Source of the DNA: a virus
Length of the DNA stretch: 59,990 bases
Reading direction: 5' to 3' (one strand)
Virus record (IMG/VR): IMGVR_UViG_3300022689_000080
Location: 1 to 59,990 of that record
In this document: positions 1-59,990 of the stretch, in pieces
Numbering within the stretch: position 1 is the stretch's first letter
How the letters are laid out: each line of letters opens with the position of its first letter
Notes under the pieces: model-generated
Told to the model about the DNA's origin: nothing
The model's database searches: none
The model's input: the letters and a program-made list of their open reading frames with translations, nothing else
Program-made: the position numbers and the translations under genes

Positions 1-75
1 GGCTGGCGGCGCCGGGGCTGGCGGCGCCGGGGCTGGTGGCGCCGGGGCTGGTGGCGCTGGCGCTGGTGGCAGCTC
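1..75 (+). repeat. 15-bp GC-rich tandem repeat at left end (Gly-Ala coding)
   Basis: Tandem copies of GGCGCCGGGGCTGGY encode Gly-Ala-Gly-Ala-Gly. The same unit fills the right end of the window. Repeats like this collapse in short-read assembly and can slip in vivo, so copy number here is unreliable. Confidence 0.95.
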
Positions 76-1423
76 GGGCGGGGGCGCAGGAAACATAAAT
101 GATGTCGTTCGGCCGACGACCGATCCGCCTCCGCAGAATACGGACCCCAATCAGTTCGTGGGCAGTCTTGGAGACGGGAACACCGACTTCAATCCCGGCG
201 GCACCAACCCGGACGGCGACAACAGCACTGTTCCACGTGGAAACGCCACGGACGGAACGTCGCCCTCCGTCTACCCGCTTCTCGAGCGACGGCCAGATCT
301 GGCGGCGACCATTGACCAGCAGGCTGCGGATGCGCTGAACGCAGTCATCGGAAAAACGCGCCGCTTCCTCGATATGAACGCCACGGAGCAGGAGAAGGCG
401 CTGAACGCGGCTCAGATCCTGTTTGCCGAGGGCGAGATGGACTGGAACGAGTTCGCGCAGAATCCGGGCTTCCGCGAGGCCTACGTCGCGCGCTACGGCG
501 ATCCGCTCCAGTCAACCTACGGCAACACGCAGAACACGCGCAACGCGGATGGATCCGCGCAGGGCCAGTACGAGCCCGAATCAGGCGGCACGTTTCAGGC
601 CATCGCGGACAACGCCGCGGAGAATGACCGCGACATCACTCTGGAGGAGCTGTCCAGCGAGCGCCTGAACGACATCCTGAGCCAGGATAGCCCGCTGATG
701 ACTCTCGCGCGGCAGGATGGGGTTCGTGTTGCAAACCGCCTGGGGCTTCGGAACAGCTCCCTCGCGGCCGGCGCGCAGATGGCGGAAATGGCCCGACAGG
801 CCTCGCCGCTGGCGATGCAGGAGGCCGAGGCGACCAACCGATCGGAGCTTCAGAATCAGGCGCTCGAATCTGAAAGGCGGGCAAACAATGCCGCGCTTGA
901 GACTGAGGTTTCCGTGTCGAACGCCGGCATGGCGAACGACATGCTGAACTCAGATCGCCAGCGAAAGTACGGCATGGAGCTTCAGCAACTGGCCGGCGAT
1001 CAGGACTTTGCCAAGCAGGAGCTTGCCGCCTCGACGGCGATCGACGTGGCCAATATCGAAGGCCAGTACAAGCAGATCATTTCCGAGAACGACACCGCGG
1101 CGCGGATGTTCCAGAGCTACTACGACGTGGTTCAGAGCGTGCTGGGCAACTCCGAGTACACCGAGGGCGAGGCCAGCGGACGATTGCGTAAGGCGAAGGA
1201 TGAGTTCGAGGCCGGGATGGAAATGATCCTGGGCTTCGAGGTATTCGATCTCGACAACACGAATTCAGGCAACGGCGCGAACGCTGCCGAATGGGACTCG
1301 CTCCCCCCTGAGATCCAGTCGATGTGGGAGGCGGCAGGCTACGACCGCGGCAATTTCCCCGGGCTCGGCGGATCAACGATCGGCGGCGGCGGGTTTACGG
1401 GGGGTAGCCTGATTCAATGGTGA
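2..1423 (+). CDS. Repeat-rich virion-type protein, C-terminal part (continues from the window end)
   Basis: The frame is open from base 2 with no start codon of its own before the Gly-Ala repeat; the first GTG is at 158. I read it as the continuation of the gene starting at 59228. After the Gly-Ala run (about residues 1-24 here) the protein is Asn/Asp-rich, then mostly charged and helical with many Gln/Glu/Ala (nt 330-1200), ending in a Gly-rich tail (GGSTIGGGGFTGGSL). It looks like an internal or ejection-type virion protein rather than an enzyme. If the genome were truly linear here, an alternative start at GTG 158 (421 aa) would be possible. Confidence 0.7.
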   Translation, partial: AGGAGAGGAGAGGAGAGGAGAGGSSGGGAGNINDVVRPTTDPPPQNTDPNQFVGSLGDGNTDFNPGGTNPDGDNSTVPRGNATDGTSPSVYPLLERRPDLAATIDQQAADALNAVIGKTRRFLDMNATEQEKALNAAQILFAEGEMDWNEFAQNPGFREAYVARYGDPLQSTYGNTQNTRNADGSAQGQYEPESGGTFQAIADNAAENDRDITLEELSSERLNDILSQDSPLMTLARQDGVRVANRLGLRNSSLAAGAQMAEMARQASPLAMQEAEATNRSELQNQALESERRANNAALETEVSVSNAGMANDMLNSDRQRKYGMELQQLAGDQDFAKQELAASTAIDVANIEGQYKQIISENDTAARMFQSYYDVVQSVLGNSEYTEGEASGRLRKAKDEFEAGMEMILGFEVFDLDNTNSGNGANAAEWDSLPPEIQSMWEAAGYDRGNFPGLGGSTIGGGGFTGGSLIQW

Positions 1424-1462
1424 ATTGGGCTCCCCGCCTGAACATAGCGAGGGCAATCATAG

Positions 1463-2428
1463 GTGGGATTATTCGACAAGATTGGTGACGTCCTTGGCGA
1501 CATTCTGGACGGCGTGGTGGACTTCGTTGACGACGTGTTCAACATCGACCTGAAAAAGGTTCTGAATAACGACATCGTGCGCTACGGCCTCATGGCCGTG
1601 TCGATCTTCACGGGAGGCGTGGCAATCGCCAACGGGGTTATGCAGGGCTTCACCCAGGCATCCGCTGCCAAGGGCTTTATGGCCAAGTTTGTCGAGGGCG
1701 CGTCGGGATTCGTCAAGGGTGCGCTGACCGGCTTTGCGAGTCCCATCGAAACCGCGCAGAACCTCGGTGAGCAGTTCGGGGTGCTTCAGGGCGCCGGACC
1801 GGCAAGCCTTGCTGGCACCGATCCATCGGTGGCCAGCGACATCGTTTCCTCCCTGGATGGCACCGGGGACGTGGTGGAAATGGGCGTCGGCGGGAAGGGC
1901 TTCACGGCTGATGACCTCCTGTCGGGCGGCATGGAGCAGCCTGAATTCACCCTGTCGGGAATTGCGGACGAGGCCGGGGGTTCCGAGCTATCAGGCGCTC
2001 GCGCTGCGCTGAACCAGGATCCTTCGCAGGACGCGCTTGCATCCCTGACCGGCCAAAGCTCACAGACGTTCTCGATGCCTTCGTTCTCGGAAATGGCGGG
2101 GTCCGGCGGCGTTCCGACCAACTTGGACAACGTGGTGGATCCGACGCAGAACATTTGGGGAAAGGTCGCTTCCGGCGCGAAGGACTTCGCCTCGTCGCCG
2201 GCCGGGATGCAGACGCTGGCCGGCATGGCCCAGGGCTGGGCCGAGGGCTCGATGGTTCAGGAGCGCTGGAACCAGCTCGAGCGCGAGGATAACCGGCGTC
2301 GCGCATCATGGGAGAACTACCAGACGCAGCCGCGCAGTCGCCGCACGATCCCCGGCCTTGACCGCAACCGCGAGATCATCGACCAGCGCGCCACGCAGGC
2401 GCAGCAACGATACGGGTACGCAGGATGA
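1463..2428 (+). CDS. Hypothetical virion-type protein, 321 aa
   Basis: GTG start at 1463 with GAGGG upstream. The N-terminus has an amphipathic and hydrophobic stretch (GLMAVSIFTGGVAIANGVM, about residues 42-60) that could contact membrane. The middle is Gly/Ser-rich and the C-terminus is charged (RNREIIDQRATQAQQRYG). It overlaps the next start by ATGA and sits in the probable ejection-protein cluster before the giant helicase protein. No family recognised. Confidence 0.8.
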   Translation: MGLFDKIGDVLGDILDGVVDFVDDVFNIDLKKVLNNDIVRYGLMAVSIFTGGVAIANGVMQGFTQASAAKGFMAKFVEGASGFVKGALTGFASPIETAQNLGEQFGVLQGAGPASLAGTDPSVASDIVSSLDGTGDVVEMGVGGKGFTADDLLSGGMEQPEFTLSGIADEAGGSELSGARAALNQDPSQDALASLTGQSSQTFSMPSFSEMAGSGGVPTNLDNVVDPTQNIWGKVASGAKDFASSPAGMQTLAGMAQGWAEGSMVQERWNQLEREDNRRRASWENYQTQPRSRRTIPGLDRNREIIDQRATQAQQRYGYAG

Positions 2429-3015
2429 TGCAGCCTCCCTTCGAGCAGGCCATGCAGATGCCGGGGGCGGGCGCGCCTTCGCAGCCTATGGCGTCGCCGC
2501 AGGCCATGAACGCATCCGGGCAGGCCACGCGAAAAGTTACTCGAGAGGTTCCCCGGGAAGAGCTGAACAACGCCCTGCGCACTGGCGCCGAAGCGGTGGC
2601 CCAGGCGCTCTACAAGAGCCCGAAGGTGTCGAAGGGCGCGATCAGGATGATCTCCCCGGACGAGGACAAGATCGGCTCCACGGCGAAGTCCGTGACGATG
2701 CTCCTGAGTGAGGTCAACAAGCGCGCGCAGATCCCCGAGCGCGTCATGGTTCCGCTGACGATCCTCACGGCCGACGAGATGATGGATATGGCCGAGGAGG
2801 CCGGAAGGGCAACCTTCAACGAACAGGAAGCCCAGCAGGTGATGTTCACCGCGGCCGAAATGATCCTTCAGGCCCACGGCGTCCCTCCGGAGCGCGCGGC
2901 ACAGCTTGCCCAGCAGGCCAGCCAGCAGGAGCTGAAGCAGGCCGAAAGCGTGTTCAACAAGGCGCTGGGGGAGCAGCAGTCCGGGCAGCAGCAGGGGGAT
3001 CAGCAACGTGCCTAG
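2425..3015 (+). CDS. Hypothetical protein, 196 aa, helical and Gln-rich
   Basis: ATG overlaps the previous stop by ATGA. The N-terminus is Met/Pro/Gln-rich and low complexity, the middle contains an ordered stretch (nt 2560-2880), and the C-terminus is a Gln-rich tail (SGQQQGDQQRA). Position between virion-type genes suggests a structural or packaging-associated role. No family recognised. Confidence 0.8.
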   Translation: MMQPPFEQAMQMPGAGAPSQPMASPQAMNASGQATRKVTREVPREELNNALRTGAEAVAQALYKSPKVSKGAIRMISPDEDKIGSTAKSVTMLLSEVNKRAQIPERVMVPLTILTADEMMDMAEEAGRATFNEQEAQQVMFTAAEMILQAHGVPPERAAQLAQQASQQELKQAESVFNKALGEQQSGQQQGDQQRA

Positions 3016-3757
3016 CATGGGTCTACTGGGCGCCGTCGCAGGTGGCGCAAAGGGCTTCGGCGGTTTCATCAGCGCGGAGCTTCAGGCCGAGCGCGAGCGC
3101 GCGATGGAGGCGCTGCGCCAGGACAACCGGCTCGCTATGGAAGAAGTTCGGACCACGAACAGACGCGAGACGAACCGCCTGAACAACGAGCAGCAGAACG
3201 ATTTCCGACTTGGGCAGTTGGCTCAGTCCGACGAGTATGCGCGCGACCGAATCGAAATGGAGCGCCCGTCGATGCAGGACGAGACGCTGACCTTTGAGGA
3301 GGATGGCCAGCCGTCGCTCACAATGTACGGTCAGCGCAACACCAAGACGAACGAGTTCACGCCGTACCGCCGCCCGGACGAGTCCAAGGAATCGGCTTAC
3401 GGCGGCGGTCCCGCCGAAGCGCAGCTCGTCGAGTATTACCGGCAGGAGCATGGGATGTCGCCGGAGGATGCCCGCGAGTTCGTCAAGACGAGCGCGAAGG
3501 ACGGCGCGTCCGAGACGTACAACCGGATGCTTGCCGATATGCTCAAGGACACGGCGGATCCCGTTCGGGCCACCCAGCTCGTGAACGACGCCTTCCGCAG
3601 TACGGAGTGGGGCGCCTACTGGGGCGACTTCAACTACAGCGACGTGCTGCGCTTCAAGGCGGCGAACCCCGGCGTTCCGGATGAACAGATTCGCGCCTTC
3701 ATGGAAGATCAGGTCGCCAAGGGGAGGCGCGTAACTGGTGCAGCGCCGCAGCCGTAG
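3008..3757 (+). CDS. Hypothetical virion-type protein, 249 aa
   Basis: GTG start at 3008 overlaps the previous gene; an in-frame ATG at 3017 is the alternative start. The first 20 residues are Gly/Ala-rich and mildly hydrophobic (GLLGAVAGGAKGFGGF), followed by a long charged helix with many Arg/Glu/Asn, typical of coiled-coil internal virion proteins. It ends two bases before the giant protein gene. Function is inferred from position only. Confidence 0.75.
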   Translation: MPSMGLLGAVAGGAKGFGGFISAELQAERERAMEALRQDNRLAMEEVRTTNRRETNRLNNEQQNDFRLGQLAQSDEYARDRIEMERPSMQDETLTFEEDGQPSLTMYGQRNTKTNEFTPYRRPDESKESAYGGGPAEAQLVEYYRQEHGMSPEDAREFVKTSAKDGASETYNRMLADMLKDTADPVRATQLVNDAFRSTEWGAYWGDFNYSDVLRFKAANPGVPDEQIRAFMEDQVAKGRRVTGAAPQP

Positions 3758-3759
3758 GC

Positions 3760-6700
3760 ATGGGATCCGCAAACCCCTTTGAGGGCCTGAAGAACCCGTT
3801 CGATAACGATGGCCCGCAGGCCTCTTCGGCTTCAGCGTTTGCTGATGGCCCGAATGACCTTGGCGACGGCATCATCAGCCAGGGCATTGAGGGCAGCGTC
3901 CCCGGCCCCGGTAATCAGGTAAAGCTGGACCCGCCGAGCGCTGGGCCGGATCCGTTCCTCGATTTCGTAAACCCCTTCGACAGCCCTTCCGCCGTTCAGG
4001 CCCGGGAGGGGCCCGCCCCCGAGCCCGAGATCGACGATCGGTCCCAGTTCCGCAAGGGCTTCGCCTCCGGCATCGACAAGATGCAGGGCATGGGCGGCGC
4101 CACGGCGATGCTCCTGGGCGATGCGCTGGGCCTCGACGGTATGCGCGACTGGGGTATGGAAACCTACCAGTCGAACATGGCCGAGGCGCAGGCCAATGCC
4201 GGTCGGGTGCAGCGGATCGAGGACATTTCCTCGTGGGGCGACTTCGGTGACTGGCTGGCCTTCACGTCGGGCGAGACGATCCCTGATCTTGCACTGGGCA
4301 TCGCCGGCGGCGGGGTCGGCGCCTTTGCCGGCAAGCGCCTCGCGCAGAAGAAGATCCGCGATCACTTCGAGAAGCGACTGAGGGACAAGATCCCGGTCGA
4401 GCAGATCATCAAGGAAACCGACGACATCGCGCGTCGGGCCATGATCCGCGGGGGCGCGGTAGGCGGCGCTGCTACCACTCTTCCGATGACCGTGGGCGAG
4501 ATCGGCGGCGAGATCTTCGACGAGACGGGCGAGATCCGGCCCGGGGTCGCTGCGAGCTTCGGCGCCGTCAACGCCGCCCTGGAACAGCTCCCGATCTTCT
4601 CCGCGCTCCGCAAGTTCCTGCCGCCCGGAGCTGAAGATGCTGTGCGCAAAAGCATCTTCCGCAGAGCCGTTGAGGGCGGATTGGAGACTGCCGCCGGCGA
4701 AGCGGTGACTGAGGGCCTTCAGACGATCGTCGAGAAGGCGGCGGTCAAGTGGGTCGACGAGAACAAGGACATTTTCACGCCGGAAAACTGGTCCGAGATC
4801 CGCAACGCCGCAGCGGCGGGCGCGGTGGGCGGTGGGCAGGTCGGCGTCATCACAGGCGCGATCTCCTCGCCCACGGAGTCGATGGCGCGCGACGACGTGC
4901 AGCGCCGCGCCGACGCCTACCAGACCGCCCTTGAGCAGGAGGCCGAAGCGGCCCGCCAGCGCGTCCTGGACGAGGGAGGCGATGCGCTCACCGCGGAGAT
5001 CGCGGTCCAGCAGGTCTACATCGAGGGCGAGAAGTTCCGGCCGCAGCCGCAGAATCTGCCGACCGACGCGGAGTACCTGAACCCCGATGCGCCCGAAGGG
5101 CAGGTGCTGTACAACCCCTTCCAGCAGGGCCAGGTGGACCCAACGTCCTACTCCATCGAAGGGACGCCGGTCACGCCGGCGCCGGAAACCTTCGATTCCG
5201 TCGAATACACGCCCGAAGAATACCTTCCGATCGAGCTGGAAGATGCGCCGGTCGAGCCCGTGCCCACGCAGGACTTCTCCCTGATCGACCTGAAGTCCCG
5301 GGCCATCGAGGATCTGATCGAGGAGCAGAGCTACCGCGATATTGGCCTTGATGCAGCGGACCCCGAGCCGATCCCCTACGCTTCTGATGACCCCAATCCT
5401 CGGCCGGCGCGCGAGATCTTCGATAACGCCGAGCGCGATGCCATCCAGGCCGACATCGACCGCCTCTCAGCGGAGACGCCAAAGGTCAAGCTGGGCAACG
5501 ACGCCACCCCGTCCGTTGACCACGATCTTCTCCAGAACATCGCCCTCCTGGGTGGCCTTTCCCGGGAAGAGGCGGAGGCGCAGGGCATCGACCCCGCCGA
5601 GTTCGGGCGCCTCGGCGCCGGCATCCGCCGCGTGTTCACCAAGAACGGCCGGTCCTTCGACGATATGGCCGAGTCGCTGGGCGAGCTGGGCTTTTTCGAC
5701 ACGCGGGAGCGCACCCCGAACGAGCTTCTGGCGATGCTCGACAACGCGCTGGTCGGAGGGCGCGAGGTATCGCCGCGGTCGAGCGTGCAGGCCGAGTACG
5801 ACTCCACGGTGGCGCAAATCGAGCAGCTTGAAGGCGAGCTGGCTCGCCTCGAGCGCTATCGCGGCGAGGACACCGAAGAGCCCATTCCGCCCCAGGACCT
5901 CTACGACCCCGATGACGCCGAGCTGCGGGATCTGAGCTATGCTTACCTGAAGGGTGAGCTGGCCGGACTTTCCGATGATGTTCTCGCGGACATTATCAAC
6001 ACGGCCGTCGACATCCGGTCGGCCATTCAGCTCATTGAAGAGGAAATCCAGCTTGAGCGAGAAGTCCTCGATAACCTTGCTCGACAAGGTTCGCCACAAC
6101 GCGGCGGCGATCAAGCGCCATCACAACCGCAGACGGATGCGGGAGTCGATGGAGGCGAAGAAGCGGGCCCGCGACAACCAGAATCGCAGCCGGACCTCCT
6201 CGGCGGACGAGAGCGGACAACCGAAGAGTTAGAGCGCGAGCGCCGCGCGCGCGAGGAAGCCCAGCGGCCGCCGGTCGACGCCGGCTTCGGGCCGCTTTTC
6301 GACGGATCACTCAACCAACTCGACATCGCGGACGTTGCGACGCAGGAAGCTCCTGCCGAAACGGCCGTCGACACCGAACAGCCCCCTCCGGCTCCAGGTT
6401 TAACGCCTTCCCCCGGTCTGGAGTCGGATGGGGGCTTCACCCTCGAGCAGCAGGACGCGACCGAAAATCCTGGCGATCAGCCCCTGGATCTCCTGCAAGG
6501 CTACGAGCCCCCGGAAGATCGCGCCGCGGAGCGCGAGCGCATCCGCGCGAAGCTCGACGGTATGTCGCAGATCCAGCTCGCTGCGCTTCTCGAAAACTCG
6601 AACGCTTACCGCGACGGACTGGCCGCTGACCAGATGAAGGACCGAATCCTGGCCCTCGCGGATGTCGCCGCGGAAATGGGCCAGTACGAGTCGGTCAACC

Positions 6701-9700
6701 AGTGGTCCGAGGCAACGCCTATTCTTGGACGGGCCACGCGCAACCATCAGGCGCTGGCGCGTATATGGGATCCGCGCAGGTCGCGCAGCTTCTCCCCGCT
6801 GTCGGCGCGCGAGAAGATTGCCGCCAATGTCCAGACGGTAAACGGCTACCTGCCTCTCGAAACGGAGCAGGAAAAGACCGAGCGCGAGACGAAGAACGCC
6901 GAGGCTGTTGCGCAGGGCGATCTTGAGCGGCGCGAGCTGGAGGCGCTGAAGCAGATCGTCGAGGACTACATGACGCCGGAGCGCGGCCGGGAGATCCGCG
7001 ACTGGTGGGACGGCGCGGAGCCCGATGACCGCGTGAAGCTCCTCCGTCTGGTTGGCGCCACCGACGACGAAGCCCGGAAAATGTGGAAGCGCCCGTGGGT
7101 CGGCGGCGACGGCAAGCTGGGCGTGTCCGAGAAGTTCAAGCGCGCCGTCCACGATCAGGCGGTGACGTTTTGGGATCGCTTCAAGGCGGACCCTGCCGGC
7201 TTCTATGAGGGCCGGACGCTCCCCACCGACCTGATGATGGCGACCACGCTTCAGGACTACCGCGCGATCAGTGACGCGGTGGAGCGCGGCGTCATGGTGC
7301 CCGAGCTGGGCATGGACGAGTCCTTCGTGGGAGAGCATCCCGCGAAGAAGCTCCCCGGCTACAAGGCGGCGCAGGAGCTGTACCACGATGACCGCGGGCG
7401 CTTCCGCGGCCTCGCGCCGGTTGCGCTGTCGCTGCGCCTGGGTGTCCCCGAGTCCGACGCAAAGGTACTGCGCGACTACTTCCTGAACTTCTACGAGCGC
7501 GCCGGCATGAGGGCGCGCCCGGGCGGCGAGGAGGGTCCGAACGGCGTCTGGTACGAGGGCGGGCAGCTCATGGCTCTCACGGAGGAGGGCGGCGGATCCG
7601 ATGGCACCTTCGTGGACCCGAAGAATCCGGATGCGGCGGCGCAGACTGGCGGAGGCCTCGAGAATCGCCCCCAGGCGAACCGCGAGGACGCGATCATCAC
7701 GTTCGGCAAGTACCGCGACCGGAACGTGTTCGACGTGGCCGACGAGGATCCCGACTACGTTCGCTGGATGATCTCGAGCGGCGCGATCGACAAGCCCGGG
7801 CTTGCGCCGTTCAAGGACGAGCTGGACCAGAAGCTCAACGCCGAGGCGCGGGCCAAGGCCGAGGAGCGCAAAAAGAAGCAGGCCGAGCGGATCAAGGAGA
7901 TCGACGTAGATGCGATCCTGCGCGCCGCGGGCCTGAAGGTGAAGCAGGACGGCGATACGTGGCTCGTGTCCGGCAACACATACCCTGTCCGCAAGCTGAT
8001 GAACGAGCTGGGCGGGCGCTTCGACTACGACGAGAAGGCCTACCGCTTCACCGATGACCCGCGCGGTCCCATCGCGGCCGAGCTGGGCGACGAGGACGGC
8101 ACGGGCGTCGACCTTGGCCAGATCGACCCCGAAGCCGACGAGATGGTGAAGGAGGCGCGGGAAAAGCTGCGCCCGAAGCTGAACGCCACGCCGAACGAGG
8201 CCCTGACGCCGAAAGAATACCGCGCCCTCGTGGGCTCCGAAACGAAGGATCTGATCGAGCGCGGCCGGCGCTTTGGTATCCCTGATTCTGTCGTGCAGGA
8301 GCAGATCGAGGACATCGGCATGATTACCAGGGCCTCCCTCGACGGGAAGCCGGTGTTCGTGCTGGCGAATCAGGCCGGCTCCGGCAAGACCTTCGTCCTG
8401 GGTGGCGCCATGCGCGAGATCGGGGAGCAGCAGGATCGCCGCTTCGTCTACGTCACCATGAACAAGAACCTAATCGCGCAGATCGAGAAGGATCTGGCCG
8501 ACTACGGGATCGGTGACAGGGTGGAGTTCTTCACCTACTCGGCGCTATCCAATAAGAAGTCTGCGAAACCTGTCCTCGACGAGAACACGGTCCTGATCTT
8601 CGACGAGGCGCACAACATCAAGAACATCGGCGGGCCCTCGGAGTCCACGCGGGCTGTGATCGCCAGCCAGATGATGCGCGACGCCTCGATGACCATCGTC
8701 TCCAGCGCCACGCCTTACGAGAACCCCGTCGAAATGGCGTACCTCGAGCCCACGGGGATATTTGAAGAGGCCGGCGGTCACATGAAGTTCGCGCTGGCCT
8801 ACGGCGCGTCGCTCCAGAAGGTGCAGACGGGCCGCAGGGCCGATCAGGTGGATCTGGTGGCGTACTGGCCGGGAGGCCGGTCGCGTGTGGCCCTGGCCGC
8901 GGAAGCCCGCGACTGGCTGGATCGCAAGGGCCTGTTCACCCAGCGCATCAAGAAGCTGCCCGATGGCATGGTCGAATCCAACTTCCGGTCTGTCGAGATT
9001 TCAAAGGAGTGGGTGGAGCGCTTCGACACCATCACGGGAGCCTACGACGAGGCCTTCAACCGAACCGGCTCCATGATTCTCGGCGCCCTGAAGATGAACA
9101 CGCAGAAGCGCATCCTCGAGGCCGCAAAGCTGGACGACGGCATCCGCATGGCGCGCAAGGCGGTGGAGGACGGCAAGCAGGCCGTAATCTTCACCGAAAC
9201 GAAGTCGGAGCGCGGCTTCACCTTCGGGATCTCCCCGATGGAAATGGAGCAGGCCAACCGCATCGCCTTCGCCCAGGACGAACCCGCGCCTTACCCGTCA
9301 TGGAAGGTGGAGCTTCAGCGCGAGTTCGAGGACCGTGGCCTGACTGATTACACGCTGCCATCCACGGTGGACGAGATCGTGAAGGCCTTCGGCCGCGACA
9401 GCACCGCGGTCTACGTCGGCGCCGCCCAGTTCGAGACTGTGAACGTCACGGACAAGACGGCGAAGGATGATCTCGCGGCTTTCAAGGCCGGCAAGCTGGA
9501 TGTGATGGTCGCTACGATGGCGAAGGGAGGCACCGGCCTATCGATCCACCCGACGAAGAAGAACAACCCGCGCGCGCAGATCGGCATCAACCTCCCCTGG
9601 AAGGCGACCGGCGTCGACCAGGTATCGGGGCGCCTCGCCCGCTACGGGATGCAGAGCCCCGTGGACATCGACTGGGTGTTCGCCTCGAACATCGAGCTGG

Positions 9701-10026
9701 AACGCAAGATCGCGGGCAGGGTGGGCGATCGCATGGCGGCGATGGGCGCCACGGTGTCCGGCCTCGAGCTGAACGCCGCCAACCAGCTACAGGAGTGGGA
9801 CTTCGAGAGCGACACGGATGCCGGCGGCACCGAGGACGTGAATCGACCGACCCGCCGGCAGGCAGAGCAGGAGGAGGCGCCCGCGCCCCCGGAGCCCGTG
9901 ACCGAGGAATACGAGGACGAAGATGGCGTCCTGTACGAGGTCACGGTCGATATGATGAAGCAGGCCGAAAGGCTGGAAGCGCGACTGGGCGTCCTCGACG
10001 AGCTGATTAGGTGCCTGACGCGATGA
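3760..10026 (+). CDS. Large polyvalent protein 1 (2088 aa) with superfamily 2 helicase domain
   Basis: N-terminal residues about 160-370 hold several Gly/Ala-rich hydrophobic stretches (for example GGAVGGAATTLPMTVGEIGG near 230), as expected of a protein that enters the cell with the DNA. The middle is long and charged. A GKYRDRNVFDV segment near 1311-1345 resembles the DUF3820/QSregVF fold. The C-terminal third is a helicase: Walker A AGSGKT (1539-1544), DEAH (1615-1618), SSATP (1648-1652) and motif VI QVSGRLAR (Q1954, G1957, R1958, R1961). Such giant fusions occur in temperate podophages and are thought to act in the host just after injection. Motifs are seen directly; virion packaging is inferred. 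It overlaps the next gene by ATGA. Confidence 0.88.
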   Translation: MGSANPFEGLKNPFDNDGPQASSASAFADGPNDLGDGIISQGIEGSVPGPGNQVKLDPPSAGPDPFLDFVNPFDSPSAVQAREGPAPEPEIDDRSQFRKGFASGIDKMQGMGGATAMLLGDALGLDGMRDWGMETYQSNMAEAQANAGRVQRIEDISSWGDFGDWLAFTSGETIPDLALGIAGGGVGAFAGKRLAQKKIRDHFEKRLRDKIPVEQIIKETDDIARRAMIRGGAVGGAATTLPMTVGEIGGEIFDETGEIRPGVAASFGAVNAALEQLPIFSALRKFLPPGAEDAVRKSIFRRAVEGGLETAAGEAVTEGLQTIVEKAAVKWVDENKDIFTPENWSEIRNAAAAGAVGGGQVGVITGAISSPTESMARDDVQRRADAYQTALEQEAEAARQRVLDEGGDALTAEIAVQQVYIEGEKFRPQPQNLPTDAEYLNPDAPEGQVLYNPFQQGQVDPTSYSIEGTPVTPAPETFDSVEYTPEEYLPIELEDAPVEPVPTQDFSLIDLKSRAIEDLIEEQSYRDIGLDAADPEPIPYASDDPNPRPAREIFDNAERDAIQADIDRLSAETPKVKLGNDATPSVDHDLLQNIALLGGLSREEAEAQGIDPAEFGRLGAGIRRVFTKNGRSFDDMAESLGELGFFDTRERTPNELLAMLDNALVGGREVSPRSSVQAEYDSTVAQIEQLEGELARLERYRGEDTEEPIPPQDLYDPDDAELRDLSYAYLKGELAGLSDDVLADIINTAVDIRSAIQLIEEEIQLEREVLDNLARQGSPQRGGDQAPSQPQTDAGVDGGEEAGPRQPESQPDLLGGRERTTEELERERRAREEAQRPPVDAGFGPLFDGSLNQLDIADVATQEAPAETAVDTEQPPPAPGLTPSPGLESDGGFTLEQQDATENPGDQPLDLLQGYEPPEDRAAERERIRAKLDGMSQIQLAALLENSNAYRDGLAADQMKDRILALADVAAEMGQYESVNQWSEATPILGRATRNHQALARIWDPRRSRSFSPLSAREKIAANVQTVNGYLPLETEQEKTERETKNAEAVAQGDLERRELEALKQIVEDYMTPERGREIRDWWDGAEPDDRVKLLRLVGATDDEARKMWKRPWVGGDGKLGVSEKFKRAVHDQAVTFWDRFKADPAGFYEGRTLPTDLMMATTLQDYRAISDAVERGVMVPELGMDESFVGEHPAKKLPGYKAAQELYHDDRGRFRGLAPVALSLRLGVPESDAKVLRDYFLNFYERAGMRARPGGEEGPNGVWYEGGQLMALTEEGGGSDGTFVDPKNPDAAAQTGGGLENRPQANREDAIITFGKYRDRNVFDVADEDPDYVRWMISSGAIDKPGLAPFKDELDQKLNAEARAKAEERKKKQAERIKEIDVDAILRAAGLKVKQDGDTWLVSGNTYPVRKLMNELGGRFDYDEKAYRFTDDPRGPIAAELGDEDGTGVDLGQIDPEADEMVKEAREKLRPKLNATPNEALTPKEYRALVGSETKDLIERGRRFGIPDSVVQEQIEDIGMITRASLDGKPVFVLANQAGSGKTFVLGGAMREIGEQQDRRFVYVTMNKNLIAQIEKDLADYGIGDRVEFFTYSALSNKKSAKPVLDENTVLIFDEAHNIKNIGGPSESTRAVIASQMMRDASMTIVSSATPYENPVEMAYLEPTGIFEEAGGHMKFALAYGASLQKVQTGRRADQVDLVAYWPGGRSRVALAAEARDWLDRKGLFTQRIKKLPDGMVESNFRSVEISKEWVERFDTITGAYDEAFNRTGSMILGALKMNTQKRILEAAKLDDGIRMARKAVEDGKQAVIFTETKSERGFTFGISPMEMEQANRIAFAQDEPAPYPSWKVELQREFEDRGLTDYTLPSTVDEIVKAFGRDSTAVYVGAAQFETVNVTDKTAKDDLAAFKAGKLDVMVATMAKGGTGLSIHPTKKNNPRAQIGINLPWKATGVDQVSGRLARYGMQSPVDIDWVFASNIELERKIAGRVGDRMAAMGATVSGLELNAANQLQEWDFESDTDAGGTEDVNRPTRRQAEQEEAPAPPEPVTEEYEDEDGVLYEVTVDMMKQAERLEARLGVLDELIRCLTR

Positions 10027-10421
10027 AGAAGATCACGAAAGAGGAGCTGCGCAGGCTCCGATCGACCGGCGCCGTCGTTCGCAAGAAGTCGGTGCCGACG
10101 AAGGAAGCCTCGCCAGCCTCGCCGCCGGCGAAGAAGGAAACCTCGCCAGCCTCGCCAGCGAGGTTTGAAGCCCCGCCCGCCCCCTCGGCCGAGCTGGAGG
10201 CGCTTGCCCGGGCTACGGTGATGAATTCCGAGCGCAGTTCCGCGGCGATGATGGAGATCGCAAAGGATCTCCAGTCCGGACAGCGCCAGTTCGCGGAGCA
10301 GCTTGCCGCGGCCATCGAGCGCAACGCCGCGCGACCTAAACCCATTCCCTACCGCTTTACCATTCAGCGCAACAAGCGCGGGCTCATTGAGTCAGTGGAC
10401 GCCATTCCGATCGACGAATGA
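10023..10421 (+). CDS. Hypothetical basic protein, 132 aa
   Basis: ATG at 10023 overlaps the stop of the giant helicase protein (ATGA), which favours it over the in-frame GTG at 10011. The N-terminus is Lys/Arg-rich with a short Ser-Pro-Ala repeat (two copies of a KKETSPASPA-like unit), then a helical middle and a more ordered C-terminus (PYRFTIQRNKRG). Small size and coupling suggest a partner of the upstream protein. No family recognised. Confidence 0.8.
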   Translation: MKKITKEELRRLRSTGAVVRKKSVPTKEASPASPPAKKETSPASPARFEAPPAPSAELEALARATVMNSERSSAAMMEIAKDLQSGQRQFAEQLAAAIERNAARPKPIPYRFTIQRNKRGLIESVDAIPIDE

Positions 10422-10469
10422 GGTAGTCGAGATCGAGGCCCTGGCTCGCTAACGCTATGAGAGGCAGGA

Positions 10470-10655
10470 ATGAACGGAGATCTTTTCAGGCTGGCTCGGC
10501 ACGCTATCGCTCCATTGGTGGCCTATGCGGTTGCCCGCGGATGGATCCCTGCTGCGGCCGAAAGCGAAGTGGTGCGGTTCCTCGCGCTGTCGGCGGCAAT
10601 CGGTCTTGCATGGGGCGTCAGCAAGTACCGCGACGTGATTCAGGGGCGCCGCTGA
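10470..10655 (+). CDS. Small membrane protein, holin candidate (61 aa)
   Basis: ATG at 10470 with AGGCAGGA upstream. The protein has two mildly hydrophobic segments (APLVAYAVARGWI and VVRFLALSAAIGLAWGV), the second a plausible membrane helix, and a basic C-terminus. Size, topology and position just before a peptidoglycan hydrolase fit the Pam3_gp28-type putative holins. The function is inferred from context. Confidence 0.65.
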   Translation: MNGDLFRLARHAIAPLVAYAVARGWIPAAAESEVVRFLALSAAIGLAWGVSKYRDVIQGRR

Positions 10656-10656
10656 T

Positions 10657-10953
10657 ATGGATCGGCTTGTTGAGACTGACCGCAGGGGCGAGGTTCGCCG
10701 CGCCGCAGATCGATCGATCTTGGACAGGTGGCTTTCGCCTGCTGCGCTGATGATCCTGCTTGGCGGAATCACCTGGGGCGTGCAGCTCAATTTTCAGGTC
10801 ATGCAGATGGTGAAGGAGCTTAGTGAGATTAAGGTCCGAGAAGGGATCTTCGAGGAGCGCCTGGACGAAATGTCGGAGACCATCCTGCGCGCCACGGTGG
10901 TCCTCGATCACATCGAGAAGCGAATCACCGACCTTGAGGAAACGCAGCCGTGA
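10657..10953 (+). CDS. Membrane protein with coiled coil, lysis-cassette candidate (98 aa)
   Basis: Starts two bases after the previous stop. One hydrophobic segment (ALMILLGGITWGVQL, about residues 31-45) follows a charged N-terminus, and the rest is a heptad-like helix (VKELSEIKVREGIFEERLDE). This one-membrane-helix plus coiled-coil layout occurs in phage holin-like and inner-spanin-like proteins. It overlaps the endolysin start by GTGA, tying it to lysis. No separate Rz/Rz1 pair is visible. Confidence 0.6.
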   Translation: MDRLVETDRRGEVRRAADRSILDRWLSPAALMILLGGITWGVQLNFQVMQMVKELSEIKVREGIFEERLDEMSETILRATVVLDHIEKRITDLEETQP

Positions 10954-11330
10954 AGCTGTCGGCTGACTTCGAGCGCCACGAGTTTGCCTGCCCCTGCGGG
11001 TGCGGATTCGATACGGCCGACACCGCCCTGGTTGGCTTCCTTCAGCGCGCTCGTGACCATATCGACGAGCCGCTTCACGTCACCAATGGATGCCGGTGCC
11101 CGACCTACAACGCCGAGGTCGACGGCGCCCCCAACTCACTCCATATTTTCGCGCGCGCTGCGGACGTGTGGGCCAAGAGAACTCCGGCCCGAGTCCTTCA
11201 GCAGCTATTCGTGCAGTGGGGCGCCCCCGGTGTCGGAGGCGACCGCCGCTACACCCACATCGACACGCGCACAGGGCCGATCTGGCGGAGTGCGCATGTG
11301 CTGGCCGTATTGGCCGAGGAGGCAAGGTGA
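10950..11330 (+). CDS. Endolysin-type peptidase, M15 family (126 aa)
   Basis: GTG start overlaps the upstream stop. The protein matches small M15A peptidases (D-Ala-D-Ala carboxypeptidase-like) that cleave peptidoglycan cross-links. Expected zinc ligands are visible: H65 in NSLHIFARAAD, D72 in the same motif and H103 in YTHID. The TNGCRCPTYN segment matches the conserved 'SGxRs..N' region. An N-terminal CPCGCG cluster (residues 14-19) is common in this phage subgroup. The length is typical. No signal peptide is present, so export would depend on a holin. Confidence 0.85.
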   Translation: MKLSADFERHEFACPCGCGFDTADTALVGFLQRARDHIDEPLHVTNGCRCPTYNAEVDGAPNSLHIFARAADVWAKRTPARVLQQLFVQWGAPGVGGDRRYTHIDTRTGPIWRSAHVLAVLAEEAR

Positions 11331-11474
11331 AGGATCGAGTCATCGAGGCCGTTGGCGACAACGGCGAAAAGCGCTGGCAGGCACGGAAGCCTGACGGAAC
11401 CCCGAGCAATATCCTGCACACGACGCGCCATGACGCACTCGTGGAACACGACGAATGGAAACGGGAGAGTGAAA

Positions 11475-11482
<8 letters not shown>
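11327..11482 (+). CDS. Hypothetical small protein, 51 aa
   Basis: GTG start overlaps the endolysin stop (GTGA), and the stop overlaps the next ATG at 11475. It is charged, with no hydrophobic segment and many His/Asp/Glu. Tight packing on both sides is the main support. No family recognised. Confidence 0.55.
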
Positions 11483-13112
<1,630 letters not shown>

Positions 13113-13116
13113 TTAA

Positions 13117-13860
13117 GTGCCTTCTCGGGTCCAGAGCGCTATTCAGGTTTCAGACTACTACCACAACGGTACGGTGAATGAAGTGGTGCTGGCCAGCCCT
13201 GCAACTGCGGGCAACCTGATTTTGCTTAGTGTGGCGAACTCTGATGCGGATAACCTCGACCCGCCTTCAGGGTTCTCACAGGTTCACAGGTTCAATGCAG
13301 GCGGCGCTCCGGCGCAAGCAAACATTGGCGTGTTCGCCAAGATCGCGGATGGCGGTGAGCAGTCTTTGATGTGGGCGGGCACAGGGGGTTCCCGTCCGGT
13401 GACGATCGCCGTGGAGCTTACGGACGTGAATTGGGCCGCTAGAAGGTTTTCCCGCGTCGATGGGTGGGCTGCTACGGAGTCTCCGTGGATTGAAACATCC
13501 GTAGCGGCACCGCAGGACGACACGATGGCGGTGAGCTTCATCGCTTCCGCCATCGACGCGGGATCAGGCAGCGGGATAAGCGCCGGCACAGGGTTCACAA
13601 AAGTCCGAGGGGAAAAGGCAACCAACTCGCCGCAGCAAAACTGGCCCTACGGCGGGTACATGGAAAGCACCGCTTTGTACGCGGACAAAGCCACGATCAC
13701 GGCGCGGTGGAATGACAACGAAAACCAGCGCAAGTCGATGGTTTTGTTGGCCCTGCCCCCGGCATCCCCGTCGTCTGCGCCGACGTTGAGCGCAGCCGCT
13801 GCGACGGATTTATACGCGGACGGCACTTCGATAACCCCGACTGTGGTGCTGGATTTTTAA
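13117..13860 (+). CDS. Fibre-like hypothetical protein, 247 aa
   Basis: GTG at 13117 has GGAGG eight bases upstream. The sequence is rich in small residues and alternating beta-type patterns (NLILLSVANSDADNLDPP, MAVSFIASAIDAGSGSG), the style of phage fibre or head-surface domains. The C-terminal 25 residues are Pro/Ser/Ala-rich and link directly to the next gene, which starts on the last base of this stop codon. The two may function together as a split fibre. No family assigned. Confidence 0.75.
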   Translation: MPSRVQSAIQVSDYYHNGTVNEVVLASPATAGNLILLSVANSDADNLDPPSGFSQVHRFNAGGAPAQANIGVFAKIADGGEQSLMWAGTGGSRPVTIAVELTDVNWAARRFSRVDGWAATESPWIETSVAAPQDDTMAVSFIASAIDAGSGSGISAGTGFTKVRGEKATNSPQQNWPYGGYMESTALYADKATITARWNDNENQRKSMVLLALPPASPSSAPTLSAAAATDLYADGTSITPTVVLDF

Positions 13861-14825
13861 TGAGTACCGGAAGCGTATATTGGGCGGTATACCTCGCCAC
13901 CGACGCTGACCCGACTACAGCAGCGGAGGTGGAGGTCGGTACGTGGACTGGCGTCTCGGCCGTAACAACTGGCAGCGATCCTACAGGCGGGCTTGACGGT
14001 CTGTTTACAGGCTCTTCGCTGTCGGGCCTGACTGAAGGTGTGCAGTACAAGCTAGCCGCCGCGTGGCGCAACGGGACGCTGGACAGCGCCGTTGAAATCT
14101 CCGCGCCGTTTACGCCCCAAACCCCGGACTGGACTCCTTTCGACGTTTACCCAGCGCAGGACGCTGCGTTTGCTTACGGGGACACGACATCGGTTATTAA
14201 CGTAGCCTCTGTGCCGAGCGACGAGAACAGCGTCACGCTTGCTGTGCTGGGCATGGCCATCGGCGCGTCGGGGCCGACAGGAATACTGTTCGAGGCTGGC
14301 GCGACAGGCGACGGCATTGGATGGGCGTTTAACCCATCAGGAACTCTGCTCCAAGCTATCGCGGGGGAAGGCGCAAGCTCGGCGGCAGCGTCCGACACGA
14401 CACAAGCCTACGCGCAGATCAGCACTACGAACCTGCTCAACAGGACCGTGGACCTGTATTTGTGCATCCGCCCAACGGCACCGGGGCGGATCAAGATTTA
14501 TGCGTTCGAGTCCGTTACCAACAAATTCCTTGCGATGGGCTACGGCGACATCACGGATGGCTCGCAGATGGGCACGCAGGACGCTCTCGGTGACTGGACG
14601 GGTGGCAACGCAGTTACGGTCGGTGTTGCGGGCGGGACCGTTCGTGGCTGGCCCAACACAGGGCTGGCCGATGCGTTCAGCTTGGGCAGCGCAGGGATGC
14701 CGGGTGGCGTTCGAGCCTGGGATAACAGGCTTCCCTCGGACTTCGACGACAACTCATTCACGCTGCCGACACCGGCAATCAACCCGATTGCGTTCCTACA
14801 GCGGCGCAGGAGTGATTCCCTATGA
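13860..14825 (+). CDS. Fibre-like hypothetical protein, 321 aa
   Basis: ATG overlaps the previous TAA by one base (TAATG). The N-terminus (SVYWAVYLATDADPTTAAEVEVG) resembles a fibronectin-III-like strand pattern continuing from the previous gene. The remainder is Gly/Thr/Ala-rich beta-type sequence. It overlaps the next start by ATGA. The context (three consecutive repetitive genes) suggests fibre or appendage components. Function is inferred from composition. Confidence 0.75.
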   Translation: MSTGSVYWAVYLATDADPTTAAEVEVGTWTGVSAVTTGSDPTGGLDGLFTGSSLSGLTEGVQYKLAAAWRNGTLDSAVEISAPFTPQTPDWTPFDVYPAQDAAFAYGDTTSVINVASVPSDENSVTLAVLGMAIGASGPTGILFEAGATGDGIGWAFNPSGTLLQAIAGEGASSAAASDTTQAYAQISTTNLLNRTVDLYLCIRPTAPGRIKIYAFESVTNKFLAMGYGDITDGSQMGTQDALGDWTGGNAVTVGVAGGTVRGWPNTGLADAFSLGSAGMPGGVRAWDNRLPSDFDDNSFTLPTPAINPIAFLQRRRSDSL

Positions 14826-17554
14826 GAATGAAGAACGTCGCCTGCGAGATCACCTACGATATGATCGACGATCAGGGCAAGCCGGTGACAGGCGGCACGG
14901 CTACTGCACAGATCAAGCCCTCGGGATTGTCGCAAGTAGCGGCCACCAACACGCCTACCCATTCTGGAGGGGGGCAGTGGAGCCTCGCGCTCACCCAGTC
15001 GGAGTGCAACCACGACAGCATCGGCATCCTGTGTGAGAACACCCTGGGCGTCATCAAGAACATAGACGTTTCGTTTGCGGACCCGGCGGACATCGCATCC
15101 TCAGTCTTGGGTGCCCTAGTTGCCAGCTACAATTCGGTTGCGGGCTCTGTTGCTGCGGTCATTACCGAGACTCTCAACACGGCAAGTAACGCGGACACAA
15201 ACATCGACACGATAGTGCCGCAAATTACTGACATTGAATTGGCTGTCGGCAACCCGACTTATGGGACTTTCGCCATTAAGTCTGTGGTGGATTCAACGGC
15301 CTCTGAAGTGACGGGCATCGCTTCCACTTTGAGTACCGCGCCAGCCGACATCGCTGATGCTGTATGGGACGAGCCCCTGGCTGACCACCTTACCGCCGGA
15401 TCCACCGGCGCAGGACTCAACGCCGCAGGATCTGCCGGCGACCCGTGGGCGACTACGCTTCCCGGCTCGTACACCGGATCCCAGGCCGGCAAGATTCTAG
15501 CGGACGTACTGGATGACACGGCTGACCTGCAAGCCAACCAGGGCAACTGGCTGACCGCCACCGGCTTTGCGACCTCCGGCGCCCTCACTGCCGTCGCGGC
15601 CGATGTGACGGCGATCCTCGAGGACACCGGGACGACGATTCCGGGCCTGATCTCGGGGCTGAACGATCTCGATGCCGCCGGCATCCGTTCAGCGCTTGGC
15701 ATGGCCACCGGGAACATGGACACCCAGCTCTCGACCATCGACACTGTGGTAGACGGAATCCAGTCTGATCTAAGCAACGGCACGGACGGTCTTGGCGCCA
15801 TCAAGGCGGCGGTGGACGGGATCTCGATCCCGAGCGCGGCCGATGTGGCCGATGCGGTGTGGACGGAGGCGCTTGCGACTCATGCCGCCTTGGCTGGCTC
15901 CGCCGCCGAAGCGCTCGACGCGGTACTGACCGATACCGAAACGACCATCCCGGGCCTGATTGGTGGGCTCAACGACATCAGCGCGGCCGACGTGAACGCA
16001 CAGGTTGATATTGCGCTGGCGGACTATGACGCGCCCACGAAAGCGGAGCTGGATGCGGGCTTTGCGGCCCTCAATGACCTCGATGCGGCAGGAGTTCGCG
16101 GCGCCCTGGGAATGACCGCGGCGAACCTCGACACGCAGCTCGCCGCGATCCCGACCAGCAACCCATCAGCCGCTGCGATCGCGGATGCCGTCTGGACGGA
16201 AACTCTGGCGGACCACTCTGGCGGCGCAGGATCCACGGCCGAAGCTCTAGGCTCGGCTACGTCCGGTGGCGGGCCTAGCGCTGCGGATATTGCGGATGCG
16301 GTGTGGGACGAGCCCCTGGCTGGCCATCTCGCGGCAGGCTCGACGGGCTCCTCACTCAATGCGGCGGGCTCCGCTGGCGACCCGTGGACCACGGTCCTTC
16401 CTGGGGCGTACACCGGATCCCAGGCCGGTAAGGTGGTTGCCGACATCCTCGCGGATACGGCGGATCTTCAGGCCAACCAAGGCAACTGGGTCACGGCTGC
16501 TGGCTTCGCAACGGCTGCGGAGCTGGCCGGCGTAGCGGTCAACGTCGATGCCATCCTTGTCGACACGTCGACCACCATTCCTGCGCAGATCTCCGGCCTG
16601 AACGACATCAGCGCCGCGGAAGTGAACGCGCAGGTGGACCTCGCGCTGACCGACTACGATGCGCCGACAAAGGCCGAAATGGATGCGGGCTTCGCCGGCC
16701 TAAACGATGTCACGGCGGCAGACGTGGCCGATGCCGTGTGGACCGAGCTGGTGGCCGATCACGTCGCCGTGGCCGGCAGCACTGCGGAAGCGCTGGACGC
16801 TGCGGCGGCTGGAGGCGGGCTCGACGCCGCGGCCGTGCGCGCCGCCCTGGGCATGGCCAGCGCGAACCTCGATTCCCAGCTTGCCACTATCGAATCGGTG
16901 GCCAGCGGGATCCAGAACGATCTGGACAACGGCACCGATGGGCTTGGTTCCATCAAGGCCGCTGTGGACGCCGTTCCCACGAGCAACCCGAGCGCCGCCA
17001 GCATCGCGGACGCGGTATGGACCGAGGATCTGTCGACGCACAGCTCTGTGGCTGGCAGCACGGCCGAGGCCCTGGATGTCGCTACTGCCGGAGGCCTCGA
17101 TGCCGCCGGGGTGCGCGCGGCAATCGGTATGTCGAACGCGGATCTCGATGCGCAGCTCGCCACCATCGACACGAACGTGGATGCGCTGCTGGTCGATACC
17201 AGCTCGACGCTGCCCGGGCTGATCTCGGGCCTTAACGACTTCGATCCCGCCGTGGACACGGTGAACGTGGGCGCAATCAATGGCAGCACGGAAGCTGCCG
17301 CAGATCTCGCGGCGTCTGCCGGCACGATCGTGCGCGCCGAGGCTGTGGCAGGGTCGCTGACCACGACCACGATGACGACGGATCTCGCGGAGGCGACCAA
17401 CGACCACTACAACGGCCGGATCATCATCTGGACATCGGGGCCCCTGAAGGATCAGGCCACGAACATCACGGACTACGACGGCACGAGCAAGACGCTGACG
17501 TTTACGGCGGTCACGGAACCGCCGCAGGCCGGCAACACGTTCGTGATCGTGTGA
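14822..17554 (+). CDS. Repetitive tail-fibre-like protein, 910 aa
   Basis: The N-terminal about 100 residues form a distinct domain (ACEITYDMIDDQGKPVTGG). The body is repetitive: six ADAVW(D/T)E motifs alternate with helical Asp/Ala/Leu-rich units (ALGMATGNMDTQL-type). A 313-codon segment is duplicated (the GGGACGAGCCCC stretch recurs exactly 939 bp downstream, at 15366 and 16305). The C-terminal 60 residues (NDHYNGRIIIWTSG, TFTAVTEPPQAGNTF) match a tail-protein end module seen in many phages. It is likely an elongated trimeric fibre or baseplate-surface protein. Recent internal duplication may alter fibre length. Confidence 0.8.
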   Translation: MRMKNVACEITYDMIDDQGKPVTGGTATAQIKPSGLSQVAATNTPTHSGGGQWSLALTQSECNHDSIGILCENTLGVIKNIDVSFADPADIASSVLGALVASYNSVAGSVAAVITETLNTASNADTNIDTIVPQITDIELAVGNPTYGTFAIKSVVDSTASEVTGIASTLSTAPADIADAVWDEPLADHLTAGSTGAGLNAAGSAGDPWATTLPGSYTGSQAGKILADVLDDTADLQANQGNWLTATGFATSGALTAVAADVTAILEDTGTTIPGLISGLNDLDAAGIRSALGMATGNMDTQLSTIDTVVDGIQSDLSNGTDGLGAIKAAVDGISIPSAADVADAVWTEALATHAALAGSAAEALDAVLTDTETTIPGLIGGLNDISAADVNAQVDIALADYDAPTKAELDAGFAALNDLDAAGVRGALGMTAANLDTQLAAIPTSNPSAAAIADAVWTETLADHSGGAGSTAEALGSATSGGGPSAADIADAVWDEPLAGHLAAGSTGSSLNAAGSAGDPWTTVLPGAYTGSQAGKVVADILADTADLQANQGNWVTAAGFATAAELAGVAVNVDAILVDTSTTIPAQISGLNDISAAEVNAQVDLALTDYDAPTKAEMDAGFAGLNDVTAADVADAVWTELVADHVAVAGSTAEALDAAAAGGGLDAAAVRAALGMASANLDSQLATIESVASGIQNDLDNGTDGLGSIKAAVDAVPTSNPSAASIADAVWTEDLSTHSSVAGSTAEALDVATAGGLDAAGVRAAIGMSNADLDAQLATIDTNVDALLVDTSSTLPGLISGLNDFDPAVDTVNVGAINGSTEAAADLAASAGTIVRAEAVAGSLTTTTMTTDLAEATNDHYNGRIIIWTSGPLKDQATNITDYDGTSKTLTFTAVTEPPQAGNTFVIV

Positions 17555-17557
17555 TGA

Positions 17558-17953
17558 ATGGTCACTTCGCTACAGGCCACGGGAACCCCTGGAGGGATCC
17601 GCAGCTTTGCGCCGAAGTCCGAGTCGGCAACGGGGCGCGACGGAACCCAGTTCACCGAGCTGACCTCGTGGGCGATCCCCGGCCCTGCTCGCCTGTTCGA
17701 GGCGAAGTCCGGATCGACAACAGAGCGCGACGGAACCCAGTTCACCGAGCTGGCCTCCTGGGCAACTCCCGGCCTCATTCGTGTATTCGAGGCAAAGACG
17801 CCGGCCGAAATCCTGCCGCCAGTAGTCGACGTTCCCCTGGGCGGCGGTGGCAGCAAGAAGAAGGCCGAGTATGACCGCCATCTGGAAAGGCTCATGCGTG
17901 AGGACGAGGAGATCGTCGCAATCATCATGGCCGCTGTGAGGGTGCTTCAATGA
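17558..17953 (+). CDS. Hypothetical protein with duplicated motif, 131 aa
   Basis: ATG 17558 lies just after the fibre stop, and the stop overlaps the next gene by ATGA, which selects this frame over the other open frames. Two imperfect repeats share RDGTQFTEL(T/A)SWA (residues about 27-40 and 57-70), each followed by FEAK. The C-terminus is a Gly-rich linker followed by a charged helix ending in a hydrophobic stretch (IVAIIMAAVRVL). It may be an adaptor or chaperone for the neighbouring fibre or giant protein. Confidence 0.7.
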   Translation: MVTSLQATGTPGGIRSFAPKSESATGRDGTQFTELTSWAIPGPARLFEAKSGSTTERDGTQFTELASWATPGLIRVFEAKTPAEILPPVVDVPLGGGGSKKKAEYDRHLERLMREDEEIVAIIMAAVRVLQ

Positions 17954-20900
17954 GCAAGCTGTCCAACTGCATGAGCAAGGCCGGGAAGGCTCTCGACGCC
18001 GAGGACAAGAAGCGGATCCTCGAGCGGCGATCCGAGCTGGTTGGCGACGGCGCGAAGCAGGACGACGCTGCGCTTCAGGCCGTGGCCGATCGCATCTTTG
18101 AGCTGAAGCAGGAATTCCGCGAGCTTCGGGACCAGGGCATCGTCAACGCCATGCCGATCCTGCCGAACTACAACGCCGCGCGCGGCAACCGGATGGTGTC
18201 CACGCCCATCACCGCCACGGAGCCAGAGCCGAAGTTCGAGGGCGCTGACCGCGAGAAGGACGACACGCCCCTGCTGTCGGTTCAGGACTTCAACGAGATC
18301 ACGAACATGGTCGAGGACTGGCTGTTTCCCGAGCCGAAGAAGGGGGAGACGCGATCCCTCGAGACGAAGGCGGAGCTGGGCGCCCCGGAAATGAAGGACT
18401 CCGACTACGTGGGCCCGGGCACCGCGAAGTTCACGACGCCATCGCAGTCGCGCCGCATCCGCGATTCGTGGGAGAAGGCCGTGGAAGCCATGCCGAAAGA
18501 GCATCCGGCGCGCGGGAGTGTGGGCACGAAAACGGTCCTGAGCCTCTTCGATGCGACTGGCGAGTGGTCGGATCCGTGGGCGCAGGCCGGTTACAACGTG
18601 ATCTCCGTCGACCTGAAGAACGGCGACGACATCATGGATTTCGGCGTCCAGTACCTCAACGATATGTACGGCGAGTGGCTGAACGACGTGTACGCCGTGA
18701 TCGCGGCCTGCCCCTGCACGGACTTCTCCAACGCCGGAAACAAGCACAAGGCCGGCAAGCGGGAGAGCGGCGCCATCCAGCAAAGCCGCGAGCTGGTCTA
18801 CCAGACCTTGGCGACCATCGAGTACCTGCGCCCCGTGATATGGGCCATCGAGAACCCTGTGGGCCAGATCAAGAGCGAGACGGGCCTGCCGTCGCCGCGC
18901 CTGACTTTCCACCCCTATCACTTCGGTGATGCCTACACGAAAAAGACCCAGCTCTACGGCAACTTCAACCCGTTCTCCATGCCCACGGCGAGCGTCGAGC
19001 CCAAGCTGGGGTCGCTGATGCACAAGCTGGGCGGCAAGGACGAGTCTGACGCCGGCCTGCGCTCCATCACGCCGCGCGGCTTTGCGCTGTCCTTCTTCCT
19101 GGGCAACAACATGATGACCATGCCCGCGGAGGAGTACCTGAAGCGCCGGTACTTCAACGTGTGGCCGGACATCCAGCGCCTGATGAAGATCGGTGCGAGC
19201 GAGCGCGAGATCATCGCTTTCGTGGATGGCCAGTGGGACTACGAGGGCTCCGAGGCGAAGGAAGCGATTCAGGACATCCTGAACGACACGGACTCGCTGG
19301 GCGCGCTGCGGTCGGCGGTGGACTTCCTGGGCAGGGACAAGACCGCCCAGTTCAGCGTTCCGTCATGGGCCGATCAAAAGGTCGATGACATCCGGCGCAG
19401 AACGCCCGAGGAGCTGTCCGCACTGCCGACGCGGGAGCTGAACGCGGAAAACCGTGTCGCCGGCATGGACGCCTATCAGAGCTACCTCCTGTATAGATTC
19501 CCGACCCGAACCTTCCTCGACCGCCTCGACAAGGTGGAAAAGAGGGTAGGCGATAAGCAGGCGCAGGCCATACGTGCGGCGGACGTGGAGCGCGACAAGC
19601 GAGCCCTCTATTCGCTGTTCCAGCAGGCCGGCGTGTTCCCCACCAAGACGCGGTTGGTGCCCTTCCTGAAAGGCTTGGATCAACTGGACAAGGACCGGCC
19701 GTTCCAGTCTTACCTCTACACCCCCGAGGCCTACATCGACGCAATCGAAAACCCGATTGATTACAGCCATGACCGCGACGGCATCAGCCCGTACTTCAAG
19801 CCGGAAACGATCAAGAGGTACTTCCTCGATCTGGCGAAAAGCCTCTCGAGTACGCAGCAGGCGAAGCATCTGACCCTGGATGGCTACAAGAAGAACATCG
19901 GGATCGTCTACGACACGTTCATGGCCCTCCACGACGAGGAGGCGATCCGCTACTACTGGAACACCCAGGGGATCCTGAATGAGCGTCCCTTCGAGGAGCG
20001 CATGGCCGTCGACAGGGAGGAGCCGCCTGCCCCGCCATCCACGGACGACGGCGATCAGGAAGGCCTGTTCCGTCGCAGCGGCGCGACGCGCACCGGAAGG
20101 ACCGACGCGCAACTGATCCGGGGTCTGAAGAAGGCGCCCACGGTCAAGGTCATCGACACGATCAAGGGCCTGCCGAAGCGGATTCAGGACCAGCTCGCGG
20201 CCGAGGGCACGACGGAGATCAAGGGCTACTACGACCGCGGCGAGGGCGCGGTGTACCTCGTGCGCTCCGGCAACCGCGACGCCGACGATATGGACGCGAC
20301 GCTGCTTCACGAGGCGGTCGGCCACTACGGCATCGAGCTTCTGTTCGGAGAGGACATCGGCAAGTTCCTGGCGATGGTCTACGGCGCCCGGATGCGGGAT
20401 CCGGCCGTGAAGCGCGCGTTCGAGTACGTCGAGCGCTACTACCGCGGGGCCCCGAAGGCGGTGCAGGTGGCCGAGGCGGTGGCCTACCTTGCGGAGACGG
20501 ATCCGAAGAACGGGCTCCTGACGCGCATCGTGCAGTTCGTGAAGGGGATCCTGCGCAAGCTGGGCTTCCAGACGGAGTTCACGGCCGCGGACATCTACGA
20601 GGCCTTTGCCCTGGCGAAGCGCGCGATGGATGGCGAGATCCAGCCGATGCCGTGGTACATCCGCTCGTTTCAGGAGCGCCAGAATCTGGCCGCTGCCGAG
20701 GGCGCCGCGAGCATCGACTACATACTGGATCGCAACGAGGTCGGCCTGTACTCGCAGCTCGAGAAGGCGTTGAACGAGATGCCGGACTTCAAGCCCACGA
20801 AGAAGAACCCCGAGGGCAAGATCAAGGCGAGCCTGATCCTGAGCCGCCTGCAAAAGGCCGGCGTGAAGAAGGAGGAGCTGGAGTGGTCTACCTTCGCCGC

Positions 20901-23900
20901 GCGCCTACAGTCGAACCCCGACGAGCTGTGGACCCAGGAGGCCGCACTGGAGGCCGCGGAAGAGGGCAGGCTGGAGCTGATCCGCGACGAGCTGGAATCG
21001 GGTACAGGCGATTCTCCGGAGGGCGAGATCTGGCAGACGCCGCAGATCTACGACGAGCGCGACGCTTACGAATATCGCATAGATGACCTCATGGATGGCT
21101 GGGACAACGACAGCATTGAATACGAGCTGATCGAGTTCCTTGAAACGCTTCAGCCCGATGTTCTCGAGGAGGCGATGAAAGACTACCTCGAGGCCAACCG
21201 TGACTCGCTTTCGGAGTCAGAGATTTCGGAAATCGAAGAGAGCATGGATGGCGGAGAAGAGCAGTGGATCTCCGAAAACTTCGGCAAGATGAAAAACTTC
21301 CAGAAGCAGATGCGCAGCGAGTTCGAGGAATGGGCCGAGGGCTACGTGCGCGAGGAGTATTTTGCTGGGGATCCTTACACCTACACCCACATGAATTCCG
21401 AGTACGGGGATTACATCATCTTCGGAAGCGACGACCTGGGATATGACCTTCGCAAGGGCGGGCTTGAATGGAGCAGGCGCGTTGAGATCCCGGAGAACTA
21501 CCTTTCCGAGAACCGAATCTATTCAATCTCAGAAGCCAAAATCGCGTTCGAGAACTACCTTCGAGAGCAGGGCGACCTGAATGATGGCGATGCCGCAGGC
21601 GGCACGATCTTTATGGATTACCTCAATCAGGGTCTGCCGGCTTACGAGGACTACTGGGAAACCCTGATCCGTGTCGGCCCTCACGAGAAGATCGTGGGCG
21701 AGTATATGAAGGGCGGTCATTTTGATCGGGACGGCCAGGAGAATGTCGTGGTGTTCTCGCGCAACACGAAGCGCGAGATCGACGGCGTTTCAACGTACTA
21801 CATCGACGAACTGCAATCCGACTGGCACAGCGACGCCCGAAAAAGGGGTGGCTACAGCACCAGGGAGTTTATCGAGCGCAGGAAAAAAAGGCAGGACGAG
21901 ATTCGAGATCGCAGCCAGGAGGTATTTAGTCAGATCTACCGCCCCATAAAGGAGGTAGCGGAATACCTTATTGAGGGCAACCCTGAATACGTGGAGCGCG
22001 GTAAGCAGTCGTTGACTCAGGATCTTATTGGCACGGTAACGGGCACTCGACCTTCTGCGAACTCTGAAGCAAGAGCTGCACTAGGGACTCGCGCCGAGAG
22101 CAAATGGGAATATGCGACCGACGCCGAAAAAGAAGAGGCGGAGTTTTTTCAAGAGCTTCTGGAATCCAGGATCCCGGGCATAGCAGAACTTCAGGTCGAA
22201 AATCATGCGCTTGAAGCCGAGAAGGACAGTCTGTACGTCAACAATTTCCCTCCCGACGCTCCATTTAAGGACAGCGCCTACATCAACCTCGCGGTGAAAG
22301 ACGCGCTGGTGACGGCCGTGAATCGCGGCTACCGGCGCATCGCGTGGAACGATTCGCAGGCCGTTGCTGGCGTGTGGGGCGACAGGTACTTGGCCGGTTA
22401 CAAGGTGGTCTACGACAAAAAGATGGTCGGGGCCATAAAGAAGCTCACGGGGCTCACGCCGTATCGGCTCGATCTCGACGGCGACACCATCACCGCCGAG
22501 GATGTCGAGACTGCCGGCGGCGAGCTGAATATGCCGGGGATGTGGGTCATCGACATTCCTGAGTCCGTCGCGGAGCAGATCAAGGTCGAGGCCTTCCCGA
22601 TGTTCCGCATCGACGATCAGGCCCAGCCGGATATGTTTTCGGACCCGATTGGCGAGGAGCTGCAAGGCGCCGCGGCGAAGCTGTCACCGACCGAGATCGA
22701 CGAGTGGCGCATGGCCAACCGCGTGTCCCAGCGGGCCGGCCGAAACCGCGACGTGGAGGCCGCTGCGCGCCGCCTCGAGTCCGGCGATCTGACCCTGGAT
22801 GGCTACAACCAGATCGTGCAGAAGCACATGCCGATCTTCGAGCTGCGGCAGGTGCCGCCGTCGCCCACGGTGGGGGATATGTCCGCGGCGCTGTCCCAGG
22901 ACAAGGCGGAGCGGATCATCGGCGTCGACGTGAAGATTGCGGACGGGGAGCGCGTGGCCTCGCGCCTCGACATCCCGGCCTTCGACTTCTACAACACGTG
23001 GATCGTGTCGGTGCACCGCGGTGGCAGCAACACGGGTAGCTCCATCGGCTACGGCACCCATTCGGTCCTGACCAATGTGGAGTTCAAGACCAACCCGAAA
23101 GCGGCCCTGAAGGTCGCCACGGGGCGCAGCTCGAAGGCGCCGTTCGCCCGGGTGCACGGCGACTGGCAGAACATGGATCTCGAGAGCGCCCGCCGGCTGG
23201 CGGCGTCGGCCCTGAAGGATCCCGCCTGGGTGCAGGTGGGGCAGAACCCATTCCGGCACAGCTACTTCTACGAGAAGCGGACGGGCCAGCCAGTGGTCGC
23301 GGCCGAGAAGATCGTCCAGATCGGGCCCTTCGTCATGGCGCGCGGCGTCACCTACGCGAGCCCCCTCGAGGAGCAGTTCCGGGTCCGCGACACGGACGTG
23401 TTCTTCCGCCGCGTCGACGAGACGGACGACGAGCGCCGCAACGCCCGCCTGAAGGGCGAGGATCGGTCCTACCTCGATCGCGGCAAAGCGCTGTGGCATC
23501 GGGCCCTGTCCCCCGGCGGCAACCTGCCGGAAAAGGTGTTCGATGCGAAGATCCGGCGCGATGGCCAGATCGAGGCCGGCGAGCTGGATACGCGGCATCA
23601 GGTCTACGATCTCGAGCACGCTTTCAAAAAGGCGTTCGGCAAGAGCTTCGAGAAGCGCACCATAGAGCAGGAGCGCCAGATGCGTCGCGCCCTGGCTGGC
23701 GAGGCGAACGTGGATCTACCACGGGAAGTGCTGGATGTCCTCGGCGCCATGCGGGCGCACATCGACTCGCTCTCGGAGCAGTACATCGAGGCCCTGAAGT
23801 CTGACGGCCAGTACCTGCTGCAACAGCTCCCGCCGGAGCGCCGTGACGCTCTCATGCAGACGCTCATGGAGATGGGCGACGAGATCGACTTCGACGAGTT

Positions 23901-26307
23901 CAGCGGCCCGGAGGCCCGGATCGTGGCGAAGCTGCTGCTGATCCGCACGATCTCGGGCAACGTCGGCCGGTACGTGCATCGGTCCTATCAGGCCTACGAC
24001 GATCCAAAATGGTTCGACAGAATCCCGGCCCCGGTGATGAACAACGCGCGCCGCTACCTGAAGGAGAACTACATCGAGCAGGAAACCGCGCGCCGTGAGA
24101 AGCGCCGGAAGCGGGAAGTGAACAAGCTGGCCAAGCAGCTCCGGGCCGAGGACGAGAGCCTGACCCTGAAGGGCGCGAAAGCGATTGCGGACTCGCTGGT
24201 GGATCCCATCGAGGAGGTCACGGAAGCGGAAGCGCTCGAGCGCGCCGATATTGCGATCGAGGACATCGCCAAGAGCGGCACGGCCTACGATTCGATGGAG
24301 AGCTACTTCAAGGAGTCGAAGCTGGGCGCGAAGGATCTGTCGATCCTCAAGCGCCGCAAGGTCATCGGTGATCCGATTCTGGCCCTGCTGGGCGAATACT
24401 ATGACCCGCGCCTCAACTACGCGAAGTCCGTGGCGAAGATGAACCGCCTGATCCACAACGACCTGCTGCTGAAGGACATCCGCGAGGTCGGCATGGGCGT
24501 GTTCCTCTTCGAGGAGAAGGACCGGCCGGTGGGCGCCTGGAAGCAGCTTTCCTCGAAGGGGAACGAGCGCTACTCGCCCCTGGATGGCCTCTACACGACC
24601 CCGGAGGTCGCGCAGGCGTTTCAGGACGCCCTGGGCCACCCCGAGGACTGGGGCCGGATCGTGGAGGGCGTCATCCGCCTCAACGGCCTCGTGAAGTTCG
24701 GCAAGACGGTCCTCTCGCCAACCACGACGGTGCGCAACTGGGTGTCGGCCGCGTTCTTCACCCTGTCCAACGCGCACTTCAACTGGAAGCACATCGGCCG
24801 CTCCGTGAAGTCGATGAAAACCTACTTCGAGAAGGATGACAGCCAGCGGGAGTACCTGCGCAAGCTGAAGGAGCTGGGCGTGGTCTATGACACGCCGTAT
24901 GCCGGTGAAATGATGCGCCTTCTCGATGATGCGCAGATCGAGAATTTCCTGAACGGCGGGAAGATGACGGCGCGGCACTGGCTCCAATTCGCGCAGCGCT
25001 TGTACCAGTTCGGGGACGACTTCTGGAAGATCGTCGGCTGGGAGAACGAGATCCAGCTTCAGATGAAGTATTACGGGCTCGACCGGGAGGCCGCGGAGAA
25101 GGAGGCGGCGAAGCGGGTCCGCAACACCTATCCCACGTACTCGATGGTCGGCCAGTTCATGCAGCGCCTGCGGAAGTTCCCGCTGGCCGGTACGTTCGTG
25201 TCATTCCCTTCGGAGATCATCCGCACGAGCTATCACATCGTCCGCTACGCCTACCGCGATATGAAGCAGTCGAAGGCCCTGGGCGCCCAGCGACTGGCGG
25301 GGCTGGCGATCGCGTCCGGCGCGGCCTACATCATTCAGGAGCTGTCGAAGCAGGCCCTGGGCGTCGATGACGAAGAGGAGGAGGCAATCCGCCAGCAACT
25401 GCCGCCGTGGAGCCGGAACAGCAATCTTTGGTTCTGGTCGCGCGAGGACGGCCTGCTGCGCTACATGGATCTGAGCTACCACGATCCCTACAACTACTGG
25501 AAGCGGCCGATCACGGCGATGATGCGTGACGAGCCCCCGGGCAACCGCCTGCTGTCCGCGGCGACGGATATGGTCAAGCCGTTCTTCGGCACCGACATCG
25601 TGGCTGGCGCGGTCATGGAAGTCCTCACGAACCGGAAGAGTAGCGGCGGGCCCGTCTACAACGAGTCGGAGCATCCCGTTCAGATTGCGAAGGACTCCGC
25701 CGATCACATCCTGAAAGCGGTGTCGCCCGGGTTCGTGAACAACATCAACCGGACGGCGAAGGCGCTCCAGGGCGAGTACAGGGCTTCCGGGCAGCAATAC
25801 TCGGTGGCCGACGAGGGGCTGGCGTGGCTGGGCGTCCGGGTAAGCACCCTGGACCCTGCGGCCTCACTGAAGTTCCGGGCCTTCGATCAGACGCGCGACC
25901 TGCGCAGCACGTCCGCCATCGTGTCGAGCAAGATCCGCGACCCGAACCCAGTCTCGGACGAGGCGCTGCGCACGGCGTTCGACCGGATGATGTACCAGCG
26001 GGAGCAGATCTTCGATGACGCCCTGAAGATGGTGAAGGCGGCGAGGAAGAGCGGCATCACCAGCACCGCGGACATCCAGCGGATCCTGGCCAGCGGCGGC
26101 TACTCGAAGGATGACGCGCGGCTGCTGGCCAACGGGCGGATTCCGGGGATGCGAAGGACGCCGCGGTGGATGGACGCCGCGATCAAGTCGAACGAGAGGG
26201 TGTTCGGGCGCGATGCCGGCCGGGAGACGCGGCGGCGCCGGGATCTCGTGCGGCGCTGGATGGCCGAATACTCTAGCCAGCGTTCTAACCAGCCTGCCGC
26301 CGCTTGA
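17950..26307 (+). CDS. Large polyvalent protein 2 (2785 aa): C5-methyltransferase-like and zincin-like motifs
   Basis: ATG 17950 has GAGGG upstream. Residues about 190-400 resemble C5-cytosine methyltransferases: motif I region LFDATGEWSDPWAQAG (near 198-213), catalytic-type ACPCTDFS (C256) and ENPVG (E301-G305). A HEAVGHYG motif (H787, E788, H792) resembles metallopeptidase signatures, but the spacing is HExxxH. Near 1436-1475, PFKDSAYINLAVKDAL plus YRRIAWNDSQ matches a domain recurring in phage large polyvalent proteins. The C-terminal third has hydrophobic patches (RLAGLAIASGAAYII near 2450) and resembles internal virion protein tails. It is probably packaged in the virion and injected with DNA; activity of each domain is unproven. 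Confidence 0.87.
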   Translation: MSKLSNCMSKAGKALDAEDKKRILERRSELVGDGAKQDDAALQAVADRIFELKQEFRELRDQGIVNAMPILPNYNAARGNRMVSTPITATEPEPKFEGADREKDDTPLLSVQDFNEITNMVEDWLFPEPKKGETRSLETKAELGAPEMKDSDYVGPGTAKFTTPSQSRRIRDSWEKAVEAMPKEHPARGSVGTKTVLSLFDATGEWSDPWAQAGYNVISVDLKNGDDIMDFGVQYLNDMYGEWLNDVYAVIAACPCTDFSNAGNKHKAGKRESGAIQQSRELVYQTLATIEYLRPVIWAIENPVGQIKSETGLPSPRLTFHPYHFGDAYTKKTQLYGNFNPFSMPTASVEPKLGSLMHKLGGKDESDAGLRSITPRGFALSFFLGNNMMTMPAEEYLKRRYFNVWPDIQRLMKIGASEREIIAFVDGQWDYEGSEAKEAIQDILNDTDSLGALRSAVDFLGRDKTAQFSVPSWADQKVDDIRRRTPEELSALPTRELNAENRVAGMDAYQSYLLYRFPTRTFLDRLDKVEKRVGDKQAQAIRAADVERDKRALYSLFQQAGVFPTKTRLVPFLKGLDQLDKDRPFQSYLYTPEAYIDAIENPIDYSHDRDGISPYFKPETIKRYFLDLAKSLSSTQQAKHLTLDGYKKNIGIVYDTFMALHDEEAIRYYWNTQGILNERPFEERMAVDREEPPAPPSTDDGDQEGLFRRSGATRTGRTDAQLIRGLKKAPTVKVIDTIKGLPKRIQDQLAAEGTTEIKGYYDRGEGAVYLVRSGNRDADDMDATLLHEAVGHYGIELLFGEDIGKFLAMVYGARMRDPAVKRAFEYVERYYRGAPKAVQVAEAVAYLAETDPKNGLLTRIVQFVKGILRKLGFQTEFTAADIYEAFALAKRAMDGEIQPMPWYIRSFQERQNLAAAEGAASIDYILDRNEVGLYSQLEKALNEMPDFKPTKKNPEGKIKASLILSRLQKAGVKKEELEWSTFAARLQSNPDELWTQEAALEAAEEGRLELIRDELESGTGDSPEGEIWQTPQIYDERDAYEYRIDDLMDGWDNDSIEYELIEFLETLQPDVLEEAMKDYLEANRDSLSESEISEIEESMDGGEEQWISENFGKMKNFQKQMRSEFEEWAEGYVREEYFAGDPYTYTHMNSEYGDYIIFGSDDLGYDLRKGGLEWSRRVEIPENYLSENRIYSISEAKIAFENYLREQGDLNDGDAAGGTIFMDYLNQGLPAYEDYWETLIRVGPHEKIVGEYMKGGHFDRDGQENVVVFSRNTKREIDGVSTYYIDELQSDWHSDARKRGGYSTREFIERRKKRQDEIRDRSQEVFSQIYRPIKEVAEYLIEGNPEYVERGKQSLTQDLIGTVTGTRPSANSEARAALGTRAESKWEYATDAEKEEAEFFQELLESRIPGIAELQVENHALEAEKDSLYVNNFPPDAPFKDSAYINLAVKDALVTAVNRGYRRIAWNDSQAVAGVWGDRYLAGYKVVYDKKMVGAIKKLTGLTPYRLDLDGDTITAEDVETAGGELNMPGMWVIDIPESVAEQIKVEAFPMFRIDDQAQPDMFSDPIGEELQGAAAKLSPTEIDEWRMANRVSQRAGRNRDVEAAARRLESGDLTLDGYNQIVQKHMPIFELRQVPPSPTVGDMSAALSQDKAERIIGVDVKIADGERVASRLDIPAFDFYNTWIVSVHRGGSNTGSSIGYGTHSVLTNVEFKTNPKAALKVATGRSSKAPFARVHGDWQNMDLESARRLAASALKDPAWVQVGQNPFRHSYFYEKRTGQPVVAAEKIVQIGPFVMARGVTYASPLEEQFRVRDTDVFFRRVDETDDERRNARLKGEDRSYLDRGKALWHRALSPGGNLPEKVFDAKIRRDGQIEAGELDTRHQVYDLEHAFKKAFGKSFEKRTIEQERQMRRALAGEANVDLPREVLDVLGAMRAHIDSLSEQYIEALKSDGQYLLQQLPPERRDALMQTLMEMGDEIDFDEFSGPEARIVAKLLLIRTISGNVGRYVHRSYQAYDDPKWFDRIPAPVMNNARRYLKENYIEQETARREKRRKREVNKLAKQLRAEDESLTLKGAKAIADSLVDPIEEVTEAEALERADIAIEDIAKSGTAYDSMESYFKESKLGAKDLSILKRRKVIGDPILALLGEYYDPRLNYAKSVAKMNRLIHNDLLLKDIREVGMGVFLFEEKDRPVGAWKQLSSKGNERYSPLDGLYTTPEVAQAFQDALGHPEDWGRIVEGVIRLNGLVKFGKTVLSPTTTVRNWVSAAFFTLSNAHFNWKHIGRSVKSMKTYFEKDDSQREYLRKLKELGVVYDTPYAGEMMRLLDDAQIENFLNGGKMTARHWLQFAQRLYQFGDDFWKIVGWENEIQLQMKYYGLDREAAEKEAAKRVRNTYPTYSMVGQFMQRLRKFPLAGTFVSFPSEIIRTSYHIVRYAYRDMKQSKALGAQRLAGLAIASGAAYIIQELSKQALGVDDEEEEAIRQQLPPWSRNSNLWFWSREDGLLRYMDLSYHDPYNYWKRPITAMMRDEPPGNRLLSAATDMVKPFFGTDIVAGAVMEVLTNRKSSGGPVYNESEHPVQIAKDSADHILKAVSPGFVNNINRTAKALQGEYRASGQQYSVADEGLAWLGVRVSTLDPAASLKFRAFDQTRDLRSTSAIVSSKIRDPNPVSDEALRTAFDRMMYQREQIFDDALKMVKAARKSGITSTADIQRILASGGYSKDDARLLANGRIPGMRRTPRWMDAAIKSNERVFGRDAGRETRRRRDLVRRWMAEYSSQRSNQPAAA

Positions 26308-26322
26308 GGTATCCCAGCGAAC

Positions 26323-26362
26323 CCCAGTGCGCCGCAAGTCATTGATTTGCGGCGACACTGGG
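26323..26362. terminator. Strong hairpin between convergent genes (possible bidirectional terminator)
   Basis: CCCAGTG+CGCCGCAA pairs with TTGCGGCG+CACTGGG, a 15-bp stem with one bulged A and a 9-base loop (26338-26346). It lies 15 bases after the giant gene and before the convergent HNH gene. No U-tract follows on either strand, so rho-independent termination is uncertain. It also abuts attP and may belong to it. Confidence 0.5.
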
Positions 26363-26435
26363 CGACATCGAAAGACGGGCGGCGGGTTCGAGTCCCGTCC
26401 GCTCCGCCATATTTGTTGTGCAAAATCAATGACTT
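26336..26435. repeat. 15/16-bp inverted repeat flanking the attP core
   Basis: AAGTCATTGATTTGC (26336-26350) is the reverse complement of GCAAAATCAATGACTT (26420-26435) apart from one extra A. The arms bracket the tRNA fragment and are candidates for integrase arm-type or excisionase binding sites. The left arm shares bases with the hairpin at 26323-26362. Confidence 0.75.
26382..26409 (+). other. Probable attP core: 3' end of a tRNA gene (T-arm, acceptor stem, CCA)
   Basis: T-stem GCGGG/CCCGT closes around TTCGAGT, followed by acceptor strand CCGCTCC, discriminator G and CCA. No matching GGAGCGG 5' acceptor strand occurs in the preceding 90 bases, so this is a fragment, not a functional tRNA. 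A tRNA 3' end next to an integrase is the classic attP arrangement, because integration rebuilds the host tRNA. G73 would fit tRNA-Ser among others; the isotype is not determinable. Confidence 0.8.
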
Positions 26436-26465
26436 AGATCTGGGGCGCGAAAATTTGCCAACGAT

Positions 26466-26999
26466 CTACCCACCCTTTGCTCGGTTGAGCAGGTATTGTT
26501 CCGCCACCAGCCTGAACACTTCCTCGCCCCACTCATTCATAGCGATATTGACCGCGACACAGACCAGGCGCACGTTCTCGGGATCATAGCCAACTTTGCT
26601 GTCGATCCTGTCGATGCTCGGCGCGAATGGGCGCCTAAGCCACCCATCAGGGCGATGTAACCCGAAGGAGATGCCCGTGACTGCGCAGCGCCCGCCAGAA
26701 GCCTCGACGAGAGCCTGTTCGTCCTGCTTGGAAAGCCCATACCGCTTTCGCTTCCGCGCAGTGCGAAACATTTCAGCGTAGTACCGATCAATATCCTGAT
26801 CGTCTGTCGCTGTCGACCCGGGGTGAACAGCGCCGGAGTCAATCGCCTTTGAGAGGATCTGGCGAGCGCTGGCGGCATCGCTGATGTGGCCCTCCGAAAG
26901 ATCTCCTGGGATAGTGTGGTAGTAGGTTCTTCCTTTCCTTTGGATGCGAATCTGTATTCCTCGGCCGCTGACCCGCAGTCCTGATGGCAAGCTGTTCAT
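26466..26999 (-). CDS. HNH endonuclease-like protein with integrase-type N-terminal domain (177 aa)
   Basis: Residues 8-34 match residues 7-33 of the adjacent integrase at 19 of 27 positions (shared QIR, GRTYY, TIPG), so the N-terminus is a copy of the integrase arm-DNA-binding domain. The C-terminal half is HNH-like: C105 in GGRCAVTG, PSIDRID (127-133), GYDPENVRLVC (137-147) and N151. That pattern fits small homing-type HNH nucleases. It lies between integrase (11 bp away) and attP. Possible roles are a homing nuclease using integrase sites, or a regulator of integration. The domain match is seen; the role is inference. Confidence 0.82.
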   Translation of the reverse strand: MNSLPSGLRVSGRGIQIRIQRKGRTYYHTIPGDLSEGHISDAASARQILSKAIDSGAVHPGSTATDDQDIDRYYAEMFRTARKRKRYGLSKQDEQALVEASGGRCAVTGISFGLHRPDGWLRRPFAPSIDRIDSKVGYDPENVRLVCVAVNIAMNEWGEEVFRLVAEQYLLNRAKGG

Positions 27000-27010
27000 T
27001 TTTTCCTCCC

Positions 27011-28045
27011 TCAGATGGCCAGCTCGAAGCGCTTCCGGTCCTGGCTGGCCGAATACTCCTCAATGAACTCCGAGTAGGTGCGCAGGAACATTTCCGTGCT
27101 GTGGCCGAGGTACTTGGCCGCGTCGGCCGGCTGGATGCCGGCGGAGAGGAGCTGCGCCGCCTTCGTGTGGCGGAGCGTGTAGGGGATCCGGTACGGGATC
27201 CGCGCGCGGCGGTGAGCCTTCCGCCATGCCTCGTTGAACACGTCCGTGTCCAGGTGGGGCCCGCCCTTCGTGTTCTGGAATATGTGCCCGCCCTCGAAGC
27301 GGGTGACGTGTCCGTTCAGGGCCGATCGCGCCTGCTGGGGCACGTAGACCGTCCGGCGCTCGTAGGTCTTGGTCGTGGGCTCGAGGCGCCGCCGGACGAT
27401 CTGCTTCGTGATCGATAGCTCCGCGCCGCTGTAGTCGGTCCAGAGTAGCCCCAGGGCCTCGCCCGGGCGCAGGCCGGTGTGGATCAGGAGCGTGAAGTAG
27501 ACCAGCGACTGGCCGCTCAGGTGGCGCTGGATGGCCTTCCATTCATCCGGCGTGTACCGCTGCACAGGGGCCCTCTGGCGGCGCTGGAAGCGTAGCCCCA
27601 CCGCAGGGTTGGGGGTGACGCCGTAGAGCGTGAAGATGCCAGCCAGGGGCCCGAGGGCGTTCCGCTTCGTCTTGGGTGACACGTCCCACTGGGCGACCGT
27701 CTCGCGGACGGTTCGGGCGTCGATGGATAGCAGTGGCATGCGGCCGAAGGCCGGGATCCAGCGCGTGTTCAGGATGTTCTCGTAGGACAGGTGGGTGGAG
27801 CGCTTGGCCTCCAGCATATCGAGGTAGTGCTGGGCGGCTTCGATGAAGGGCGGATTCTCCGCCGCTGCGGTGAGATCGCCACCCAGCTCGAGGATGGCGA
27901 TCATCTGCTTCCTGCGCTTTACCGCCTGGGCGAAGTGACTCGCTGAGAGGTTGCCCGGGATCGTCTCGTAATAGGTTCGACCGCCGTGCTGGACTCGGAT
28001 CTGGAGCCCTCGGCCGCTGGGCCTGATTCCTTTCGGGTTATCCAT
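27011..28045 (-). CDS. int: Tyrosine-family site-specific integrase (344 aa)
   Basis: The tyrosine recombinase architecture is complete: N-terminal arm-binding domain (1-50), SAM-like core-binding domain (about 65-155) and catalytic domain with R193 (TGLRPGEALGL), R292 (YTLRHTKA), H315 (YLGHSTEMF) and nucleophile Y324 (LRTYSEF). It would join attP to a host tRNA gene 3' end; the tRNA fragment lies about 600 bp downstream. The start at 28045 lies inside the upstream excisionase-like frame. Length is normal for phage integrases. Confidence 0.95.
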   Translation of the reverse strand: MDNPKGIRPSGRGLQIRVQHGGRTYYETIPGNLSASHFAQAVKRRKQMIAILELGGDLTAAAENPPFIEAAQHYLDMLEAKRSTHLSYENILNTRWIPAFGRMPLLSIDARTVRETVAQWDVSPKTKRNALGPLAGIFTLYGVTPNPAVGLRFQRRQRAPVQRYTPDEWKAIQRHLSGQSLVYFTLLIHTGLRPGEALGLLWTDYSGAELSITKQIVRRRLEPTTKTYERRTVYVPQQARSALNGHVTRFEGGHIFQNTKGGPHLDTDVFNEAWRKAHRRARIPYRIPYTLRHTKAAQLLSAGIQPADAAKYLGHSTEMFLRTYSEFIEEYSASQDRKRFELAI

Positions 28046-28236
28046 GCGCTGACCGCCTCCCGATCAATCAACGTCGTGCGGCCGATTACATAGTAGTGGA
28101 GGCCCCGGGTCCAGTGCCGCCGCATCCAGCCGTCGATGGTGGTTTCGGGCAGGCCTAGCTCCTGGGCGTACTTGGCTTTGCTCACGAGGCGAGGCCAGGA
28201 TCCGGTCATGCTCGCGGACTCATCAACAATGGTCAT
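27919..28236 (-). CDS. xis: Excisionase-like protein with MerR-type winged helix (about 105 aa)
   Basis: The core VSKAKYAQELGLPETTIDGWMRRH followed about ten residues later by GRTTLIDREAVSAWI is typical of phage excisionases and directs integrase towards excision. The first candidate ATG is at 28236, with another at 28209. The C-terminal 42 residues are Ser/Arg-rich and overlap the integrase gene by 127 bp in another frame, so the true functional end may be close to the DREAVSAWI segment. Confidence 0.7.
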   Translation of the reverse strand: MTIVDESASMTGSWPRLVSKAKYAQELGLPETTIDGWMRRHWTRGLHYYVIGRTTLIDREAVSAWITRKESGPAAEGSRSESSTAVEPITRRSRATSQRVTSPRR

Positions 28237-28426
28237 GCTGCTCACGGTTACTGCTCCATCAAGGCGCCGGTCTTTCCCGGCTGTCCGCGCACTCAGGGAA
28301 GCGATCAGGGGAATATCCGCTCTCGCGCCGCGGAGGCGTTTCACCCGGACCCACCCGGGCTTAATTGCGAGAGCCTTCCCGCCTGACCGGGAGTCGGAAG
28401 CTAACCGTCCCCGTGCGCTGCCGGCG

Positions 28427-28507
28427 TTATTTGCGCCACCACCGGCTGGGCTGATTCTCTGGATGGATTGGGAGCGCCATTCCCGCCTCCGCTGGATGCG
28501 TTCGCAT
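28427..28507 (-). CDS. Possible short peptide, 26 aa
   Basis: ATG overlaps the upstream stop by one base (TGATG). The predicted peptide ends in PSRWWRK. Coupling is the only support. The surrounding stretch 28237-28426 holds no other convincing gene; it probably contains leader sequence for excisionase and integrase. Confidence 0.25.
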   Translation of the reverse strand: MRTHPAEAGMALPIHPENQPSRWWRK

Positions 28508-28683
28508 CACTTATCCCTCGCCTGCGTCATAGCGCACTTGGGGCAGACGACTTGTTGACGGCCATCAACCCACTCACGGTCATCATTGTTCCATTCGTGA
28601 CCGCCCCACATACGACCGCAGCGCGGGCATGGAAGCCAAAAGTAGCCAAGGAAGTAGGCGTATATCCTATGCAGTAGCCTCAC
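28507..28683 (-). CDS. Small zinc-ribbon protein, 58 aa
   Basis: GTG start overlaps the stop of the upstream gene (GTGA). It has a hydrophobic aromatic N-terminus (YAYFLGYFW) followed by CPRCG (residues 19-23) and CPKCA (47-51), a clear two-knuckle zinc ribbon. It belongs to the run of short minus-strand accessory genes. Role unknown; small zinc ribbons in phages often bind nucleic acid or host proteins. Confidence 0.7.
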   Translation of the reverse strand: MRLLHRIYAYFLGYFWLPCPRCGRMWGGHEWNNDDREWVDGRQQVVCPKCAMTQARDK

Positions 28684-28934
28684 CCCTCACCCTTCCTCGC
28701 CGCGTCAATGGCCTCGCGCCAGTCGTGTGTTTCGGCAAGTTCTTCAAAAAACAGGATATTGAATTTTCGTGGCGCTATTTGGGCCAACCACTCCAACTGC
28801 TCCCGGTCCTTGAGCAGCGCATCGCGCTCGGCTTCTAGCTTCTCGACGCGAGTCCTTAGCTGGTCGCACACAACTCGGCAGCCAATCAGTTTGTTTTCCA
28901 AGCGGCTGCCGTCAACCATCATGCGATCACTCAC
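28680..28934 (-). CDS. Hypothetical coiled-coil protein, 84 aa (Ea22-like)
   Basis: GTG start at 28934 with GAGGGG upstream. A heptad-type helix (VEKLEAERDALLKDREQLEWL) precedes the C-terminal motif THDWREAIDAARK, which recurs in lambdoid 'ead/Ea22-like' accessory proteins. Such genes lie between integrase and recombination genes in many temperate phages; function is unknown. Confidence 0.75.
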   Translation of the reverse strand: MSDRMMVDGSRLENKLIGCRVVCDQLRTRVEKLEAERDALLKDREQLEWLAQIAPRKFNILFFEELAETHDWREAIDAARKGEG

Positions 28935-28944
28935 CCCTCACTCC

Positions 28945-29130
28945 TTACTCTCCCTCGCAGCGAGCATGGCGACGACGCTGTTGTTCACTGGAATACCACG
29001 GCGATTTAGCGTGGCTGGGCGTTGCGGTCTTGTTAAAAAGCGGGACACTGGACCAGCCGCAGTCCCGACAACCTTCCTCAAGATTATCGTCCCACATATT
29101 TGTTGATCCGCAGTGAGGGCACCTACTCAT
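28945..29130 (-). CDS. Small zinc-ribbon protein, 61 aa
   Basis: ATG at 29130 overlaps the end of the upstream gene. CPHCG (4-8) and CRDCG (20-24) form a zinc ribbon; the rest is basic and Ser/Arg/Gln-rich. A longer in-frame start exists but would run deep into the upstream gene. Role unknown. Confidence 0.7.
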   Translation of the reverse strand: MSRCPHCGSTNMWDDNLEEGCRDCGWSSVPLFNKTATPSHAKSPWYSSEQQRRRHARCEGE

Positions 29131-29365
29131 TCCCAGCCTCCCTCGCCGCGAGCATGGCGTCGGCAATCGCGTAAGCTGCCTCGGGCGCTTTGTGCGGGCA
29201 TTCTCCTGACGCATGAGCAATCAAGCCCGGCAGCGCCGCCATCGCAAACTGGTCGCGGAGGTTGGGCGTTCCAGAGCGTGCGTCCTCTAATGCTTCTGCG
29301 TAGCCTTCTTGGTGGCCTTTGTTGTAGCCATCCATGTGACCCCTGTCGTAGTCGTATTCACTCAT
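29123..29365 (-). CDS. Hypothetical phage accessory protein, 80 aa
   Basis: ATG at 29365 has GGGGAG eight bases upstream. It contains YDRGHMDGYNKGHQEGYAEA, a Gly-spaced helical repeat, and ends with AIADAMLAAREAG, a tail shared by several lambdoid accessory proteins. No function known. The 121-bp stretch upstream to the DUF2303 gene holds no gene and no clear promoter. Confidence 0.75.
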   Translation of the reverse strand: MSEYDYDRGHMDGYNKGHQEGYAEALEDARSGTPNLRDQFAMAALPGLIAHASGECPHKAPEAAYAIADAMLAAREAGNE

Positions 29366-29486
29366 CCCCAAACTCCCCGCATCACATAAATTAGGGCGGT
29401 CTTTACTTCCAGGGGCACCGCCACTCCCCCGCCGCTAACTCAACCGGGAATCGCCCAGCCAAGCGGGACGCGGCCATTGGGGCGTG

Positions 29487-30329
29487 TTACTCGAGGCCGG
29501 AACCGAAAGATCCGATCTCGACGCGGATTCCGCTGTCCTTCAGCTCGCTTTCGAGAAGCGACCGGAAGGATCGCGCCAGCTCCTCCTCGATCCAGTCGGG
29601 CCGAACGAGGCGCAGCGAGAACCTGACGCCCTTCTCGTGCGGGTGCGCGGACAGCCGAAGGCGGGCAGGCAACGGCGGCAGGCCGCTATACAGCTCGCAG
29701 TTCGTGACGAACATACTGGGAAGCGGAACCTCGCGGCCTTTGGCCTCGATGCGCTCGAGATCCGATCGCGCTGACGAGAAGTCAGTCTCGACGGACTGCA
29801 CCTTCTGGATGGCCTCCACGTCCGTGTTTCGGATTGCGCTGATTGCCACCTGCATAGACGGCGTGAAGCCCTCGGTCGAAGGCCACTCCGGCGAGAGGAT
29901 GTCGCGCCAGTCCTCCAGCCACTCCGCCATATCGCGCTGGGACTTCAGGGCGCCGCTGACGCCCTGTAACGCGATGCACTCGGCCGTCTTTTTCAGGGTA
30001 AGGGTGTTGAAGTGGTCGCCATGCCCAGGCTCTCCGATGGTCCCCAGGTTGTAGTAGGTGGCCGCTGACATTCGATCTGCATCGACGAGGCAGGCGGAGC
30101 CCGGAACCCCGGACAGATCCTGCTTTGAGAGCCGCACGAAGGTCGGGATGTCGCTCGTGCGAACCCGCCGGCTATACCGGCGAGGCCCTGGGTTGAAGCG
30201 CTCGAGATCGTGGACCGTGAAGCTCGGCGGCACGAGTACGGTGTCCGCCGGGAGCCTGCTCGCGGCCGGCATGGCCGCGCCGAGTTCTACAAGGTACTTT
30301 GCGCTGTCAGTTTTCACGGGTTCGCTCAC
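29487..30329 (-). CDS. DUF2303 family protein (280 aa)
   Basis: The DUF2303 (YfdQ-like) family is recognised by overall length and by DADRMSAATYYNLGT and DHFNTLTLKKT (residues about 83-113). These proteins occur beside RecT/exonuclease genes in phages, but their role is unproven. GTG start at 30329 overlaps the end of the next gene upstream, consistent with one leftward operon with SSB, exonuclease and RecT. Confidence 0.85.
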   Translation of the reverse strand: MSEPVKTDSAKYLVELGAAMPAASRLPADTVLVPPSFTVHDLERFNPGPRRYSRRVRTSDIPTFVRLSKQDLSGVPGSACLVDADRMSAATYYNLGTIGEPGHGDHFNTLTLKKTAECIALQGVSGALKSQRDMAEWLEDWRDILSPEWPSTEGFTPSMQVAISAIRNTDVEAIQKVQSVETDFSSARSDLERIEAKGREVPLPSMFVTNCELYSGLPPLPARLRLSAHPHEKGVRFSLRLVRPDWIEEELARSFRSLLESELKDSGIRVEIGSFGSGLE

Positions 30330-30663
30330 TCCGCATATCCTCCTTGGTCATTGTCGGGAGCTGCATCTGGTTCTCGGGGAAGAAGCTCATGGCGCCCCCG
30401 GTGCCGACGTGCATCGGGGTCTGCGTCTCGTCCTCCTCCGTGACCTTTCCCCGCTTGGTTGGCCGCGTGGAGCGCAGCTTGTGCGTCACCGCGACCTGAT
30501 GGCCGGAGCCGATCTGTTTCACGTCGAGCGTGATCTGGATCTGCCCCGCGCGCTGGTGGTTGACCACCGACGCCGCGACCTGACTCAGCTCATGGCCGAT
30601 CTTTTGCGCGAACACGCCGGCATCCAGCTCCTCGAAGAACTCCCCTACGTCTGTCGCCTTCAT
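30307..30663 (-). CDS. Hypothetical protein in recombination operon (118 aa)
   Basis: It contains an ordered helix and strand N-terminal half (FFEELDAGVFAQKIGHELSQ, IQITLDVKQIGSGHQVAVTHKL) and a polar, probably unstructured C-terminus. It sits between DUF2303 and small genes downstream of ssb, a common neighbour of DUF2303. Role unknown. Confidence 0.8.
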   Translation of the reverse strand: MKATDVGEFFEELDAGVFAQKIGHELSQVAASVVNHQRAGQIQITLDVKQIGSGHQVAVTHKLRSTRPTKRGKVTEEDETQTPMHVGTGGAMSFFPENQMQLPTMTKEDMRSERTREN

Positions 30664-30672
30664 CTTGCCCTC

Positions 30673-30876
30673 CTAGTGGACTTCCTTTCCCCCCTTGGGC
30701 GGGATTCTGTGAATCATGTTGCGCGTGAGCATCCCGACGAACGTCGATACATCGTTCGCCAGCGCAAGCGCTGGAGTCGGGTTCTCCTGAAGCTCGCGGG
30801 TCAGCTCCTGGTCGGTCTGGAGGCTGATCGTCACAAAGCCGTCCGATGCATCTTCGATAGTCAGCAAGAGTTTCAT
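30673..30876 (-). CDS. Hypothetical protein, 67 aa
   Basis: ATG at 30876. A beta-type N-terminus (MKLLLTIEDASDGFVTISL) is followed by a helical stretch. It is the only small ORF of sensible composition between ssb and the 118-aa gene. An overlapping frame from 30955 encodes a membrane-helix-like start but is otherwise low complexity. Confidence 0.65.
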   Translation of the reverse strand: MKLLLTIEDASDGFVTISLQTDQELTRELQENPTPALALANDVSTFVGMLTRNMIHRIPPKGGKEVH

Positions 30877-30957
30877 GGGTCGATTTCGCCCTCTTCGTTA
30901 TCCAGTAGGCGGTAAGCAGGCCTGACGCGATCCAGGCCGCAATCAGGCCAGCCACGG

Positions 30958-31410
30958 TCAGAGCGGAATTTCGTCGTCGTAGGGATCCCCGTCGCCCTGT
31001 GCCGGCGGCTCAGGGTAGGGTCCGGAGCTTTGCTGCTGTGAGCGCTGCCCGCCGCCCTGCTGCCCGCCTCCACGGGAGTCGAGCATTTGCATTTCGCTGG
31101 CGACGATCTCCGTTGTCCAGCGATCCTGGCCGTCCTGGGCCTGCCACTTCCGGGTGCGAAGCGAGCCCTCGATGTAGACCTTCGAGCCCTTGTGCAGGTA
31201 TTGGCCGCAGATCTCGCCCAGCCGGCCGAAGGCCGCGACCCTGTGCCACTCCGTCCGTTCCTGCTGTTCGCCCGTGTTTTTGTCCTTCCACATTTCGCTT
31301 GTGGCTACGGAGAAGTTGGCCACGGCCATGCCGGAAGGCATGGATCGAGTCTCGGGGTCGTTCCCGAGATTGCCGACGATGATGACTTTGTTGACGCCAC
31401 GACTAGCCAT
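30958..31410 (-). CDS. ssb: Single-stranded DNA-binding protein (150 aa)
   Basis: Classic bacterial/phage SSB: OB-fold starting [18 protein letters not shown], then [19 protein letters not shown] and [13 protein letters not shown] (to about residue 112), a Gly/Gln-rich linker, and the acidic tip DEIPL that recruits host repair proteins. It protects ssDNA made by the exonuclease and during replication. It overlaps the exonuclease gene by eight bases. Confidence 0.97.
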
Positions 31411-32047
31411 AGATCTTGTCCCCCTGTTTGATGGCCTCGATGGCCTGCTCCTTCAGCTCCAACAGCTTCTTGAACGCGGCCTCGAGTTTGGCGATATAGG
31501 CTTCGTCGCGGTCCACACGAACGATCAGCTTGGGCAGGCTCGGGTGGAAGGACACGAAGTCCCAGCGCTCGAGGCCGGTGACGAACATGGAGCCCTGCAC
31601 CTGGGGCACGTACTTGTCCGGCACACGGCCGGCGGCGAGGTAGGACACGTGCATCCCCGGGCTCGGGCACTTGATCTCCAGGCCGAAGGCATCGCCAGTT
31701 CGCGTGCCGCTGCCCTTGACGATCCCATCCGGGCTGCATCCGATGCGGCCGCAGTCGGTCGTAACGAAACCGATGCTGGAAACCTCGTGGCCCGTCTCCA
31801 GCTCGTAATAGGCGCGGGCCCGGGGCTCCATATCAATGCCGCGCTTCATCCAGTAGGTCGTCGGCGTCTCCTCCAGCTCTCCGGAGATCTCCTCCGCGGC
31901 GAGCTGGCCTGCGAACGCCTCGATCTGACTGGATGGCCTCCCGGTAGGCGTGAGGAGCCGGTCGAAGTTCGAGGCGGTGGCCACGCCCAGCCGGATCCGC
32001 AGCCACTCCTCGGTGCCCTGTTCGATGTGGTCATGCAGCACTGGCAT
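31403..32047 (-). CDS. YqaJ-type (lambda Exo-like) recombination exonuclease (214 aa)
   Basis: The YqaJ PD-(D/E)XK fold is visible: [19 protein letters not shown] (residues 9-27), CSPDGIV with catalytic Asp, [12 protein letters not shown] with the E-x-K pair, and Gln in [11 protein letters not shown]. It degrades the 5' strand of duplex ends to supply ssDNA for the RecT annealase encoded directly upstream (17-bp overlap). Length is standard. Confidence 0.95.
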
Positions 32048-33002
32048 CGGTGGCCTCCTCGGCTTCTGCCTCCTCTTCCGGGGCTTCAGCGGGCGCCTGC
32101 TGCGCCGCCGCCTTGGCCTCCTGCTTCGTCACGATCCCGATGGCCTCTTCGAGCTGGCCAGTCTGGATCTCGTTCGCGTCCTCGACGCCCAGGTATCGAA
32201 GCAGCGGGCCGATGTCGCGTCCGATCGCAGCCATGCGCTCGGTGATCTCCTTTGCCTGCTCCGCGCTGATGAACACGTTCTCGGCATCGAGGTCATCGAG
32301 GTTGATCTGGTCGGACTGCTGGTCGATGTGGATGGCTTCATCCAGGCGCTTGCGGTCGCCCTTCTGCGGCCACATTTTCGAGGCGCGACGAACCGCCGCC
32401 TTCTTCACCATTTCCAGCGGAAACTGGACCCAGGGGGAGGCGCTGCGGTTCTTTCCCTTCAGGGAGTCGGCCTTGTTCCGAATGGCCATGATCTCCTTCA
32501 GGGTCAGCACTTCGACCATCCACGTGCCGTCCGTGAGGCGCGCGGCGCAGTAGGCGCCAGCCACGGACTCCAGCTCGTCACCAATGCGATCCTCGGCCAG
32601 CACGTCGGCGTTATGGGTCGGCAGGTCGAAGGGCCCGTTCCAGACGAAGGTATCGCCCTTGTGAACCACTTCGGCCTTGGCGAAGTCGATGCTGCCGGAC
32701 TCCGTGGCCAGCGCGACGAGGCCGCGATAGGACAGGGACAGAAGCACCTTGTTGTTCCTCGGCACGAGGTAGGCGTGTTGCAAGGCCGGATTCAGGGACA
32801 CGCCGATGGCTGCGACATTCAGGACGGAGTTGCGAAGCCCATCGGTGTCCTTGGTGGCGACGCCCATCAGGTAGGAGTTGTTCTCGAGCTGCTGGCGCGC
32901 GAACAGCGCCTCCTGCTCCCACGTGAGCTGGTAGCGATTGGTCGCCAGGAACCGCTCCTGATAGGTCTTGAGTCGTGCGATGGGGCTAGGCTGCTGCGTC
33001 AT
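32031..33002 (-). CDS. recT: RecT family ssDNA annealing protein (323 aa)
   Basis: RecT hallmarks include the internal NVAAIGVSLNPALQHAYLVP and LSLSYRGLVAL stretches (about 62-99) and WVQFPLEMVKKAAVRRASKMWP (190-211). The C-terminal 70 residues are acidic and Ala/Glu/Gln-rich, as usual. Together with the YqaJ exonuclease and SSB it forms a complete homologous recombination module, useful for circularisation and exchange. Confidence 0.96.
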   Translation of the reverse strand: MTQQPSPIARLKTYQERFLATNRYQLTWEQEALFARQQLENNSYLMGVATKDTDGLRNSVLNVAAIGVSLNPALQHAYLVPRNNKVLLSLSYRGLVALATESGSIDFAKAEVVHKGDTFVWNGPFDLPTHNADVLAEDRIGDELESVAGAYCAARLTDGTWMVEVLTLKEIMAIRNKADSLKGKNRSASPWVQFPLEMVKKAAVRRASKMWPQKGDRKRLDEAIHIDQQSDQINLDDLDAENVFISAEQAKEITERMAAIGRDIGPLLRYLGVEDANEIQTGQLEEAIGIVTKQEAKAAAQQAPAEAPEEEAEAEEATDASAA

Positions 33003-33420
33003 GGTCGGCCTCCTTGATTGCTGCGCGCGAGCGAATCAGTTCCGCGTTCTTGCGGATCACGCTTTCGGTGCGCTCGACCACTGCCGCGAAGATTCCGCCT
33101 GCTACATCGAGGGTGCGGCGGGACACGGCCGCGACCTCAGATGCGAAAAGGTCGGATCTCCGCGCAGACTGGTACATGAGGAACAGGTCGGAGCCCACGC
33201 GCTTCGCGTGATCGCCCTGATCGACTATTGCCGGCCATTGATCGTAGATCGCGCAGTCCCTGTCCCCCAAGACCATCGCGGTCATGTGCGGCACGAAGCC
33301 GATAGACGAGTCGTCGTCGTAAAGCCACCACTGGTCGTCGCTTTCGGCACGAAGAACCCGGATGGACTCGGTGATGATTACGGCGTCGATGTGCGCCGGC
33401 TGAAGCTGCTTTTCGGTCAT
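32986..33420 (-). CDS. Hypothetical protein, first gene of recombination operon (144 aa)
   Basis: ATG at 33420 follows GGGAGA at the usual distance. It has a mixed alpha/beta N-terminus with RVLRAESDDQWWLYDDDSS and a helical Arg-rich C-terminus, and overlaps recT by 17 bp. Its promoter and ribosome-binding region carry the two arms of an inverted repeat, so it may be autoregulated. No family recognised. Confidence 0.8.
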   Translation of the reverse strand: MTEKQLQPAHIDAVIITESIRVLRAESDDQWWLYDDDSSIGFVPHMTAMVLGDRDCAIYDQWPAIVDQGDHAKRVGSDLFLMYQSARRSDLFASEVAAVSRRTLDVAGGIFAAVVERTESVIRKNAELIRSRAAIKEADHDAAA

Positions 33421-33463
33421 AACTATTCTCCCGTAGGCTGGGTGCCCACGGCGGAGAATAGTT
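33421..33463. repeat. 11-bp inverted repeat across promoter and start region of the recombination operon
   Basis: AACTATTCTCC (33421-33431) and GGAGAATAGTT (33453-33463) are exact reverse complements with centres 32 bp (about three turns) apart. One arm covers the -10 element and the other the ribosome-binding site. The first arm is upstream of the expected transcript start, so a DNA-binding site pair is more likely than an RNA hairpin. Confidence 0.75.
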
Positions 33464-33483
33464 TAGGTTAGATTAACGTGCAA
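33455..33483 (-). promoter_or_regulatory. Leftward promoter for recombination operon
   Basis: On the minus strand TTGCAC, a 17-base spacer and TATTCT form a good sigma-70 type promoter. Transcription would start near 33448 and read the 144-aa gene, recT, exonuclease, ssb and DUF2303. Confidence 0.7.
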
Positions 33484-33506
33484 CTCTGACGATCAGGGAT
33501 GCTTAA

Positions 33507-33884
33507 CTACCTGTCGCCCGATGCGTCATTCTGGCTGGCCATGACGCGCATCAGGTCGATGACGGTCTGGAGCTGTTCGCTGGTCAGCTTTTGTGCGAGG
33601 CCGATGATCCCGGCGGGGTACTGGTTGCCGTATAGCCTTTCCATGATTTCGTCGGTGTAGTAGCCGGCGAGGGAAGGCCGGACCATGATCGGGTCGATGT
33701 CGAACAGCTCCACGAGCTGAAGAAGCACCATATCAGGGATCCGGACGGATCCATTGAGCCATCCAGTGACGAGAGGGGCCGACACGCCGAAGCGCTTGGC
33801 GATGTCGCGCTGAGTGATCCGTGCCTTTCGCTGCGCCCTGGAGAGCGCTGCGGACACGGCTTCTGCTTCATTGGTCTTATTCAT
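33507..33884 (-). CDS. XRE-family repressor, CI-like, without peptidase domain (125 aa)
   Basis: A helix-turn-helix is clear: ARITQRDIAKRFGVSAPLVTGWLNG (residues about 18-42), typical of phage repressors. Only about 80 residues follow, ending in SEQLQTVIDLMRVM, so there is no LexA/CI-type S24 self-cleavage domain. The start at 33884 (MNKTNEAEAV) is chosen because the longer in-frame form extends into the operator region. It lies divergent from cro with a palindromic operator between, and is the probable lysogeny repressor. Release from repression must use some other signal, such as an antirepressor. Confidence 0.85.
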   Translation of the reverse strand: MNKTNEAEAVSAALSRAQRKARITQRDIAKRFGVSAPLVTGWLNGSVRIPDMVLLQLVELFDIDPIMVRPSLAGYYTDEIMERLYGNQYPAGIIGLAQKLTSEQLQTVIDLMRVMASQNDASGDR

Positions 33885-33912
33885 GGGCCTTTGTACCGCT
33901 TGGCCATGAACA

Positions 33913-33941
33913 AACATAGCACTTGAAACGGATTGCACCAC
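33913..33941 (-). promoter_or_regulatory. Weak leftward promoter for repressor (PRM-like)
   Basis: On the minus strand TATGTT (33918-33913) lies 17 bases from GTGGTG (33941-33936). The -35 is poor and overlaps the edge of the palindromic operator, as expected of a maintenance promoter helped by bound repressor. Tentative. Confidence 0.4.
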
Positions 33942-33958
33942 TGTGAAAAACCACAGTG
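33939..33958. promoter_or_regulatory. Repressor/Cro operator palindrome
   Basis: CACTGTG and CACAGTG are perfect 7-bp inverted arms separated by AAAAAC. The site lies between the divergent repressor and cro genes and four bases from the rightward -35, so binding would block that promoter. A single clear site is visible, not a lambda-like triplet. Confidence 0.8.
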
Positions 33959-33961
33959 AAG

Positions 33962-33990
33962 TTGACCAAACCTGAATTCCTAGATTAAAT
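33962..33990 (+). promoter_or_regulatory. Rightward early promoter (PR-like)
   Basis: TTGACC, a 17-base spacer and TTAAAT lie 30 bases before the cro start and directly beside the operator. It would drive cro and the replication genes. Confidence 0.8.
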
Positions 33991-34020
33991 ACGCTGAACG
34001 TCCAGTCAGCGGGAATTCAG

Positions 34021-34260
34021 ATGCCACGGAAACCTACCTTCGAGCTGCCGCTCCGAGAGTTCTGCGAGCGCTACACGTCCGCAAAGGCCTCCGCCCTTCT
34101 TGGGTGCTGCAAGTCTGCGATCAGCCTGTCGCTGTCGTCGGGCCGCGAGATCTATGTCGTCTATGACGAGGATCTGGCTCATGCGACCGCCTACGAGATC
34201 TGCTCCTTCCCTCGACGCGGCGCCGTTGCCGAATCGAGGCGGTCACAAAAGGCCGCGTAA
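34021..34260 (+). CDS. cro: Cro-like transcriptional regulator (79 aa)
   Basis: Size and order match lambda Cro: LREFCERYTSAKASALLGCCKSAISLSLSSG aligns with lambda Cro's helix-turn-helix region, followed by a beta strand REIYVVYDED and a C-terminal arm with FPRRG. It would oppose the repressor at the palindrome upstream. It overlaps the next start (TAATG). Confidence 0.85.
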   Translation: MPRKPTFELPLREFCERYTSAKASALLGCCKSAISLSLSSGREIYVVYDEDLAHATAYEICSFPRRGAVAESRRSQKAA

Positions 34261-34649
34261 TGCGGCGCCCGGAAACCTTCTTCTACGCCATGTATCCGGC
34301 CGAGTTCCGGTCGGACGCCCTGGGCCTTTCCCGTGAGGACAAGGCCACATACCTGCTACTCCTGAATCGCCTGTGCGAAGTCGGCGGATCGCTCGATTGC
34401 GAGGACGATGAAGCGCTGTCAGCGGCCGTCGAGCTGACCCTGCCTGAATGGAAAAAGGCAAAGCCGCGGATCCTAAAGCACTTCGAGATCACGAGGTCGG
34501 GCCAGATCCGGCACTGGATGATCGACGAGAGTCTGGAGCGCAAAGAAGCCCGCAAAAAGGCCTCAAAAAAGGCCAATTCAGAGAAGGCGCGAAAGGCGAA
34601 AGAGCGCCAGCGGAAGGGCGAAATTGTGCCCCTGAAGGGCTCCCAATGA
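34260..34649 (+). CDS. DUF1376 replication-associated protein (129 aa)
   Basis: The DUF1376 (YdaU-type) N-terminus is clear: FFYAMYPAEFRSDALGLSREDKATYLLLLN (residues 7-36), then WKKAKPRILKHFE. These proteins occupy the place of replication initiators in many temperate phages. The C-terminus is a basic, Lys/Arg/Ala-rich helix that could bind DNA. It is followed immediately by the iteron block, supporting an initiator role. Confidence 0.85.
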   Translation: MRRPETFFYAMYPAEFRSDALGLSREDKATYLLLLNRLCEVGGSLDCEDDEALSAAVELTLPEWKKAKPRILKHFEITRSGQIRHWMIDESLERKEARKKASKKANSEKARKAKERQRKGEIVPLKGSQ

Positions 34650-34960
34650 GCAGCTTCTGGAGGGGCGTTTTCAGGGCTCACCGAACGGTGTCCGAACGGC
34701 ATCCGAACGGTGTACCGAACGGTGTACCGAACGGTGTACCGAACGGTGTACCGAACGGTGTACCGAACGGTGTACCGAACGGTGTCCGGTCGGCCTCCGA
34801 TCGGCCTCCCATCCATATCCATATCCATATCCATACCCATACCCACATCCAGAAGGTAGTTCGGAGCAAGGTTCTAGTTGGTCACTCCGTAGCTTTTGGC
34901 CATCCAAGGGAAAGAGGTAGTTTCAGAGTACGGTGGTATTGGGCGGGGGTTTGGGCATGA
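34646..34960 (+). CDS. Hypothetical protein encoded across the iteron block (104 aa)
   Basis: It has ATGA overlaps with both neighbours (34646 and 34957), the usual sign of a real cistron in this phage. The translation is odd: Asn-Gly-Val-Pro repeats, then alternating Ile-His/Thr-His, so the protein sequence looks secondary to the DNA repeats. It may mainly keep translation coupling through the origin, or extend the replication protein's reach. Confidence 0.5.
   Translation: MSSFWRGVFRAHRTVSERHPNGVPNGVPNGVPNGVPNGVPNGVPNGVRSASDRPPIHIHIHIHTHTHIQKVVRSKVLVGHSVAFGHPRERGSFRVRWYWAGVWA
34681..34850. repeat. Tandem iterons, candidate replication origin
   Basis: GAACGG recurs nine times (34683, 34694, 34705, 34717, 34729, 34741, 34753, 34765, 34777), with an exact 12-bp period (CCGAACGGTGTA) in the later copies. 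About 30 bp downstream are six hexamer repeats (ATCCAT/ACCCAT), less GC-rich than the surroundings. This parallels lambda-type origins, where initiator-binding iterons sit within or next to the initiator gene beside an easily melted region. Confidence 0.75.
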
Positions 34961-36429
34961 AAACCCTGTTCCCCGATCAGCAATCCGGGCTCGAGTTGAT
35001 CCGCAGTGCGTACCGGCGCCATCGCAGGGTTGTCGCAAAGGCACCGACCGGCTGGGGCAAGACCGCCGTCGCGGCGAAGATCATCCGGGCTGCGCGCGAC
35101 AAGGGGAACCGCGTCGCCTTCGTGGTCGACTCGATCTCGCTGATCGACCAGACGGTGGTGCGGTTGGGCGAGGAGGGGATCCACGAGGTCGGTGTGATCC
35201 AGGCGAACCACCCGCTCACGGACTACGCGCAGCCCGTGCAGGTGATCTCCGTCCAGACGCTCCGATCGCGCGGCTGGAAGTTCCTCGATTTCCAGCTCGT
35301 CATCATCGACGAGGTTCACTGCTGGCACCGGATCTACGGCAAGTGGATGGCCGCATGGGGCGCGGTGCCGTTCCTGGGCCTGAGCGCGACGCCGTGGAAG
35401 CCCGGGCTCGGGGACCACTGGGAGGAGCTGGTCGACTGCGGATCCATCGGCCAGATGATCGAGCTGGGGCGCCTGAGCCCGTACCGGATCTTCGCAGTGG
35501 CGCACCCGGACCTGAAGGGCGTGAAGATCCGGAGCGGCGACTACGTGACGGGCGAGCTGTCGGAGCGCATGAGCAACGGCGGGCTCGTTTCCGATCTGGT
35601 TGGCAAATACCGCCAGCACCACAACGCAGGCAAGACGCTGGTTTTCGCGGTGGACCGCGCCCACGCGGCGAAGATTCAGGCCGAGTACAACGGCGCCGGG
35701 ATCCCTGCGGGTTACATCGACGCGAACGTGCCGCCCGAGGATCGCAAGGTGATCGCGGACCAGTTCCATCGCCACGAGCTGGAAGTTGTCGTGTCGGTGG
35801 GCTGCTTGGTCAAGGGCGTCGACTGGGACGTGCGCTGCATCCAGCTCGCGCGCCCGACGCGCAGCGAATCCCTGTTCGTGCAGATCATCGGCCGAGGCCT
35901 GCGCACGGCCAAGGGCAAGGATCACTGCCTGATCCTCGATCACTCCGACACGACGATCCGCCTGGGCCTGCCCGAGGAGATCGAGGAGCGGTTCACGGAC
36001 TTCGTGCCCGGGAAGATTTCGGACACGGCGAAGCGCGAGATCGAGGAACCGATGTCCTCGATGTGCGCCTCCTGCTCGTTCATCAAGCCTCCGCGCACTC
36101 CGGTATGCCCCCAGTGTGAATTCAAGGCGCAGCGCCAGACCACGGTCCAGCACAACGTCGAGGCCGATCTGATCGAGATCACGAAGCACCAGCGGAAGCT
36201 GAACCGGACCACGACGCCGGACGAGAAGGCCGAGTTCTACGGGGGCCTGAAGCACTACGCGGCGAGCAAGGGCTACCGCCCCGGGTGGGCCGCAAACCAG
36301 TACCGCGAGAAGTTCGGCGTGTGGCCGAACGCTTTCAAGGACACGCCGCCCTGCGCTCCCAACGCGGACGTTCGTGGGTGGATCAAGCATCAGGCAATCA
36401 AGTTTCGGAGCCGCAGGAACGCGGCGTAA
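34957..36429 (+). CDS. Superfamily 2 DNA helicase (490 aa)
   Basis: ATG 34957 overlaps the previous stop (ATGA), which favours it over the in-frame start at 34933. Helicase motifs in order: Q-type FPDQQ (5-9), Walker A APTGWGKT (K35), DEVH (118-121), LSATP (142-146), and motif VI QIIGRGLRTAKG. A zinc-binding CxxC-x10-CPQC segment follows near residue 365. It resembles DEAD/DEAH helicases in phage replication modules and probably unwinds DNA at the fork or origin. Confidence 0.93.
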   Translation: MKTLFPDQQSGLELIRSAYRRHRRVVAKAPTGWGKTAVAAKIIRAARDKGNRVAFVVDSISLIDQTVVRLGEEGIHEVGVIQANHPLTDYAQPVQVISVQTLRSRGWKFLDFQLVIIDEVHCWHRIYGKWMAAWGAVPFLGLSATPWKPGLGDHWEELVDCGSIGQMIELGRLSPYRIFAVAHPDLKGVKIRSGDYVTGELSERMSNGGLVSDLVGKYRQHHNAGKTLVFAVDRAHAAKIQAEYNGAGIPAGYIDANVPPEDRKVIADQFHRHELEVVVSVGCLVKGVDWDVRCIQLARPTRSESLFVQIIGRGLRTAKGKDHCLILDHSDTTIRLGLPEEIEERFTDFVPGKISDTAKREIEEPMSSMCASCSFIKPPRTPVCPQCEFKAQRQTTVQHNVEADLIEITKHQRKLNRTTTPDEKAEFYGGLKHYAASKGYRPGWAANQYREKFGVWPNAFKDTPPCAPNADVRGWIKHQAIKFRSRRNAA

Positions 36430-36444
36430 TCGGGAGGCGAAGCT

Positions 36445-36846
36445 ATGCCAACAGCACAGGCAGTAACCAACGAATTCGGCGGGGTCAACTACGACTTCCC
36501 GGTGCCAACCAGTGAGGGGGCGCTGGAGGCCTCGAGGATTGCGAGGCCCGACCGGCGCACGAAGATTGAGATCCCGGCCGGCTTCATGCGTCGGCGGCAC
36601 AGGGCGATCTCGCTGGAAAGACTTATCCGGAAGCATCCGGTGGGCTCGATGGGCGATCTCGCGGATTACATGGTCACGGTCCTCGAATTCCGGGCCTCGA
36701 CTCTGGTCGACGCCTTCGACGTGATGCACAGCGAGCGGGTCCGGCGCGACCTGAACGAAGTCGTGGAGATCTGGCTTTGGGGCCAGCGCTACCAGTGGCG
36801 CTTGGGCCGCTGCTACCGCTACGAGCTGGAGGAGAGTGATGCCTAG
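36445..36846 (+). CDS. Hypothetical protein, 133 aa
   Basis: ATG has GGGAGG upstream. The N-terminal 45 residues look flexible, and a helical Arg/Leu-rich core follows (LERLIRKHPVGSMGDLADYM). It lies between helicase and primase and overlaps the primase start, so it may be a replication accessory factor. No family recognised. Confidence 0.75.
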   Translation: MPTAQAVTNEFGGVNYDFPVPTSEGALEASRIARPDRRTKIEIPAGFMRRRHRAISLERLIRKHPVGSMGDLADYMVTVLEFRASTLVDAFDVMHSERVRRDLNEVVEIWLWGQRYQWRLGRCYRYELEESDA

Positions 36847-37768
36847 CTCGGCGGAAGCAGCTCGCGGGCGCTGGCGGGAGATCCTGCCGGCGTTCGGCGT
36901 CGACGCGAAGTACCTGCGCAACAGTCACGGGCCATGCCCGATCTGCGAAGGCGGCAAGGACCGCTTCCGTTTCGACGACAAGGACGGCAACGGTACGTGG
37001 TGGTGCAACGCCTGCGGCAACGGTGACGGCCTGGAGCTGCTGCGCCGCGTGAAGGGCCTGAGCTTTGCGGAGGCGGCGAAGCAGGTCGACGAGATCACGG
37101 GGCGGACATCGGATCCGCGCCAGGGTCGGGAGCGGCGCCGAGAGGCCTCGAGCGCGCGCCATCGCATCGAGCGTCTGGCCAGTAGTTCCCAGCCGGCACT
37201 GGCCGGGATCAATCCCGTGACGCGCTACCTGAAAAGCCGCGGGCTGTTCGCAACTCCGGCGACGCGCTACTGCCCTCGGGTCCGGTACTACGAGGACGGC
37301 AAGCCCTGCGGTGTGTATCCGGCGATGGTGCATAGCGTTCGATCTCCTGGTGGGGCTGTGTTGAGCCTGCACGTCACCTACCTGACCCAGGACGGACGCA
37401 AGGCAGACGTGCGATGCCCGAAGAAGCTGCTCCCGGCGTCGGGCCCGCTGGCTGGCGCGGCGATCCGTCTCATGGAGCCAGGGCCGGTTATGGGAATTGC
37501 GGAGGGCGTTGAGACGGCGATGGCTGCTCACGCGCTATTCCGGTTCCCGGTGTGGGCGGCGGTCAATTCGACGCTCATGGAAAAGGTTCAGTGGCCGGAC
37601 GTGGTGAAAACTTTGTTCGTGTACGCCGACAACGATCTCAATTACGCGGGCCAAAAAGCGGCGTTCACCCTGGCGCATCGAGCGGCCTGCAAGGGCGTCG
37701 ACGTGATCGTGGCGATGCCTCCGGGCATTGGCGACTGGGCCGACGAGCTGGAGCGGAGCGCCGGATGA
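36839..37768 (+). CDS. Phage DNA primase: zinc-finger plus Toprim (309-310 aa)
   Basis: N-terminal zinc-binding module like P4 alpha primase: GPCPICEGGKDRF and WWCNACGNGDG (about residues 30-65). The Toprim part contains MGIAEGVETAMAAH (catalytic Glu) and VYADNDLNYAG (Asp-x-Asp). It lacks a fused helicase, which is supplied by the separate gene upstream. ATG 36839 overlaps the previous stop; GTG 36836 is the alternative. Confidence 0.92.
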   Translation: MPSSAEAARGRWREILPAFGVDAKYLRNSHGPCPICEGGKDRFRFDDKDGNGTWWCNACGNGDGLELLRRVKGLSFAEAAKQVDEITGRTSDPRQGRERRREASSARHRIERLASSSQPALAGINPVTRYLKSRGLFATPATRYCPRVRYYEDGKPCGVYPAMVHSVRSPGGAVLSLHVTYLTQDGRKADVRCPKKLLPASGPLAGAAIRLMEPGPVMGIAEGVETAMAAHALFRFPVWAAVNSTLMEKVQWPDVVKTLFVYADNDLNYAGQKAAFTLAHRAACKGVDVIVAMPPGIGDWADELERSAG

Positions 37769-38226
37769 TCGAGCTGATTCAGGTGGTGGCCGACGAGCGC
37801 GATCGCTGCGAGAACCTGCGCCCGTGGAAGTGGGCGCCTTTCCGGACACGGGATGACACCAATTTCGTCGGGGCGTGTGGCGAGGCCGCTTTCGCGCAGG
37901 AGTTCGGCCTGCCCTTCGATGTGCGCAATACCGGCAAGGAGAACGGCGACAACGGCGTGGACTTCGTGCTGCCGTCCGGGCTCACGGTGGACGTGAAAAC
38001 CGCGCGCAAGCCGAAGTGGCTCCTGGTGAGGCCGCGCCGCCGTCACGCCGACGTGTACGTGCTGGCGCGCTTCACTGACCCGAGTCACGTCGATCTCCTT
38101 GGATGGCATTGGGGGTCCGAGGTTATGAGTCGTGCCCTGCTGGATCGCGGTGGGTACGGGATCAAGTCGCACTCGATGGCCGTGGCCGAGCTGCTGTCGA
38201 TGGAGGCACTGCGCCGGTTCCTGTGA
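37765..38226 (+). CDS. PD-(D/E)XK-type nuclease candidate (153 aa)
   Basis: ATG overlaps the primase stop (ATGA). Acidic residues are arranged as in PD-(D/E)XK nucleases: E40 in ACGEAAFA, D66 in NGVDFVLPSG and D76-x-K78 in TVDVKTARK. It may process replication or recombination intermediates. The fold assignment rests on motif spacing alone. Confidence 0.7.
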   Translation: MIELIQVVADERDRCENLRPWKWAPFRTRDDTNFVGACGEAAFAQEFGLPFDVRNTGKENGDNGVDFVLPSGLTVDVKTARKPKWLLVRPRRRHADVYVLARFTDPSHVDLLGWHWGSEVMSRALLDRGGYGIKSHSMAVAELLSMEALRRFL

Positions 38227-38597
38227 AGCGGCCGAGGCAGTACGCGCAGGAGATTGCCAGCGAACCCAGTCGCGCGAAGCGCAGGGCGATGCTGGAGGAG
38301 GTTCCGCCGGAGTTTCGGGAGTGGGTCCGGGCTCTGGTGGTTATGAGTTTCGAGCGCCGAGGGAGGGCGACGAATGACGAACATGGCGGCAGCTCCAGCC
38401 AGGGAGCAGCGATTCATCCTGAAGGGGGAGCATCACTTGACGGCGATGCTGAAGTACATCGAGCGGGTTGGGGGGAGTACGCCGCTGGAGGTCTTGGTGA
38501 GGCCGTGGAGCCCAAAGCGGAGCATCGACCAGAACGCGCTTTTCCACGTCCTGTACAAGCAGGTGACAGACCAACTCGAGGACCGCAACGGCGATGA
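38223..38597 (+). CDS. Short phage protein with out-of-frame C-terminal extension (124 aa)
   Basis: GTG overlaps the previous stop (GTGA). The first about 50 residues (RQYAQEIASEPSRAKRRAML, PPEFREWVRALVV) match a short conserved phage family usually found just before ninB. The rest overlaps ninB by 224 bp in another frame and is low complexity. The natural gene may once have ended near 38374, with the stop since lost. Confidence 0.6.
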   Translation: MKRPRQYAQEIASEPSRAKRRAMLEEVPPEFREWVRALVVMSFERRGRATNDEHGGSSSQGAAIHPEGGASLDGDAEVHRAGWGEYAAGGLGEAVEPKAEHRPERAFPRPVQAGDRPTRGPQRR

Positions 38598-38841
38598 CGC
38601 GCAGTGCGAGAGCAAGCTGAATTGCGGGGTGCCGATCCTGCTGCGCGACGACGAATCGTTCCGCGATATGTGGATCGCCAATGTTCGGGACGGCTGGAGC
38701 TACGAGGCGAAGCTGGTGCTGATGAAGTGGCTCCCGGTCACGCGCACGTTCTCGAAGAAGCAGGGCACCGAGTACATCGACCGGCTGTGCCACTACTGGG
38801 CGCAGGCCGGTGTCGCGCTGGAGCTTCCTGGTGAGTATTGA
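38374..38841 (+). CDS. ninB: NinB-like recombination protein (155 aa)
   Basis: The NinB family pattern is clear: LVRPWSPKRSIDQNALFHVL (residues about 42-61), WSYEAKLVLMKWLPVTRTFSKK and YIDRLCHYWAQAGVAL at the C-terminus. NinB binds ssDNA and assists recombination in lambda. Length is typical. It sits in a 'nin'-like block of small nuclease genes. Confidence 0.88.
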   Translation: MTNMAAAPAREQRFILKGEHHLTAMLKYIERVGGSTPLEVLVRPWSPKRSIDQNALFHVLYKQVTDQLEDRNGDDAQCESKLNCGVPILLRDDESFRDMWIANVRDGWSYEAKLVLMKWLPVTRTFSKKQGTEYIDRLCHYWAQAGVALELPGEY

Positions 38842-39124
38842 TCTGCGCAAAGCCGCCCGGGGACAGCCATGCCAGATCCGGATTCCGGGTGTGTGCAATC
38901 GCAATCCTGACACGACGGTGCTGGCGCACCTGAACGGAGGGGGTATGGGTCGCAAACATCACAACCTGCTGGGGGCCTGGGCCTGTAGCGCATGCCATGA
39001 CTACGTGGACGGCCGTGGTGGGCACAAGGACGACCCGCGCATGGTGAGGCTCGCGCACCTGGAGGGCGTCATGCGAACCATTGACCAGCTTTACCGGCAG
39101 GGGCTGATCGTTGGAATCGGCTGA
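38831..39124 (+). CDS. DUF1364 (YbcO-like) nuclease (97 aa)
   Basis: GTG 38831 overlaps ninB and gives the family's usual start IDLRKAARGQPCQIRIPGVC. HNH-like ligands are visible: C and C of PCQIRIPGVC, AHLNGGGMGRKHHN and CSACHDYVDG. These small metal-dependent nucleases occur in nin regions and may process replication or recombination DNA. Confidence 0.88.
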   Translation: MSIDLRKAARGQPCQIRIPGVCNRNPDTTVLAHLNGGGMGRKHHNLLGAWACSACHDYVDGRGGHKDDPRMVRLAHLEGVMRTIDQLYRQGLIVGIG

Positions 39125-39629
39125 ACAACGCGCGTTCGTGGAGTGGTTCCGCATGGCCTATCCGAAGTACGCGAAGGCGCTGCGCGTGTCCATGAACGGG
39201 GTGAGCTTTGGAGGGGGCCGGCGCCGCGCGGCGATGGCGTGGAACAAGGCGAAGGGGCAGGGCGCGGTTCCGGGCGAGGCCGATATTGTGATCCTCGTGC
39301 CGCGTGGTGGGTATGGGGCGCTTGTCGTCGAACACAAGGGCCAGGGCATGAACCGGAAGCTGTCGGAAGAGCAGATTGAATACCTCGGATTTCACAACCT
39401 GATCGGAAACCGTGCGGAGAGTACGAGAGGACTGGATGAACTGATTGCTGTCGTGGATGACTACCTGAAGGGGCCGGTACATGAAGCGAAAGGAACGAGC
39501 GGAGCAGGTCCGCGAGATCGTGGCAAAGCATCCGGGGATTCGCGCGAGCGAGATCGCGGAGATGATGGGGGTAAGCAAGGCGACGCTGAGTCTGACCATT
39601 CAGCTCCTCGAAGCGGAGGACGCCATTGA
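39111..39629 (+). CDS. VRR-NUC domain nuclease (172 aa, C-terminus overlapping)
   Basis: TTG start at 39111 (MESAEQRAFVEWF). The VRR-NUC core is intact: GAVPGEADIVILVP (D58), GALVVEHKG (E74, K76) and LSEEQIEYL. These enzymes act on branched DNA in the place of RusA-type resolvases. Beyond residue about 122 the frame overlaps the next gene by 149 bp and is low complexity, so the functional end is probably near YLKGP. Confidence 0.85.
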   Translation: MESAEQRAFVEWFRMAYPKYAKALRVSMNGVSFGGGRRRAAMAWNKAKGQGAVPGEADIVILVPRGGYGALVVEHKGQGMNRKLSEEQIEYLGFHNLIGNRAESTRGLDELIAVVDDYLKGPVHEAKGTSGAGPRDRGKASGDSRERDRGDDGGKQGDAESDHSAPRSGGRH

Positions 39630-39783
39630 GCGGCGCAGGGACGGCCGTCGAGGGTACGGCCTGCATGCACCCTATAGCGAGATCATGCGGCGGCTGGCGC
39701 GCGAGCGCTGGCGGTCGGGATCCTGGCTTAAACCGAGTCGGCGTCGCATTAGAGTGAGCGGCGATAGGAGGCGCGAAACATGA
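39481..39783 (+). CDS. Winged-helix / HTH DNA-binding protein (100 aa)
   Basis: The HTH is clear: VREIVAKHPGIRASEIAEMM then GVSKATLSLTIQLLEAEDAIERR with a basic wing (RRRDGRRGYGL). The C-terminus is Arg-rich. At the end of the early rightward block, it may regulate later genes, for example the late promoter set. It overlaps the next start by ATGA. Confidence 0.8.
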   Translation: MKRKERAEQVREIVAKHPGIRASEIAEMMGVSKATLSLTIQLLEAEDAIERRRDGRRGYGLHAPYSEIMRRLARERWRSGSWLKPSRRRIRVSGDRRRET

Positions 39784-39983
39784 GCAAGCTGATTGACCTG
39801 ACCGAGCAGCGGCCGGCGCCGACGCAGCCGCAGCCGCAGCCGCAGCGTTACCGTAAGCAGGAATGGACGTCGCTAGTGGCAGCGGCCGAGGGAAAGCGGT
39901 CGATTCTCGTTCCGGATTACGACTTCTCCGGCCGCACGTTCATGCGCCGCGACCAGCTCCTGAATCCTCGAAAGACCACATAA
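39780..39983 (+). CDS. Hypothetical protein, 67 aa
   Basis: Gln-Pro repeats (TQPQPQPQR) follow a short N-terminal helix, and the ordered end contains VPDYDFSGRTFMRRDQLL. Coupled by ATGA to the HTH gene. Function unknown. It is the last gene before a 122-bp gap that holds a promoter. Confidence 0.7.
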   Translation: MSKLIDLTEQRPAPTQPQPQPQRYRKQEWTSLVAAAEGKRSILVPDYDFSGRTFMRRDQLLNPRKTT

Positions 39984-40036
39984 AAAACGTGGGTTAAGTA
40001 AAACTGAAAAAAAATCGTCAAAACCGGAAAAAGTAG

Positions 40037-40064
40037 TTGACGAAGCGTTAAGCATAGCTAAACT
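40037..40064 (+). promoter_or_regulatory. Sigma-70 type promoter for accessory gene run
   Basis: TTGACG, a 16-base spacer and TAAACT in an AT-rich 50-bp patch that stands out from the GC-rich surroundings. Transcription would start about 35 bases before the GTG at 40106 and drive the coupled small genes to 43.9 kb. Confidence 0.75.
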
Positions 40065-40105
40065 TCGATCTGCGGCGTGGGGCCGCACACAACGGGAGTA
40101 AAGCT

Positions 40106-40579
40106 GTGACTACACTGAAAACGCTGAAGCCGATCAGCTCACACGTCGGCATCCTTCGCTGCTCTGTTAGCTGGAGCGTATCCAAAGGCCGCGACACCTA
40201 CGGCTACAACATTTGCCGCCTCGATGGCCCGAACGGCAAGCGCTACCGCACCTGCGGCGGTGGTTACGACATGGTTGGCACGGTGCTGGCCGACTTCATG
40301 TGTGACCAGTTCCAGATCCAGCTCCGCGAGCTGGTGCTGCTGAACGCTGAACGCACTGAGGAGTGCGGCTATTCGGTTTCCGGGTATCGCAAGCTGCCCG
40401 AGCTGTACGGCCTGACGGTCACGCCGAAGGGAAGGGTCGAGGTTGACGGCGCGTGTGGCGTCTCCAGCGTGATTAAGATTTTTCGCGCTATCGGGATCGA
40501 CGTGCAGTCGACGTGTGGCCGTCGTCAACTGGATGGCTTCCTGCTGTTCCCTCGCGTGGATCAGGAGGCCGCAGCATGA
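40106..40579 (+). CDS. Hypothetical protein, 157 aa
   Basis: GTG start with GGGAG upstream; first gene after the promoter. Its mixed alpha/beta sequence contains SWSVSKGRDTYGYNICRLDGPNGKRY and two cysteine-bearing loops. No family recognised. It overlaps the RadC-like gene by ATGA. As the first gene of an accessory run it is an anti-defence candidate by position only. Confidence 0.75.
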   Translation: MTTLKTLKPISSHVGILRCSVSWSVSKGRDTYGYNICRLDGPNGKRYRTCGGGYDMVGTVLADFMCDQFQIQLRELVLLNAERTEECGYSVSGYRKLPELYGLTVTPKGRVEVDGACGVSSVIKIFRAIGIDVQSTCGRRQLDGFLLFPRVDQEAAA

Positions 40580-41034
40580 ACTACTCCAAAGCAGAACGGG
40601 CCGCGATCACTCGGGCCCTGAATATCATCCGCGAGAACGGCCTGAGCGAGGATCGCGAGCAGGTTTGTTCGCCTCTTTCCTCTCGTCGCCTTATGCGCCT
40701 GCATTTCGCAACGCTGGACGCGCGCCGCGAGCATTTCGTTGCCGCCTTCCTCGATACCCAGCATGGCGTGATCGACGTGCGGACGATGTTCTCGGGGACC
40801 ATCGACGGCGCGGCCGTCTATCCGCGCGAGATCGCGCGCGTGGCGCTGGAGCTGGACGCTGCCGCCGTGATCCTCGCGCACAACCATCCGAGCGGCACCG
40901 AGACGCCGAGCGCAGCGGATCGAAAGGTCACGGCGCGCATACGCGACGGGCTGGCGCTATTCGACATTCGCACCCTCGATCATCTGATCCTGGGTGCCGT
41001 CATCTATTCGTTCGCTGAAAACGGCGACCTGTGA
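40576..41034 (+). CDS. RadC-like JAB/MPN-domain protein (152 aa)
   Basis: ATG overlaps the previous stop. The JAMM-type metal site is clear: HNHPSGTETPSAAD (His, His, Ser, Asp), preceded by the family core FLDTQHGVIDVRTMFSGTIDGAAVYPREI. Chromosomal RadC proteins have an N-terminal HhH domain that is missing here; phage and genomic-island versions are often this short. The exact biochemical role of the family is unsettled. Confidence 0.92.
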   Translation: MNYSKAERAAITRALNIIRENGLSEDREQVCSPLSSRRLMRLHFATLDARREHFVAAFLDTQHGVIDVRTMFSGTIDGAAVYPREIARVALELDAAAVILAHNHPSGTETPSAADRKVTARIRDGLALFDIRTLDHLILGAVIYSFAENGDL

Positions 41035-41046
41035 GGGAGGGGCAGC

Positions 41047-41376
41047 ATGACGTTTACACGAGATGAGGCGATGCAGTGTGCCGGTGTTCGCGCTTCGGCG
41101 CTGGAGTACATCGAGGAGCTGGCCGAAGCGGGCCACCAGCGGGCCGTGTACCTGCTGGCCGAGATCGACTCAGCGGCCGAGGAGCAGGAAGCGCTTCGCT
41201 GGTATGCAGTCAACTGGGAAACCTGCGACGGCGATTTTGAGGTCGATCCGGGCGCCGTCGTCAGCAAGGGCGACGATCCGGGCGCCTACGTGCAGGCGTG
41301 GGTGTGGGTCGATGGCAAGTACGCGCCGGATGACGTGAGGAACCTGGGTCGCGAGCCCGAGGAGTGCGCAGCATGA
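41047..41376 (+). CDS. Hypothetical acidic protein, 109 aa
   Basis: ATG preceded by GGGAGGGG. It is strongly acidic and Trp-containing, with helices (ALEYIEELAEAGHQRAVYLL) like a single TPR/Sel1-like hairpin. No family assigned. It overlaps the next ATG. Confidence 0.7.
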   Translation: MTFTRDEAMQCAGVRASALEYIEELAEAGHQRAVYLLAEIDSAAEEQEALRWYAVNWETCDGDFEVDPGAVVSKGDDPGAYVQAWVWVDGKYAPDDVRNLGREPEECAA

Positions 41377-41600
41377 GCGCATATACGTCTGTCCCGATCT
41401 TCCTTCCCGACGCGATAACCGTCCGGGTGCATACCGCGACCGTGGCCGGGAACGTCGGCCGGGACGTGAATCTTCAGGACTTTGCCGGCGGGCGCGCGAT
41501 GCGCCTGCTGCGCGAAAACCAGTCCGGCGAGCTGCTGGCCGAGGCTGTCGACCTGCGGACGAAGCAGGCAATCGAATTCATTCAGGGAGCAGAGCTGTGA
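41373..41600 (+). CDS. Hypothetical protein, 75 aa
   Basis: ATGA overlap with the previous gene fixes the start at 41373. A beta-rich N-terminus (YTSVPIFLPDAITVRVHTATV) is followed by a helical C-terminus. Function unknown. Confidence 0.7.
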   Translation: MSAYTSVPIFLPDAITVRVHTATVAGNVGRDVNLQDFAGGRAMRLLRENQSGELLAEAVDLRTKQAIEFIQGAEL

Positions 41601-41887
41601 GCGAGAACGCGATAAGGCGAGTTTATGAAATGGACCCGGGGCACGGCTGGCTCCTGGTTCCCGTCGAGGATCTGCGGGTGCTGGGGATAGCAGATCGCAT
41701 CACGAGCTTCAGCTACGTCAGTCCGTGCGGCGGCGTGGCGGCGCTGGAGGAGGACGTTGATATGGCCACGTACATAAACGCCGAGCTGCGTCGAGGCCGG
41801 TCGGTCACGGTAGTGGACAGCTACAGCGACATCAGCTCAAGGATTCGCACGTGGCCGAGCTACAACACAGGGAGGGCGGCAGCATGA
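41597..41887 (+). CDS. Hypothetical protein, 96 aa
   Basis: GTG start with GTGA overlap. It contains HGWLLVPVEDLRVLGIADRITSFSY, which resembles phage families with an alternating strand pattern and a conserved 'SY' end. Mixed alpha/beta. Function unknown. Confidence 0.7.
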   Translation: MSENAIRRVYEMDPGHGWLLVPVEDLRVLGIADRITSFSYVSPCGGVAALEEDVDMATYINAELRRGRSVTVVDSYSDISSRIRTWPSYNTGRAAA

Positions 41888-42285
41888 GAATCGAGGTTGT
41901 TACCGATGACGGGCGGCGGAGCACGTACATCGAGCGGGGCGCGGCCGAGGCCGCGTTGATCGTCCACGAGTCCCTGCGGAATCGCATGACCGGCGAGTTT
42001 ATCGACGCGCACGATGGCGCTTACGAGCTGCGGGACGCGCTCATTGAGGTCGGTGAAGCCATCGAGCAAGTGTATTCCGAAGAGTTCGGAGAGGACCCCG
42101 AGAGCCTGACAGAGGTCGGCATGGATGCATGGGATTTTGATTATGTCGTCTGGTGCGCGGATCAGCTCTACGACGAGTGGGCAGTGGATCCGAACAGGCG
42201 CCGGCGCCGGCTGCTGACCGGCGAGGCTGCGCGGCAGGTCCTGGCTCGCGGCCTGCGCGAGCTGCGCGAGGAGTGCGGCGCATGA
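41884..42285 (+). CDS. Hypothetical acidic protein, 133 aa
   Basis: ATGA overlap fixes the start at 41884. Many Asp/Glu and Trp residues occur (AWDFDYVVWCADQLYDEW). Strongly acidic small phage proteins are sometimes DNA mimics, but charge alone does not show this. The C-terminal 35 residues are Arg-rich. Confidence 0.7.
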   Translation: MRIEVVTDDGRRSTYIERGAAEAALIVHESLRNRMTGEFIDAHDGAYELRDALIEVGEAIEQVYSEEFGEDPESLTEVGMDAWDFDYVVWCADQLYDEWAVDPNRRRRRLLTGEAARQVLARGLRELREECGA

Positions 42286-42413
42286 GCATCGGGAGCAGGA
42301 AGGTCACAAAGCGCCAGTGGTATGCGGCCGGCGGCTTTGCGAATCCCTTGTGCTGGCGCCGGGATCGAGGGCGCGGCTGGGAGTATTTCATTAGGGTGGA
42401 GGGTGCAGCATGA
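42282..42413 (+). CDS. Hypothetical basic protein, 43 aa
   Basis: ATGA overlaps at both ends. Arg/Trp-rich (KRQWYAAGGFANPLCWRRDRG). The sequence resembles a short family found in phage accessory runs. Function unknown. Confidence 0.6.
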   Translation: MSIGSRKVTKRQWYAAGGFANPLCWRRDRGRGWEYFIRVEGAA

Positions 42414-42775
42414 AATGCCCGGATTGTGGATCAACTGAAGGCTTTGCGGCCGATGCCCGTGTGTACCTGGATGGCGATCGGGACTACTGGCAGATGGAAT
42501 CGCCCTATGTGCCGCGCGATGTGACGTGCTTGGAGTGCGATCACGTGGCGCCGGCCGAGGCCTTCGAGGGCCTGCCAGTTCCAGAGCGCGCGCCGCCCTG
42601 CGTCTGCGACGATTGCGGATCGCCTCACGTGCAGGTGTCCGCGTGGCTGGAGTGGGACGCCAGGACCGGCGAGTACGTCGACACGGGCGACGAGGGCCCG
42701 AGCAGCTACGCATGGTGCCCGGACTGCGATAGCGAGACGGGGCTGCGGTATCCGGTGCGGGAGGCGGCAGCATGA
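42410..42775 (+). CDS. Multi-zinc-ribbon protein, 121 aa
   Basis: Four CxxC knuckles are visible: CPDCG (3-7), CLECD, CDDCG and CPDCD, forming two zinc ribbons around an acidic, Trp-containing middle. ATGA overlaps at both ends. Probably binds nucleic acid or protein; the role is unknown. Confidence 0.75.
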   Translation: MKCPDCGSTEGFAADARVYLDGDRDYWQMESPYVPRDVTCLECDHVAPAEAFEGLPVPERAPPCVCDDCGSPHVQVSAWLEWDARTGEYVDTGDEGPSSYAWCPDCDSETGLRYPVREAAA

Positions 42776-42996
42776 CCAAGCTACATCGAAACCACTACCG
42801 GCGCGGGCGCTTCGAGGTTCGGGGCGTCCGGGTTGAGTGCGATGGCACCGAGGCCTGCATAACGCCATGCCTGCCTGACGAGGATCCGGAATTCTGGTCC
42901 GTGTACGAGGACGGGCCCGATGGCCTGCCGATGTGCATCAGGGACTACCGGACGCAAGCGGAGGCCGTCGCCTTCGTGGCGGGGGCGACGCGATGA
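42772..42996 (+). CDS. Hypothetical protein, 74 aa
   Basis: ATGA overlaps at both ends. It has a basic N-terminus (HRNHYRRGRFEVRGVRVEC) and an acidic middle, and ends with a small helix. Function unknown. Confidence 0.7.
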   Translation: MTKLHRNHYRRGRFEVRGVRVECDGTEACITPCLPDEDPEFWSVYEDGPDGLPMCIRDYRTQAEAVAFVAGATR

Positions 42997-43088
42997 CCGT
43001 TAACGAGATCTTGGGCACGGGGATCCTCGGCACCGTGCTGGCTTACTTGGCTATGGGGCTGGCCGTCTGGCTGGCCGGGAGGCGATGA
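42993..43088 (+). CDS. Single-span membrane peptide, 31 aa
   Basis: ATGA overlaps with both neighbours support this very short gene. Residues 7-28 (LGTGILGTVLAYLAMGLAVWLA) form one membrane helix capped by GRR. It may be an inner-membrane effector, for example a superinfection or lysis-timing peptide; this is inference. Confidence 0.65.
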   Translation: MTVNEILGTGILGTVLAYLAMGLAVWLAGRR

Positions 43089-43519
43089 CAATGGCAACGA
43101 CGAAGAAGTGCGCCGGCTGCGGCGGTGATGACCTGGAGCTGCGGGCCGTGAGCCGCTGGAACGGCGATGCATGGGTGACGGCTGCGGAGCCTGTCGTGTG
43201 GTGTAACGACTGCGACGGCGAGCCGCAGGATGTGATCGAGTACAACCGGCGGGTGTGCCGCGTGTACGAGCATCGGATCCTGAAGTGGCCGTATATGAAT
43301 CGGCTGCTGCGCGACGACCCTGGTTACGACTTCCGCTTGACTGACGTCGAGCAGGAAGCGCTGTACAACCTGCAACGCAGGCGCGCCGGCCGATGGTTCT
43401 TGCTGGAGCAGGACGGCGGTTACGGGAAGTGCGAAGCGACCGGCCGGGAGGGCGATCTGATCCGGGCGATCTTCGTTACGGAGCCGATGATGACCGACGA
43501 TATTGGGGTGGCGGCATGA
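43085..43519 (+). CDS. Zinc-ribbon hypothetical protein, 144 aa
   Basis: N-terminal CAGCGGDD and CNDCDGEP (residues 9-16 and about 39-46) form a zinc ribbon. A helical middle (EYNRRVCRVYEHRI) and a C-terminal domain with AGRWFLLEQDGGYGKC follow. ATGA overlaps at both ends. Function unknown. Confidence 0.7.
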   Translation: MTMATTKKCAGCGGDDLELRAVSRWNGDAWVTAAEPVVWCNDCDGEPQDVIEYNRRVCRVYEHRILKWPYMNRLLRDDPGYDFRLTDVEQEALYNLQRRRAGRWFLLEQDGGYGKCEATGREGDLIRAIFVTEPMMTDDIGVAA

Positions 43520-43872
43520 GCGATATTACCGTGCGCATTGACCCGTGCGAGGGCTTCGAGGGCGCGGAGCGCGGACGGCTGGTAGAGGCCTGCGGGCTCC
43601 TGCTGCCGTGGGCGGTCCTGGCTCTAAGCGTGGGCGTGGAGGCTGGCGAGGAGCTGCGCGACAAGATGGCCGAGCTGTACCAGTTCGGGATCCATGAAAG
43701 CGTAGGCGGGAGCGTGGACCGTGATGGGGTATACAGTTATCCGGAGGATCCGCCGATGCGGCCGCTTGCCTCGGTGATAGACTCTGAAGGCCATGAAGCG
43801 CTGATCTATCAGCATGCGGTGATCGCATTTCGTGATCGCGCCGGCTGGTGCTACGTGACGCGCATGGACTGA
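43516..43872 (+). CDS. Hypothetical protein, 118 aa
   Basis: ATGA overlap fixes the start at 43516. A hydrophobic helical middle (LVEACGLLLPWAVLALSVGVEAG) is flanked by acidic ends. It is the last gene of the run begun at 40106; the first late-type promoter follows ten bases later. Function unknown. Confidence 0.7.
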   Translation: MSDITVRIDPCEGFEGAERGRLVEACGLLLPWAVLALSVGVEAGEELRDKMAELYQFGIHESVGGSVDRDGVYSYPEDPPMRPLASVIDSEGHEALIYQHAVIAFRDRAGWCYVTRMD

Positions 43873-43881
43873 CCCGGGAAG

Positions 43882-43909
43882 TTAAACCCAGCGCCTGCGG
43901 TGCTAGGCT
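43882..43909 (+). promoter_or_regulatory. Late-type promoter element, copy 1
   Basis: TTAAACCCA, exactly 12 bases, then CTAGGCT. It shares this layout with three other sites. Precedes the zinc-ribbon gene at 43980. Confidence 0.7.
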
Positions 43910-43979
43910 GGAAGTCTGATCCGGCGGGCCCTCGAAGTGGTTGAGGCCTGCCGGATCCGCTCCTGATCTGGCTGGCGCC

Positions 43980-44183
43980 ATGACTGGAGATCTACCGAAA
44001 GACGCCGAGAACCAATCCGAAACCATGCCCGCCCAGTGTCCACAATGCCGCGAGGAGCTAACCGCCCTGTGCCGCTGCTTGTGGGATCCGACGCAAGGTG
44101 AATGGGTGGTAACAGGTGAGCCGGTATCCGTGAGCTGCAATAGCTGCGGGTACGAGGCGGGCCGAGAGGCCGATACACCATAG
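43980..44183 (+). CDS. Zinc-ribbon hypothetical protein, 67 aa
   Basis: CPQCREELTALCRC (residues about 19-32) and CNSCG form a zinc-binding module. Start ATG 43980 follows the late-type promoter; a shorter version from the internal Met before PAQCPQC is possible. A strong terminator directly follows, so it is a single-gene unit. Role unknown; position just before the terminase genes suggests a late regulator. Confidence 0.7.
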   Translation: MTGDLPKDAENQSETMPAQCPQCREELTALCRCLWDPTQGEWVVTGEPVSVSCNSCGYEAGREADTP

Positions 44184-44203
44184 GGGCCCGCGCGGCCCCT
44201 TTT
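44183..44203 (+). terminator. Rho-independent terminator
   Basis: GGGGCC and GGCCCC form a 6-bp stem around CGCGC, followed by TTTT. It begins on the last base of the zinc-ribbon gene's stop codon. Confidence 0.85.
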
Positions 44204-44316
44204 GCGTTTCAGGGCGCAGGAGCTGGCCCAGGATCGCCGCCTCGCCCTCTGGCTGGCCATCCCCCCTCCCATAGGCACATAGAGCCCACAAGGGCCCGCA
44301 GACCCCTCCCACGGGA

Positions 44317-44344
44317 TTAAACCGAATCCCTGCCCGCCTAGAAT
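44317..44344 (+). promoter_or_regulatory. Late-type promoter element, copy 2
   Basis: TTAAACCGA, 12 bases, CTAGAAT. It lies 36 bases before the small terminase gene. The stretch 44204-44316 contains nothing else I can identify. Confidence 0.75.
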
Positions 44345-44380
44345 CCTAGCCCTGTCATTACAGGAGCCCGGGATACTCAC

Positions 44381-44992
44381 ATGGGGCGCCCAAAGAAGCC
44401 ACCAACGCTGACCGCCCGACAACGCCGCTTTGCTGCGGAGTTCGTCATAGACCACAACATGACGCAGGCCGCTATCCGTGCAGGGTACTCGAAGGCCTCA
44501 GCTCGTAATATGGGATCGGAGCTGATGAAAAGGCCGGGGGTGCGGGCCCTGGTGAGCGAGCTGGAATCCAAGACCACGGAGCGGCTGGGGATCACGGCTG
44601 AGTATGTCCTGAACGAGGCCAAAGGCCTGTACGAGGATCTGCGCGGCGAGATCCGCCGACTACTGACCGAGGCGGCGCGGCTGGAGCTGGAGCAGGGCGA
44701 CCCGGACGCCATCGCAGACCCCGAGGAGCGTATCAAGGCGCTTGAGGCCAGGATCTCGAAGCGGATCCCTGCTGATCTGGCTGGCCGTGCCATCGCGGCG
44801 CTGGACCTGCTGGGCAAGCACCGGACCATCGCGGCGTGGAAGGAGATCGAGCAGCACGGCGGCGCGTCGGTGGAGGGGCTGGTTGAGTCGCTGGAGCGGG
44901 CTATGGACCGCGTTGCCTCCTCTCGCCTCAAACCCGAGGACGTGGGGCTGCGTGAGATCTCCCCGGGCCGCTTCGAGGCCGTGAAGCATTAA
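44381..44992 (+). CDS. terS: Terminase small subunit (203 aa)
   Basis: The N-terminal HTH region is typical of TerS: LTARQRRFAAEFVIDHNMTQAAIRAGYS (residues 10-37) followed by ARNMGSELMKRPGVRALV. The helical oligomerisation region continues to about residue 150. It recognises the packaging start on concatemeric DNA and hands it to the large subunit encoded directly downstream. Confidence 0.95.
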   Translation: MGRPKKPPTLTARQRRFAAEFVIDHNMTQAAIRAGYSKASARNMGSELMKRPGVRALVSELESKTTERLGITAEYVLNEAKGLYEDLRGEIRRLLTEAARLELEQGDPDAIADPEERIKALEARISKRIPADLAGRAIAALDLLGKHRTIAAWKEIEQHGGASVEGLVESLERAMDRVASSRLKPEDVGLREISPGRFEAVKH

Positions 44993-45041
44993 GGCCTCGC
45001 CGGTCAAGGTATCGGATGCGGAGCTGCTGCTACAGGAGCAG

Positions 45042-46436
45042 GTGCAGCGCTTCGTCTATGACCCCTACGGCTTCGTGCTGTGGGCCTTCCCCTGGGGCTC
45101 GGGCGAGCTGGAGGGCGAAGAGGGCCCCGACGTGTGGCAGGCGCGCCAACTTATGGAGGTCGGATCCACGTGGCTCGATGACCCGGAGGCGACGATACAG
45201 GAGGCCATCGCATCGGGGCACGGCATCGGCAAGTCGGCGCAGGTGTCGTGGCTGATCCTGTGGATGATGGCGACCCGTCCCTTCCTGGCTGGCTGGGTGA
45301 CGGCGAACACAAAGACTCAGCTCACATCCAAGACGTGGCGCGAGTTGGCCGTGTGGCACAACCGGCTGATCTGCCGGCACTGGTTCAAATGGAGCCCGAC
45401 GCGCTTCTTCCACGTGGACCACCCCAAGACCTGGGGCGTCGACGCGATCCCGTGGAGCGCCCATAACTCCGAGGCCTTCGCAGGCCTGCACGCGAAGCAC
45501 GTCCTGATGATGATGGACGAAGCGTCCGGTATCGACGATGTGATCTGGGAGGTGGCATCCGGGGCCATGACGACGCCGCGCGCGGCGTGGTTCGTGTTCG
45601 GCAACCCGACGAAGAACACAGGCATGTTCCGTGAGTGCTTCGGCCGGAACCGTCACCGCTGGCGCTGCCGGCAGATTGACAGTCGGTCCTGCAAAAAGAC
45701 CAACAAGGCCAAGCTGCAAGAGTGGATCGACGACAACGGCCTGGACTCCGACTATGTGCGCGTCCGGGTTCGTGGCGAGTTCCCGCGCGTCGGCACCAAC
45801 CAGCTAATCAGCTCCGAGGATGTCCAGCTCGCGCGCGATTTTGAGATTCCGAGCGAGGATCATCTGCATTTCCCGATCACGATAGGCGTGGACGTGGCGC
45901 GCTTCGGGCAGGACGAAACCGTGGTGCTGGTGCGCCAGGGCCGCAAGGTGCTGGAGATCAAGGCCTACCGGGGCCTGAACAACATACAGGCCGGGGCCCG
46001 CGTGGCGGAGATCTACCGCGAGTATGGCGAAGGGACCATCCAGGTGGATGAAGTGGGGCTCGGCGGCGGCGTGGTCGACTACCTGAACACGGCCGGCTAT
46101 CCGGTGATCGGCGTCAATGCCGGATCCCGGGCCGACGATGACCGGCGCTACTACAACAAGCGGGCGGAAATGTGGCATCGCATGTCGAAGTGGCTGGAAA
46201 CGTCCGTCGATATTCCCGATGACCCTGTGTTGTGCGATCAGCTCGTGGCGCTGGAGTACGAGTACGACCTGAAGGAGCGGATCAAGCTGGAGCGTAAGGA
46301 GGATCTGAAAGAGCGCTTGCCGGGGCTGGGCTCGCCTGACCGGGCCGAGGCCCTGGCGCTGACCTTTGCCAACGTGATCGCGCCGAACCGCACCACGAGA
46401 TCCTTTGAGCCGGAACCGGAGATCGAGGCGATATGA
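45042..46436 (+). CDS. terL: Terminase large subunit (at least 464 aa)
   Basis: ATPase: Walker A GHGIGKS (59-65), Walker B VLMMMDE (D159, E160). Nuclease: GVDVARFGQDET (D284) and IQVDEVGLGGG (D336). GTG 45042 is the first conventional start, but the open frame upstream encodes SDAELLLQEQVQRF, which looks like real N-terminal sequence. The only other candidate is ATT at 44988, overlapping the terS stop (ATTAA). It drives DNA into the procapsid and cuts it. Confidence 0.95.
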   Translation: MQRFVYDPYGFVLWAFPWGSGELEGEEGPDVWQARQLMEVGSTWLDDPEATIQEAIASGHGIGKSAQVSWLILWMMATRPFLAGWVTANTKTQLTSKTWRELAVWHNRLICRHWFKWSPTRFFHVDHPKTWGVDAIPWSAHNSEAFAGLHAKHVLMMMDEASGIDDVIWEVASGAMTTPRAAWFVFGNPTKNTGMFRECFGRNRHRWRCRQIDSRSCKKTNKAKLQEWIDDNGLDSDYVRVRVRGEFPRVGTNQLISSEDVQLARDFEIPSEDHLHFPITIGVDVARFGQDETVVLVRQGRKVLEIKAYRGLNNIQAGARVAEIYREYGEGTIQVDEVGLGGGVVDYLNTAGYPVIGVNAGSRADDDRRYYNKRAEMWHRMSKWLETSVDIPDDPVLCDQLVALEYEYDLKERIKLERKEDLKERLPGLGSPDRAEALALTFANVIAPNRTTRSFEPEPEIEAI

Positions 46437-46642
46437 CGCAGCGCAATTACATCCCATCGCTGAAGCAGGTGATCGAGTACCTGGAGCTGAATGGGCAGAA
46501 GGAAATGGTCGAGACGCTGAAAGAGCGCTGCGTGCCGCGCTCGGAGCTGAACTGGTACAAGAATCGGTATCAGGCGCTCTATCGCAAGGTGCACGGCAAG
46601 CGGCTGAACTACCACAAGACGCGGGAGGGGCGCGCGGCATGA
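46433..46642 (+). CDS. Hypothetical protein, 69 aa
   Basis: ATGA overlap with terL. Basic and helical (LKQVIEYLELNGQKEMVETL, NWYKNRYQALYRKVHGKRL). First of four short coupled genes inserted between terminase and portal. Function unknown. Confidence 0.75.
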   Translation: MTQRNYIPSLKQVIEYLELNGQKEMVETLKERCVPRSELNWYKNRYQALYRKVHGKRLNYHKTREGRAA

Positions 46643-46878
46643 CGATGATGATGCGGTTTGTGTACGAGGAGCCCGTGCGGCCTGTGACCTGGGGCCCGGA
46701 GATCTGCCACGGGTGCGGGATCGAGCGGGTGTCGGTCGACGTCCTGTCCGGAGATCTGCGCGACTGCCGGGAGCGGATGGGCGTGGCGCGGGAGCTGATC
46801 GAGGACGCGCTGGACCATGAAGGATTCGAGGATCGGGAGCGCTTCCTGGTCGAGGCGTCGATGGTGCTGCAACAATGA
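46639..46878 (+). CDS. Hypothetical protein, 79 aa
   Basis: ATGA overlap at 46639. It contains ICHGCGIERVSVDVLSGDLRDC (three cysteines, possible metal site) and an acidic helical C-terminus. Function unknown. Confidence 0.7.
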   Translation: MTMMMRFVYEEPVRPVTWGPEICHGCGIERVSVDVLSGDLRDCRERMGVARELIEDALDHEGFEDRERFLVEASMVLQQ

Positions 46879-46943
46879 GGGAGGCGCTGGGTGTGATTGG
46901 GGTTTTCCTTCTGGCGGTCCTGTACTGGATGGCCGTCGCATGA
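46875..46943 (+). CDS. Single-span membrane peptide, 22 aa
   Basis: ATGA overlaps at both ends support this tiny cistron. After MREA the whole peptide is one hydrophobic helix (LGVIGVFLLAVLYWMAVA). It is the second such membrane micro-gene in the window. Function unknown. Confidence 0.5.
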   Translation: MREALGVIGVFLLAVLYWMAVA

Positions 46944-47266
46944 GCGTGGACCTTGAGCAGGATCTTCAGGTGCGCCGCGCCCGGGTGCAGCGCTCGGTGG
47001 GCATGGCCGTGTCGAAGGCGTACCCGCAGCATCTGTGGAAGGTGATGGTGTCGGATGATGGGACGGTGGCTCAGGTGATCTGCCCGGGCCTGTCGACGAA
47101 GTACGGCGTGGTGATCCATGCCAACCAGAGCCAGGAAGCGATGGACCGCAAGGCGATAAAGCTGTGCGGCGAGCTGCTGGAGCGCTACCACATGCGGCGC
47201 GACGTGATGCGCTTCGAGGGCGACCGCAACATACCGCTGGGCGGGCTGGCGGCGCGCTGCCGTTAA
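46940..47266 (+). CDS. Hypothetical protein, 108 aa
   Basis: ATGA overlap fixes the start at 46940. Mixed alpha/beta: an Arg-rich N-terminus, YPQHLWKVMVSDDGTVAQVICPGLS, then a helix and RNIPLGG end. Its stop codon lies inside the next late-type promoter. Function unknown. Confidence 0.7.
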   Translation: MSVDLEQDLQVRRARVQRSVGMAVSKAYPQHLWKVMVSDDGTVAQVICPGLSTKYGVVIHANQSQEAMDRKAIKLCGELLERYHMRRDVMRFEGDRNIPLGGLAARCR

Positions 47267-47290
47267 ACCCAACTGCGCGCGGCCTATGAT
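47263..47290 (+). promoter_or_regulatory. Late-type promoter element, copy 3
   Basis: TTAAACCCA, 12 bases, CTATGAT. It leads into the portal and capsid genes through a 128-base leader. Confidence 0.75.
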
Positions 47291-47307
47291 CGCGGTATGA
47301 TGACATT

Positions 47308-47381
47308 CCCCCCGTCCCACGGTCCCCACGGCCGGCAGCGCCCAACTCCCGTAGGCAACGCACGGGGCGGGGGGTTCTTTT
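47308..47381 (+). terminator. GC-rich hairpin with T-tract in the portal leader (possible attenuator)
   Basis: CCCCCCGTCCC (47308-47318) can pair with GGGGCGGGGGG (47364-47374) with one mismatch, followed by TTCTTTT. Lying between the promoter and the portal gene, it would act as a leader terminator or attenuator, or end readthrough from upstream. The loop is long, so this is tentative. Confidence 0.45.
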
Positions 47382-47418
47382 CGCGTCCGGCGTCCTGCCG
47401 GAGCATGGAAAGCCCACA

Positions 47419-49551
47419 ATGAGCCAGCGCGGAACCGACGAGCGTCACCCGTCCGAGGTCGACGAGTATTCGAGTGGGATACAGGACGACGACCGGCGTT
47501 GGCTGGACCGGATTCGCGTCGGCTTCCAGATCTCGAACTCCTACCTCGATGACGGGGTGCGCAAGGAATGGGAGAACGCCCTGGCGCGCTTCCAGAACGA
47601 GCATCCGCAGGGCAGCAAGTACCATTCGCCGCTGTACCGGGGCCGCTCGAAGCACTTCCGGCCCAAGACCCGCAGCTATGCGCGCAGGGTGGAGGCGACG
47701 GCCGCGAAAGCGCTGTTCTCGAACTCCGACCTGATTAACGTCCAGGGCCAGAACAAGGGCAGCGCGGTGCAGGCCGCGTCGGCGCTCCTCAACAAGCAGC
47801 TCCTCCAGTATCGCCTCGAACACTCGATCCCGTGGTTCTCGACTTCGATGGGCGCGCGGCAGGACGCTTTCAACTACGGCGTGTGCATTTCGATAGAAGG
47901 CTGGCTCTACGAGGAGGAGGAGACGGAAGAGCTGGTGCCGGTGCTGGACGAGCTGGGCCAGCCACTGGTGGATCCGGAGACGGGCGAGGAGCTGGGCGAG
48001 CCGGTGCGCTCGACGCGCATCGTGAAGGACAGGCCTTACATCGACCTGATCCCGCCGGAGAATTTCCGCTTCGACCCCAACGCCGACTGGCGCAACCCTG
48101 TGGCCGATTCTCCGTTCCTGACGGTGATGATGCCCATGTACGCCTACGAGGTCATCGAGCGGGGGCAGAAGAGGAATCCCGTGACCGGCGAGCCGGAATG
48201 GCGCGAGTACACGCTGGCGCAGATCCTGGCAGCGGACGGCGGCAAGACGATCAACGAAGTGATCCGGCAGGCGCGGCAGGGCCGCAGTCGGCAGGATCCG
48301 CTGGACTCGATCAGCGGCGACGAGTTTTCGCCCGTGTGGGTCCACTTGAACATCGTCCGCGACGGTGGCCGGGACTGGGCGTTCTACTCGCTGGGCACGA
48401 CGCTGCTTCTGACGGATCCGGTGCCGGCGGAAGAGCTGCTGCCCCTGGGCCGCGAAGCGATCACGGTGGGCTTCTCCATCATCGAGGCGCACCGTACCTA
48501 TCCCATCGGCGGCAACCGGCTGGCGGCGCCCATGCAGTCGGAGATCAACGATCTCACGAACCAGCGCATGGACAACGTGAAGCTGGCCCTGAACAAGCGC
48601 TACATCCTGCGCCGCAACGCGAACGTGGACACGTCGGCGCTGATGCGGTCGGTCCCCGGTGGCGGCGTGATGGCGGAAGATCCGGACCGCGACGTGCGGG
48701 TGCTGGACTTCCCCGACGTGACGGGTTCCAGCTATCAGGAGCATGACCGCCTCGCCCAGGAGCTGGACGAGCTGGCTGGCATGTTCTCGGGATCGTCGGT
48801 GCAGGCGAACCGCTCGCTGAACGAGACGGTGGGCGGCATGAACCTGTTGCAGGGCGATGCCAACGACGTGTCCGAGTACGAGCTGCGCGTGTGGATCGAG
48901 ACGTGGGTGGAGCCGGTGCTGCGCAAGTTGCAGAAGCTCGAGGCCATGTTCGAGACGGACGAGACGGTGCTGGCGCTTGCGGCCGAGAACGCGGAGATCT
49001 TCCAGCGCTACGGGCAGGGTGTCGAGCTGGACCGGCTGATAGATCACGAGCTGATCGTGTCGGTGAACGTGGGCATGGGCAACACGAACCCGCAGCAGCG
49101 CCTCCAGCGCTTCGGCGCGGTGCTTCAGACGGCCGGATCCATACCGGAGATCTCGGCGCGCCTGAACGGCGAAGAGGTTGGCCGGGAGGTATTCGCCCTG
49201 GGTGGCTTCGACGACGGCGAGCGGTTCTTCGTGTCGGAGGAGGAGCTGGCGCAGCGGCAGCAGGCGCAGCAGGCCCCGGATTCGAGCGTGGAAGTGGCGA
49301 AGATCCGGGCGCAGGCCGAGATGCAGAAGCATCAGGAGACGCTGGCCTTCGAGGCCCAGCAGCGCGAGCTGGATCGCCAGCAGCGCATGGGTGAGAAGGC
49401 CGCGGAGCTGAATCTTAAACTGAAAGACCTCTATGAAAAGATTGGCGTCGAGCGCGACAGGAACCAGACCGCGCGCGATGTAGCGGCGGTGCGGGAAAAC
49501 TCGAAAACCCGTGAAATGAACCTGAAGGCGCGCATGGGGTCGGGCATCTGA
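47419..49551 (+). CDS. Portal protein (710 aa)
   Basis: Size is close to P22-type portals (about 725 aa). The N-terminus (DDDRRWLDRIRVGFQISNSYL), the middle INDLTNQRMDNVKLALNKRYI and the long Gln/Glu/Arg-rich C-terminal helix (barrel-like, about 610-700) fit. It forms the dodecameric DNA gate, and its neighbours (terminase upstream, scaffold and capsid downstream) support this. Exact family not named. Confidence 0.92.
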   Translation: MSQRGTDERHPSEVDEYSSGIQDDDRRWLDRIRVGFQISNSYLDDGVRKEWENALARFQNEHPQGSKYHSPLYRGRSKHFRPKTRSYARRVEATAAKALFSNSDLINVQGQNKGSAVQAASALLNKQLLQYRLEHSIPWFSTSMGARQDAFNYGVCISIEGWLYEEEETEELVPVLDELGQPLVDPETGEELGEPVRSTRIVKDRPYIDLIPPENFRFDPNADWRNPVADSPFLTVMMPMYAYEVIERGQKRNPVTGEPEWREYTLAQILAADGGKTINEVIRQARQGRSRQDPLDSISGDEFSPVWVHLNIVRDGGRDWAFYSLGTTLLLTDPVPAEELLPLGREAITVGFSIIEAHRTYPIGGNRLAAPMQSEINDLTNQRMDNVKLALNKRYILRRNANVDTSALMRSVPGGGVMAEDPDRDVRVLDFPDVTGSSYQEHDRLAQELDELAGMFSGSSVQANRSLNETVGGMNLLQGDANDVSEYELRVWIETWVEPVLRKLQKLEAMFETDETVLALAAENAEIFQRYGQGVELDRLIDHELIVSVNVGMGNTNPQQRLQRFGAVLQTAGSIPEISARLNGEEVGREVFALGGFDDGERFFVSEEELAQRQQAQQAPDSSVEVAKIRAQAEMQKHQETLAFEAQQRELDRQQRMGEKAAELNLKLKDLYEKIGVERDRNQTARDVAAVRENSKTREMNLKARMGSGI

Positions 49552-49892
49552 TGGGCCAGAGCATTGAAGAGCAGCTTGCCAGTGCGGAAATGTCCATCGA
49601 GTTCGAGGATGCGCGCGAAGAGTCGCTGATCCGCGAAGCGGTGAAGGGCCAGGAGGCCCGCGAATGGCTCCTTTCCCCGGTGGGGCGGTCGGTCATCGAA
49701 AAGGCGCGGGAGGATCAGGAATACCTGCGCGCAAAGATTGCGCAGATCCGGCCGAACACGCCCTGGCGGCGTCGGAAGATCGAAGAGCTGCAACAGGAAT
49801 ACAGGTCGATCCAGCGCGCAATTAGCTGGCTGGCCGACACGGTGCGGATCGGCGTTGAAGCCGAGCGCGAATTGATGGAGGTCGACAAGTGA
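49551..49892 (+). CDS. Hypothetical helical head-module protein, 113 aa
   Basis: ATG overlaps the portal stop (TGATG). Helical and charged throughout (EFEDAREESLIREAVKGQEAREWLL, IEELQQEYRSIQRAISWL). Coupled to the scaffold by GTGA. Possibly a portal or scaffold accessory protein. Confidence 0.75.
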   Translation: MGQSIEEQLASAEMSIEFEDAREESLIREAVKGQEAREWLLSPVGRSVIEKAREDQEYLRAKIAQIRPNTPWRRRKIEELQQEYRSIQRAISWLADTVRIGVEAERELMEVDK

Positions 49893-51022
49893 CAGACGAA
49901 GCCACCCAGGAACAGTTGGGCGTTTCGCAGGATTCCGAGCTGCGAGGCGATAACACCGAATCAGCAAGCCCCGAGGAATCCCGCACCGAAGGCCGCGACG
50001 AGCAGGCGGATGTCCGCAAGTCGCCCATGCAGCTCCGCGAGGAGAAGCTGGCCGCGCTGGCGGAGAAGCGCCGCGAACAGGTCGAGGCGGAGCGCAAGGC
50101 CGCGAAGGAAATCAACGATCCCGATTCCGCCGTCCTTGAAGGCGAGGATGACGACGACGAGCCGGACGCGCAAAAGGCGCCGGTTCGCCCTGGCTGGCAG
50201 GCCCGCGAGGACGGGGTGCTGGTCAAGCGCGTGAAGGTGAACGGCGTCGAGCGCGAGATCACCGAAGAGGAATACGACGCGCTGGCTCAGAAGGAGCTGG
50301 CGGGAGATCAGAAGCTCCAGCAGGCGGCAGAGCGCGAGCGGCGCGCCGTACAGCGGGAGCAGGAGCTGCGCCAGATGGAGCAGCAGCTACGAGAACGTGA
50401 AACAGCCTTGAAGTCGAGCCCACCCGACGAGGGCGGCTTGAGTGACGAGGAGTTTGCGAAAGTCCTGAAGGAGTACCACACCGCGATCTACGACGGTGAC
50501 GAGGACGTTGCAGCGGAGAAGTTCAAGATCCTGAATCAGGCGCGAAGCAGTTCTACGCCGAATCTGGACCAACTCACCCGCGAAGCAGCCATCCGCGCCC
50601 GGGAAGAGGTCCGTGCGGAGCTGAATCAGGAGAAGTTCAGGGAGAGCGTCAACACGGGCTGGAAGAGGTTCCGTGAGGAATACGCCGAGATCGCTGGCAA
50701 CACGGCCCGTCTCGCGTATGCCGATGTTCACCTGAAAGCAGTACGCCAAGAGAACCCCGAGCTGACGCCGGAGGCCGCCATTATGGAGGCCGGCCGGCGT
50801 ACCGCCGAGGAGCTTGGGCTGGCAGTGACCCGGAAAGATGATTCCGCCGAGCCGGCACCGGAGAGTCGTGCGAACGATAGGGCTTCCCGCGAAGAGCGGA
50901 AGGCCAATCTGAAACCGATACCGCGTTCCTCAACAAAAGCGCACAAGCCGCCGGAAAAGCCTCGAGCGCCGAGTACCCAGGCCGAAAAGATTGCGCAGAT
51001 GAAGAGGGCGAGGGCTCTTTGA
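49889..51022 (+). CDS. Scaffolding protein candidate (377 aa)
   Basis: Acidic, Glu/Arg-rich coiled-coil sequence immediately before the capsid gene is the classic scaffold signature: RERRAVQREQELRQMEQQLRERE near 150-172, and a basic C-terminal helix with AQRAEKIAQMKR-like character that would contact the coat. No protease motif is seen, so maturation is probably not proteolytic here. Confidence 0.8.
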   Translation: MTDEATQEQLGVSQDSELRGDNTESASPEESRTEGRDEQADVRKSPMQLREEKLAALAEKRREQVEAERKAAKEINDPDSAVLEGEDDDDEPDAQKAPVRPGWQAREDGVLVKRVKVNGVEREITEEEYDALAQKELAGDQKLQQAAERERRAVQREQELRQMEQQLRERETALKSSPPDEGGLSDEEFAKVLKEYHTAIYDGDEDVAAEKFKILNQARSSSTPNLDQLTREAAIRAREEVRAELNQEKFRESVNTGWKRFREEYAEIAGNTARLAYADVHLKAVRQENPELTPEAAIMEAGRRTAEELGLAVTRKDDSAEPAPESRANDRASREERKANLKPIPRSSTKAHKPPEKPRAPSTQAEKIAQMKRARAL

Positions 51023-51033
51023 GGATCTGATCA

Positions 51034-51978
51034 ATGCCCCAGCTTTGGACTAACACCGGACAGGGCTTCATGGCGTCCGACATCCTGTCGGATCAGTGGA
51101 GAACGTCACTTCAGCCGATGGCTCGCTTCCGTCAGTTCTGCGACGTGGAAGAGGCGATTGGCACCAACAACGGCGAAAAATTCACGTGGACCGTGTACGG
51201 CGACACGCAGGACGACGGCACCCGTGAGCTTCAGGAAAGCCAGCCGATGCCGACCACGAGCTTCCCCGTATTCCAGGGTGAAGTGGTCGTCACGGAATAC
51301 GGCATCGCGGTTCCGCACTCCCTGAAGTACGAAACGATGTCCGAGCATAACGTGCCGAAGGTCATCACCAAGACGCTGCGCAACGACGCGAATCGCAAGT
51401 TCGACGAGCTGGCTCACGCCGAGTTCAATGCGACGCTTCTGCGCGCTGTTGGCGGCGCCAACGGTTTGATCACGCTCACGGACAACGGCACGCCGTCCGG
51501 CATCAACAACATCGCCATGTCGAAGGAACACGTCAAGACGATCCGCGACACGATGGAAGAGCGCAACATTCCCGTCTTTGACGACGAGGACTACATGGCG
51601 ATCGCGCGTCCGTCGACGCTCCGCCCCGTGTTCGATGACCTGGAATCGGTACTCCAGTACACCGACGAGGGCTACAAGCGGATCGTGAACGGCGAGCGCG
51701 GCCGGTACGAAGGCATCCGTTTCCTGACGCAGACGAACATCGTCTCCGAAAACTGGACGAACGGCCTTTCGGACGCGGCGTACTTTTTCGGCGCCGACAC
51801 GGTGACGGAAGCGGTCTCGGTCGCGGAAGAGCTGCGCGGCAAGATCCCCGATGACTACGGTCGTTCACGCGGTATCGCGTGGTACTACCTGGGCGCCTTC
51901 AAGATCACCCACGCGAATCCGACCAGCGCCGAGTCGCGCGCTCAGGGCCGGATCATCAAGTGGGACAGCGCGGCATAA
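51034..51978 (+). CDS. Major capsid protein (314 aa)
   Basis: Position after scaffold, strong composition and beta/alpha pattern fit an HK97-fold coat: N-arm and E-loop region (EKFTWTVYGDTQDDGTRELQ), VVVTEYGIAVPHSLKYE, DEDYMAIARPSTLRPVFDDLE and YKRIVNGERGRYEGIRFLTQ, a motif recurrent in podophage coats. Ribosome-binding GAGGATC precedes the ATG. Short for a P22-like coat, without an inserted domain. Confidence 0.9.
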   Translation: MPQLWTNTGQGFMASDILSDQWRTSLQPMARFRQFCDVEEAIGTNNGEKFTWTVYGDTQDDGTRELQESQPMPTTSFPVFQGEVVVTEYGIAVPHSLKYETMSEHNVPKVITKTLRNDANRKFDELAHAEFNATLLRAVGGANGLITLTDNGTPSGINNIAMSKEHVKTIRDTMEERNIPVFDDEDYMAIARPSTLRPVFDDLESVLQYTDEGYKRIVNGERGRYEGIRFLTQTNIVSENWTNGLSDAAYFFGADTVTEAVSVAEELRGKIPDDYGRSRGIAWYYLGAFKITHANPTSAESRAQGRIIKWDSAA

Positions 51979-51990
51979 GGAGGCCATGCG

Positions 51991-52356
51991 ATGAACACCT
52001 ACGATCAACCCACGGTAATCAGCTACGAGCTGAACGCCGCCTCCCTCGCGTCTGCGGCGGAGCTTCGCACCCTGGTTGGCCCTGCCGGCAAGACCGGCCG
52101 CGTAACGTCGATCTCGGCGCTCGTGACCACTGGCGTGACCGGGGCTCCGGCCACGGTGTCAGTGAACACGCTCAACGACGCCATCCAGGCCGGATCCCTC
52201 GAGGTTCCGGTGGGCGCGGCGGACACGTTTGCGAACGCATCCGTCAACGGCACCGACGACACGCTGATCCCGGCCGACACGGCCTTCACCATTGATTGCG
52301 ACGGCGGCGCGACGGCGGGAGCCGCGAACCTCGTTGTCGCCATCGCCTGGTTCTGA
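51991..52356 (+). CDS. Small capsid-associated beta-type protein (121 aa)
   Basis: AAGGAGG precedes the ATG. Ala/Thr/Val-rich beta-type sequence (GRVTSISALVTTGVTGAPATVSV, ANLVVAIAWF) directly after the coat gene suggests a head decoration or head-fibre protein. Confidence 0.75.
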   Translation: MNTYDQPTVISYELNAASLASAAELRTLVGPAGKTGRVTSISALVTTGVTGAPATVSVNTLNDAIQAGSLEVPVGAADTFANASVNGTDDTLIPADTAFTIDCDGGATAGAANLVVAIAWF

Positions 52357-52367
52357 GGAGACCCACG

Positions 52368-52535
52368 ATGAAAGACTACGACGGTAAGGACTCCGGCAAG
52401 GGCGGAAGCCTGAAGCACGGCCTGTCGAAGAAGATGAAGTTCACGCCTGAAGAGGCGGGTCCGAAGTCGACGAGCGTCGGTCGTCCGAAGCACGAAGGCA
52501 TGGTCAAGCGCCATGTGGCAAAGCCGCGCGGGTAA
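52368..52535 (+). CDS. Hypothetical basic protein, 55 aa
   Basis: GAGGAGA precedes the ATG. Lys/Gly-rich and probably unstructured (GKDSGKGGSLKHGLSKKMKF), possibly DNA- or capsid-binding inside the head. A strong terminator follows. Confidence 0.7.
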   Translation: MKDYDGKDSGKGGSLKHGLSKKMKFTPEEAGPKSTSVGRPKHEGMVKRHVAKPRG

Positions 52536-52558
52536 CTGAGGGGTCCGCGCGGCCCTGT

Positions 52559-52594
52559 CCCGCCGGCTAGGTGAGCGGCCGGCGGGGCCTTTTT
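52559..52594 (+). terminator. Rho-independent terminator after the capsid genes
   Basis: CCCGCCGGC and GCCGGCGGG form a 9-bp stem with a 10-base loop, then GCC and TTTTT. It would partly end the highly expressed coat transcript. Confidence 0.9.
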
Positions 52595-52605
52595 CGGAGG
52601 CCAGC

Positions 52606-52812
52606 ATGAAAGAACCGAGAACAGACGCTCCTCGAGAGCGGAACGCAGACGAGAGGATGTCGCAAGGCGCGAGCCTGTCCGATGGACTGGCGGGGCGCAT
52701 GACGGCAACCCCGGTGATGAAAGTGGGCTGTACCTACCGCAAGGACGGCAAGGACTGTAGCGGCGAAGTTCACATGAGGAGATTCGAGAATGAGTACGGA
52801 TACGACGACTGA
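52606..52812 (+). CDS. Hypothetical protein, 68 aa
   Basis: ATG with GGAGG upstream. Polar, with CTYRKDGKDCSGEVHMRRF (two cysteines). Overlaps the next gene by 23 bp. Function unknown. Confidence 0.65.
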   Translation: MKEPRTDAPRERNADERMSQGASLSDGLAGRMTATPVMKVGCTYRKDGKDCSGEVHMRRFENEYGYDD

Positions 52813-53035
52813 AGCAGTCGAGCCCGTTGACGCGCCCGAGGCCGAAGCAGCGTCGCCCCAGGAGGAGGCCTCCTCGCGCAAGGGCAAGCCGCGCAAAGCC
52901 AAGCATGATCCCAATTTGCTGGACGAGAGCCGAGCCTACGGCACGGTTCATGGTCGAGGCAAAATACGGTATTGGCAGGACGGCAAATACTTCGGCATTG
53001 ACAAGCGGGTGCTGAAAGAACAGCCGGAAGAGTAA
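52790..53035 (+). CDS. Hypothetical protein, 81 aa
   Basis: Acidic Ala/Glu-rich N-terminal 30 residues, a basic linker and an ordered C-terminus (YGTVHGRGKIRYWQDGKYFGID). Similar small proteins lie between coat and connector genes in podophages. Function unknown. Confidence 0.7.
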   Translation: MSTDTTTEAVEPVDAPEAEAASPQEEASSRKGKPRKAKHDPNLLDESRAYGTVHGRGKIRYWQDGKYFGIDKRVLKEQPEE

Positions 53036-53041
53036 CGCCGC

Positions 53042-53707
53042 ATGGATCTCCTCGGTCTTGTTCGAGCCGTATGGCAGGAAAGCGGCAGCGACGGGCCCGA
53101 GCCGGTTACGGTCGTCGGAGTCCGCGGCGAGCTTCAGCGAATCCTGGGCTGGGTGATCCGCGCGGATCTCGAGATCCAGTCGCTCTACACTGACTGGGGC
53201 TTCCTGTGGCGGCAACAGGGCTTCGCAACGGTCGCCGGCCAGCGGGTCTACGATGCTGTCCCCGGCGCCTCGGCCTACGATCAGGGCACGTTCTTCATCG
53301 ACGGCGATCAGGGCATCATCGCGGTCGACTACATCGACGTGAAGGGCGAGGCGCCGTACACCAGCCCTGGACGGCCATTCCGCGCCGTCATCATGCCGGA
53401 CCTGCGGATCCGCTTCGATCCGGCCCCGGATGACGTGCACCAGATCACTTTCGACGCTTTCATGGCGCCGATAGCGATGGACCCTCTGGACCTTTCCCAG
53501 TCGGTGATACCTGAGCCGTTCCGCTACGCCATCGTCGGCAAGGCGCTGATGCACTACGGCAAGTACGAGAACGCCCCGGAGATCCTGCAACAGGGCACGG
53601 AAATGTACGCCGACTGGCTCTTCTCGATGTCCTCCCTGCGCCTTCCCGGCAAGCGCTCCGCCCACAAGACGGCGGAGGGCAACGATCTGGTGATAACGGT
53701 TGAGTGA
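53042..53707 (+). CDS. Head-tail connector / tail accessory protein (221 aa)
   Basis: Helical protein with early LLGLVRAVWQESG, a beta insert (VYDAVPGASAYDQGTFFIDGDQGIIAVDYIDV), then MSSLRLPGKRSAHKT. Size, order and pattern fit the P22 gp4-like adaptor that binds the portal ring. GTGA overlap with the large tail protein downstream. Assignment by pattern and position. Confidence 0.75.
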   Translation: MDLLGLVRAVWQESGSDGPEPVTVVGVRGELQRILGWVIRADLEIQSLYTDWGFLWRQQGFATVAGQRVYDAVPGASAYDQGTFFIDGDQGIIAVDYIDVKGEAPYTSPGRPFRAVIMPDLRIRFDPAPDDVHQITFDAFMAPIAMDPLDLSQSVIPEPFRYAIVGKALMHYGKYENAPEILQQGTEMYADWLFSMSSLRLPGKRSAHKTAEGNDLVITVE

Positions 53708-55737
53708 GCAGGCAGACCCCATACTTCCCCCTCGGCGGCGGTCTTGATGTCGTCACGCCCCCGGCGCAGATGCCGCCCGGGCGCCTCATTGCCGGCGTCA
53801 ACTTCGAGCCCTGGATCAATGGTGGCTACCGCCGATGCCTGGGCTTCGAGCGCTTCGACGGCCGGCCGGCGCCGTCTGACGCATCGTGGGTATGGCTCGA
53901 GGTAGACGATGCCAGCGGCCTGTCGCTGGGCGACACGATTACCGGCGACACCTCGTCGGCCACGGGCACGGTCATCGCCATCAGCGGCAACGACGTGGCC
54001 GTAACGAAGGTGACTGGCGCCTTCGGGGTCGAGGACGCCAACACCGCAGCCTTCGCCATCACCGCAGCGACGTCGGAGGACGCGCCTACCACGGACCTCC
54101 TCGCAGAGTGGAAGCTGGCGGCGGAAAACGAATACCGCGCTGACATCCTCGAGGTTCCCGGCAGCGGGCCGGTGCGCGGCGTGTGGCAGCTCCGCGACAA
54201 GGTGTACGCGATCCGCGACAACCTGGGAGCCACGGCCGCGGTGATCTATCAGGCCACGGCGTCCGGCTGGGACACGACTCCGGTTACGATGGGCGTCCGC
54301 CTTCGCTTCGACACGGGTGTGTCCGAGATCAATCCGGGCGACGTGCTGACCGGCGGCACGTCCGGCGCGACCGGGACCGTACACCGGATAGTCGTGCACG
54401 TCGGCAACTGGGGGACCGGCGATGCGGCCGGCTTTGTCGTGATGACCAGCGTCACCGGCACTTTCACGAACGGCGAAGCGCTGAACGTCGGCGCAACACT
54501 GTCCGCCAGCGCATCCGGAAACAGCTCCGTCACAACTATCCCGCCCGGGGGCCGTTACGATTTCGTGACCACGAACCTCCTGGCTGGCTCGAATACCTAC
54601 CGAGCCTATTGCTGCGCAGGTGTCGGGCCTGCCCTCGAGATCGACGAGAACGGCATCGTGAGTCCGATCCTGATGGACCTGACGCTGGGCGATTCCCCGA
54701 CCGAGAACAAGCCGTACCTGTGCGAGGTTTTCGATGGATCCCTGTGGCTGATGTTTCCCGGCGGGTCGCTCCAGAAGTCGATCGTGGGCGACGCCATGAC
54801 CTTCAACGGGTTCCTGGGCGCCGCGGAGTTCGGGCTGGGTGACGAGGGCACCGGCCTCGTGGCAACAGAAGGCCGCGTACTGGTGGCCTATACGCGCAGT
54901 CAGGCTCACGGCTTCTTTCCGGCCAACCTGAGCTACCAGAAGCGGCTTCTGGCCGATCGCTCCGGCGGCGTGCTGTATAGCGCCGACAGCCTGGGTGGCC
55001 TGTATGCCCTCGACGATCAGGGCGTGGTCGACCTGAGCAGGGCCGAGCTGTTCGGTGACTTCGCCGCGGCCACGATCTCGGATCTCATTCAACCGCTGGC
55101 AGTCTCGAGCGTGAACAGCGTGGCGGGGACGATGTGCGTCCGCGATTCCAACCAGTACCGCCTCGTGCTTCGCAGCGGCGACGTGATCGTATTCCGGATC
55201 AGCCCTAACGCACCGCCGGAGGCTGGGCTTCTGAGCTACGGGACCGGCATCGAGTTCAGCGCTGCCTGCGAGGACGAGAATTCGGCGCCGACCTACTGGT
55301 TCTGCGGCAACTCGGGGTACGTCTATCAGGCCGAACGAGGGATCAACTTCGACGGCGAGGAGATCTCCGCGTTTATGACGCTGCCCTTCGCGGATCAGGA
55401 TTCGCCGGCCGCGCGCAAGCGCTACCGGCTTGCGGAGTTCGAGATCGTTGCGACTGGAAGCCTGTTCCTCAACTGCCATCACGAACTGAATTTCGGGGAT
55501 CCGGATCAGCGCATCGACGACTGGACGGACGGCTTCGTGGGCGGCGGCGGTCGCTACGAAGTCGAAAACTGGGACGAATTCTTCTGGGATGCGCAGCTCT
55601 ACAACATGGGCCGCTTCGAGCTGCGCGGCACCGGCCGGAACATCAGCCTGACCATTGAAAAGACCTCCGCGACCACGCCGCCGTTCATCGTCCAGGGGGT
55701 CATCCTTCACTACGATCCGCGGAGAGTTCAGCGATGA
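53704..55737 (+). CDS. Tail hub/stabilisation-type protein (677 aa)
   Basis: GTG start. The N-terminus FPLGGGLDVVTPPAQMPPGRLIAGVNFEPWINGGYRRCLGFE is typical of long beta-rich podophage tail proteins that take the place of P22 gp10. Two GDTITGDTSSATGTV-like repeats occur at about residues 76-90 and 215-230. The rest is strand-rich with WFCGNSGYVYQAERG. Probably forms the tail tube extension beneath the connector. Confidence 0.75.
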   Translation: MSRQTPYFPLGGGLDVVTPPAQMPPGRLIAGVNFEPWINGGYRRCLGFERFDGRPAPSDASWVWLEVDDASGLSLGDTITGDTSSATGTVIAISGNDVAVTKVTGAFGVEDANTAAFAITAATSEDAPTTDLLAEWKLAAENEYRADILEVPGSGPVRGVWQLRDKVYAIRDNLGATAAVIYQATASGWDTTPVTMGVRLRFDTGVSEINPGDVLTGGTSGATGTVHRIVVHVGNWGTGDAAGFVVMTSVTGTFTNGEALNVGATLSASASGNSSVTTIPPGGRYDFVTTNLLAGSNTYRAYCCAGVGPALEIDENGIVSPILMDLTLGDSPTENKPYLCEVFDGSLWLMFPGGSLQKSIVGDAMTFNGFLGAAEFGLGDEGTGLVATEGRVLVAYTRSQAHGFFPANLSYQKRLLADRSGGVLYSADSLGGLYALDDQGVVDLSRAELFGDFAAATISDLIQPLAVSSVNSVAGTMCVRDSNQYRLVLRSGDVIVFRISPNAPPEAGLLSYGTGIEFSAACEDENSAPTYWFCGNSGYVYQAERGINFDGEEISAFMTLPFADQDSPAARKRYRLAEFEIVATGSLFLNCHHELNFGDPDQRIDDWTDGFVGGGGRYEVENWDEFFWDAQLYNMGRFELRGTGRNISLTIEKTSATTPPFIVQGVILHYDPRRVQR

Positions 55738-56459
55738 GCAACCCCTACTACAACTACCTGCGAGATCTGCTGCCCTTCACCCGGGTTCGCTCAAACTCGC
55801 TGGACGAAGAGTTCACCCTGATCGAGCAGGGCTTCGACAAGATCAACCCGTTCAACTTCTCCTTCGGCGGCACGGACACCGGGACAGTGAACGCCTACGT
55901 TGTAGGCACCGGAAACACGGGGACGCTGGTCGATCTTCAGATCGTGGCCTTTGCGCCCCTGAGCGGGAACACGGGGGCATCGACCCTGAATCTCGACTCG
56001 AATGGCGCGGACCCAATTGTGACGAACAGCGGGCAACCGCTTCAGGCCGGCGACCTGATTGCCGGCGTCCCGGTGCTGGTGGTCTATGACCTGCCCAACA
56101 CGCGCTGGGTGCTGATCGGGTCCACCCACCGGCAGACGATCGCAGCCTTGCGCCCTGGCGTCATCACGGACTCCTCCACGGCGCGCACCCTGTCGGTCGG
56201 TGACGAGAACAACATCATCCGCTTCACAAACGGCGGCGCGATCACGGTCACGGTGCCAACCGAGGCCTCCGAGCCCTTTGAGGCCGGCAGCATCATTCAC
56301 CTGCATCAAGAAGGCGCCGGCCAGATTACCGTCGCCTCCGCGGTCGGCGTGAGCCTGCGCGCTGCCATCGGCCTGAGAACGCGGGTCCAGTACAGCTCGC
56401 TCTCGCTCGTGAAGGTTGAATCGAATACGTGGAACGTGATCGGGGATCAGGCCGCATGA
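55734..56459 (+). CDS. Tail fibre / needle-type protein (241 aa)
   Basis: ATGA overlap. The N-terminal helix with FTRVRSNSLDEEFTLIEQGFDKI is a recurring attachment segment in phage tail fibres, followed by Gly/Thr/Asn-rich beta-structured sequence (GGAITVTVPTEASEPFEAGS) to the end. Likely attaches to the tail hub. Confidence 0.75.
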   Translation: MSNPYYNYLRDLLPFTRVRSNSLDEEFTLIEQGFDKINPFNFSFGGTDTGTVNAYVVGTGNTGTLVDLQIVAFAPLSGNTGASTLNLDSNGADPIVTNSGQPLQAGDLIAGVPVLVVYDLPNTRWVLIGSTHRQTIAALRPGVITDSSTARTLSVGDENNIIRFTNGGAITVTVPTEASEPFEAGSIIHLHQEGAGQITVASAVGVSLRAAIGLRTRVQYSSLSLVKVESNTWNVIGDQAA

Positions 56460-56701
56460 GCTGGGGCCTCTACGTCCACAACTGGAAAGGCGCCGGTTCG
56501 GCCAACCAGTCGCCATTCAACAACTTTGCCCTCCAGTTCCAGCCGGACATCTACTCGCGCTTCGATGACCCTATTGGGTCAACGATCGTCGAGGACCTGG
56601 GCGCAAGGCGCTACACGAACTCCGTGGTCGGTACGCCGACCTTCGAGGAAACCGGCCTGCTGTCGGACGGCGGCACGTCGGTGCGCTGGGAGACGCCGTA
56701 G
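56456..56701 (+). CDS. Hypothetical tail-module protein, 81 aa
   Basis: ATGA overlap fixes the start at 56456. Aromatic and Asn/Gln-rich N-terminus (MSWGLYVHNWKGAG). It shares an MSW start with the fibre at 57222. Function unknown; ends one base into the next start (TAGTG). Confidence 0.7.
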   Translation: MSWGLYVHNWKGAGSANQSPFNNFALQFQPDIYSRFDDPIGSTIVEDLGARRYTNSVVGTPTFEETGLLSDGGTSVRWETP

Positions 56702-57225
56702 TGCTGGACTGCCACGTGCTGATGCTTCCGGATCGTGACAACCGGCTGTGCCTCGAGTCCGTCGCGTCCGAGCGCGCGCGGGTTCACCTTCTGGATGGCA
56801 TCCCCGGGCACATCGGAAAGGGCCGGATAAAGGGCTATTCCCTGGGCGACCAGCCTTTCGTCACCTACGTCGATGACGACGATATGGTGACTCCGGGGCT
56901 CCTCGATGCGCTCCACGACTACCTCGAGGAGCATCCTTACACGCCGATGCTCTACGTGAAAAATCGCGCAGTGAGTACGTCCGATCCCATGCCGGAGCCT
57001 CTTTCCTCGCTTAACGTCCAAGAGCGGCCGAGGAATACGGTCATCGTTACGGACCACCTGTGCGTGTTTCGCCGGGACCGGCTGATGCCGCTCATGGGTC
57101 GTTACAGGCATGCAGCCAGGGGCGGGGACGGCATGGTGCTGCGTGCCTACCTCCGGTCCATGAGCGAGAACAAAACGATCTCCTTCGTACATGAGCCGCA
57201 CTACTTCGTGAGGCGCGCACCGTGA
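56701..57225 (+). CDS. Small glycosyltransferase-like protein, GT-A type (174 aa)
   Basis: GTG start. VTYVDDDDMVTPGLLDAL (D58-D61) matches the metal-binding DxD region of GT2-type glycosyltransferases, preceded by a nucleotide-binding-like strand (DCHVLMLPDRD) and followed by GDGMVLRAYLRSM, which may hold the catalytic acidic residue. It is shorter than usual for GT2 enzymes (about 230-300 aa) and sits inside the tail-fibre operon. It may glycosylate a fibre or alter a host surface sugar. The motif is seen; the substrate is unknown. Confidence 0.7.
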   Translation: MLDCHVLMLPDRDNRLCLESVASERARVHLLDGIPGHIGKGRIKGYSLGDQPFVTYVDDDDMVTPGLLDALHDYLEEHPYTPMLYVKNRAVSTSDPMPEPLSSLNVQERPRNTVIVTDHLCVFRRDRLMPLMGRYRHAARGGDGMVLRAYLRSMSENKTISFVHEPHYFVRRAP

Positions 57226-59162
57226 GCTGGAGCCCAATCAGCACGTCGGAGCAGCGCTTCGACACGATCAACCAGTACGACTCGAATTGCTTTGTCGACA
57301 TCAGCTATTTCGACTGGCAGTTCGATGGGCTCGTCGACGGTATCACGGCCTACGAGCGGGTCCGCATCACCCTTTCCATCGAATCCTCTGAGATCTTCAA
57401 TTGGAACGGGACGTGTGTATGGGATACGGTTGATATTCAGATCGAGGGCGGGGGCACCCCGCCAAACTGGGGGAAGCAGTTCGCCACGACGGTCACTCAG
57501 ATTGCCCCGGGACAGTGGGAGTTTGAAGCCGACATTGTGGCCGAGTTCGGCAGCGCGATACCCCTGACGTACCTGCGCGCTTTTGCCACAACGCAGACTT
57601 CCCCGGCCACGGTCATTGTTACCGGCTTTGAGGGCTTTACGCCGCCGCCGCCAGCGCCGTCATTCAACCCCATTGGCGAACCCCGGGTCGACTATCGGAA
57701 CGTCGCCTGCCAGGACCACACGCATGTGATGATCTACAGCGCGGGCGGGCTCACGAACACGACGCTGCTTCAGGCGCCCAACTACGCGATCATGGTCGGC
57801 GTCGGGGGCGGCATCGTGGTCACTGATATGTCCGGCGGGTACTGGGACACCGGACTCAATACCGCGACGGATAACGTGTTCTTCGTGCAGGTGGTTTCCG
57901 ACAACGCGAAGGCATCCATCCCTCTTCCGCCGGCCCAGGTTCAGATTGGCCGACTGCGCTTCGTGTGCTGGGGGATGTCGAGCCTGACACCTGCGGCCGA
58001 CTTCTACAGCACGATTCCGAACACGCCGAGCTTGATTGGTACGCTTTCGGTCGGCGGGCAGCTTGCGATCTCGGACTCGTATTCGCTGTGGGCGAATGAC
58101 AAGCTCGACCTGAACGGCCTGTCCAACGCGCTCGCCGCTACGCTGAACGTGACGGTAACGCCGAACGTGCCGCCGGCCTTCGGAGCCTTCGCGGCAGACC
58201 CTGGTGTGCGCGTGCTTCTTCGCGTCAGCCCCGGCCCGCAACGATCCGGGTTTGTGAACGGCTCTCGTGTCATCCTGACCGATGACTCTACGCCGATAAT
58301 TGCAAAGGAGCGCCTGCCGCTTCAGTACGACATCCGCGGAGTTCCGATTCAAGCGGACTACCCGCGAGATCAGCTCGTTACTCCGCCAGGAGTTCTCACT
58401 GGTGGCCGCGGCTCGCTGATCGTTCCCGGCGAGGACTCGGTGGACACGTGGAGGCGAAACAGCGCCGTCCCGAGCCCGGGCGGCACCGTGTTCGACACCC
58501 TCACAGCGATGATTGACCGCATCCCGAATACGCCGCGGCTTGTCGGTTCGTCGCTGGGCACGTCGGATTTCACCATCGGCCTCTGGCAGGCCCCGGATCC
58601 CATCGGAAGCGCGCTGCGCCCCATCGGCTACGTGCCGCTGATGACGTGCTTCCGGTTTGCCCCGGAAACCACTGACATCAGGGTGTATGCAAAGCTCGTC
58701 GGCGGCTTCGAGATCTACGCGCTTCGAGGGACGGCGCCGAATAGGTTTTCGTACATCGTATTCAACGTCTGCGACTCCGAGACGCAGGGCACGGCCATGA
58801 TGAGGTTCGCGTTCACGCTACCTCCCGACCCGGGCCAGGGTGGTCGCAACCACGTGGCCATAACGCGCAAGAATGGCAGGTTTTACGCCTTCCTGAACGG
58901 GAAGAAGGGCAGGATGACCGACTTCGTTCTGTCGCCCAGCCAGGAGGGCAACTTCATCCCCTCCGAGGAGGAGATCGTGCTGGGCAATCTCGGGCGCCTC
59001 TACATTGGCACACGCATCACCGAGGTTCGCGGTCGGCCAAAGCTGTCGGACGTGGGTTTCAGGACCGGCGCCGGCGCTGTGTTCAATGACATCGAGATCG
59101 TGGCTGGCATCGCCGTCTACGACGCCACCTTTGACACGTTCACACTGCTTACCACGCTGTAG
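57222..59162 (+). CDS. Tail fibre / receptor-binding protein with LamG-like C-terminus (646 aa)
   Basis: GTG start, GTGA overlap. Beta-rich throughout. A proline hinge (FTPPPPAPSF, about 130-145) separates an N-terminal domain from the rest. The C-terminal about 170 residues (TDIRVYAKLVGGFEIYALRG, NHVAITRKNGRFYAFLNGKK, LYIGTRI) resemble a concanavalin/LamG carbohydrate-binding fold. Likely the receptor-binding fibre; the neighbouring glycosyltransferase-like gene fits a sugar-related role. Confidence 0.8.
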   Translation: MSWSPISTSEQRFDTINQYDSNCFVDISYFDWQFDGLVDGITAYERVRITLSIESSEIFNWNGTCVWDTVDIQIEGGGTPPNWGKQFATTVTQIAPGQWEFEADIVAEFGSAIPLTYLRAFATTQTSPATVIVTGFEGFTPPPPAPSFNPIGEPRVDYRNVACQDHTHVMIYSAGGLTNTTLLQAPNYAIMVGVGGGIVVTDMSGGYWDTGLNTATDNVFFVQVVSDNAKASIPLPPAQVQIGRLRFVCWGMSSLTPAADFYSTIPNTPSLIGTLSVGGQLAISDSYSLWANDKLDLNGLSNALAATLNVTVTPNVPPAFGAFAADPGVRVLLRVSPGPQRSGFVNGSRVILTDDSTPIIAKERLPLQYDIRGVPIQADYPRDQLVTPPGVLTGGRGSLIVPGEDSVDTWRRNSAVPSPGGTVFDTLTAMIDRIPNTPRLVGSSLGTSDFTIGLWQAPDPIGSALRPIGYVPLMTCFRFAPETTDIRVYAKLVGGFEIYALRGTAPNRFSYIVFNVCDSETQGTAMMRFAFTLPPDPGQGGRNHVAITRKNGRFYAFLNGKKGRMTDFVLSPSQEGNFIPSEEEIVLGNLGRLYIGTRITEVRGRPKLSDVGFRTGAGAVFNDIEIVAGIAVYDATFDTFTLLTTL

Positions 59163-59173
59163 CCGGACGCAAC

Positions 59174-59201
59174 TTAAACCCACTGGGACGCACCCTAAAA
59201 T
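59174..59201 (+). promoter_or_regulatory. Late-type promoter element, copy 4
   Basis: TTAAACCCA, 12 bases, CTAAAAT. It lies 27 bases before the gene that runs across the map ends and so probably drives the ejection-protein, lysis and fibre block up to 26.3 kb. Confidence 0.75.
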
Positions 59202-59227
59202 CGGGCCATCATGTGAAGGGCCCGACC

Positions 59228-59990
59228 ATGAGCTACGGAATCTCCGTCACCAACAATTCGACGGGAAAACCCGCGAAAAGCTGGAAAGACGGCAAGCGTA
59301 ATAGGAATGTCGTAAGGGATGCCGACGACCTTCGATTCCAGTTGACGGGCGTCGAGACTCCCAGCGCACTCAAGGGCAGCAGCAACAACGAAGGATTCTC
59401 CCTGGGTGGCCTTGCGTCCACCGGGGGTAGCCCGCCTCCGGCAGCTCGAAGCGCTCCGGGATCCGATCAGTCTTTCGACCTCAGCTCCCTCGGAGCCAGC
59501 AGCGGCGCGCCGGCCACGGACATCAACAACGGATTCTCGTTGGGTGGACCGCCAGTAGGTGCGCAGCCGCGCGTCACTCCCGGCGTTCAACCCGGAGTGA
59601 CCGCGCTCAGTAACCCGCCGGACATCAACAACGGATTTTCGCTGGGTGGCCCGCCGGCAGGCGGCGCGCAGAATGGTACACCCGCGCAAACAGCTCCGAA
59701 GCCGCGCGCGGGACAGTTCAACGCCCAGTCGTGGCCCTATGGAAGCCTCGGCCTTCAATCCTATGGAACCGTGCTTCGCAACGGCATGGCGGACGATGGC
59801 GGACAGCTTCGCGTCGGCGGTTATTCGCAAGGCAAGCTCATACTGGGGATGGCAGCAGATGGCAATCTCGTTCTCATGGGCCCGAACGGCCCGATGCTCG
59901 AAGGCGGCGGCGCATGGGGTGGCGCCGGGGCTGGTGGCGCCGGGGCTGGGGGCGCCGGGGCTGGTGGCGCCGGGGCTGGGGGCGCTGGTG
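59228..59990 (+). CDS. Repeat-rich virion-type protein, N-terminal part (runs off the window end)
   Basis: ATG at 59228 is preceded by GAAGGG eight bases upstream. The 254 codons read to the window end contain three copies of a GFSLGG motif (two as DINNGFSLGGPP), a DGNLVL stretch and finally a Gly-Ala run encoded by a 15-bp repeat. The same repeat opens the window and continues as the 2..1423 frame, so these are probably two halves of one gene on a circular map. The lengths do not add to a multiple of three across the join, so bases are probably missing there. It follows a late-type promoter and the tail genes and precedes the large polyvalent protein cluster, suggesting a virion component. 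I recognise no enzymatic domain. Confidence 0.75.
   Translation, partial: MSYGISVTNNSTGKPAKSWKDGKRNRNVVRDADDLRFQLTGVETPSALKGSSNNEGFSLGGLASTGGSPPPAARSAPGSDQSFDLSSLGASSGAPATDINNGFSLGGPPVGAQPRVTPGVQPGVTALSNPPDINNGFSLGGPPAGGAQNGTPAQTAPKPRAGQFNAQSWPYGSLGLQSYGTVLRNGMADDGGQLRVGGYSQGKLILGMAADGNLVLMGPNGPMLEGGGAWGGAGAGGAGAGGAGAGGAGAGGAG
59921..59990 (+). repeat. 15-bp GC-rich tandem repeat at right end
   Basis: Same unit as at the left end (GGCGCCGGGGCTGG plus T or G), in the frame of the gene starting at 59228. It indicates that the two window ends are neighbours on a circular or circularly permuted molecule. Confidence 0.95.

Follow-up and report, generated by a model that had tools for sequence, protein, structure and literature searches.

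The stretch of virus DNA analysed here, called the window, is 59,990 bp in length (IMG/VR record IMGVR_UViG_3300022689_000080). On its minus strand, a small gene for a putative excisionase-like helix-turn-helix (HTH) protein is followed by a tyrosine integrase gene (int), a gene encoding an HNH nuclease-type protein, P0001, and the phage attachment site attP (Table 1). The gap from the int stop codon to the HNH gene is 12 bp. The HNH gene had been placed between int and attP in an earlier sequence-only reading; it does lie on the int side of the attP core, but one putative arm-type site separates its stop codon from the core.

Table 1. Coordinates of the genes, domains and sites around attP in the window.
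Feature	Position	Strand	Basis
Arm-domain/HNH fusion protein P0001, 177 aa	26466..26999	-	ORF with ATG; ribosome-binding site GGGAGG directly 5'
Arm-binding-type N-domain of the HNH protein, aa 5-56	26832..26987	-	26/52 identity to the integrase; modelled beta-beta-beta-alpha
PacI-like HNH core, aa ~86-169 (C105, D130, R131, Y138, N151)	26493..26744	-	PacI profile match, Foldseek, conservation
Tyrosine integrase P0002, 344 aa	27011..28045	-	Pfam Phage_integrase, E 3.7e-13; Arm-DNA-bind_3 sub-threshold
Arm-binding N-domain of the integrase, aa 4-55	27881..28036	-	Arm-DNA-bind_3 (sub-threshold), alignment with lambda Int, model
Putative excisionase/AlpA-like HTH protein, overlapping the int start	27919..28236	-	Pfam HTH_17, sub-threshold, E 0.003
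attP core, like a tRNA 3' end	26378..26410	+	Sequence; same core 3' of related integrases in L003, L004, L009, L010
Putative arm-type site on the far side of the core, half of a perfect inverted repeat	26336..26348	.	Sequence repeat
Putative arm-type site between the HNH stop and the core	26423..26435	.	Other half of the repeat; AAATCAAYNACTTA motif

A perfect 13-bp inverted repeat, AAATCAATGACTT, lies on both sides of the attP core, and exact copies of AAATCAANNACTT in the 60-kb window are confined to the two halves of this repeat. The 13-bp repeats are credible arm sites because AAATCAAYNACTTA recurs beside the core at the attP of phages with related integrases (loci L004, L005, L007, L008, L009, L010 and L011), and the window integrase would be expected to bind them. 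Many of the other loci collected in this study have the HNH gene ~30-150 bp from a tRNA-3'-end core, on either side of it.

A small ORF similar to the putative excisionase precedes int in L003 (5849-6133) and L004 (929-1339). In the window, the putative excisionase frame shares more than 100 bp with the start of int, and a similar overlap is present in both of these loci. On the other side, attP is adjoined by a single plus-strand ORF of 2785 aa (17950-26307), which looks like a giant multidomain phage protein and gives weak matches only, to a C-5 DNA methylase-like region (aa 246-304) and a Phage_L5_gp82-like region (aa 1687-1789). Int and the giant ORF, either side of attP, have a 23-nt direct repeat with 87% identity at their 3' ends (27036-27058 and 26251-26273, respectively); it may be due to chance or may be the trace of an old recombination across attP.

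Arm domain and nuclease half of the fused protein

The N-termini of P0001 and the integrase had been noted to agree at 19 of 27 aligned positions, and exactly this number was recovered between residues 5-31 of the HNH protein and 4-30 of the integrase. The match runs on without gaps to 26 identities in 52 positions (BLASTP E 4e-15), with z of ~23-28 against shuffles of the same residues. The N-domain of the window HNH protein scores higher with its own integrase than with related integrases of other phages. A profile of eight lambda-like (LP-type) HNH N-termini, with no integrase included, matched only lambda Int among 177,635 PDB sequences, and the isolated lambda arm-binding domain was ranked first (1kjk/2wcc, E 9.7e-7). 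The domain that is part of a recombinase in lambda is thus homologous to eight N-termini attached here to a nuclease. A profile of related integrases aligned with full-length lambda Int from residue 4 onwards (E 1e-35). The proposal that the N-terminus is an integrase arm-binding domain is therefore borne out in the sense that it is of arm-binding type and closest to that of the adjoining integrase.

The AF2 model of P0001 has a mean pLDDT of 82.7, and its N-domain is of modest confidence (pLDDT ~53-72). Strands were predicted at residues 8-11, 14-21 and 24-31 with a helix at 42-54, and the integrase N-domain shows the same sheet-plus-helix topology, with predicted strands at 7-10, 13-20 and 23-30 and a helix at 35-53. 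Both the sequence homology and the predicted three-stranded sheet plus helix characteristic of a lambda-type arm-binding domain were thus found in the N-domain of the window HNH protein. A recent local duplication of the int N-terminus in the window was also considered and is unsupported, with identical codons at 9 of the 26 positions sharing a residue versus 11.7 expected. Since this codon-level sign is absent, we favour a pair that is long-standing or co-evolving.

The second half had been described as a clean HNH core, which holds only in part: it is a PacI-like HNH, but not a canonical one, with arginine in place of the histidine of the DHI motif (APSIDRID). The nuclease half matches endonuclease families in PHROGs (E 3e-17), and only this half is recognised there. 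Pfam recognised no HNH domain in the window protein, and the fused proteins are unrecognised by Pfam, NCBIfam and PADLOC. The closest solved relative of the HNH core is PacI (3ldy; profile match E 0.0025), which is also the top Foldseek match of the window protein, with a probability of 0.97 but an E-value of only 0.033. The two share the D-R, G-Y and N motif positions; PacI differs in being a restriction enzyme with zinc motifs and without an integrase domain.

Alignments of 44-47 relatives show C105, D130, R131 and Y138 to be invariant and N151 to be conserved in at least 90%. Predicted strands at 127-131 and 143-147 and a helix at 148-157 form the beta-beta-alpha fold, with D130 and N151 in the metal-ligand positions. 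The catalytic histidine expected beside the first Asp is replaced by the invariant Arg131, as in PacI, and the profile alignment gave no reliably aligned counterpart in the HNH core for the general-base Tyr of PacI. PacI is an active restriction enzyme with Asp and Asn as metal ligands and Tyr, not His, as the proposed general base (PMC4081073). D130, N151 and the surrounding motif are kept in nearly all int-associated copies listed. Catalytic activity of the HNH half is considered likely, with the uncertainty that comes from a PacI-like motif in which Arg stands for His.

Recurrence of the fusion and matching to neighbouring integrases

Scanning viral contigs with the window protein gave no close relatives, so the exact window fusion is rare and profiles were needed. 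Relatives were gathered by profile-based scans of viral contigs and genomes, and near-copies were removed. Public collections yielded 125 non-redundant HNH relatives, and 37 of these have a tyrosine integrase no more than 3 kb away; this fraction is a property of the sample and not a natural frequency, since the relatives were found via the conserved HNH motif. Nearly all of the integrase-adjacent genes lie downstream of int in the same orientation, and many overlap or directly adjoin it. Named phage and plasmid records yielded the nuclease half only, with no fusion, and surveys of ~750 bacterial genomes added few HNH relatives to those already found.

The pairing was assessed with an integrase profile built from integrase catalytic domains only, and a match was defined as z of at least 6 versus the own integrase in the 34 testable pairs. 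Sixteen of the HNH N-termini match the arm domain of their own integrase versus 2.7 expected, and none of 20,000 permutations reaches this number. In most of the 16 matched pairs, the own integrase ranks first of 34. The sequence-only reading had called for a search for further fusions of an integrase N-terminus to HNH beside integrases, and such proteins do occur in quantity. The matched pairs span at least six unrelated arm-domain types, and each neighbouring integrase bears the same type as its HNH. They include the PGIR type of the window, the lambda-like LPxxVYxxHGxYY type (L018, L021, L027, L030 and L121), the RHGKxxYYFRRGxGxRxRLPD type (L036, L100 and L128), the YESTxTTDRxxAE type (L033), and separate types in L115, L259 and L278. 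The sequence-only reading would have been refuted by a generic N-terminal domain occurring away from integrases; in this sample, most HNH relatives with no integrase close by have other N-termini. Exceptions were also found: arm-like N-termini occur without an integrase found in the locus in L098, L102 and L132, and the arm type is mismatched to the neighbouring integrase in L010 and L025.

A phylogenetic tree of the HNH cores groups the window HNH with those of L018, L108, L117 and L115, whose arm types differ, in a clade with 89/80 support; the support for this mixed clade is moderate (85-92). The arm types of L018 and L115 match their own neighbouring integrases. The RHGK-type proteins form a separate clade (99/96) among HNH proteins without arm domains. 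The simplest reading of the tree is that the nuclease lineage gained or exchanged arm domains several times and ended up matched to the adjacent integrase. Neighbour-matched pairing over at least six domain types would then be a clear example of a nuclease that has been re-aimed repeatedly.

Several loci show other arrangements. In L102, a pair of 33-bp att repeats lies 19.3 kb apart, and no integrase was found at the far end; the far end of L098 likewise gave no integrase, only a weak recombinase match. A 19.3-kb element on a Rhodocyclaceae MAG contig (L187/L188, 2720 to 21994) is bounded by 33-bp repeats of a tRNA-His 3' end; it carries an apparent RND-type efflux pump, a MerR-like regulator and an arm-like HNH just inside one end, with no recognisable integrase. 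In L132 (3650-4420), an HNH with an arm-like N-terminus lies between two tRNA-Leu 3'-end cores, as if bounded by its own attachment sites. A second set of HNH genes, without arm domain, is located just 3' of integrases in L152, L287 and L136. The HNH beside the integrase and attP of L026 (4845-5573) has an N-terminus rich in Cys and, at its C-terminal end, a segment that is AP2-like by eye, and looks like a different way of arming the same nuclease.

Insertion, mobility and selection in one phage family

A scan with the integrase of L030 recovered 66 loci of one family, with the attachment core at the 5' end of one gene, which we take from its sequence to be mutS. In most L030-type relatives without the HNH or other cargo, the core lies 65-66 bp past the int stop and repeats of the TATTAGACA type abut the stop. 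In the HNH-containing L190 and L193, which are the same phages as L030 and L037, it lies 587 bp past the stop. The HNH gene is an insertion of ~521 bp placed exactly between int and the arm repeats in this Pseudomonas-type phage family. Its presence is polymorphic: of the close relatives whose integrases are 93-98% identical, most lack it. As expected of a homing gene, it is thus inserted beside its inferred target, the arm sites, in alleles that otherwise match the empty ones.

The last HNH codons (SIGQRQ) in L190 and L193 run over one arm half-site and the half-site spacing is reduced; in phages with other cargo in this slot the repeat array is intact. The overwriting may be the carriers' escape from their own nuclease, as judged from few lineages. 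Between L030, which carries the HNH gene, and L191, which does not, int is identical over nt 481-953 (473 bp) and then diverges up to the HNH; L030 switches to the type of the HNH-containing phages 46 bp before the end of int.

Among the few lineages compared (L030, L031 and L037), HNH dS ranges from 0.14 to 0.40 with dN of at most 0.002, versus dS of 0.63-0.92 for int. The HNH gene is under strong purifying selection in these lineages, with almost no amino-acid change. The common ancestor of the HNH genes is apparently younger than that of the neighbouring int genes, though the lower silent divergence could also reflect ordinary recombination or different codon constraints.

Possible roles at the attachment site

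Homing, exclusion of related phages and a switch on excision had all been suggested from the sequence alone, and the genomic evidence favours homing, because of the precise insertion beside the arm sites, the presence/absence polymorphism and the lower silent divergence than in int. We lean towards the interpretation that P0001 is an attP-arm-directed nuclease, whose gene is most likely of a free-standing homing type that repeatedly takes the targeting domain of the resident integrase. Since matched pairing recurs in many unrelated viruses, these arm-domain nucleases probably home in on viral insertion sites. The homologue of the lambda-type arm-binding domain would bind DNA and bring the PacI-like HNH to attP arm sites in phages of the same integrase class, where the HNH would cut relatives lacking the gene, whether co-infecting or resident, in their int-attP region. 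Repair would then copy the HNH gene in between int and the arm sites, and the carrier's own attP would be spared. An HNH that came to lie beside a different integrase would take on the arm domain of that integrase, so that its aim would follow the local attP. The data themselves show the fusion, the matching to the neighbour, the insertion point, the polymorphism and the purifying selection.

The closest precedent is Odn (origin-directed nuclease, gp88) of phage ICP1. This homing-type nuclease has a domain that shares 42% identity with the RepA_N domain of its victim, and it cuts at RepA sites (PMC8263062). Such a chimera can therefore work. Like P0001, Odn fuses a nuclease to a domain shared with the site-specific DNA-binding protein of a mobile element. 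Odn combines a T5orf172 nuclease domain with a satellite replication origin as the target, whereas P0001 combines a PacI-like HNH and a tyrosine-integrase domain with attP as the presumed target; unlike in Odn, the matching integrase of P0001 is next door in the same genome, and it is this integrase that the domain matches best. The free-standing HNH homing endonucleases of phages, whose genes are dispersed among other phage genes, resemble P0001 in a related HNH core (e.g. PA11 gp48) and in presence/absence polymorphism. Domain swapping among phage homing nucleases has been described, and in the HNH/AP2 proteins described so far HNH comes first and AP2 last, with no link to an integrase (PMC10448857). 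This order is reversed in P0001 and the other int-associated fusions, which have the arm domain first, matching the adjacent integrase. Searches of freely accessible published papers found no description of integrase-arm/HNH fusions. In kind, the fusion belongs with the chimeric homing-type nucleases, as a variant whose targeting domain comes from a new source and whose presumed target is new.

Several observations count against the attP-nuclease interpretation, namely the arginine in place of the HNH histidine, the two mismatched loci and the three loci where no integrase was found. Two perfect 13-bp putative arm sites are retained at the window attP, which calls for some way of avoiding self-cutting. 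The int-attP slot is shared by other cargo without a homing domain, and location alone thus proves little.

It is possible, though unlikely, that P0001 is instead an Odn-like nuclease for the exclusion of competitors, with its arm domain diverged towards the arm sites of other phages of the same integrase class and its spread by homing incidental. Cutting the attP or the circular genome of others would block their integration or replication. The arm domains are only ~50% identical to those of the neighbouring integrases and could thereby spare the carrier's attP, some HNH arm types differ from that of the resident integrase (L010 and L025), the HNH is under strong purifying selection, and Odn itself is a precedent. 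However, most of the matched HNH arm domains resemble the carrier's own integrase more than any other in the set, and the gene is nearly always directly 3' of int beside attP, as for a homing gene at its target. Homing and exclusion are compatible, as such a homing enzyme would damage competing prophages too.

A regulator of integration and excision is improbable. Co-expressed with int, it would compete at arm sites or nick attP and so bias the direction of recombination, with nuclease activity lost or minor. The operon-like arrangement, in which the HNH start overlaps the int stop or lies within 12 bp of it in many loci, would suit this role, as would the loss of the HNH histidine to Arg, and a shared arm-site specificity would be expected. 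However, the HNH gene lies beyond attP from int in some loci. Two further points make a regulatory role less likely: most close relatives lack the gene, and the metal-ligand residues are conserved along with the motif around them, which is unexpected for a mere binder.

The AP2 fold class, a three-stranded sheet plus helix, resembles that of the arm-binding domain. A generic AP2-like domain on an ordinary phage HNH that drifted into the cargo slot, its likeness to the integrase without functional meaning, is very improbable, even though AP2/HNH homing proteins are known (PMC10448857) and phages of the L030-type family use the int-attP interval as a general cargo slot: the matching is neighbour-specific over several unrelated arm-domain types and far above the permutations, HNH relatives far from integrases mostly bear other N-termini, and the profile match is to lambda Int specifically and not to AP2 proteins.

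The homing-type interpretation has a broader form, which we put forward as a tentative possibility: a widespread and undescribed class of phage nucleases may repeatedly re-fit its targeting domain from the adjacent integrase and turn against related temperate phages at their attachment sites, and competition among prophages at attP may shape how arm sites and arm domains diversify. Small as it is, the gene pair brings together two well-studied fields, site selection by tyrosine integrases and nucleases of the homing or interference kind. An attP-arm-directed nuclease predicts arm sites that are under attack, which could help explain the diversification of integrase arm domains and arm sites. 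Each genome also supplies an integrase arm domain matched with a nuclease arm domain; together these pairs form a natural set from which arm-site specificity could be read, and they may yield nucleases whose aim can be changed by exchanging a domain of ~55 residues.

The int-attP slot of the mutS-integrating Pseudomonas-type phages holds several unrelated cargo genes at the same point (L194, L197, L202, L205, L206, L218, L219 and L225), and it is likely to be a place to find new exclusion or defence genes.
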